From Gammaproteobacteria bacterium (lineage in GTDB: Bacteria > Pseudomonadota > Gammaproteobacteria > SZUA-152): a DNA stretch of 32,333 nucleotides. Position 1 is the stretch's first letter. Each line of letters opens with the position of its first letter. The position numbers and the translations under genes were made by a program. Positions 1 through 32,333 of the stretch are shown here, one piece after another. The stretch spans positions 1 through 32,333 of the forward strand of contig JAVVEP010000009.1 of the NCBI GenBank assembly GCA_032250735.1, in the 5' to 3' direction. Under the pieces are notes generated by a model that saw nothing but the letters and a program-made list of their open reading frames with translations, did no database searches and was not told where the DNA came from.

Positions 1-481
1 TACGTTGGGGGCTTTGCCAGAACCAAAACTTACCCACAGATTCTGCTGAAGAGCCTAAAATCTAAATTCCCCACTTCTAATATCTATGAACGACAATGCG
101 GAATAGTGGCAGAAGGCTGATATTGAACGTCGGCGTTTAAGCCCTGAGAGTCTATGAATTGGACTTCATTGAAGGCAGCTTCTGTCGCCACAGATCAAAA
201 GCATGCCTCCTCTCGTTAAGATAGGCTTGTCATTGATAAACAGCAGTCAAGCCCGTTGGTTTGTAGTTTAGGCAGGCATCGATAACTTTTGGTAAAATTC
301 CAAAATCACCCCTCCGCCAAATCTGGGACAGAGTTCACAGGCCGAACACAATAACTAGGTACTTTTACTTTCACCTAGTCATAAGAGATTGATTAAAAAT
401 ATTCATTGCATTAAGACCGATGGGCAGCCGCGTGGGCAGAGAAAGCGTGCCCACCCTTCGAACCTCGTGCAGAAATCAGTT
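1..481. other. Gene-free left flank
   Basis: No convincing coding frame is visible here: stop codons are frequent in all frames, and base composition is more AT-rich than in the genes that follow. The stretch contains a small inverted repeat (ACTAGGT at 354-360 and ACCTAGT at 373-379, 12-base loop) and a REP-like hairpin at 429-459, annotated separately. It may be decayed mobile DNA, but I recognise no transposase fragment in it. Confidence 0.5.
429..459 (-). repeat. REP-like hairpin, copy 1
   Basis: GTGGGCA (432-438) pairs with TGCCCAC (448-454) around a 9-base loop. Read on the minus strand, the 31-base unit agrees at 28 of 31 positions with the hairpin at 21526-21556, which lies in the remnant of a RAYT transposase gene. 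Repeats of this form are the usual substrates of RAYTs. Copy 1 sits about 20 bases beyond the 3' end of the CBS-domain gene and could also shield its mRNA end, which is inference. Confidence 0.7.
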
Positions 482-934
482 TCACACAACACGCTTGCTC
501 TGTTCCTGATACTGTTCCCGGTGCACCAGGCTCGCCAGGGCGCCGAGCTGTTCGGCGAGCACTTCGATCATGTCATCCATTGTGACAATACCGATCAGGC
601 TGCCTTTGGCATTCACCACGGGGGCGCGGCGGACCGCTTTCAACTGCATCTGTTCGATGAGTTCGTGCAGTTGTCCATCCTCTTTTGCGACCAGTAGCTC
701 GCCACTCATCGCGTCGCCGACGGCGACCTTTTCTGCGTTGACCTGTTTGGCGACCAGCTCGATCACGATATCGCGATCCGTAAGGATTCCCACCGGCACA
801 CTTTCGGCGCCACTCTGTTCTACGACGACCACGTCACCCACATGATATTTGCGCATCAATTTTGCCGCCTCAAGCACCGACTCCTGTCGCTCGACAATAA
901 TGACTTCGCGATTACAAAGTTCACCGATGTTCAT
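482..934 (-). CDS. Two-CBS-domain protein
   Basis: A 150-residue protein made almost entirely of one CBS pair (Bateman module). The first CBS domain covers roughly residues 5-65 with the typical GILTDRDIV end, and the second roughly 75-135 with GIVTMDDMI. CBS pairs bind adenine nucleotides and usually regulate a partner; with no attached enzyme or channel domain, the partner here is unknown. I chose the ATG at 934 because it follows a strong AAGGAGG ribosome site. The frame stays open upstream, but that extension runs into nadA and reads low-complexity residues from an octamer repeat. The gene lies 100 bases downstream of nadA on the same strand and may be co-transcribed. Family assignment is firm; function is not. 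Confidence 0.88.
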   Translation of the reverse strand: MNIGELCNREVIIVERQESVLEAAKLMRKYHVGDVVVVEQSGAESVPVGILTDRDIVIELVAKQVNAEKVAVGDAMSGELLVAKEDGQLHELIEQMQLKAVRRAPVVNAKGSLIGIVTMDDMIEVLAEQLGALASLVHREQYQEQSKRVV

Positions 935-949
935 AGCCTTTGCCTCCTT

Positions 950-981
950 GCATTTTTGCATTTTTGCGTTTTTGCATTCTT
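950..981. repeat. 8-bp tandem repeat, four units
   Basis: Four consecutive octamers of the form GCATTTTT (950-957, 958-965, 966-973, 974-981), the last two with single changes. The array begins about 16 bases upstream of the CBS-protein start codon and abuts its ribosome binding site, within the 100-base gap to nadA. Copy-number slippage here would alter the leader of the CBS gene. Confidence 0.8.
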
Positions 982-1034
982 GCGTAACTGAAAGATGATG
1001 TCTGTATACACCGCTGCGGCTGCCGCGTCCGCTA

Positions 1035-2096
1035 TCACGCCGGCTGTTGTTGCCGGGAAAATTCGAGCATGCGTTCGATGGGCAGTCTGGCCCTGGCGGC
1101 GATATCCTCGGGTACATAGATCTGGTTACTTCCCGTTTCGAGCACATGGCAAAGGTTTTCCAGACTGTTCATCGCCATCCAGGGACAATGGGCGCAACTG
1201 ACACAGGTGCCGCTCGCGCCCCCGGTGGGCGCGATGATCAATTGTTTGCCGGGCGCCGCCTCATGCATTTTATGAAAGATGCCACGATCGGTGGCCACGA
1301 TCAGTTGCGAGGCTTTCGATTCCGCGGCGGCGCGAATCAGGCGGGTGGTCGAACCGACCACGTCGGCGAGGGCAATAACCTCGGCCGGTGATTCCGGGTG
1401 CACCAGCACCTCGGCATCGGGATGCTGCTCCATCAGCCGTTTCAATTCCGTGGTCTTGAACTCATCGTGGACCACGCAGAATCCCTGCCAGCAGAGCATG
1501 TCGATGCCGGTCTGCTGCTGGATGTAGTGGCCAAGATGTTTGTCGGAGGCGAAGATGACCTTGCGGCCTTCGGCCTTGAGCTGGCGCATGATGTCGACGG
1601 CGTTGCTGGAGGTGACCATCCAGTCCGCGCGCGCCTTGACCGCGGCGCTGGTGTTGGCATACACCACCACCGTCCGATCGGGGTGTTGGTCGCAGTAGGC
1701 GGTGAACTCCTCCGCCGGGCAACTCAGGTCCAGGGAACAGGTCGCCTCCAGATCCGGCATGATGACGCGCTTTTCCATGTTGAGGATCTTGGCGGTCTCG
1801 CCCATGAAACGCACCCCGATCACCACCAGGGTGTGGGCGGGATGGTCACGACCAAAATAGGCCATGCCTAACGAGTCGGCGACGTGGCCACCGGTCTCGT
1901 CGGCCAGGGTTTGCAGCGCCTCATCCACATAATAGTGCGCCACCAGTACGGCATTGTGCTCGACCAGCAGGTGCTTGATCCGTTTCCGCAACACCAGGGG
2001 TTCGACGGCGGGCGGCGAGTTGGTACAGGGCGTCTGCGCGGCGAGTGCGCGAATCCCAGCCTCCAGCCGTCGGGGGACTTCAATGGCACGATCCAT
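1035..2096 (-). CDS. nadA: Quinolinate synthase NadA
   Basis: Condenses iminoaspartate with dihydroxyacetone phosphate to quinolinate in NAD synthesis, using an oxygen-sensitive [4Fe-4S] cluster in the cytoplasm. The protein (353 residues) keeps the expected cysteines: Cys120 in EATCSLDL, Cys207 in [12 protein letters not shown], and a CxxCxxC group at 298-304 in [24 protein letters not shown] and HPESPAEV are family signatures, and length is close to the E. coli enzyme (347). I chose ATG 2096, preceded by GAGG; a GTG at 2144 would add 16 residues with no family match. The gene is divergent from the archease gene and is followed by the CBS gene. No nadB or nadC is visible. Confidence 0.97.
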
Positions 2097-2278
2097 CTTT
2101 AATACCTCGATAACTGTCTCGAAAACTGCCTCGAAAAAGTTCACCTGCGTCTGCCCGCACGCGCTGTCATTTATCCATTCATTGACTACAGTATAGCGAA
2201 CGCACTACGCATCTCATTTTGCCGCCGTGCGCCTCACTGCGCCGTCTGTTGGCGACTCTGATGCAGGGAATATTGATT

Positions 2279-2698
2279 ATGAAGGCCGACTGGCAACACT
2301 TTGAGCATGGCGCCGATGTCGGGATCTGGGGCCGGGGCGACACCCTGGCGGCGGCCTATGAACAGGCGGCGCTGGCGCTGACCGCCGTCATCGTCGACCC
2401 CGCTACGGTGGCCGCGCAGACCATGATCGAGATTGACTGCGAGGCGCCGGATGACGAGCTGCTGCTGGTCGACTGGCTGAATGCCCTGATCTATGAAATG
2501 GCCAACCGACGGATGCTGTTCGGCCGCTACGCGGTGAAACTGCGGGGACACCGGCTACATGCCCAGGTGTGGGGCGAGCCGCTCGACCCGGCTCGGCACC
2601 AGCCGACGGTGGAGGTCAAGGGCGCGACCTATACCGCACTGATGGTCTTTCAGGACCAGCAGGGAACCTGGCATGCGCGCACGGTGGTGGATGTATAA
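2279..2698 (+). CDS. Archease, RtcB cofactor
   Basis: A 139-residue archease-family protein. Archeases speed up guanylylation of the RNA ligase RtcB and allow multiple turnover. The N-terminal signature HGADVGIWGRG corresponds to the H(T/G)AD(I/V)GI metal-binding motif, followed by an acidic stretch and DELLLVDWLNALIYE, typical of the family. I chose ATG 2279 with an AGGGAA site about 9 bases upstream; ATG 2261 lacks one. The rtcB gene begins 56 bases downstream on the same strand, so the two form an obvious functional pair for RNA repair or tRNA processing. The RNA cyclase RtcA and the regulator RtcR of the enterobacterial rtc locus are not seen here. Confidence 0.92.
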   Translation: MKADWQHFEHGADVGIWGRGDTLAAAYEQAALALTAVIVDPATVAAQTMIEIDCEAPDDELLLVDWLNALIYEMANRRMLFGRYAVKLRGHRLHAQVWGEPLDPARHQPTVEVKGATYTALMVFQDQQGTWHARTVVDV

Positions 2699-2754
2699 AC
2701 GCACACTGCGATCCGGGCATTCACCCGGATACCGGCACAGGGAACGATGCCATC

Positions 2755-4185
2755 ATGGACTTGCAGCTGTTTGAGCGCGACAACGAATTGACCTGGCGTA
2801 TCGCGCCGACGGGCAAGATGCGGGTGCCCGCTATCATCTATGCCGACGAGGCCCTGATGCGCGACATGGACCACAAGGTCTATGAACAGATCACCAATGT
2901 CGCCACCCTGCCCGGCATCGTCAACGCCGCCTACGCCATGCCCGATGCCCACTGGGGCTATGGCTTTCCTATCGGTGGCGTAGCCGCCTTTGATGCGGAT
3001 CAGGGCGGCGTGGTCTCCGCCGGTGGCGTGGGTTTTGACATCTCCTGCGGCGTACGCACCCTGACCACGGGACTGACCCGTGGCGATATTGAGGCGGTCA
3101 AGAAACAACTCGCCGATCAGTTGTGCCGGGATATCCCGGCCGGTCTGGGAAGCACCGGCGGCGTGCACCTCAATGCACAACAGATGCAGGCCATGCTCAC
3201 GGGCGGCGCGCGCTGGGCCGTGGAACAGGGCTTCGGTGAGGCGGCGGACCTGCAACGCATCGAGGAAAAGGGCTGCATGGCGGGCAGTGATCCGGCCTGT
3301 GTTTCGGAGCAGGCCAAACGCCGGCAACGCAATGAGATGGGCACCCTCGGCTCGGGCAATCACTACCTGGAGGTGCAACAGGTGGCCGCTCTCTATGACC
3401 CGGCGGCCGCGACGGCCTTCGGGCTGCGCGAGGATGATGTGGTGGTCAGCATCCACTGCGGGTCGCGAGGTCTCGGGCATCAGATCGGCACCGAATACCT
3501 GAAGTCCATGCTGGCCTACACCTCACAACAGGAACTGCACCTGCCCGACCGTGAGCTGGCCTGTGCCCGCATCCACTCCGAGATCGGCCAGCAATACCTG
3601 GGCGCGATGCGGGCCGGCATCAATTGCGCGCTGGCCAACCGCCAGATCCTTACCCACCTGACCCGACAGGCCTTTGCCCGCGTACTGCCAGAGGCGCGGC
3701 TGCGGCTGCTGTATGACGTCTCGCACAACACCTGCAAGGAGGAGACGCACAGCGTCGATGGTCAGCCGCGCCGGCTGTTCGTGCATCGCAAGGGTGCAAC
3801 GCGGGCCTTTGGGCCGGGCCATCCGGACATCCCCGAGGCACTGCGCCACATCGGCCAACCGGTGCTTATCGGCGGTTCCATGGGCACCGCCTCCTACATC
3901 CTGGCCGGCACGGCGCACAGCGAGCAGCTCGCCTTCAGCTCCGCCTGCCACGGCGCCGGTCGCGCCATGAGCCGGCACCAGGCCAAGCGCCAGTGGCAGG
4001 GGCGGCAGCTGATCGATGAGCTGGCCAGCGAGGGGATCCTGATCCGCAGTCCCAGTCTGCGCGGCGTCGCCGAAGAGGCACCCGGCGCCTACAAGGATGT
4101 CTCTGCGGTGGTCGATGCCGCCGATCGGGCCGGACTGGCGCGCAAGGTGGCGCGACTGCGGCCGCTGATCTGCATCAAGGGATGA
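2755..4185 (+). CDS. rtcB: RNA-splicing ligase RtcB
   Basis: Joins RNA 2',3'-cyclic phosphate or 3'-phosphate ends to 5'-OH ends using GTP and Mn2+. The 476-residue length matches archaeal (archease-dependent) RtcB better than the shorter E. coli enzyme. Metal and catalytic residues align with Pyrococcus RtcB: Asp95 and Cys98 (GFDISCG), His203 (GSGNHYLE), His234 (SIHCGSRG), His324 (SHNTCKEE) and the guanylylated histidine, His399 (SACHGAGR). GGSMGTASYIL is the conserved loop. The start ATG 2755 has AGGGAA upstream; the frame is open further upstream across the archease gene, but that part has no family similarity. The residues seen and the neighbouring archease make this assignment very firm. 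Confidence 0.97.
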   Translation: MDLQLFERDNELTWRIAPTGKMRVPAIIYADEALMRDMDHKVYEQITNVATLPGIVNAAYAMPDAHWGYGFPIGGVAAFDADQGGVVSAGGVGFDISCGVRTLTTGLTRGDIEAVKKQLADQLCRDIPAGLGSTGGVHLNAQQMQAMLTGGARWAVEQGFGEAADLQRIEEKGCMAGSDPACVSEQAKRRQRNEMGTLGSGNHYLEVQQVAALYDPAAATAFGLREDDVVVSIHCGSRGLGHQIGTEYLKSMLAYTSQQELHLPDRELACARIHSEIGQQYLGAMRAGINCALANRQILTHLTRQAFARVLPEARLRLLYDVSHNTCKEETHSVDGQPRRLFVHRKGATRAFGPGHPDIPEALRHIGQPVLIGGSMGTASYILAGTAHSEQLAFSSACHGAGRAMSRHQAKRQWQGRQLIDELASEGILIRSPSLRGVAEEAPGAYKDVSAVVDAADRAGLARKVARLRPLICIKG

Positions 4186-4283
4186 GACAACACAAAATAT
4201 ACTGATACATAACGATAACTATGTGTCTATGCGTGAACCCGGCGAAACGCTAGCTGCGCCGTTTCGGTCGCAGAATTTGCTCC

Positions 4284-4289
4284 TATAAT
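4284..4289 (+). promoter_or_regulatory. Possible -10 box for the aldolase gene
   Basis: A perfect TATAAT lies 33 bases before the aldolase start codon in the 136-base gap after rtcB. No good -35 hexamer is found 16-18 bases upstream (only a weak TTTCGG), so the promoter is tentative. It suggests the aldolase gene is transcribed independently of rtcB. Confidence 0.4.
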
Positions 4290-4321
4290 TCAAGGGTGCG
4301 CACCCGACCAAGGAGATCTTT

Positions 4322-5353
4322 ATGACTATGGAGCTGGACACGGAAATCGAACTGGAACTCGAACGAACCATTATCGATATGATCGACGAAAAACGCGGCA
4401 TTCTTGCGATGGATGAGAGTCTGCCCACCATGGCCAAGCGTTTTGCTCCCATCGGGGTGGAGTCCACCGCCGACACTCGCGAGGCCTATCGTTCCCTGCT
4501 ACTCACCACGCCCGGCCTGGGTGACTACATCAGCGGCGTCATCCTGTTTGAAGAGACTCTGGGCCAGAAGAATCCTCTCGGCCAACCACTGCCGGAGGTG
4601 GCGTGGTTACAGCGGATCGTGCCCGGCATCAAGGTGGACAAGGGCAAGCTGCCGCTGGCGCTATCACCGGGCGACCTCATCACCCAGGGGCTGGACGGTC
4701 TTGGCGAACGGCTCCGACACTACAAACAGCAGGGGGCGCGTTTCGCCAAATGGCGCGAGGTGTATGCCATCGATGGGCCCGCCCCCACCCCGCACGGCAT
4801 CGAGGCCAACGCCGAGATGCTGGCCCGCTATGCGGCGATCTGTCAGGCCGAGGGCATTGTGCCCATCGTCGAGCCCGAGGTGCTGATGGATGGCAGCCAC
4901 GACATCGAACGCCATGCGGCGGTTACCGAGGCCGTGCAACATGCCGTGTTTCACGCCCTGCACCGGCATCATGTGCGGCTGGAACTGATGCTGCTCAAAC
5001 CCAATATGGTGTTGCCGGGCAAAGACTGCCGTCGCGCCGATCCCGATGAGGTCGCGGACACAACCCTGAAGGTGTTGAGCCGAACCGTACCGGCCGCCGT
5101 GCCCAGCATCAATTTTCTGTCCGGTGGCCAGGGCCCCGAAGAGGCCACCGAGAATCTCAATGCGATCAACTATCAGCGCGGCAGCGCCCCCTGGCAGCTG
5201 AGTCTGTCCTATGGACGCGCCCTGCAACAGCCGGTCCTCCAGGCCTGGGCGGGCAACGCAGATAATATCGACCGCGCGCAACAGGCGCTGATGAAACGCG
5301 CACGCCTCAATAGCCTGGCCCGACGCGGCGAATACGACCCCGAGATGGAGTGA
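4322..5353 (+). CDS. Class I fructose-bisphosphate aldolase
   Basis: Cleaves fructose 1,6-bisphosphate to glyceraldehyde 3-phosphate and dihydroxyacetone phosphate through a lysine Schiff base, in glycolysis, gluconeogenesis or the Calvin cycle. The 343-residue protein follows the animal/plant aldolase layout: GILAMDES near 26-33, then GVILFEETL near 72-80, IVPIVEPEVL near 179-188, and ELMLLKPNMVLPG with the Schiff-base Lys at 226. It is unlike the metal-dependent class II enzyme or the DhnA-type class I enzyme of E. coli. The N-terminus is very acidic. The start ATG has an AAGGAG site 6 bases upstream. No other sugar-phosphate genes are nearby, so its pathway cannot be told from context. Confidence 0.95.
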   Translation: MTMELDTEIELELERTIIDMIDEKRGILAMDESLPTMAKRFAPIGVESTADTREAYRSLLLTTPGLGDYISGVILFEETLGQKNPLGQPLPEVAWLQRIVPGIKVDKGKLPLALSPGDLITQGLDGLGERLRHYKQQGARFAKWREVYAIDGPAPTPHGIEANAEMLARYAAICQAEGIVPIVEPEVLMDGSHDIERHAAVTEAVQHAVFHALHRHHVRLELMLLKPNMVLPGKDCRRADPDEVADTTLKVLSRTVPAAVPSINFLSGGQGPEEATENLNAINYQRGSAPWQLSLSYGRALQQPVLQAWAGNADNIDRAQQALMKRARLNSLARRGEYDPEME

Positions 5354-5538
5354 GTGTGCCGGGGTGTTGAAATTTCATCCGCCATCCCTATCTGCGAAAT
5401 GGATGTCCCATTGTCATCAACCGGGTGGTGATTCCGAAATAATGCATCAGTGATAGTGGGGGCGATGGACCACGCCACAATCACCTGAACATGTTGCTGA
5501 CAAAACCGCTGCACAAGAAGACAAAATGGAGCCAGAAA

Positions 5539-7023
5539 ATGTCACCTAACAAGTCCTGCATCATTCTCCTGTTCATCCTGCTATCGCTGACCCTTGGGCC
5601 GCCGGCACTGTCCGCCGAGGACAGTGGTATCTCCAGTCTGCGCCAGACCAGCAAGGCCTTTGCATCGGTGGCGAAAAAGGTATCGCCCTCAGTGGTGTTT
5701 GTGAATGTTGAGAGCGTCCAGAAAAGTGCCGCAGCCGCGCCCTTCGTCTCGCCCTTCTCCTCGCCCTTCAATGATGATTTTTTTAAACGCTTTTTTGGCG
5801 AATCGTTTCCGGGACTCACGCCACGAGAGGCGCCACGACAGGCGCCGCCGCAGGAACGCAAAATTATGGGCCAGGGTTCCGGCTTTGTGTTCTCCCATAC
5901 TAAAGGCCTGCTGTCGGAAACCACCTATATCCTCACCAATAACCATGTGGTCGAGGGTGCCGACAAGATCCACATCACCGCTCAGGATGGGCGGGAGTTT
6001 GAGGCAACGCTCACCGGCGCCGATCCCAAATCCGATCTGGCGGTACTGGAGATCAAGGCCGCCCTGCCCAAACTGGAAATGGGTGACTCATCCGCCCTGG
6101 AGGTGGGTGAATGGGTGCTGGCGATCGGTAATCCCTTTGGCCTGAGCCATACCCTGACGGTGGGCGTGGTGAGCGCCAAGGGCCGCACCGGACTTGGGAT
6201 TAATGATTATGAGGATTTCATCCAGACCGATGCGGCGATCAATCCGGGCAATTCCGGCGGCCCGCTGGTCAATCTCAATGGCGAGGTGATCGGGGTCAAT
6301 ACGGCGATCTTTTCCCGCAGCGGCGGCTACATGGGCGTGGGCTTTGCCATCCCCGCGAACCTGGCCCGCGGCGTTGCCGAACAGCTGATCGCCAATGGCG
6401 AAGTGACCCGAGGCTATCTGGGCATCGTCATTCAGCAATTGACACCGGAACTGGCCGAGTCCTTTTCGATCAAACAGGGCAAGGGTATTTTGGTGGCGCA
6501 GGTATCGGAAGGCTCACCGGCCGAAAAGGCCGGGATAAAAACCGGGGATCTGATTGTCCGTTATCAGGACCAGGCGGTAGAGACCGTCGGTGATTTTCGC
6601 AATCGCGTGGCGCTGACCCCACCGGGCAGCAAGGCGACAGTGAGTATTATCAGAAACGGTCAGGGCAAGGATATCGCGGTGAAGATCGGCAAGCTGAGCG
6701 ATGCGGAAATCGTCGCCCAGGCCCCTGCATCGGCGCAGGCGCCCGACCTTGGCCTGACCGTGCAGACCCTGTCGCCCGAGCTGGCGCAACAGTTTGATGT
6801 CAAACCCGGCCAGGGCGTGGTGGTCACCGAGGTGCAGCCCGCTTCGATGGCCTCCCTGGCCGGCATCCGCCCGGGCATGGTGATCCTTGAGGTGAATCGT
6901 AAGACGGTGAATTCCGCAGCCGAATTCCGGCAAGCGGTCGACAAGAGCCGGGGGGATAAGCGTGTACTGTTGCTGGTCAGTGACCGCGGCATGTCGCGTT
7001 TCGTCGTGTTGCGCTGGCGCTAA
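5539..7023 (+). CDS. Periplasmic HtrA/DegP-type serine protease
   Basis: Envelope quality-control protease of the HtrA family, 494 residues. A signal peptide (hydrophobic core about 7-20, likely cleavage after ALSA near 26) sends it to the periplasm. The trypsin-like domain has the full triad: His136 (TNNHVVEG), Asp166 (KSDLAVLE) and Ser239 (NPGNSGGP). Two PDZ domains follow, roughly 270-365 and 395-490, as in DegP/DegQ/MucD. A Phe- and Pro-rich insert at about 70-105 resembles the regulatory LA loop. I took ATG 5539 (GGAG 7 bases upstream) rather than the upstream start at 5491, which would place 16 extra residues before the signal peptide. Which paralogue (DegP, DegQ or MucD) it is cannot be decided. 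Confidence 0.95.
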   Translation: MSPNKSCIILLFILLSLTLGPPALSAEDSGISSLRQTSKAFASVAKKVSPSVVFVNVESVQKSAAAAPFVSPFSSPFNDDFFKRFFGESFPGLTPREAPRQAPPQERKIMGQGSGFVFSHTKGLLSETTYILTNNHVVEGADKIHITAQDGREFEATLTGADPKSDLAVLEIKAALPKLEMGDSSALEVGEWVLAIGNPFGLSHTLTVGVVSAKGRTGLGINDYEDFIQTDAAINPGNSGGPLVNLNGEVIGVNTAIFSRSGGYMGVGFAIPANLARGVAEQLIANGEVTRGYLGIVIQQLTPELAESFSIKQGKGILVAQVSEGSPAEKAGIKTGDLIVRYQDQAVETVGDFRNRVALTPPGSKATVSIIRNGQGKDIAVKIGKLSDAEIVAQAPASAQAPDLGLTVQTLSPELAQQFDVKPGQGVVVTEVQPASMASLAGIRPGMVILEVNRKTVNSAAEFRQAVDKSRGDKRVLLLVSDRGMSRFVVLRWR

Positions 7024-7118
7024 GTCTCGGCGGAGGTGAACCTGTATGCCGTGATCGAATCAAAGGCTTTGAGGCGGGTGAGAACGATATGAATCTGATA
7101 TGAAACCAAAGCGATGCC

Positions 7119-8069
7119 ATGCTGAAAAGTGTTGATCAGTATCTGGTACGCAAGGACACGCGCGGCCTGTTACTGCTGCTGATTCTTCTTACCCTCCTGC
7201 TGGGTATCGTGGACTATTTCAGCGGGCAGGAATTATCGTTTTCGTTTATTTACACCCTGCCGATCATGCTGGCCGTCTGGTATGGCGGCTATGCCCCTGG
7301 CGTAATCGTCACTCTTGTTTCCATCGCGGTCTGGCTGTCGATCGAGCTGACCGCTGGCAGAGACTATTCACACCCGCTGGTGCTGGTCTGGAATACCGCC
7401 ATCCGGCTGGTGTTTTTTCTGATCATTGTCAGACTACTGTCCTCCATGAAGGACAAGGTGAGCACCCTGGCGAACCTCGCGACGATCGACTCCCTGACCG
7501 GCCTGTTCAACCGACGTTATTTTCTGGAACAGATGGAGCGCGAGCGCACCCGTATCCAGCGTTACCCGGAGGTCTTCACGGTCGCGTATATCGATATCGA
7601 TAATTTCAAATATGTGAACGACTCGCTGGGACACGTGATCGGTGACGACCTGTTACAGGCTGCCGGCAAAACCATACAGCATAATCTGCGCGAGACCGAC
7701 ATCTGTGCACGCCTGGGCGGCGATGAGTTCGTGGTATTTTTCCCCGCCCTCGCGGAAAAGCCGGCCTTACACGTCATGCAGGAATTGCAGCAGCAGTTGT
7801 TGCAGGCCATGCAGCGGCATGCCTGGCCGGTGACCTTTAGTATCGGCATGGTCACCTACCGACAGCCGATGAAGAATATCCGCGAGATGATGTACAAGGC
7901 CGACGAGCTGATGTACCGGGTAAAAAAATCCGGCAAAAATAATATTTTACACATTGTCATTCCCGATACCGTGGCCGGGGCAGACTCCAAAAAAGACTCC
8001 GCAAAAGACACTGCAAAACGCCCCGCCGACGACGGCGCCGCCGGCACAGGCACGGCAGAAAAGGCCTGA
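7119..8069 (+). CDS. Membrane-bound diguanylate cyclase (GGDEF)
   Basis: Makes cyclic di-GMP from two GTP. The N-terminal third (about 16-106) has several hydrophobic helices forming an integral membrane sensor region of no family I can name, then a GGDEF domain of about 115-275. The catalytic GGDEF motif is intact (200-204), and an inhibitory I-site R191-x-x-D194 sits exactly five residues before it, so product feedback inhibition is expected. No EAL domain is present. The last ~35 residues are a Lys/Asp/Ala-rich low-complexity tail. The start ATG 7119 has only a poor ribosome site. The gene follows the HtrA protease by 95 bases on the same strand; a shared transcript is possible but unproven. 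Confidence 0.93.
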   Translation: MLKSVDQYLVRKDTRGLLLLLILLTLLLGIVDYFSGQELSFSFIYTLPIMLAVWYGGYAPGVIVTLVSIAVWLSIELTAGRDYSHPLVLVWNTAIRLVFFLIIVRLLSSMKDKVSTLANLATIDSLTGLFNRRYFLEQMERERTRIQRYPEVFTVAYIDIDNFKYVNDSLGHVIGDDLLQAAGKTIQHNLRETDICARLGGDEFVVFFPALAEKPALHVMQELQQQLLQAMQRHAWPVTFSIGMVTYRQPMKNIREMMYKADELMYRVKKSGKNNILHIVIPDTVAGADSKKDSAKDTAKRPADDGAAGTGTAEKA

Positions 8070-8124
8070 TCGATGCACGATCAGGGGGGACGCCAGGCTG
8101 TCCATAATTGAGTTTTTTTGTTGG

Positions 8125-8152
8125 TTGAATTGGCCGATTCGTGCGCTATAAC
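8125..8152 (+). promoter_or_regulatory. Sigma-70-like promoter for hsp20
   Basis: TTGAAT (8125-8130) and TATAAC (8147-8152) are separated by 16 bases, 60 bases before the hsp20 start codon. No sigma-32 type CTTGAA/CCCCAT pair is seen. A 9-bp direct repeat, GAACAACGT at 8157-8165 and 8168-8176, overlaps the expected transcription start and could be a regulator site. Confidence 0.5.
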
Positions 8153-8212
8153 CTTAGAACAACGTTCGAACAACGTGATTTTAGTGTGACAAAACAACTC
8201 AGGAGATAACCC

Positions 8213-8764
8213 ATGGACATCAAGAAATATTCACCCTGGAGCTGGTTTCAGCATGAAAAGACGGAAGCACAGGGCCTGCCGGTACGCTCTGAAATGGCCC
8301 GGCCGCTGGCGACCTATCCGGTTTTCCAGCTGCACCAGGAAATAGACCGGCTCTTCAATGACGCGCTACGCGGTTTCCCCAGTGTGTTTCGCGGTGGCAT
8401 GGAATGGCCGGAGATCACCCCTGTCATGCTGTCGCCGAATCTCGATATCAAGGAAACGGATCAGGACTATATCGTCAGTCTGGAAGTCCCGGGCGTCGCC
8501 AAGGAGGATGTGGACATCCGGGTGTCGGGCAATATGCTGACGATTCATGGCGAGAAGAAACAGGAGAATAAGGAGGACAAGGCCAACTATCATTGCGTAG
8601 AGCGCCACTATGGCAGCTTTGAGCGCAGGCTTGCGCTGCCGGAGGATGCCAACGCGGAGAATATCTCGGCCCGTTTCAAGGATGGCGTGTTGACCATTGA
8701 CATCAAACGTCAGGCAAAGATCGCTTCCAAGGAGGCCAAGAAGGTCGAGGTCGAGGCGGCGTAA
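8213..8764 (+). CDS. Hsp20 small heat-shock protein
   Basis: An ATP-independent holdase chaperone that binds unfolding proteins in the cytoplasm. The 183-residue protein has an N-terminal arm of about 70 residues with Phe/Trp content and HQEIDRLFND, then the alpha-crystallin domain (about 72-170: PNLDIKETDQDYIVSLEVPGV at its start, and the FKDGVLTIDI motif near its end). The C-terminal tail is Lys/Glu-rich and lacks an obvious IxI anchor, which may affect oligomer assembly. The start ATG 8213 has an AGGAGA site. It appears to be a single-gene unit with its own promoter and is convergent with the patatin gene. Confidence 0.95.
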   Translation: MDIKKYSPWSWFQHEKTEAQGLPVRSEMARPLATYPVFQLHQEIDRLFNDALRGFPSVFRGGMEWPEITPVMLSPNLDIKETDQDYIVSLEVPGVAKEDVDIRVSGNMLTIHGEKKQENKEDKANYHCVERHYGSFERRLALPEDANAENISARFKDGVLTIDIKRQAKIASKEAKKVEVEAA

Positions 8765-8780
8765 TGGGCGACGTAAGACC

Positions 8781-8795
8781 CGTAAGAGGCTTACG
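8781..8795. other. Small hairpin between convergent genes
   Basis: CGTAAG (8781-8786), a 3-base loop, and CTTACG (8790-8795) lie in the 42-base gap between the ends of the hsp20 and patatin genes. There is no U-tract on either strand, so it is not a standard intrinsic terminator. It may stabilise one or both mRNA ends. Confidence 0.35.
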
Positions 8796-8806
8796 CAGTC
8801 ACCGGT

Positions 8807-9856
8807 CTAACGCCGACTGTCATCCGCCTGCGCGCCGGGGCGGGTGAAATAGTCGGCGGGCAGTGCATCAAGCTGTTGACGCATGGCGTCATAGCCAATG
8901 GCGATGATCTCCGCGGCGCGATTGAATTCCAGAAAACGTACGCTACCCAGTCGCGGCTGGATCAACACATCGGGATGATCCATCTGCAGGCGGTTGCGGG
9001 TAATCTGGCTTTCCATGATATTGATGGAGGTCAGCAGCACCTCGAAAATATTCGGCAGTGATTCCTCGGCCAGCCACTGCCGGGCCTGCATCAGGGTGGG
9101 GTTGTCATCAAACGCGTGCAGCTTCTTCTCAATCCGTTCGAGCGCCTCGCGATAGCGCCCACCGCCGAGCTCGGACAGGGTCTGCATAATTCCAGACTCG
9201 TCTGAGTCCTTTTCGGCAGCGGCCTTGGTGGCCACCGCATGCCTGCCCGAAAGTTTTTCATGATTGAGGTCTACGGCGATAACGATGTCCGCCCCCATGT
9301 TGCGTGCCACGTTTACCGGCACGGGATTCACCAGGCCGCCGTCGATCAGTACCCGGCCGTGCATGCGCACCGGGGTGAAGATGCCGGGGACGGAGATACT
9401 CGCGCGCACGGCCTCGATGAGGTCGCCGGTGTCGAAGATGACCTCCTCGCCACTGCCGAAATCGGTCGCCACCGCCTTGAACGGCATCGGCAAATCCTCA
9501 ATCCGGCTGGCGTGCACATACTCGCGCATAAAGTCGGCGACTTTTTTGCCATCGATAATGCCGGACTTTGGAAAAACGACATCAAAGAAGTAGGCAATTT
9601 TTTTCCAGTCCATGGCGAGGTAGGCGCTGTGCAGGCTGTCGATCTTGCCGGCCGCGTACACGGCACCGACCAGTGCACCGATGCTGGTGCCGACGACATA
9701 ATCCACCTGAATACCCGCATCCCGGATCGCCCGGATGACGCCGATGTGCGCCAGTCCACGCGCCGAGCCACTGCCCAGGGCAAGACCAACCTTGAGTGGC
9801 TGGGAGGGTGGCTGGGCGGATGGCTTGGAGGGTGGCTTGGTGGATGGTGCGGTCAT
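8807..9856 (-). CDS. Patatin-like phospholipase (RssA-type)
   Basis: Predicted lipid acyl hydrolase with a Ser-Asp dyad. The oxyanion glycine-rich motif GSGSARGLAHIG is at about 28-39, the nucleophile Ser58 lies in GTSIG, and the partner Asp172 in DGGLVNP. The patatin core covers about 22-205; the remaining part to residue 349 is a helical C-terminal region common in bacterial homologues. The first 20 residues are a Pro/Ser/Lys repeat encoded by an imperfect G-rich tandem repeat and look disordered. There is no signal peptide, so it is probably cytoplasmic. It lies 73 bases downstream of kdsB on the same strand and may be the last gene of the lipid A/KDO operon. The substrate is unknown. Confidence 0.9.
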   Translation of the reverse strand: MTAPSTKPPSKPSAQPPSQPLKVGLALGSGSARGLAHIGVIRAIRDAGIQVDYVVGTSIGALVGAVYAAGKIDSLHSAYLAMDWKKIAYFFDVVFPKSGIIDGKKVADFMREYVHASRIEDLPMPFKAVATDFGSGEEVIFDTGDLIEAVRASISVPGIFTPVRMHGRVLIDGGLVNPVPVNVARNMGADIVIAVDLNHEKLSGRHAVATKAAAEKDSDESGIMQTLSELGGGRYREALERIEKKLHAFDDNPTLMQARQWLAEESLPNIFEVLLTSINIMESQITRNRLQMDHPDVLIQPRLGSVRFLEFNRAAEIIAIGYDAMRQQLDALPADYFTRPGAQADDSRR

Positions 9857-9929
9857 GTATCGAGTCTAGCGGTGAAAAGCCGGGGGAAGTGGATAAAAGT
9901 GACGCGGTCCGGGAATTTATGACCGGGCA

Positions 9930-10688
9930 TCAGGCCGACAGATGGGCGCGCACCATCGCCAGGTCCTTATCGGTATCGACGCCCGCCAGCGGCACCTCCA
10001 CGGCCTCGGCCACATGGATGCGATGTCCGTTCCATAAGGCGCGCAACTGTTCGAGCGACTCCATCTTTTCCAGGGCGCAGGCCGGCCAGCGGGTGTATTG
10101 CTGCAGAAATCCGCTGCGGTAGGCATAGATGCCGATGTGGCGGAAGTGTTCCGAGTCTTCGGGCAGGACTTCGGTGGTACTGGCAAAGGCATCGCGATCC
10201 CAGGGGATGCTGGCGCGGCTGAAATAGAGGGCGAAATCGTTTTTGTCTTTCACCACTTTCACCAGGTGTGGATCAAACAATTCGGCGGCGGTATTAATTC
10301 TGGCGCACACGGTCGACATGCTGGCCAGACTGGTCTGCGCCAGATTGTCCGCCACCTGGCGAATCACTGCGGGCGGCATCAGGGGTTCGTCACCCTGCAG
10401 GTTGACGATGATATCCTCTTCTGCGAAACCCAGTTTGTCCGCCACTTCCGCGATACGATCCGTCCCCGACTGATGCGTAGCCGCGGTGAGGCAAACATCG
10501 CCACCAAACTCCTTCACCGCCGCTTCAATCTGTGCACTGTCGGTGGCGATCACCACCTGATCGGCGCCACTTTCCAGCGCCCGCTCGTAGACATGTTGAA
10601 TCATCGGTTTGCCGCAGATATCCACCAGCGGCTTGCCGGGCAGACGGGTGGCGGCATAGCGGGCGGGAATGATGACGCGAAAGGTCAT
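9930..10688 (-). CDS. kdsB: CMP-KDO synthetase KdsB
   Basis: Activates 3-deoxy-manno-octulosonate with CTP to CMP-KDO, the donor for the inner core of lipopolysaccharide. The 252-residue length equals the usual ~250. The N-terminal nucleotide-binding motif [15 protein letters not shown] is near residues 7-21, followed by MIQHVYERA and [32 protein letters not shown] and HIGIYAYR are family motifs. The start ATG overlaps the ycaR stop by four bases (ATGA), which indicates translational coupling. It lies in the order lpxK-ycaR-kdsB common in gammaproteobacteria. Confidence 0.97.
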
Positions 10689-10867
10689 GCAACTTCCTCG
10701 TCCGGCGCCAGTACCCGCGCCTCATCTTCCAGCATCACCGGAATATCGTCCCGTATCGGATAGGCCAGGCGATCCGGCTTGCAGATCAATTCCCCGGCCT
10801 CTTTCTTATAAACCAGCGGCCCCTTGCACAGCGGGCAGACGAGTATGTCGAGTAATTTTTTATCCAT
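10685..10867 (-). CDS. Trm112/YcaR family small protein
   Basis: A 60-residue protein of the Trm112p-like (YcaR, UPF0434) family. It shows [18 protein letters not shown] with a CxxC pair (Cys11, Cys14), a third Cys at 29, and the closing [12 protein letters not shown] motif. Relatives act as small zinc-type partner proteins; in bacteria a role is not settled, but the gene is almost always found between lpxK and kdsB. It overlaps lpxK by 8 bases and kdsB by 4, so all three are translationally coupled. The length is complete for the family. Confidence 0.95.
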
Positions 10868-11882
10868 GATCCTGTCCTGACTCGGTTGACGACCTTTGCA
10901 GGTCTGTGTTTCGGTTGTTAAGCAAACGCATCAATAATGGCAACATGCGTTCGTCTAGTTTGGCATCCACCGGCACGCTCCAGTGGCGCTCGGTGGCAAA
11001 GGCCTGACACTTCACGGCATCCTTCTCGGTCATCAGCACCGGCAACTCATCGGCAAAGGCAATGTCCGGCGCGCCAAAGGGGTGATGGTCCGGAAACGGA
11101 TGCGGGATGACCGTCAGCCCATGGGATTCCAGTTGACGAAAAAACCGTTCAGGGTGACCGATGCCGGCGACGGCATGCACGGTCTTGCCTTGCAGATAAT
11201 CCAATGACATGTTGCGTGTCGGCGTCCGCATGTTTTGCAACCGCCCGGGGGTCAGCTCCATGCGATACTCGCGGGCGCCGGCCACCCCGTTTGTCACCAC
11301 CAGGTCAACGCTCTTCATCCGCCACAATGGCTCGCGCAGCGGACCCGCCGGCAGACAATGCTGATTACCAAAACGCCGTACCCCATCCACGACGGCAATC
11401 TCGATATCACGCCCCAGGGCATAATGTTGCAGGCCATCGTCGGCCACAATCACATCGCATTGCGTATACGTCAACAGTGCATTCGCGGCCGCAACCCGAT
11501 CAGGACCGACCGCCATGGGACAGGCCGTGCGGCGGGAGAGCAGCACCGCCTCATCCCCCACCATGCGCGGATCACTATCAGCACGCACCTGCTGCGGCCA
11601 ATGCGTGGCCGCCCCGCCGTAACCCCGGCTCACAATGCCCGGTGTATAGCCCTGTTTACGCAGCCATTCAACCAGCCAGGTCACCAGTGGCGTCTTCCCG
11701 GTACCACCGACCGAGATATTGCCGACGATGATCACCGGCACCGGCAGCTGATGTACCTTCAACAGGCCGGTGCGGTACAGCCATCGCCGCAGTATCGCCA
11801 GCGCGCAGAACAACCAGGAAAGCGGCAACAGCAATAAAGTGATGCCGCTCTTGTTGTACCAGTAATAGTCGAGGCTTTTCAA
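10860..11882 (-). CDS. lpxK: Tetraacyldisaccharide 4'-kinase LpxK
   Basis: Phosphorylates the 4' position of the lipid A disaccharide precursor at the inner membrane. The 340-residue protein begins with a membrane-anchoring helix (about 14-36) followed by the Walker A type motif [12 protein letters not shown] (54-65) and GIVSRGYGG. The family motif [18 protein letters not shown] and the C-terminal MTEKDAVKC are present. The start is a TTG at 11882 with AAAAGGG about 6 bases upstream; no in-frame ATG nearby would keep the membrane helix. It is coupled to ycaR and lies 100 bases after msbA, the exporter of its end product. Confidence 0.96.
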
Positions 11883-11925
11883 AACGCCCTTTTCATCACG
11901 ACAATCCCATCGTTATAGGCCGCCA

Positions 11926-11964
11926 TTATCCGTCGCCGTTACCCGTCGCCACTATCCGTTGCCA
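11926..11964. repeat. Three 13-bp imperfect tandem repeats
   Basis: TTATCCGTCGCCG, TTACCCGTCGCCA and CTATCCGTTGCCA follow one another in the 100-base gap between msbA and lpxK. Each differs from its neighbour at only two to four positions. There is no hairpin terminator in the gap, so the two genes are probably still co-transcribed. Confidence 0.6.
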
Positions 11965-11982
11965 GAATGCACGCAACGGCTC

Positions 11983-13716
11983 TCACTCCTCATCAAACTG
12001 CATCTGATACAGGGCGGCGTAATCCTTTCCGGCGGCGAGCAAGTCGGCATGGCGACCGGACTCGACGATCCTGCCATCGCGCAACACCAGAATCTTGTCG
12101 GCATTTTCCACCGTCGATAAACGGTGGGCGATCACCAGCGTGGTGCGGTTTTCCATCAACACCGACAGGGCGTCCTGAATATAGCGTTCCGATTCATTAT
12201 CCAGCGCCGAGGTCGCCTCATCGAGAATGATGATCGGCGCGTCCTTCAACAGGGCGCGGGCAATGGCGATGCGCTGACGCTGGCCACCGGACAATAAAAC
12301 GCCTTTGTCACCCACCACGGTCTGAAAACCTTTCGGCAAGGCCTCGATGAATTCGATGGCGTGCGCCGCGGTTGCTGCCGCAATGATTTTCTCTGCACTG
12401 CAATCAGACAGACTGCCATAGGCAATATTATTGGCGACGGTGTCATTAAATAAAATCACCTCCTGACTCACCAGCGAGATCTGTTCCCGCAGGTTATGCA
12501 GCCTGATGTCCGGCAGGGGGATATCATCCAGCAGGATCTCCCCTTCCGTGGCATCATAAAACCGCGGCAGCAGACTGACCAGGGTGGATTTGCCGCTGCC
12601 CGACCGACCCACGATGGCCACCGTCTGCCCCGCCTCGGCCGTAAAACTGATGTCTTTCAGCACCGGCTTTTTGCTCGTCGCATAGGCAAAGGACACCCTG
12701 CGGAATTCGATCCTGCCGCGTGTCCTGTCGATAAGCCGTTGACCGGTGTCTTTCTCCGACTCTTCGTCCAGCAACAAAAACACGCTCTGGGCCGCGGCGA
12801 TGCCCTGCTGCACCGTTGCCTGCACCATGGTCAGGCGCTTCATCGGCGCCAGCAACAACATGCTGGCAGCTACAAACGACATGAAGGTGCCGACCGTCAG
12901 CGCCTTGAGCATCTCCTCGGAGGTGGCCACATACAGAATCACCGCCAGACCGCAGGCACCGAGAAACTGGGATGTCGGCACGCTGATGGCCCGCGTCGCG
13001 GCCAGCTTCATGTTTTGCCGGCGGTTGTATTCGTTGGCTCTGGAAAACTGCTGATCTTCGCCGTTCTCGCCACCAAATATTTTCACCACCCGATGGCCTT
13101 CGGTAACCTGCTGGGAAAGCTCGGTCACATTACCCATGGATGTCTGGATACGCTGACTGATACGACGGAAACGTTTACTGACGGAAACCACCAGCACGGT
13201 AATCACCGGCCCCAGCACCAGGAACACGATGGCCAGCTTCCAGCTGGTGTAGAACATCAGCCCCAGCAGACCGAGGATGGTAAAGGTATCGCGCACCACG
13301 ATGGTAACGGCCTTGGTGGCCGCCTGCGCCACACGCTCCACATCGTAAATGAGTTTTGAGGTCAGCTGGCCGGAGGATGATTGATCATAAAAGCTGGTGG
13401 GCAAACGCATCAGGCTCGAAAACATCTGCTGGCGCATATCGCGGATAATATTGCGTCCCACATGTTCCATGCCGTAGGTGGAGATAAAACCGCCGATGCC
13501 CCGCACCACAAAAATGGTCAACAGGCCCATCGGCAACCAGCGAATAATGTTCGGGTCTTTATCAATGAAGGTGCCATCGAGCATGGGTTTCATGATCCAG
13601 GCGAAACCTGCCTCGGTGGCCGCGACCACGGCCATGCCGAAAATCGCCAGCATGAAAACGCTCGAATAGCGCCACGCATAACCGAGCAGGCGTTTGTAGA
13701 CCTGACTAGGCAGCAT
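11983..13716 (-). CDS. msbA: Lipid A export ABC transporter MsbA
   Basis: Half-transporter that flips core-lipid A across the inner membrane. The 577-residue protein (E. coli 582) has six membrane helices in about 1-310 and a nucleotide-binding domain after that. The latter carries Walker [12 protein letters not shown] (near 370-380), the ABC signature LSGGQRQRIAIARALL, Walker B IIILDEATSALD and the switch histidine in VIAHRLSTV. The ATG 13716 start gives the family N-terminus, although its ribosome site is weak. It lies between the exbBD pair and lpxK, as in many gammaproteobacteria. All motifs are intact. Confidence 0.97.
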   Translation of the reverse strand: MLPSQVYKRLLGYAWRYSSVFMLAIFGMAVVAATEAGFAWIMKPMLDGTFIDKDPNIIRWLPMGLLTIFVVRGIGGFISTYGMEHVGRNIIRDMRQQMFSSLMRLPTSFYDQSSSGQLTSKLIYDVERVAQAATKAVTIVVRDTFTILGLLGLMFYTSWKLAIVFLVLGPVITVLVVSVSKRFRRISQRIQTSMGNVTELSQQVTEGHRVVKIFGGENGEDQQFSRANEYNRRQNMKLAATRAISVPTSQFLGACGLAVILYVATSEEMLKALTVGTFMSFVAASMLLLAPMKRLTMVQATVQQGIAAAQSVFLLLDEESEKDTGQRLIDRTRGRIEFRRVSFAYATSKKPVLKDISFTAEAGQTVAIVGRSGSGKSTLVSLLPRFYDATEGEILLDDIPLPDIRLHNLREQISLVSQEVILFNDTVANNIAYGSLSDCSAEKIIAAATAAHAIEFIEALPKGFQTVVGDKGVLLSGGQRQRIAIARALLKDAPIIILDEATSALDNESERYIQDALSVLMENRTTLVIAHRLSTVENADKILVLRDGRIVESGRHADLLAAGKDYAALYQMQFDEE

Positions 13717-13800
13717 GGCGGGAGTCTCGTGGGGTGTGCGTTGGCGACACAGGCGTTAGCAATGATGCCGGCCAGCCGTGCACGGTAAAAAGGGGCCTAA

Positions 13801-14223
13801 TCACTGCTGGTTGTTCGACTGAACCGTGGCGAAATTCAGGTGAATGAATCCCAGTTGCCGCGCCGCGTCCATGACCGTGATGACCGACTGGTGCGGTGTC
13901 TTGGCATCGGCGCTCAAGATGATCGGTGGGTTTTCCCGGTCGCCCGCCACTTCCTTCATGGCCTTCATCAGGGTTTCCAGCTGGGTGTTGATCACACGCT
14001 GGCCGTTGACATAAAAGATGCCTTCGGCATCCACGGTCACCTGCAGGGAAAACTCATCCGCCGCCTTGGCATCGGCGGTGGCTTCGGGCAGCATGATCTC
14101 GATTTCCGACTCACGCTCAAAGGTGGTCGACACCATAAAAAAGATCAGCAGCAAAAACACCACGTCAATCAGCGGCGTAATGTTGACGTCGAGGTTTTCT
14201 TTCCGGGAGGGTGAAATATTCAC
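13801..14223 (-). CDS. exbD: ExbD/TolR-family protein
   Basis: Component of a proton-driven channel that energises an outer-membrane or cell-wall process. The 140-residue protein has a short cytoplasmic start and one membrane helix (about 17-37) in the sequence NITPLIDVVFLLLIFFMVSTTF, with the essential membrane Asp at 20, then a periplasmic domain. The start codon is GTG at 14223 with a weak ribosome site. It follows exbB by 61 bases. ExbBD pairs between comEC and msbA are common in gammaproteobacteria that lack a nearby tonB gene; the process they energise at this locus is not established. Confidence 0.93.
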   Translation of the reverse strand: MNISPSRKENLDVNITPLIDVVFLLLIFFMVSTTFERESEIEIMLPEATADAKAADEFSLQVTVDAEGIFYVNGQRVINTQLETLMKAMKEVAGDRENPPIILSADAKTPHQSVITVMDAARQLGFIHLNFATVQSNNQQ

Positions 14224-14284
14224 AGACTAGTACTCGTTATCCGGGTGACTGACGGGATTCGCGGCGGGTATCGATGCAGCGGCA

Positions 14285-14926
14285 TTATTTGGCGGCAGCG
14301 GTTGCTAATGCCGCGTCGGACTGACGCTCACCATGAATGACCTCCACCATTTTGATGGCCTCCTGTTCCATGAACACCACCAGGCTGTCAATCAGGCCAC
14401 GGAAATAACGGTGCGCCATCAAACTGGGAATAGCGACCGACAGTCCGGCCGCCGTGGTGATCAACGCCTCGGAGATGCCGCCGGCCAGCACGGCCGGATT
14501 GCCCACGCCCTGCGCGGTGATCACGCTGAACACCTTGATCATGCCGATGACCGTGCCCAGCAAACCCAGCAGCGGGGTAATGGCGGCAATGGTGCCGAGA
14601 CTGTTCATGTAGCGTTCCAGCTCATGCACCACATGCCGCCCGGTCTCCTCGATACTTTCCTTCATCACCTCGCGGCTATTGTTGACGTTGCTCAGGCCCG
14701 CGGCCAGCACCCGCCCCAGGGGCGAGCTGTTGCGCACCGAACTCAGTTGCTCCGCACTCAGTTGTCCCTTGGACTGCATGTGCCAGATCTGGGCCACCAG
14801 GTGCCTGGGGATGATGCGCTTGCGTTGCAGTGACCACAGCCGCTCGCCGATAATGGCAAACGCCACGATGGAGCACAGAATGATGGGAACCATCAACCAA
14901 CCGCCAGATTTTACGATCTCAAACAC
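14285..14926 (-). CDS. exbB: ExbB/TolQ/MotA-family channel protein
   Basis: Partner of ExbD in the proton channel complex of the inner membrane. The 213-residue protein has an N-terminal helix (about 12-30), a cytoplasmic loop, and two C-terminal helices around GTIAAITPLLGLLGTVIGMIKVF and the conserved EALITTAAGLSVAIPSLMAHRYF, where the channel-lining polar residues lie. It starts with GTG at 14926, preceded by a good GAGGAAAG site. It lies 97 bases downstream of comEC. The alternative names TolQ or MotA-like are less likely given the ExbD next to it and the msbA context. Confidence 0.94.
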   Translation of the reverse strand: MFEIVKSGGWLMVPIILCSIVAFAIIGERLWSLQRKRIIPRHLVAQIWHMQSKGQLSAEQLSSVRNSSPLGRVLAAGLSNVNNSREVMKESIEETGRHVVHELERYMNSLGTIAAITPLLGLLGTVIGMIKVFSVITAQGVGNPAVLAGGISEALITTAAGLSVAIPSLMAHRYFRGLIDSLVVFMEQEAIKMVEVIHGERQSDAALATAAAK

Positions 14927-15023
14927 GAATAGCTTTCCTCGATTATTCCGTTACCACAATACCTTACCAAACAAGCCGTTACTGTAGCAGAGTCGCCGAT
15001 CCGCCGGAAGCGTTGCGGGCGAC

Positions 15024-17486
15024 TCAGGGCGCTGTCTCCATGGGCTGATCGTGCCAATAACGCGCGGCCTGCTGGCGATAGGTATGGATCTGCTTTAACC
15101 CCAGCGGCCCGCCCAGGCGGACTGTGATAGCGCCATGGCTGGCGGTATCAAACAGGCGGATATGGCGGTCGCGGTAGCGCTGTACGATGAGCGGTTTTGG
15201 AAAGCCGTAGCGATTGCGATAGCCGACGGGAAACAACGCGATCGCCGGCGCCACCCCCTCCACAAAGGCCGTGCTGGACGAGGTCTTGCTGCCGTGATGC
15301 GGCACCACCAGCACATCCGCTGGCAGTTGTGCGGCCAGGCGTTGCAGCATTTCCTGCTCGGCGGCCTGCTCGATGTCGCCGCTGAGCAGCACGCTGTCGT
15401 TGCCGGCCTGGACGCGCAGCACGCAGGAGCGATTGTTTTCCCGCCGCCCCTTTTTATGCACCAGGGTATGCCCCTGGTCCTTAGACTCCGGCTCGGCCGG
15501 GTTCAACATCGTAAACACCACCCCATCCCACTGCCACTGCTGGCCGGCCACACAGGCCTGCAGGTCGACGCCGTGCCGCTGTTGCAGCTCGCGCCGGTCC
15601 AGCTCACTGCTCAGCACCCGCTGTACCGGCAGACTCTCCAGCAGGGCGGGAACACCACCGATGTGGTCATTATCGCCATGGCTCACCACCAGCGTATCGA
15701 TGCGCCCCCGTCCCTGGGCCAGCAGATAGGGCGCGATCACCGCCTCGCCGGTGTTAAAACCGCTGCCAAACCGCGGCCCCGTGTCGAACACCAGCACATG
15801 GTTCTGGGTCTGCACCACGCTGGCCAGCCCCTGCCCCACATCCAGCAGGGTGAACTGCGCCTCGCCCGGCGCCAACCCCGTCGGCGCCAGGAAAAACAGC
15901 GGCAACAGACCCACCATGCCCACCCCACGCCCCGGCACCCCGCGCGGCGCCAGCACCCAGGCCAGTCCGACCACGGCCACCGCCATCGCCCAGCCCGGCG
16001 GCGCCGCCTGCGACCATTGCGCAAACCGCCACTGGCCCACCAGCGCCAGCCACCACCACAGGACATCCACACTCCACAGCGCGAGCCCCAGCAACCACTC
16101 GGCCACCACCGGCAGGGGCGCGAGCAACAGCGTCCCGCCCAGGGTCAGCGGCACCGTCACCATACTGACCCAGGGCACCGCCAGCAGATTCGCCAGCGGC
16201 GCCACCAGTGAGGCCTTCTGAAACAACAGCACCAGGGCCGGAAACAGGCCCACGGCGACCACATACTGTACCCGGCCCCAGCGCCACCACAGGGAGCGCA
16301 TCGCCAGCCGCCCGGACATGGCATACAGGATCACCGCCACGGCCCCGAACGACAACCAGAAACCCGGTGCCAGCACCGCCATGGGGTCGATCACCAGCAC
16401 CAGGATCAGCGCCAGCGCCAGCAATGCACTGGGGCGGGTGTGGCGCTGCAACAGTACCGCCAGCATCACCACCGCCACCATCACCAGGGCCCGCTGGGTG
16501 GGGACCGAAAACCCGGCCAGCAGCGCATAGACCGTGGCCGCCAACAGGGCGGCGACCGCCCCCGCCCGAGCCGCCGGCCAGTGGCTCACGGCGGTGGCCG
16601 ACAGTCGCCACAGGCGGCGCACCGCAAAAAAGGCAAAGCCCGCCACCAGCCCCACGTGCAAACCGGAAATCGCCACCAGATGATTGGTGCCGGTGCGCAT
16701 CAACAGCTGCCACTGGTCCTGATCGATCAGCTGCCGATCACCGATGGCCAGCGCCAGTACGATGCCGCGCAGCGGGTGGTCGTGTAAGGCGGATTGCAGC
16801 TCATCGCGCAACTGCTGGCGGAGCTGATGAACGGGATAGGCGCGGGCCGTCACCGCCAGACGTTGGTTGGTCACCGCCGCCTGATCCGACCCGTTCGACC
16901 GGCGAGGCTCGCGCACATAACCCTTGGCCCGAATACCCTGCTGGAACAGCCAGGCCTCGTAATCAAAACCGCCGGGATTCATAAAACCGTGAGGACGCTT
17001 CAGTCGCACCGTCAGGCGCCAGCGTTCTCCCACGCGCAGCGCGGGCGGGTCCTGATACCAGCTCAACAGCAGGCGCCCCGGAAGGGGCTGTGGCTCGCCC
17101 TGCCAGTGCAGGCTATCGGGCACAAATTCAAAGCGCGTGCGCCGCTGGCCCCAGCCACCCGACGAAGACGGCTCCGGCAGTGAGGCGATCAGTCCCTCCA
17201 CCACCACGTCCTCTCCTTCCAGCGTCACCGGCAGCGCGGTGGCTAACAGCCCATGCCCCACCAGGCTGGCGCCGAAAAAACCGATGCCGGCGCTGAAAAC
17301 CAGCGCGGCCACGGTCGACGACAAACGGGCCAAACGGGATGAATAGAAAGAGGCAAAATAAAAAACCGCCCACAGGGCGGCAAACGACAGGAGCAACAAT
17401 CCCCACGACCCGACAAACGGCGGCAGCCTGCCCAACTGTTGCAGGGCCGTCGATCCGAATAACATTCCCAGCGCTACCCTGCGCAT
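15024..17486 (-). CDS. comEC: DNA uptake channel ComEC/Rec2
   Basis: Inner-membrane channel that carries transforming single-stranded DNA into the cytoplasm. The 820-residue protein has the three expected parts: N-terminal helices plus the DUF4131/OB-like region (about 1-215, with RPHGFMNPGGFDYEAWLFQQG), the competence membrane domain with many helices (about 220-520, starting with GTNHLVAISGLHVGLVAGF), and a C-terminal metallo-beta-lactamase-like domain (about 545-790) with VVSHGDNDHIGG and VPHHGSKTSSS. The metal-binding histidines and aspartates are kept, so the nuclease-like domain may be active. The ATG 17486 start has AAGGAT upstream. It is divergent from the DUF2062 gene. Confidence 0.95.
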   Translation of the reverse strand: MRRVALGMLFGSTALQQLGRLPPFVGSWGLLLLSFAALWAVFYFASFYSSRLARLSSTVAALVFSAGIGFFGASLVGHGLLATALPVTLEGEDVVVEGLIASLPEPSSSGGWGQRRTRFEFVPDSLHWQGEPQPLPGRLLLSWYQDPPALRVGERWRLTVRLKRPHGFMNPGGFDYEAWLFQQGIRAKGYVREPRRSNGSDQAAVTNQRLAVTARAYPVHQLRQQLRDELQSALHDHPLRGIVLALAIGDRQLIDQDQWQLLMRTGTNHLVAISGLHVGLVAGFAFFAVRRLWRLSATAVSHWPAARAGAVAALLAATVYALLAGFSVPTQRALVMVAVVMLAVLLQRHTRPSALLALALILVLVIDPMAVLAPGFWLSFGAVAVILYAMSGRLAMRSLWWRWGRVQYVVAVGLFPALVLLFQKASLVAPLANLLAVPWVSMVTVPLTLGGTLLLAPLPVVAEWLLGLALWSVDVLWWWLALVGQWRFAQWSQAAPPGWAMAVAVVGLAWVLAPRGVPGRGVGMVGLLPLFFLAPTGLAPGEAQFTLLDVGQGLASVVQTQNHVLVFDTGPRFGSGFNTGEAVIAPYLLAQGRGRIDTLVVSHGDNDHIGGVPALLESLPVQRVLSSELDRRELQQRHGVDLQACVAGQQWQWDGVVFTMLNPAEPESKDQGHTLVHKKGRRENNRSCVLRVQAGNDSVLLSGDIEQAAEQEMLQRLAAQLPADVLVVPHHGSKTSSSTAFVEGVAPAIALFPVGYRNRYGFPKPLIVQRYRDRHIRLFDTASHGAITVRLGGPLGLKQIHTYRQQAARYWHDQPMETAP

Positions 17487-17541
17487 GTATCAGCAATCCT
17501 TAAAATTGTGGATAATGCCCGACCACGTTCCGAGGAAGTCG

Positions 17542-18069
17542 ATGCCAAAGCGTATTATCCAGCGTTTTATGCCAGATCACAAAAAGGTCCGCGATCATAA
17601 ACGACTGAAATTTCTGGGCACTCTGCTGCATGACCCCAATATCCTGCACCTGAACCGGCGCTCGGTCGCCGGGGCATTCAGTGTCGGCTTTTTTGTGGCC
17701 TTTGTACCGGTGCCCTTTCAGATGGTGCTCGCCGCGATCGGCGCGATCCTGGCGCGCGTCAATCTACCCATTTCCGTGGCCCTGGTATGGATCACCAACC
17801 CCATCACCATGCCGCCGCTTTTCTACACCGCCTATAAGGTGGGCACCTGGATTCTCGACCGGCCGATACAGAAGGTCCAGTTTGAGTTATCCATCGAGTG
17901 GTTAATGCAGGAGCTGGGGTTGATCTGGCAGCCCTTTCTGCTGGGCTGTTTTGTCTGCGGCGTGAGCCTTGCCGTGCTTGGCAATGTGACCATTCGCCTG
18001 TTATGGCGGATGCACGTGGTCCGTAACTGGCGGCAGCGGCGCCGGCGCCAGGCGCATAAGACCGATTAA
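17542..18069 (+). CDS. DUF2062 membrane protein
   Basis: A 175-residue protein with the DUF2062 pattern: a basic start (MPKRIIQRFMPDHKKVRDHK), LLHDPNILHLNRRSVAGAFSVGFFVAFVPVPFQM, and ITNPITMPPLFYTAYKVG, with two to three membrane helices (about 50-85, 95-115 and 135-160) and a strongly basic tail. The function of the family is unknown. The start ATG 17542 has GAGGAA 5 bases upstream; the frame extends 19 codons further up but that part overlaps the comEC start. It lies between comEC and lolD, on the opposite strand from both, an arrangement seen in related genomes. Confidence 0.9.
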   Translation: MPKRIIQRFMPDHKKVRDHKRLKFLGTLLHDPNILHLNRRSVAGAFSVGFFVAFVPVPFQMVLAAIGAILARVNLPISVALVWITNPITMPPLFYTAYKVGTWILDRPIQKVQFELSIEWLMQELGLIWQPFLLGCFVCGVSLAVLGNVTIRLLWRMHVVRNWRQRRRRQAHKTD

Positions 18070-18127
18070 CTGTGCCGTTGTAGTGGTCGTATTTTATCCG
18101 GCTTACACTACCCCTCTTGAAGGACCA

Positions 18128-18293
18128 CTAGTGTTGCGAACCGGAAATAACGAAACATGAAACAGTGTCTTTTTCCGCCATGCGTCGTTGCAGCCCCTTG
18201 CCGTATACCCCATACGGCTGCGGGTCTGCGCCTAGCCTGGCGAAAAAATCCATCTGTTGCATTTGTTCCGCTATCTCCGGTTCGCAACACTAG
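18128..18293 (-). mobile_element. MITE-like long palindrome (element A)
   Basis: The two ends are near-perfect inverted copies: ACTAGTGTTGCGAACCGGA from 18127 on, and its complement ending at 18294, 19 bases exact and continuing imperfectly. The whole ~166 bases folds on itself, with an apical GCCGTAT/ATACGGC stem at the middle. CTAG stands at both ends (18128-18131, 18290-18293), which fits a 4-base target duplication. In the minus-strand RNA the first three arm mismatches become G-U pairs. The right CTAG contains the lolD stop codon (18290-18292). It has no coding capacity. Confidence 0.75.
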
Positions 18294-19030
18294 TCGCTTT
18301 CCACAAACGCACCATCGGTCAACTGCAACACCCGCGACATACGCTGCGCCAGTTGCAGGTCGTGAGTCACCATTACGATGCTGGTGCCCATCTCTTCATT
18401 CAGTTGCAACATCAGGTCGTACACCTGCTCGGCGGTGCGGTGATCCAGATTGCCGGTGGGCTCGTCCGCCAGCACACACAGGGGCCGGGTAATCAGGGCG
18501 CGGGCGATGGCGGTGCGCTGACGTTCGCCGCCCGATAGCTCGCCGGGCTTGTGCTTGAGTCGGGCCGACAGCCCCACCTTTTGCAGCAGGTCCGAGGCCT
18601 GCTCACAGGCCTCGGCCGCCCGCATGCCGCGAATCAGCAGCGGCATGGCGACATTTTCCACCGCGGTGAATTCCGGCAGCAAATGATGAAACTGGTACAC
18701 AAAGCCCAGCGTCTTATTGCGCAGTTTGCCGCGGGCCGCCTCGCTGAGCGCACTCAACAGCTGGCCGCCCACCCGGATCTCGCCCTGGGTCGGCAGTTCC
18801 AGCCCGCCCAACAGATGCAGCAAGGTGCTCTTACCGGACCCCGAGGCGCCGACAATCGCGATGCGCTCGCCCTTTTCCACCTGCAGGCTGACGCCGCGCA
18901 ATACCTGGACAGTCAGGCCGCCCTCGTCGAAGGTTTTGCTCACCGCGCGGCAGTCCAGCACCGGCGCGGCAACACTGTCGGCGGCGGCGTCTGCGCGAGT
19001 ATTGCCGGATGGATGCATCGTCTCACTCAT
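18290..19030 (-). CDS. lolD: Lipoprotein-releasing ATPase LolD
   Basis: ATPase of the LolCDE complex that detaches outer-membrane lipoproteins from the inner membrane and hands them to LolA. The 246-residue protein has Walker [17 protein letters not shown], the LolD-type loop [21 protein letters not shown], signature [15 protein letters not shown], Walker [13 protein letters not shown] and the switch histidine in VMVTHD. ATG 19030 overlaps the lolC stop by eight bases, which shows coupling; ATG 19018 is an alternative that would drop four residues. The N-terminal ~20 residues before the ABC domain are extra compared with E. coli. Its TAG stop lies in the terminal CTAG of palindromic element A, so the last residues may have been changed by that insertion. 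Confidence 0.95.
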
Positions 19031-20276
19031 AACGCAGCGCCTCCGCCGGCTGGGTGCGCGATGCCCGCCAGGCCGGGTACAGGGTGCCCACAACGCTCAG
19101 CACCACCGAGATGGCGGCGATTTTGATGACGTCATCCCAGTGCAGCTCCGAGGGGAAGGTATCGATATAGTAGATATCCGCCGGCATAAACTGGATATTC
19201 AGCACCTGCTCCAGCCACACCACCACCGTATTGAGATTGAGCGCCAGGGTGACGCCGCCGACCACGCCCAGCAACACCCCCACCACGCCGATCACCACCC
19301 CCTGCACGATAAAGATGGCCATGATCGAACCGGGTGTGCTGCCGAGGGTACGCAGAATGGCGATATCGGCCTGCTTGTCCGTCACCACCATCACCAGAGT
19401 AGAAACGATATTGAAGGCCGCCACCGCCACGATCAGCAGCAGGATAATAAACATCATGGTCTTTTCGATCTTGACCGCGCGAAACAGATTGGCGTGGCGC
19501 ATGGTCCAGTCAGAGATCCAGTAGCCGCCGGGCAGCGCCTCGACCAGCTGGTTGCGCACCGGCACCACCTGGAACATGTCATCCAGCTTCAGGCGCAGAC
19601 CGGTCACTCCCCCTTCCAGCCGGAACAGGCGCTCCGCATCCTCGAGGTGAATGAGGGCCATGGCGCTGTCATATTCGTGCATGCCCACCTCAAAAATCCC
19701 CTGCACCGTGAACCGTTTCATGCGCGGCATAATGCCCGCCGGGGTATTGCTCGCCTGCGGGGTGACGACGGTGATCTTGTCGCCCATCACCACCCCCAGA
19801 TTGCGCGCCAGGCTCTTGCCGAGCACGATGCCGAATTCGCCCGCGCGCAGATCACCCAGCTCGCCATAGAGCATTTTCTGCCACACGTCCGAAACGGCCG
19901 GATCCTGCTCCGGCAGCACCCCGCGCAGCAGACCGCCCTGCACCTGCGAACCGAAACTCATCATCACCTCTTTGCGCACATAGGGCGCCATGCCGACGAT
20001 GCGGGGATTGGTCTGGGCAATGGCCTGCCCCATGGCCTCCCAGTCCTGCAGCGGCGCACCGTCCACGCGGGTGATGGTGATATGCGAGGCCATGCCCAGA
20101 ATGCGCTCGCGCAGCTCCTTCTCGAAACCGTTCATCACCGACAGCACCGTAATCAGCGCAGTCACGCCCAGCACGATGCCCAGCATCGAGGTCAGCGAGA
20201 TAAAAGAGATAAACTGATTGCGGCGTTTAGCGCGCAAATAGCGCAGGCCGATATTGAGTTCCAGCGGTGTAAACAT
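19023..20276 (-). CDS. lolC: Lipoprotein-releasing permease LolC/LolE
   Basis: Membrane subunit of the Lol ABC transporter, 417 residues as usual for the family. It begins with the family motif [35 protein letters not shown], has one N-terminal helix (about 25-50), a large periplasmic domain (about 55-265) and three C-terminal FtsX-type helices (about 272-300, 320-350 and 380-400). The C-terminus [12 protein letters not shown] is the family ending. Only one permease gene is present here, so it may act as a homodimer (the LolF arrangement) unless a second lies elsewhere. lolC and lolE cannot be told apart from sequence alone. It overlaps lolD by eight bases. Confidence 0.93.
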
Positions 20277-20504
20277 GTCGATCCATCAAGGGTTAATGGG
20301 GGCCGGGAAACGGGCCGTACAGCCCGTTGTCCAGAGGAACCAGCGGATCTTAACACGCCAGCAATAACCGGCGACAGCTTACGCAGCCAGGCCATCCCTG
20401 CGGCCTCCCTCCCGCCCCTGACAATTGTGGTAGCATCTATGACCACATTCGCTGTCAGGCGATCAATCATTACTCCACACCATGCAAACCAGGGAGGTAA
20501 ACTC

Positions 20505-21476
20505 ATGAACCCATTCGATGCCAGACCCGCTTTCCACTCGCACGCATTCTCCTCTCAGACTTTCTCCTCTAAACTTTTTTCCTCTAGACTTTTCTCCTCT
20601 AGACCAAGCCCCGCCTTTTTCCTGTCCGCCGTGCTGGCACTGGCCGTGCTGACCCTCAGCTCCTGCGGAACCACGCCGAGCACCACCGCCAGCGATACGG
20701 CCGCCGCTAGCGCACAACCAGACTCCGCCGAGGGCACCGCAACAGAAAACACCACAACAGACAGCGAAGCGAGCCAGCCCAGCACGGACGGTGCCGTGAG
20801 CGCTGCCGCCGAGCCCGAACCCGCCACGGCGGTTGAGCCAGAGCCGGTGCGCATCGTCGAATCCTGCAAAGACGAGCCCTATGGAAGATTTGAACAAGAG
20901 GCCCGCGCCAGCATGGCCAAAGGCCTCGCCGCCACCGAAGCCGGACAATATGGCGTGGGTTTTCGCAACCTTGCAGAACACAAACAATGGAGCGACACCC
21001 ACAAGCGACTCTTCACCAGTGTCAACGAGGCCTGCAACGCGCTGAGCCAGTGCGCCCAGCAACACCCCGACGACAAGACCACACAATGCGCCGAACAGGC
21101 CAGCCACTTCAAACAGTGGCAGGAAGCTGCCGAGCGTTTCGCCCGAAAGGCCAAACTCAGCGAAACCACACAACCGCCGAAAATATGTTCATTTGAACCC
21201 AACCTGACAGACGCCGCCGACTGTTTTCACGGCCTGGCCGACAATATCGACACGGCCTGCAACACCGCCGCCTGCAAAAAAACCAGCGACTGCTGGCGCA
21301 GCATCGGCTTCCTCGACCAGGCAATCAAACAGGCCAGCTCCGCCTGCGGATTCGCCCGCACCCCACTCGCCGAATGTCGCGGCTACGTCACCGTCGCCCA
21401 GCGTCGCGAAGCCACCTTCAAACGCTGTAGCGACCTGCAGCAGCAGCTCAGCATCCGCGTCGTACCGGTGTTATGA
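20505..21476 (+). CDS. Cysteine-rich lipoprotein of unknown family
   Basis: I do not recognise this 323-residue protein. It has a lipoprotein signal: hydrophobic AFFLSAVLALAVLTLSSCG with the lipobox Cys at 54. The stretch before it is unusually long (about 36 residues) and contains four repeats of Phe-Ser-Ser-x-x from a 15-bp DNA repeat. After the lipid-anchor Cys comes a Thr/Ser/Ala/Glu-rich linker (about 55-120), then a domain of about 200 residues with 12 cysteines, an even number that fits six disulfides in the periplasm. Its helical pattern and Cys spacing suggest a tandem-helix fold. The start ATG 20505 has an excellent GGGAGGT site; the frame is open far upstream but there it is antisense to lolCD. 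It is divergent from lolC. Confidence 0.8.
   Translation: MNPFDARPAFHSHAFSSQTFSSKLFSSRLFSSRPSPAFFLSAVLALAVLTLSSCGTTPSTTASDTAAASAQPDSAEGTATENTTTDSEASQPSTDGAVSAAAEPEPATAVEPEPVRIVESCKDEPYGRFEQEARASMAKGLAATEAGQYGVGFRNLAEHKQWSDTHKRLFTSVNEACNALSQCAQQHPDDKTTQCAEQASHFKQWQEAAERFARKAKLSETTQPPKICSFEPNLTDAADCFHGLADNIDTACNTAACKKTSDCWRSIGFLDQAIKQASSACGFARTPLAECRGYVTVAQRREATFKRCSDLQQQLSIRVVPVL
20547..20606 (+). repeat. 15-bp tandem repeat, four units, in coding sequence
   Basis: Four units at 20547-20561, 20562-20576, 20577-20591 and 20592-20606, of the form TTCTCCTCTAGACTT with small changes. Each encodes Phe-Ser-Ser-x-x within the region before the lipoprotein signal core. Because the unit is a multiple of three, gain or loss of units would keep the frame. 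Confidence 0.85.
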
Positions 21477-21915
21477 GTGATGGAAGGTAAATCGCCCTGA
21501 GTAGGATTGATCCAGCGGCAGACAGGTAGGGTGGGCACGTTTTCTGTGCCCACGCGAACAGGATTAAATAGGGTCGCTGTTTCCCAGCCACCAAAGTGGC
21601 ATGCACCCGGTTCATCACGACATAACGCAGGCATGGCAATATATAGTCGTCTCTCTGAAGAGGGCTTATCTTAAATCGCCCATCCCACAATGAGCCTGTT
21701 CGCCTTCCTCGTTTGTTTACTAAAGCCGACAACCTACCCGCCAACCGCTTCATTAACTGCGAAATCGTTTTCGTATCCTTTCCTGGCTCAACAATCAAAT
21801 GCACATGGTTCATCATCAAACACCAGGCATACACCTTACTGCCCAGCCTCACATTCCACTCGAACAACTTTTCCAAATAAAACTGATGATCACCGTCCGC
21901 AACAAAAAACGTAGA
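21448..21915 (-). pseudogene. Truncated REP-associated tyrosine transposase (RAYT)
   Basis: This frame encodes the middle of a RAYT/Y1-type HUH transposase: TFFVADGDHQFYLEKLFEW, then the HUH metal motif NHVHLIVEPG, RRTGSLWDGRFK, and the tyrosine segment LRYVVMNRV. The N-terminus of about 20-30 residues usual in RAYTs is missing: the frame begins just after the stop codon of the AbiE toxin gene, with only a TTG as possible start. After about position 21600 the reading loses similarity, runs through a REP hairpin (21526-21556) and ends antisense within the lipoprotein gene. It is best seen as a dead remnant, though the catalytic residues visible are intact. Confidence 0.8.
21526..21556 (+). repeat. 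REP-like hairpin, copy 2
   Basis: GTGGGCAC (21531-21538) and GTGCCCAC (21546-21553) form a perfect 8-bp stem with a 7-base loop. It lies 50 bases after the stop codon of the Cys-rich lipoprotein gene and inside the decayed 3' part of the RAYT gene. The unit agrees with copy 1 (429-459, opposite orientation) at 28 of 31 positions. Confidence 0.8.
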
Positions 21916-22824
21916 CTATTTCCAAGGGCCGGGAGCAATCCACTGTTGAGGTTTCTCGGAATCTGACACGAGCGCATTAGCAACAGGTTTGATAAATATT
22001 TCCACAGCAGTAACAATTTCTCCAAAATCCGCCGGAACATGATCCAGGCCAAGCCGGTTTCGGAATGCAGTCCACTGAACCTGCTTGTCATCAACGAACG
22101 ATTTCGTGAAGGCAGCACCTTCCTCTGGTGCTTTGGTACCCCTATGCTCAAGTGTCAGCCTTATGGCCTCAGCCAGATCGTTACCATCAAAATCAAATTG
22201 ACGGGACAAGAGCCAAATATCAAAAAAGTCTTTCATCCTACTGTTCAGCTCACCCAGCTTCAACATGGCTTCAAATTTTTCAGCAATTGCACTTTCCCGG
22301 CTATAACCCAAAAGCCTGGGGGCAGGAAAGTCCAGTATCGTTGGCAGCTCGGTGTCGATAGCAGCAGGATGTACAACATCACCAAATCCAATATCAATCT
22401 GCATCGACACGCGGGCGTTATCCAGGCTGCCCGTAAAACGCACACGGATGCCTTCATAATCGGCATCACCAGTGATGCGTTCTGCCCTAACAGAATCAGG
22501 ATCAAAAACCAGTCCATCCGATTCGGTAACGCTCACGATAATGTCTCTGATTTGGGCGATGATGCTATCGATTTCATTACTCGTTTTTCCCAGCATGTCG
22601 ATATCCATGGTGGGACGCACTTCCGGTGAACGCCATGCTCTCAACATCAAGGCGCCCTTGAGAATAAAACGATCCACATATTCTGATTTCGACAATCGGT
22701 AAAGAAACCGCTCCATCGCATAATGCTGGAGTAATTCATTGAACGGCCGTTTATCCTTCCTCGAGAGATTTATCAAACGCTGACGGACCGAGGCCGCTAT
22801 ATTCACTCCCTTCCCAGAACTCAT
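21916..22824 (-). CDS. AbiEii-type nucleotidyltransferase toxin
   Basis: Toxin of an AbiE (type IV) toxin-antitoxin and phage-abortive-infection pair. The 302-residue protein matches the AbiEii/AbiGii (DUF1814) nucleotidyltransferase family: FILKGALMLRAW at 53-64 (the GS-like motif, here Gly57-Ala58), the metal-binding DID at 74-76, MQIDIGFGD with a further pair of Asp, and the EKFEAM...KDFFDIWLL region at about 200-220. It ends with PGPWK, a C-terminus common in this family, so it appears full length. It overlaps the antitoxin gene by four bases (ATGA). Members transfer nucleotides to tRNA or other targets and arrest growth. Lower GC than the neighbours suggests horizontal acquisition. Confidence 0.92.
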   Translation of the reverse strand: MSSGKGVNIAASVRQRLINLSRKDKRPFNELLQHYAMERFLYRLSKSEYVDRFILKGALMLRAWRSPEVRPTMDIDMLGKTSNEIDSIIAQIRDIIVSVTESDGLVFDPDSVRAERITGDADYEGIRVRFTGSLDNARVSMQIDIGFGDVVHPAAIDTELPTILDFPAPRLLGYSRESAIAEKFEAMLKLGELNSRMKDFFDIWLLSRQFDFDGNDLAEAIRLTLEHRGTKAPEEGAAFTKSFVDDKQVQWTAFRNRLGLDHVPADFGEIVTAVEIFIKPVANALVSDSEKPQQWIAPGPWK

Positions 22825-23429
22825 ACCAAGGCCTCAAGATAAGGTCTCATCACCTTTTCAACCCGACATATTCTGGCGTACTTGAGCAGCATGTCGGGAT
22901 GAAATTCCTTTTGTGTCTTGTAGAATTTGAGCGCCTCCAGAACAATATCCATCCCCAGCTTGTTGCGGTACTTGAAACAGTCCGCCAGTGTTTTCTCCGG
23001 ACTATAAACCTGCACCCGTACGCCATCGATCTGATGTACTTCTACACCGGCGTTAAAGGCATCCTCTGAAAATTTATAGGCGTGCACCGGTGGTGACGTC
23101 AGTGACGGCATTCTCATGGTGCGGGGAACCGCGACAGATATTTCGCGGGGTATTTGGGTTGTAATGCCATGAAATGACAGTGCTGACACCAGGCAAATAA
23201 CCGCCTTGGGAAATCGCAGACTGACCGTCACCAGGTCGGGCTGACTGATCGGTGGCAACTCACGCAGGCGATATATTCCCCGGCAAACCTGTTCGACAAT
23301 GCCCGTATCGCGCATTTTATAGAGGGCGTATCGCGAAATTCCGTATTCAAGGGCCTCGCTCATGCGCAGTTGGCCACCGTGCTGGCGGAATATTTCAGTC
23401 GGAGAGGCTGTCGCTTTCGATGTAGACAT
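22821..23429 (-). CDS. AbiEi-type antitoxin and repressor
   Basis: Antitoxin partner of the toxin encoded just downstream. The 202-residue protein has an N-terminal winged-helix DNA-binding domain (about 8-60: TEIFRQHGGQLRMSEALEYGISRYALYKMRDTGIVEQVCRGIYRL) and the C-terminal AbiEi domain (about 65-200), including VSALSFHGITTQIP and VYSPEKTLADCFKYRNKLG. Known AbiEi proteins repress their own promoter by binding inverted repeats, and a nested palindrome overlaps this promoter and start codon (23424-23467). ATG 23429 has no clear ribosome site, so it may be translated from a short leader at low efficiency. It is coupled to the toxin by an ATGA overlap. Confidence 0.92.
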   Translation of the reverse strand: MSTSKATASPTEIFRQHGGQLRMSEALEYGISRYALYKMRDTGIVEQVCRGIYRLRELPPISQPDLVTVSLRFPKAVICLVSALSFHGITTQIPREISVAVPRTMRMPSLTSPPVHAYKFSEDAFNAGVEVHQIDGVRVQVYSPEKTLADCFKYRNKLGMDIVLEALKFYKTQKEFHPDMLLKYARICRVEKVMRPYLEALV

Positions 23430-23467
23430 AATGTAACCACATAATTTTATGTGGTAACGTTATGTCT
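23424..23467. promoter_or_regulatory. Nested palindromic operator of the abiE operon
   Basis: Inner arms ACCACATAA (23436-23444) and TTATGTGGT (23447-23455) are a perfect inverted repeat with a 2-base centre. Outer arms AGACATAA (23424-23431) and TTATGTCT (23460-23467) are also perfect and share the same centre. All four half-sites contain ACATAA. The palindrome covers the -10 region, the transcription start and the antitoxin start codon, so binding by the AbiEi winged helix would shut the operon off. Confidence 0.85.
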
Positions 23468-23485
23468 CACCCGGGAAAATGTCAA
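23457..23485 (-). promoter_or_regulatory. Promoter of the abiE operon
   Basis: A consensus TTGACA (23485-23480, minus strand) is followed after 17 bases by TAACGT (23462-23457), which gives a leader of roughly 20 bases before ATG 23429. The -10 box lies inside the operator. Confidence 0.7.
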
Positions 23486-23839
23486 GTCGGTATCGCGAAA
23501 ACAGGATATCTGTAAACCACACCTTAACGTACAGGCATCGTCGCATATGGCTCAACGGCTCTTCAGCAGGAGGAATCCTTACCAGTGTGGCCCAGGGGTC
23601 GCGTTTGTGTGACTTGCTTCCCCGCCTGATTCGCTCACCGGTTGGGTGTCCGAAAATCGGGACTTAACAAGCTCGGAAGAAGAGTTTAGCTAGCGGAATA
23701 TTGTGATCGAAAAAATTACAATCGGAGCCAGTCTCCATCCATGACTGGAGGAAAAAAATCGGTGGTTTTCAGATTTAGGCTCAAAATGGGCTCAGGACGA
23801 ATCTGAATTCTACAGGGATGTGCTAACTGATTGATTTAA
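23468..23839. other. Gene-free stretch between abiE and tRNA-Val
   Basis: No convincing open frame is visible. The stretch is bounded by the abiE promoter and by a copy of the tRNA-Val 3' end. It includes a small inverted repeat (CCAGTC at 23728-23733, GACTGG at 23743-23748). No integrase fragment was recognised; it is probably the worn remainder of an integrated element. Confidence 0.5.
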
Positions 23840-23867
23840 TGGTGGGCGATACTGGGATTGAACCAGT
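23840..23867 (-). repeat. Duplicate of the tRNA-Val 3' end (att-like site)
   Basis: Twenty-eight bases identical to 23958-23985, i.e. the CCA, acceptor 3' strand and T-arm of tRNA-Val. The copy lies 118 bases on the 3' side of the tRNA gene and lacks the rest of a tRNA. This is the pattern left by tyrosine-integrase elements that insert at tRNA 3' ends and restore them. Confidence 0.85.
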
Positions 23868-23957
23868 TTAGTCACACTTGCGAACGCAGTGAGTTAGTGA
23901 GACTTATGCGGGTTTACTTCACGGACTTGCGGATTATCTCGGACTTGTACAGAAAAT

Positions 23958-24032
23958 TGGTGGGCGATACTGGGATTGAACCAGTGACCCCTGCCGTGTG
24001 AAGGCAGTGCTCTCCCGCTGAGCTAATCGCCC
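23958..24032 (-). tRNA. tRNA-Val (anticodon CAC)
   Basis: The minus strand forms a complete cloverleaf of 75 bases. The acceptor GGGCGAT pairs with ATCGCCC, and discriminator A and an encoded CCA follow. The D-arm has AGCTCAGCGGGAGAGC. The anticodon stem CTGCC/GGCAG encloses TTCACAC, giving anticodon CAC, which reads GUG (Val). The T-arm contains GGTTCAATCCC. The gene is a single transcription unit with its own promoter and no tRNA partner. Confidence 0.96.
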
Positions 24033-24078
24033 TATTTTGGATCCGGCTAGAAACCGGTTTTCCGAAATGAGGGCGCAG

Positions 24079-24107
24079 ATTCTACGAGCTGGGCGGGTTC
24101 AGGTCAA
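24079..24107 (-). promoter_or_regulatory. Promoter of tRNA-Val
   Basis: Minus strand TTGACC (24107-24102), 17-base spacer, TAGAAT (24084-24079), followed by a GC-rich discriminator CTGCGCCC of the kind linked to stringent control. The expected leader before the tRNA is about 40 bases. Confidence 0.7.
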
Positions 24108-24151
24108 ATATCTATTCCTGGCCGGCAGTCGCTCCCCTTTTGGTGGCGGCT

Positions 24152-24160
24152 TGGTACAAT
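24152..24160 (+). promoter_or_regulatory. Extended -10 promoter for gltX
   Basis: TGG followed by TACAAT matches an extended -10 element, about 50 bases before the gltX start. No clear -35 box is seen, which fits an extended -10 type. Confidence 0.45.
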
Positions 24161-24212
24161 ACCCCCCCTTTTTCACCGCTTCCTTTTGCACTGCAAGGAT
24201 AACCCTATCGTA

Positions 24213-25619
24213 ATGCGTACTCGATTTGCCCCCAGCCCAACCGGCTATCTCCACATTGGCGGTGCCCGCACGGCGCTGTATTCCTGGCTGCATGCCCGCA
24301 AACATGGCGGTCGGTTTGTGCTGCGCATCGAAGACACGGATCTCGAACGCTCCACCGCAGAGTCGGTCAACGCGATTCTGGAGGGCATGACCTGGCTGGG
24401 GCTGGAGTACGATGAAGGCCCGTTTTATCAGACCGAGCGATTTGAGCGTTATAAAGAGGTGATCCAGCAGTTGCTGGACAAGGGGCTGGCCTACCACTGT
24501 TATTGCTCGCGCGAGGAGCTGGAGACGATGCGCGAAGAGGCGATGGCGAGGAAGGAAAAGCCGCGCTACAGCGGGCGTTGCCGGGTACGCCAGGATGTCC
24601 CGGAGGGGATTGAGCCGGTAATCCGCTTCAAAAACCCGCCCGAGGGCGCCGTGGTGATTGATGACCTCATCAAGGGCCGGGTGGTGATCCAGAACAGCGA
24701 GTTGGATGACCTGATCATCGCCCGCAGCGATGGCACGCCTACCTATAATCTGACCGTGGTGGTGGATGACTGGGACATGGGCATTACCCACGTGATCCGC
24801 GGTGACGACCACCTCAACAATACGCCGCGACAGATCAACCTGCTGCGCGCGCTGGGCGCCGAGCCGCCGATTTACGCCCATGCGCCGATGATTCTTGGCC
24901 CGGATGGCAAGCGGCTGTCCAAGCGGCACGGCGCGGTGAGCGTCATGCAGTATCGCGAGGACGGTATTCTGCCGGAGGCCCTGCTGAACTATCTGGTGCG
25001 GCTGGGCTGGTCCCACGGGGATCAGGAGGTCTTTTCCCGGGATGAGATGATTGAGCTGTTTGACATCAACAACGTCAACTCCGCCGCCTCCATGTTCAAC
25101 CGTGAAAAGCTGCTGTGGCTGAATCAGCAGTACCTTATCAAAGCCGAGCCCGAATACATCGCCCATCACCTGAGCATCCACCTGGGCAAGCTGGGCATTG
25201 ACCCCAGCGAGGGCCCCGATATTCTGGATGTGGTCAAGGCCCAGCAAGAGCGCGCGCAGACGCTGGTGGAGATGGCCGAGATCAGCCGTTTCATCTATCA
25301 GGATTTTGACGACTACGACGCGGCGGCGGCGAAAAAACACCTGCGCCCGGTGGCCAGGGAGCCGCTGGAAAAGATGCGCGACGCCCTGCTTGCACTCAGC
25401 GACTGGAGCCCCGAGGCCCTGCACCACAGCGTGGAAACGGTCTCCAGGGCGCTGGAGCTGAATATGGGCAAGGTCGCGCAGCCCTTACGGGTTGCCGTCG
25501 TGGGGCGCGCAGCATCCCCCGGTATTGATGTCACACTGCACCTGGTCGGCAAGCCCGCCTGTCTGCGTCGCATCGACATGGCGCTGGCCTATATTGAAAA
25601 ACGCGCCGCTGAAAGCTGA
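24213..25619 (+). CDS. gltX: Glutamyl-tRNA synthetase GltX
   Basis: Charges tRNA-Glu with glutamate. The 468-residue protein (E. coli 471) carries the class I motifs: [12 protein letters not shown] (HIGH box at 14-17) and KRLSKR (KMSKS box, 233-238), plus [10 protein letters not shown] and WGD-type [12 protein letters not shown]. The zinc region has Cys96, Cys98 and Cys123, but the position of the fourth ligand (His two residues after the last Cys in E. coli) is Val, so zinc binding may be lost or altered. ATG 24213 gives the family N-terminus; AAGGA lies about 14 bases upstream, which is rather far. glnS follows 38 bases downstream, on the same strand, so the two related synthetases probably form an operon. 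Confidence 0.97.
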
Positions 25620-25657
25620 GCGGCGCCTCCACGGTGGTACAGGATAACAAGTAAAAA

Positions 25658-27373
25658 ATGAGCGACAACGAGACAGCATCCACCAGCACGCCCAGCAACT
25701 TTATTCGCCAGATTATCGATGCGGACCTTGCCGCCAACAAGAATGGTGGCAAGGTCATCACCCGCTTCCCGCCGGAGCCGAATGGCTACCTGCACATTGG
25801 CCACGCCAAATCGATCTGCCTGAATTTCGGTATCGCCCGGGATTACCACGGCACCTGCAATCTGCGTTTTGACGATACCAATCCGCATAAGGAAAATGTC
25901 GAGTTCGTGGAATCCATCCAGCAAGACGTGCGCTGGCTGGGTTTTGACTGGGATGACAGGCTGTATTTCGCCTCCGACTATTTTGAGCGGCTCTATGATT
26001 TTGCCATGCAGCTGATCCGCAAAGGCAAGGCCTACGTCTGCGAGCTGGATGCGGAGCAGATGCGGGAATATCGCGGCACGCTCACCGAGCCGGGTAAAGA
26101 CAGCCCTTTTCGGGATCGCTCGATCGAGGAAAATCTTGAGCAGTTTGCAAAAATGCGCGCCGGTGAATTCGAGGATGGCAGCAAGGTGTTGCGCGCCAAG
26201 ATCGACATGGCATCGCCTAACATCAATTTGCGCGACCCAACGATCTACAGAATCCGTCACGGCGTGGTCCACCATCAAACTGGTGAATCCTGGTGCATCT
26301 ATCCCATGTACGATTACACGCATTGCCTGTCTGATGCGTTGGAAGGCATTACGCATTCGCTGTGCACGCTGGAATTTGCCGACCACCGCCCGCTGTACGA
26401 CTGGTTTCTGGACACACTGGAGACCCCCAATCATCCGCAGCAGATCGAATTTTCCCGGCTGTCGCTGCAATACACCATCACCAGCAAACGCAAATTAACG
26501 GCGCTGGTCGATGAAGGCCATGTGGAAGGCTGGGACGACCCGCGCATGCCGACCATTGCCGGCATGCGGCGGCGGGGCTATCCACCCGCGGCCATCCGGG
26601 ATTTTTGCACGCGCATCGGCATCACCAAATCGGACAACAGCGTGGAAATGGGCGTACTGGAAAACTGTGTGCGCGAAGACCTCAACGACCATGCGCCGCG
26701 CCGCATGGCCGTGCTCAATCCGCTGAAGGTGGTGATTGAAAATTATCCCGAGGGTCAGGAGGAAATGCTGACCGTGGCCAATCATCCGCAGGATGAATCC
26801 ATGGGCACCCGTGAGATTGCCATGTCACGCGAGGTTTTTATCGATCAGGAGGACTTTCTCGAGGTCGCCCCCAATAAAAAATTCAAACGCCTGGTGCATG
26901 GCGGCGAGGTTCGCCTGCGCAATGGTTATGTGATCCGCTGCGATGAGATGATCAAGAATAATCAGGGCGATGTCATCGAACTGCGCTGCAGCTATGACCC
27001 TGCCACCCTGGGGGCGAATCCTGAAGGCCGCAAGGTCAAGGGCGTGATTCACTGGGTGTCCGCCACGCACGGGCTGAAGGCCGAAGTACGGATCTATGAC
27101 CGACTCTTCAATCACCCGACACCCGATGCCACCAAGGATGGGCAGGCGTTCACCGCGCATCTCAATGCGGAGTCCATGCTGACATTGACCCACTGTATGC
27201 TGGAACCGGCCCTGGCAGACGCGAATGCGGGCGATTGCTTTCAATTCGAACGGGAAGGTTATTTCTGCAAAGATCCGGCGCAGACCGCGGATGGCCTACC
27301 TATTTTCAACCGTACCGTAAGCCTGCGAGACTCCTGGGCAAAAATAGAGAACCAAGCGACCGAGTCCGCTTGA
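25658..27373 (+). CDS. glnS: Glutaminyl-tRNA synthetase GlnS
   Basis: Charges tRNA-Gln with glutamine directly; its presence means glutaminyl-tRNA need not be made by amidation. The 571-residue protein (E. coli 554) has [15 protein letters not shown] (HIGH at 46-49), [10 protein letters not shown], the conserved acceptor-binding region, and the KMSKS equivalent ITSKR at 274-278, in which the usual Met is Thr. The C-terminal beta-barrel anticodon domains cover about 340-565. Start ATG 25658 has AGGATAA upstream. The stop codon overlaps the -35 box of the following tRNA operon. GlnS is typical of gammaproteobacteria among bacteria, which supports the taxonomic placement. Confidence 0.97.
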
Positions 27374-27397
27374 CACAGCCCTGGATTTCACTAAAAT
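27370..27397 (+). promoter_or_regulatory. Promoter of the tRNA-Ala/Glu operon
   Basis: TTGACA (27370-27375), 16-base spacer and TAAAAT (27392-27397), followed by a GC-rich AGCGCTTCGC discriminator. The -35 box overlaps the glnS stop codon. The tRNA begins about 15 bases after the -10 box. Confidence 0.8.
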
Positions 27398-27412
27398 AGC
27401 GCTTCGCTTTTC

Positions 27413-27488
27413 GGGGCTATAGCTCAGCTGGGAGAGCACTTGCATGGCATGCAAGGGGTCGGCGGTTCGATCCCGCCTAGCTCCACCA
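27413..27488 (+). tRNA. tRNA-Ala (anticodon GGC)
   Basis: A 76-base cloverleaf with CCA encoded. The acceptor GGGGCTA pairs with TAGCTCC, with one G-U pair. The anticodon stem CTTGC/GCAAG encloses ATGGCAT, giving GGC, which reads GCC and GCU (Ala). The T-arm contains GGTTCGATCCC. It is followed by tRNA-Glu 82 bases downstream. Confidence 0.96.
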
Positions 27489-27570
27489 CATTGCTCGAAG
27501 TAGTGAGTATAACGCGTCAGTACTGAAGTTGATCATGCTCAGATCATCATACGGAAGTACATCAGTCGAT

Positions 27571-27646
27571 GTCCCCATCGTCTAGAGGCCTAGGACACTG
27601 CCCTTTCACGGCGGCGACAGGGGTTCGAATCCCCTTGGGGACGCCA
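27571..27646 (+). tRNA. tRNA-Glu (anticodon TTC)
   Basis: A 76-base cloverleaf with CCA encoded. GTCCCCA pairs with TGGGGAC. The anticodon loop CTTTCAC gives TTC, which reads GAA and GAG (Glu). The T-arm contains GGTTCGAATCC. This is the substrate of GltX, encoded less than 4 kb upstream; a strong terminator follows. Confidence 0.96.
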
Positions 27647-27655
27647 TTATAGAAT

Positions 27656-27691
27656 AAGGGCCTGTATCGTTTTGATGCAGGCCCTTTTTTT
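27656..27691 (+). terminator. Intrinsic terminator of the tRNA operon
   Basis: AAGGGCCTGTATC pairs with GATGCAGGCCCTT (one U-G pair) around a 5-base loop, followed by seven T. It begins 10 bases after the tRNA-Glu CCA. Confidence 0.92.
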
Positions 27692-27735
27692 ATGGTGTTT
27701 TTTTTATTTTATTGACCTTCTTTCTGGTCCTTTTA

Positions 27736-27947
27736 CTAGTGTAGTGTCTTATATAAAACGTGTATTTAGAAAGCCACTCAAGGCGCAAGTGCAAGGCGCA
27801 GACCGCAGGGAATGTCGGCTACCTTTCCAAGGTCTGCAACGCGGCAATTGCGTCTTGAGTGTCTTCCCGTAGGGCGATATAGGATCTTGAGGTACACATC
27901 AACTCTTTCTCGTCTAAATATGCGTTTTATATGAGACACTACACTAG
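27736..27947 (+). mobile_element. MITE-like palindromic element (element B)
   Basis: Inverted ends of 34 bases (27736-27769 and 27914-27947) agree at 31 positions; the three differences become G-U pairs in the plus-strand RNA. CTAG stands at both ends (27736-27739, 27944-27947), as in element A, which also shares the following TGT. Inside is a second inverted pair, CACTCAAG...GCAGACC against its complement at about 27831-27862, so the RNA would have a main stem, an inner stem, and a ~50-base single-sided insert. No coding capacity is apparent. Confidence 0.78.
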
Positions 27948-28003
27948 CTCTTCTACCAATCAGCCAACCAGTCCTTGCAAAACAGTTGGCAGGTATATGT
28001 CGA

Positions 28004-28810
28004 TCAGTGACTCGGGTTCCGGAATTCCTGCAAATCTTGTAGTTGCGTCTTTCTGCCCCCGACCTCCTTTACCGCTTTTTTGAAAAAAGGCCGCAGTGAG
28101 GACTTCAACTGACTCACAACCTGCCCGGTCGGGATCCCCTTCAGGCAACAGAATATCGCCAGGGCATAGGTAATATCGTATTGCGAGAGAAAATTTTCCC
28201 GCTCAACCGCCGGGCCGGAACAACTACTGCAGGAACGAATCTTGGTGGTATTGGCGCTGTCGGCCATCATCACACCAAAGCCCATGAACACGGCCAGCAG
28301 CTCCGTCACATGGGGCCAGTTCTCCTCGCCACCGGGAGGGGCCTCGCGCGCGGTGGTGCCGAGATAATGGGCCAGGGTATGGGCAAAATTGGCGATGACC
28401 ACCTCGGGATCCTGCAACGATCCGGGGAGATAGCTGACAATCAGCTGCTGTGATTCGGCCACCGAGGTGGCTATGACGCCGCTCGCTCCCCGCACCGGCC
28501 CGTCGATCTGAATACGTGCGGGCGCGGGGATTTGCGCGACATTCTCATCGATCAGGTGCGCATCCACCAGACGACAGGTCCAATGTTGCATACCCGCATA
28601 ACCTTTGACCTTATCCAGGATCAGATTGGCCATGCCCTCTGCACTGGATTCCCGGCCGGGGAAATGCTCATTGCTGGGCGTCACCAGAATTGTCTCGTCA
28701 AAAAATACCCCGGCATCGAAATTTCGTAGTGCCCAGGCAAAGGTATCAAACATCCATTGCACCGATGTCTCATCAAGTAGCCGCACCGGTTTTAGAAATC
28801 GGGAAAACAT
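28004..28810 (-). CDS. Conserved protein of unknown function, metalloprotease-like motif
   Basis: A 268-residue protein with no signal peptide or membrane helix; I cannot assign a named family. The N-terminal half contains ETILVTPSNEHFPGR and a segment rich in Ala/Gly. From about residue 160 there is FAHTLAHYLG, then a Gly/Pro/Glu-rich loop, HVTELLAVFMGFGVMMADSA, and a CSSC pair followed by ITYALAIFCCLKG. The HxxxH plus downstream Glu layout recalls HExxH zinc peptidases, but the catalytic Glu position is Thr, so the protein may bind metal without proteolysis, which is inference. ATG 28810 has GAGGTG upstream; a longer frame to 28903 exists but looks non-coding. It lies alone between element B and an AT-rich gap. 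Confidence 0.7.
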   Translation of the reverse strand: MFSRFLKPVRLLDETSVQWMFDTFAWALRNFDAGVFFDETILVTPSNEHFPGRESSAEGMANLILDKVKGYAGMQHWTCRLVDAHLIDENVAQIPAPARIQIDGPVRGASGVIATSVAESQQLIVSYLPGSLQDPEVVIANFAHTLAHYLGTTAREAPPGGEENWPHVTELLAVFMGFGVMMADSANTTKIRSCSSCSGPAVERENFLSQYDITYALAIFCCLKGIPTGQVVSQLKSSLRPFFKKAVKEVGGRKTQLQDLQEFRNPSH

Positions 28811-29469
28811 AACACCTCTGTTGCTGGTTGATCGTCTATCGAAAACGCCAAATATTCGACATGAATGGGGTTTAGCGTATATTTCACAGGCGGCAACCAC
28901 CACTCACACCGCCGTTGCCTATCATACAGATTGGCAATGCGTATAAAAGCAAATCCTGCGCACTCCCCCTGCATGCCACCAAATAATACCCTAGCCGTGT
29001 CTGTTGATACCGATTTTTTGTTATTCACAACGCCTCTGCACCAGCACGGTGACGGTAATTTTTTCTGGATACAAGCGTGGAATCTGAATATCCAGAACAC
29101 TGCACTGCGATCCAATCATTATTTTTTCACACAAAAAATAGCCTTTTTTCAGGGGACGCATTCATACTTTGATAAAAAATATCCTATAAAGATACGAAAA
29201 CCTGCGTCGATATAAAAAAGGTTACGCGATAGCTGTCAAAAAAATCTCACATTTATCGGTATTATCTGTTATGCAGAACCTCATGCATAACGACAAATTC
29301 AGACTTTTATGTGCAGTGCATGCGTGATTATTGACGGATAATCTATGAAGTATTGAGAAAATTATTTTTGATTTATTCGACTGATTTCTTTATGTTTTTG
29401 TAAATTTATATTAGATTTGCACTACCATTATTTTTTTCACCAATTTTTTCACCAAAAGGAGAGTCATAG
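28811..29469. other. AT-rich gene-free stretch
   Basis: About 660 bases, clearly more AT-rich than the surroundings. Two overlapping open frames (28865-29215 plus; 28792-29115 minus) have no family features and poor starts. The stretch holds a perfect 8-bp inverted repeat GTTATGCA/TGCATAAC (29268-29291) with an 8-base loop. The last ~100 bases before the H1-like gene should contain its promoter, but AT-richness prevents a confident choice of boxes. Confidence 0.5.
29268..29291. repeat. Perfect inverted repeat in the AT-rich gap
   Basis: GTTATGCA (29268-29275) and TGCATAAC (29284-29291) with an 8-base loop, about 180 bases upstream of the histone-like gene. It could be a regulator site or a small hairpin; neither is supported further. 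Confidence 0.5.
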
Positions 29470-29937
29470 ATGGCTGTAAAAAAGAAGACTAGCAGAGCTA
29501 AAAAGGTCGTGACCAGCGCCGCCTCATTGAAATCTGTCGATAGCGCTATTGCTGTTCTGGCCGATGCCGCAGCAGCGACAACGGATGCGATTGCAACGAT
29601 CAGCAAAGAGAAAAAGAAACTCCTCGCTGAAAGCAAAACGCTTAGTAGAAAGAAGGCGACACTACTGAAGAAGAAAAAGGCCGCCGCTGCCAAACTGAAA
29701 AAGGATGCCAGCGCAGCCAACAAAAAGGCCGTAACGGCGATCGAAAAAGACCTTGCCGTTGTTAACAAGGCGGTTGCTAGAGTGACACCTGCAAAATCCA
29801 GCATGGCAGCCGAACTGGCGGCACTGAAAGCGGTCGCCAAGCGTGCGGGCGCTTACGCCAAATCTGTCGCCTCGATCGACAAGGTGTTAAACAAGCCCAA
29901 AAAGAAGGCAAGAAAGAAACGGGTTGCCAAAAAATAA
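29470..29937 (+). CDS. Histone H1-like Lys/Ala-rich protein
   Basis: A 155-residue protein in which 37 residues are Lys and 40 are Ala; Cys, Trp, His and Phe are absent. It has basic ends (MAVKKKTSRAKK and KPKKKARKKRVAKK) and a middle of helical heptad-like segments with clusters such as KKKKAAAAKLKK. This composition resembles bacterial H1-like nucleoid proteins, so DNA binding is plausible; a coiled-coil phasin-like role is the alternative. The start ATG 29470 has an AAGGAG site 11 bases upstream, and a strong terminator follows, so it is a monocistronic gene likely to be well expressed. Function is inferred from composition only. Confidence 0.78.
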   Translation: MAVKKKTSRAKKVVTSAASLKSVDSAIAVLADAAAATTDAIATISKEKKKLLAESKTLSRKKATLLKKKKAAAAKLKKDASAANKKAVTAIEKDLAVVNKAVARVTPAKSSMAAELAALKAVAKRAGAYAKSVASIDKVLNKPKKKARKKRVAKK

Positions 29938-29963
29938 GCCGTTAATCTGGTCATACTGCCCGT

Positions 29964-29997
29964 AAAAAAAGCCCACCTAAAATTGGTGGGCTTTTTT
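29964..29997. terminator. Bidirectional intrinsic terminator
   Basis: GCCCACC (29971-29977) pairs with GGTGGGC (29985-29991) around a 7-base loop. A run of seven A precedes and six T follow, so it can end both the H1-like gene (plus) and the radical SAM gene (minus), whose 3' ends face each other here. Confidence 0.9.
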
Positions 29998-30058
29998 ATG
30001 GGCCACGGTATTTCGTACCCGTCACTGATCGACGGTTTCCGTTTACACAGGCAGTCTT

Positions 30059-31576
30059 TCAGCCCACATGGCGGGCCTGTCGTTTCGCACCTTTCATGGC
30101 CTTGCCAAGGTCTTTAGTCTGCGCCTCACGCACTGTAGGCGACATGAATCCCGCCAATCCCTTTTGACCCGATCGGGCATAATCCGCCCCCAATACGCGT
30201 GCAACCTCCAAAGCGGGCATATCCTGCAGCGTGGTCAGATACTCATAGATCAGGTCGAACAGGCGTTTAAGGGAAATCTTATGCGTCTGCTGTGTGGTTG
30301 CAAATAACCAGTCACTCAGCCCCATAAACCGATCAAAGGGCTGCTCACCCAGCAAGACTGGCAGGGTGTTTTTGAAACGCCCCGAATTGGCCAGCATGTC
30401 CCAGTAACGTGCGAAGCGTGAGAGTCGCTGCATGTGCCGGAAATCAATGCGGTCAGTCGAGAGCACGTTGTACGGCGGTGCGGGGTTGTAGCGCATATCA
30501 TAGCGCTCGGTATGCCTGATAATAGGCGTGCCACGCAGGCGTTTTAATATGCCTACCTGGATCTCACCAGGGTTCAGGCCAATCAGCCGATCAAAGCCAC
30601 GAGCGAAGCTTTGCATGTCTTCACCCGGCAGGCCGACAATCAGATCGGTGTGCAGGTGGGCGGTGGTTGCCTGGGTCAGCCACTGAATATTGGCGACGGC
30701 CTGCTGGTTATCCTGTTTGCGGCTGATTAATGCCTGCACTTCAGGATTAAATGTCTGAATGCCGATTTCAAATTGCAGCGAACCCTCTGCAAACCGTTGG
30801 ATCACCGTTTTGAGTTTGTCCGGCAGATGATCAGGGATCAGCTCAAAATGTAAGAACAGTGTGTCATCCTGTTTGCCAAGAAAGAATTCCAGGATCCGGA
30901 TACTGGTATCAATCTTCAGGTTGAAGGTACGATCCACAAACTTGTAGTGGCGAACGCCTTTCGCGTAGAGCCCCTGCATGGCCTCAAGAAAGCGTTCGAT
31001 ATCGAATGGCCAGGCCGTCTTATCCAGCGAGGACAGACAAAACTCACACTTAAACGGGCAACCCCGCGACGCCTCCACATAGATCACCCGGTTGGCGACA
31101 TCTTCTTCGGTGAACTGATCATAGGGCAGACGGATCATGGCCAATGGCGGTTGTGGCGCATGCATCACTTTCGTCGACGGTGCAGTGCCGGCGAGGATGT
31201 TTCGGCAGAGTTCGACAAATGCCAGGTCGGCCATGCCCGTGATGATGTAATCGGCCCGTCCATAAAGGACCTGCTGTTGCGTTTCGTAACTGACCTCGGG
31301 GCCGCCGAGCACGATAATGGTTGCCGGTGAAATCGCCTTGAGCAGCCCGACCAGCGCCGTCACCTCCGTCACATTCCAGATATAGACGCCCAGCCCAATA
31401 ATGGCCGGCGAATCGGCGAGCAGTGTTTCCGCGACATCGATCGGGCGATGGGTGATGACGAATTCCCGGATGGTCGTTGATGGCCCCAGCTCGGCCATAT
31501 TCGCCTTCAAATAGCGCAGGCCGAGCGAGGCATGTATATAACGGGCATTGAGGGTGGCGAGGGTGATCTTTGGCAT
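30059..31576 (-). CDS. B12-binding radical SAM protein with DUF4080
   Basis: A 505-residue radical SAM enzyme of unknown substrate. The N-terminal cobalamin-binding-like domain covers about 1-130 (LGVYIWNVTEV, IIVLGGPEVSYE), although the classical DxHxxG cobalamin motif is not evident. The radical SAM domain of about 160-370 has the [4Fe-4S] motif CPFKCEFC (Cys173, 177 and 180) after YVEASRG. The C-terminal ~130 residues match the DUF4080 type of extension. Such proteins are often methylthiolation- or methylation-type enzymes, but no substrate can be inferred: no partner gene is adjacent. ATG 31576 is chosen as the first family-like start. Confidence 0.9.
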   Translation of the reverse strand: MPKITLATLNARYIHASLGLRYLKANMAELGPSTTIREFVITHRPIDVAETLLADSPAIIGLGVYIWNVTEVTALVGLLKAISPATIIVLGGPEVSYETQQQVLYGRADYIITGMADLAFVELCRNILAGTAPSTKVMHAPQPPLAMIRLPYDQFTEEDVANRVIYVEASRGCPFKCEFCLSSLDKTAWPFDIERFLEAMQGLYAKGVRHYKFVDRTFNLKIDTSIRILEFFLGKQDDTLFLHFELIPDHLPDKLKTVIQRFAEGSLQFEIGIQTFNPEVQALISRKQDNQQAVANIQWLTQATTAHLHTDLIVGLPGEDMQSFARGFDRLIGLNPGEIQVGILKRLRGTPIIRHTERYDMRYNPAPPYNVLSTDRIDFRHMQRLSRFARYWDMLANSGRFKNTLPVLLGEQPFDRFMGLSDWLFATTQQTHKISLKRLFDLIYEYLTTLQDMPALEVARVLGADYARSGQKGLAGFMSPTVREAQTKDLGKAMKGAKRQARHVG

Positions 31577-31867
31577 GCGCGCATGATATCAAACATTCCG
31601 CACTTACCCTGTCTTCCACCGCATCAATGCCCGTCCCTGCCGAGGCTGCTGGGCGGCCATATCCCACCACACCCTATTCGCCCGCGGGCTGCCAGATACG
31701 GGTGCCTCCGGGAAAAAATGACGTACCGGCATTTTAAAAAAACAGCAAATATCGGAACCTTTACGCAGGCGCAGGCGTGTTTGGGGTGCCCGCACTATTC
31801 CGGCCATAACCCGCCTATAGTGATACTGGGTATGAACATTATTGACTACACAAAGACGGGAGTTAAC
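31577..31867. other. Intergenic region, divergent promoters expected
   Basis: About 290 bases between the divergent radical SAM and lipoprotein genes. I see no convincing coding frame. A possible -10 (TATAGT, 31816-31821) for the lipoprotein gene lacks a good -35 partner. Confidence 0.4.
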
Positions 31868-32333
31868 ATGTCACACAAAACCTATACATCACCTCTGGGA
31901 ACGCTGGTACTCGCCCTGATCAGCCTGGCTCTGGTGGCCTGCGGTGGTGCAGGTTCATCAACAAATTCTACCGGCAATGGCAGCGTCGGCATCGTGCTTA
32001 CCGACGGCCCTACCGCTGACTTTGCCGAGGTCAATGTCACCATCACGGAGATCTCGCTGATCCCGGATGACGACAGTGACAATGATATCGACAACGACAA
32101 CGGGCCGGTGGTGATCTTCCAGGGTGAAGAAACCATCAACCTGCTGCGGTTGACCGACTTTTCTGCGCTGTTTGCCCTCTCCAACGCCGTGCCGGCGGGG
32201 GAGTACGAAAAGATCCGCCTGCAGCTAAAGCAACCGAACGGTATCGAGCTCGTCAAAAGAGACGCCCAGGGCAATATCACCGAAACCGTTTATCCCGCGA
32301 TGACCGGCAATGGCAAGCTGGACCTCAATCCCC
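31868..32333 (+). CDS. DUF4382 lipoprotein, cut by the window end
   Basis: The first 155 residues of a secreted lipoprotein; the gene continues beyond the window. The signal peptide GTLVLALISLALVACGG has its lipobox Cys near residue 25. After a short Ser/Thr/Asn linker comes the DUF4382 domain: GSVGIVLTDGPTADFAEVNVTITEISLI, then a run of Asp/Asn (DDDSDNDIDNDN) that may bind calcium, and LLRLTDF and VPAGEYEKIRLQL. DUF4382 proteins have a beta-sandwich outline and no known function. The start ATG 31868 has GGGAG upstream. Confidence 0.88.
   Translation, partial: MSHKTYTSPLGTLVLALISLALVACGGAGSSTNSTGNGSVGIVLTDGPTADFAEVNVTITEISLIPDDDSDNDIDNDNGPVVIFQGEETINLLRLTDFSALFALSNAVPAGEYEKIRLQLKQPNGIELVKRDAQGNITETVYPAMTGNGKLDLNP

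Follow-up and report, generated by a model that had tools for sequence, protein, structure and literature searches.

Element A, an imperfect palindrome of 166 bp at the 3' end of lolD (positions 18128..18293 of the window, by which we mean the whole 32,333-nucleotide stretch of DNA analysed here), is a non-autonomous transposable element, or MITE. We propose, with a probability of roughly 85%, that the element was inserted by a DDE transposase, most likely one of the IS1182 kind, at a CTAG whose TAG was the lolD stop codon, that the staggered 4-bp cut duplicated this CTAG, and that lolD thereby kept its stop. After such an insertion the ribosome would halt at the base of a 166-nt hairpin forming the 3' tail of the lolD message, and this co-transcribed hairpin, at the mRNA 3' end, could be a substrate for RNase III, by analogy with what is described for the Correia/NEMIS repeats of Neisseria (PMC2649163). 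Element A, a second element in the window (element B) and MITEs with other ends share a folded core of about 72 nt.

Element A lies in the gap between lolD (18290..19030, minus strand; gene name from the first-pass annotation, ATG start at 19030 placed by eye within a listed ORF that reaches 19093) and a convergent 194-aa ORF (17485..18069, plus strand), which we take to encode a DUF2062 protein and which has matches in all 12 genus genomes searched, the source genome included. The sense (core) orientation of the element is minus, co-directional with lolD. The left CTAG (18128..18131) is the presumed first copy of a 4-bp target-site duplication, read here from the letters and demonstrated at a sister locus described below; the right CTAG (18290..18293), the second copy, contains the lolD TAG (18292-18290, minus strand). 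Inside these lie exact terminal inverted repeats, TGTTGCGAACCGGA on the left (18132..18145, plus) and its partner on the right (18276..18289, minus), and the wider arms (18127-18157 and 18264-18294, 31 nt each) are 90% complementary. The exact terminal match runs for 18 bases from the CTAG inwards, or 19 with the flanking A/T, which confirms the palindrome of about 166 bases with exact 19-base ends that the first-pass annotation had described, together with its CTAG at each end and the lolD TAG within the right one. Also as described there, the first three differences between the arms become G-U pairs in the minus-strand fold.

The minus-strand RNA of element A folds at -103 kcal/mol (z -14.6) and the plus strand at -83.9 kcal/mol (z -10.3); since none of 200 shuffles folds as well on either strand, the palindrome is far beyond chance. 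The apical folded core occupies 18174..18246 (minus) and scores 63.2 bits over positions 1-72 of our core covariance model R2, in which the A core is a training member. With 166 bp, terminal inverted repeats and no transposase gene, the element has the size and structure of a MITE; apart from lolD, the only ORF of at least 100 aa that touches it is 18157-18492 (plus), which continues antisense to lolD. Searches with Rfam models at gathering score, over the window and 20 element loci, matched tRNAs only and none of the elements.

The source genome holds four copies of A, the other three being 94, 97 and 98% identical to the window copy. A DNA search with A matched three of 57 genomes: the source, G044, which carries kin of A and belongs to another family, and G013, whose weak match (E 8.6e-4) we take for chance. 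None of the 11 other congeneric genomes gave a match, and further kin are present in G191, G298 and G389, genus mates of G044. These copies, together with the target duplication at the sister locus, bear out the earlier suggestion of a MITE insertion at the lolD end. A point against our reading is that in three of the four A copies the tetramer is degenerate on at least one side.

The duplication itself is seen in the G044 genus, at a junction between a thymidine-phosphorylase-like and a prs-like gene (names given by eye; loci L044, L045, L311, L312 and L313), which is filled by a kin element (L044/L045) in G191 and G044 and empty in G389 and G298. The empty sites read GGGGAACT-CTAG-TGTTGG in G389 and GGGGAACT-CTAA-TGCTCG in G298, and the filled site of G191 reads GGGGAACT-CTAG-[element]-CTAA-AGCTGG. 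A single CTAR in the empty sites and two in the filled ones thus show a 4-bp target duplication. In all four genomes (three translated, G191 judged from the letters) the upstream frame ends on the TAG or TAA of the target; in the empty G298 site this stop overlaps an ATG as a stop-start pair (TAATG). The filled G044 site retains both the stop, in the left copy, and the ATG, in the right copy, and the right copy of G191 reads CTAAAG, without the ATG. Since the stop is kept after duplication, an element can enter at a stop codon and spare the upstream protein, and the locus offers a clean case of CTAG insertion on a stop, even on an overlapping stop-start pair, with the upstream protein unbroken. 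At a second locus tried (L046), one flank only was found in G044, with a single CTAG adjoining it, which is compatible with duplication and is not proof of it.

At lolD itself the search gave no empty site, and two CTAG copies flank the element. The C-termini of LolD from relatives provide a second line of evidence: 13 loci were examined (L031-L042 within the genus among them), four of which lacked LolD, leaving nine loci from eight genomes in which the DNA search had given no match to A. Five of these loci end in NGEFE[EK][SN] followed by TGA, one residue short of the window protein; three (L031, L037 and L032) have ends shifted by -3, -2 and +2 residues; and the ninth (L041) diverges, so that eight of nine end within three residues of the window LolD. 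Among the loci of the genus, the C-termini vary by a few residues round the same stop position, and the stop is TGA, TAG or TAA. Because relatives without A end LolD near the same place, the element has neither truncated nor visibly extended the protein. The first-pass annotation had read the end of the element as forming the lolD stop codon: the TAG does lie within the right CTAG, but the element need not have made it, since at the sister locus the stop pre-existed in the target and was duplicated, and the LolD comparison speaks against formation by the element. We therefore reject the idea that the element necessarily created this stop. If the sister locus is a guide, the insertion most likely struck the existing lolD stop and duplicated it, and a CTAG was probably present at lolD beforehand.

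Stop codons are common among the targets of such elements. We collected related elements with an earlier covariance model, R1, hand-picking 72 loci from its matches; these gave 86 matches, of which 73 were kept after removal of 12 antisense matches and a weak additional one (L077, 35.3 bits). Of 32 CTAG|TGT-type elements hand-picked from the 73 (L045 was omitted, since it represents the insertion already counted as L044), 20 terminate at the stop codon of an open frame that is 100 codons or longer, compared with 22 of 137 control CTAG sites drawn from flanks and other loci (Fisher p 4e-7). Taken alone, this excess would favour an active choice of stop codons as targets. Selection, however, would remove insertions at CTAG sites inside genes. 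A crude gene caller placed 65 of 100 control CTAG sites inside genes, 25 between genes and 10 on stops, such that stops make up 10 of 35 tolerated sites; judged in this way, 13 of the 32 elements are on stops, or 14 with lolD, which the caller missed. If in-gene insertions are lost, about three in ten tolerated CTAG sites are stops anyway, so that this loss may account for most of the excess without any choice of target. Active targeting, which we reject as unneeded, seems quite improbable.

A candidate for the transposase that moves A is suggested by its target. We scanned 31 loci with PF01609 matches (30 of 68 matches plus the source genome's own, a single fragment) and found no pair of A-like ends; one locus (L363) has a single 14-of-16 match to an A end, without a partner, which we take for chance. 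No named autonomous partner for A was thus found among the PF01609 loci or in the source genome. Two loci of one genome (L353 and L360 in G172) are complete IS1182-family transposons with CTAG on both sides (NCBIfam 360 and 362 bits, cut-off 270). They duplicate CTAG, as A presumably does, but they are full insertion sequences with a transposase, and their terminal repeats are GAGCCTG/CAGCCTG instead of the TGTTGCG of A; the CTAG target alone is shared, with no common terminal repeat. A further locus (L358) was not counted as a CTAG duplication, for it also fits a 9-bp duplication with a CACTAGTG end. Core-bearing repeats of Methylobacillus arboreus have GAGCCTGTT ends, with GAGCCTG in common with L353. 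The IS1182 family is said to include palindrome-targeting members, and insertion of IS1272 itself reportedly produces no duplication (both from PMC5678879). Together, the CTAG duplications, the palindrome-targeting members and the GAGCCTG ends make an IS1182-kind transposase our best guess for the enzyme that would have moved A.

The fold of the element is kept, and on one strand in particular, as the first-pass annotation had suggested from the G-U pairs. Across 20 sequences related to A, double-sided changes that preserve the pair are seen in 28 of 52 consensus pairs, so that the arms covary among them. When pairs are taken from the folds of both strands, 16 columns among the A kin are G-U-only and two A-C-only (p 0.0007, with columns that are not independent events). 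Counted by core orientation, the G-U-only/A-C-only columns of the other subfamilies are 19/8, 10/4, 6/0, 9/2, 18/3 and 25/5, with 10/4 for B, and a GGGGG-class subfamily has the opposite balance (7/15). Eight of nine subfamilies thus lean to G-U in core orientation, A and five others with one-sided p<0.05, and at the level of families one, the GGGGG class, goes against a fold kept on one strand. Most elements beyond A, B and a third family (C) were gathered with R1, a model that may favour G-U pairs in the orientation in which it was built, and the bias of these subfamilies is therefore partly ascertained; A, which was gathered by BLAST apart from one row (L047, from R1), and B are nearly free of this effect, with 16 against 2 and 10 against 4 columns.

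A fold kept on the sense strand of lolD, stable and set between convergent genes, might suggest that the hairpin has been recruited to terminate or stabilize the lolCDE mRNA. The first-pass annotation had proposed that it now serves as the 3' structure of the lolD mRNA, and the NEMIS hairpins are described as RNase III targets in mRNA, leading to cleavage or protection (PMC2649163, PMC2229807). Several observations make such a role unlikely in our view. Genes run into stop-codon elements both ways, 9 in sense and 14 in antisense, so a strand-specific fold does not show that the element serves lolD; the stem is not followed by a U-run for intrinsic termination; and with no match to A in the 11 congeneric genomes, there is no sign that lolD needs it. 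Selection or bias for the one-strand fold thus seems to act on the element's own life rather than on host mRNA.

That life could also be led as DNA: G-T pairs form in DNA too, and one strand might extrude as a folded single strand and be recognised by the mobility machinery. The lack of a clear bias of orientation to host genes and the conserved internal loops of the core are consistent with this idea. A 4-bp target duplication with terminal inverted repeats, on the other hand, suits a DDE cut of duplex DNA, and HUH/REP-type movement is not known to leave a target duplication. We regard a fold read as single-stranded DNA as rather doubtful, and keep to duplex cutting by a DDE transposase as the preferred reading.

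The core that A shares with other MITEs is present in many families of the class. At E<=0.001, R1, built from seven sequences, had matches in 63 of the 369 class genomes, or in 54 of 314 when only good genomes are taken, its two training genomes being counted. The matched elements differ in their ends, which include CTAG|TGT..., CTAG|GGGGGTGTTAACA, TA|TACCCGTCGCGG, TA|TACTTCTCGCG and CTTA|AGGAAACGCTGATC, the targets of the last four types being read from flanks and not from empty sites. We chose 32 cores by hand, as a rule one or two from each subfamily (with three from A and its G044 kin and four from family C); the regular-expression extraction of cores failed for four of 35 and truncated some. 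The cores are laid out as GGCAAGGCGC - stem - internal loop of 3/2 nt - (ATAG..CTAT) - stem - GCAACGCCGCC, and fold mostly alike with few alignment gaps, L053, L081 and L067 being less alike. In the alignment 17 of 19 pairs covary, and five internal-loop letters (A14, G15, A58, A59 and C60) are invariant in all 32. In 132,644 bases around unrelated genes and transposases, selected without regard to the core, R2 gave one match at E<=0.01 (L035, 65.5 bits). This is a TATACCCG-ended element of a congeneric genome, itself outside the training set but of a subfamily that was represented there.

Matches beyond the training set were also obtained by letters. A contig scan with core letters, using one fixed spacer that is wrong for most cores, returned seven stretches: two from a Salinisphaera-MAG (L301 and L303) and one from a Planctomycetota-MAG (L306), located in this way and outside training, score 40-55 bits with R2, and a Thermoflexus stretch has no symmetrical hairpin round its match. 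Training sequences for the core model also came from the Planctomycetota-MAG (L304) and from Methylobacillus arboreus (L300). The bare pattern CAAGGCGC-N25..55-GCAACGC has at least 10 matches in 31 of 340 genomes (27 in the source, 108 at the highest), compared with none of 340 for an order-swapped control (one in the source, eight at the highest), all genome counts being read by eye from tables. At least one match is found in 202 of 340 genomes with the core pattern and in 177 with the control, such that chance matches are many; of 23 listed places in the source genome, 11 are core hairpins by their letters (one place in B being listed twice) and the rest look like chance.

Such chance matches, the freely varying apical stems and the fact that most elements were collected with a covariance model would fit a common core that is a convergence of GC-rich hairpins and not the product of common descent. 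High counts are nevertheless specific to the order of the pattern, the internal-loop letters are invariant, and a Neisseria Correia element outside training matches the core end to end whereas ERIC, also a hairpin MITE, does not; convergence therefore seems very improbable to us. We suggest instead, as a tentative model to which we give rather less than even odds, that these elements form one class-wide hairpin superfamily, Correia included, defined by a one-strand core of about 72 nt, in which ends and targets (CTAG, TA, CTTA) have been swapped between transposases and the core, as RNA or as folded single-stranded DNA, is the conserved working part recognised by a common factor. The shared core would keep the elements alike, while the ends would follow whichever transposase moves them.

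The Correia comparison was made with R2 trained without Neisseria sequences, on 11 contigs found by the Correia end pattern, which itself extends five letters into the core (CAAGG). The only element of the 107-bp type (L147) matches end to end (33.7 bits, E 8.6e-8) and a shorter one (L145) scores 19.1 bits. Of nine longer elements, four score 11-14 bits inside the element, one (L144) has a chance-like match outside it and four give nothing at E<=1; in the long 155-bp type the core match is weak or absent. On these scores the Neisseria Correia repeat appears to share the folded core of element A. Like A, the Correia/NEMIS/CREE repeats are described as palindromic MITEs of 100-160 bp found in mRNA, with a directional core and a target duplication (PMC2649163), but their 26-bp repeat ends, TATAGTGGATTAA with TA termini (PMC2229807), differ from the TGTTGCGAACCGG/TGTTGCG ends and CTAG target of A. 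The same 2009 account describes the Correia repeat as confined to Neisseria and its mobilising mechanism as then not determined (PMC2649163). If its core belongs to a class-wide superfamily with an IS1182-type CTAG branch, the origin and the transposase of the repeat would become testable, and if the superfamily is true a covariance model could annotate many repeats that have no Rfam name.

Other known repeats stand further from A. With filters off and E<=10, R2 gave nothing on the one E. coli ERIC tested (L378), the best score at the locus being 6.6 bits outside the ERIC, and we therefore reject ERIC as a member of the superfamily. ERIC/IRU resembles A as a hairpin MITE of about 127 bp with reported effects on transcripts (PMC2229807), and although it has no core match, some core-bearing elements (the TATACCCG class) carry ERIC-like TATACCCG ends. 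YPAL/RU-2, a palindromic repeat of about 168 bp adjoining genes, is set apart from A by its description, which gives duplications of 3-26 bp, internal inverted repeats and near-dyad targets (PMC2229807). None of the papers listed in our literature searches joins these families; the stem-loop catalogues PMC1590033 and PMC2267715 may hold some of them. A text search with core letter strings also returned no paper, a negative of little weight, as sequences rarely stand in running text.

Element B, the second CTAG-flanked palindrome of the window (27736..27947, plus strand), has eight copies in the source genome at 73-100% identity, and its core (27781..27853, plus) scores 60.9 bits with R2, of whose training set it is part. 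In two B copies the stem contains a GCCTAAAGCGCCTACTGTTGGTGCA-type segment: L017 has it twice, and in L018 it replaces the core. Family C is represented in the source genome by five matches (L277, L278, L287, L292 and L297) in longer elements of about 265 bp with CTAGTACTCCTTCAA or CTAGTACCCTG ends, and in four of the five the inverted end sequence is also present on the right. Some family C elements apparently hold more than one core hairpin, facing each other. In L078 (438-762) two core-bearing elements abut directly, one of which seems to have been inserted at the terminal TA of its neighbour.

The window holds further repeats of other kinds. An ORF at 21448-21876 with the motif MMNHVHLIVEP resembles a REP-associated tyrosine transposase. 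REP/BIME repeats are not known to leave a target duplication. Like A, those with a RAYT are palindromic and intergenic, but they are described as 20-40 bp long and tagged with GTAG or CGTC (PMC3733652). A hairpin-like repeat of 29 nt, GTGGGCACG..TGCCCAC, occurs twice in the window, at 429-457 and 21528-21556. An exact 28-nt direct repeat lies at 23840-23867 and 23958-23985, the second copy overlapping a tRNA gene (23961-24032, minus strand), and the first looks like a stray tRNA end of the kind that an integrated element may leave.
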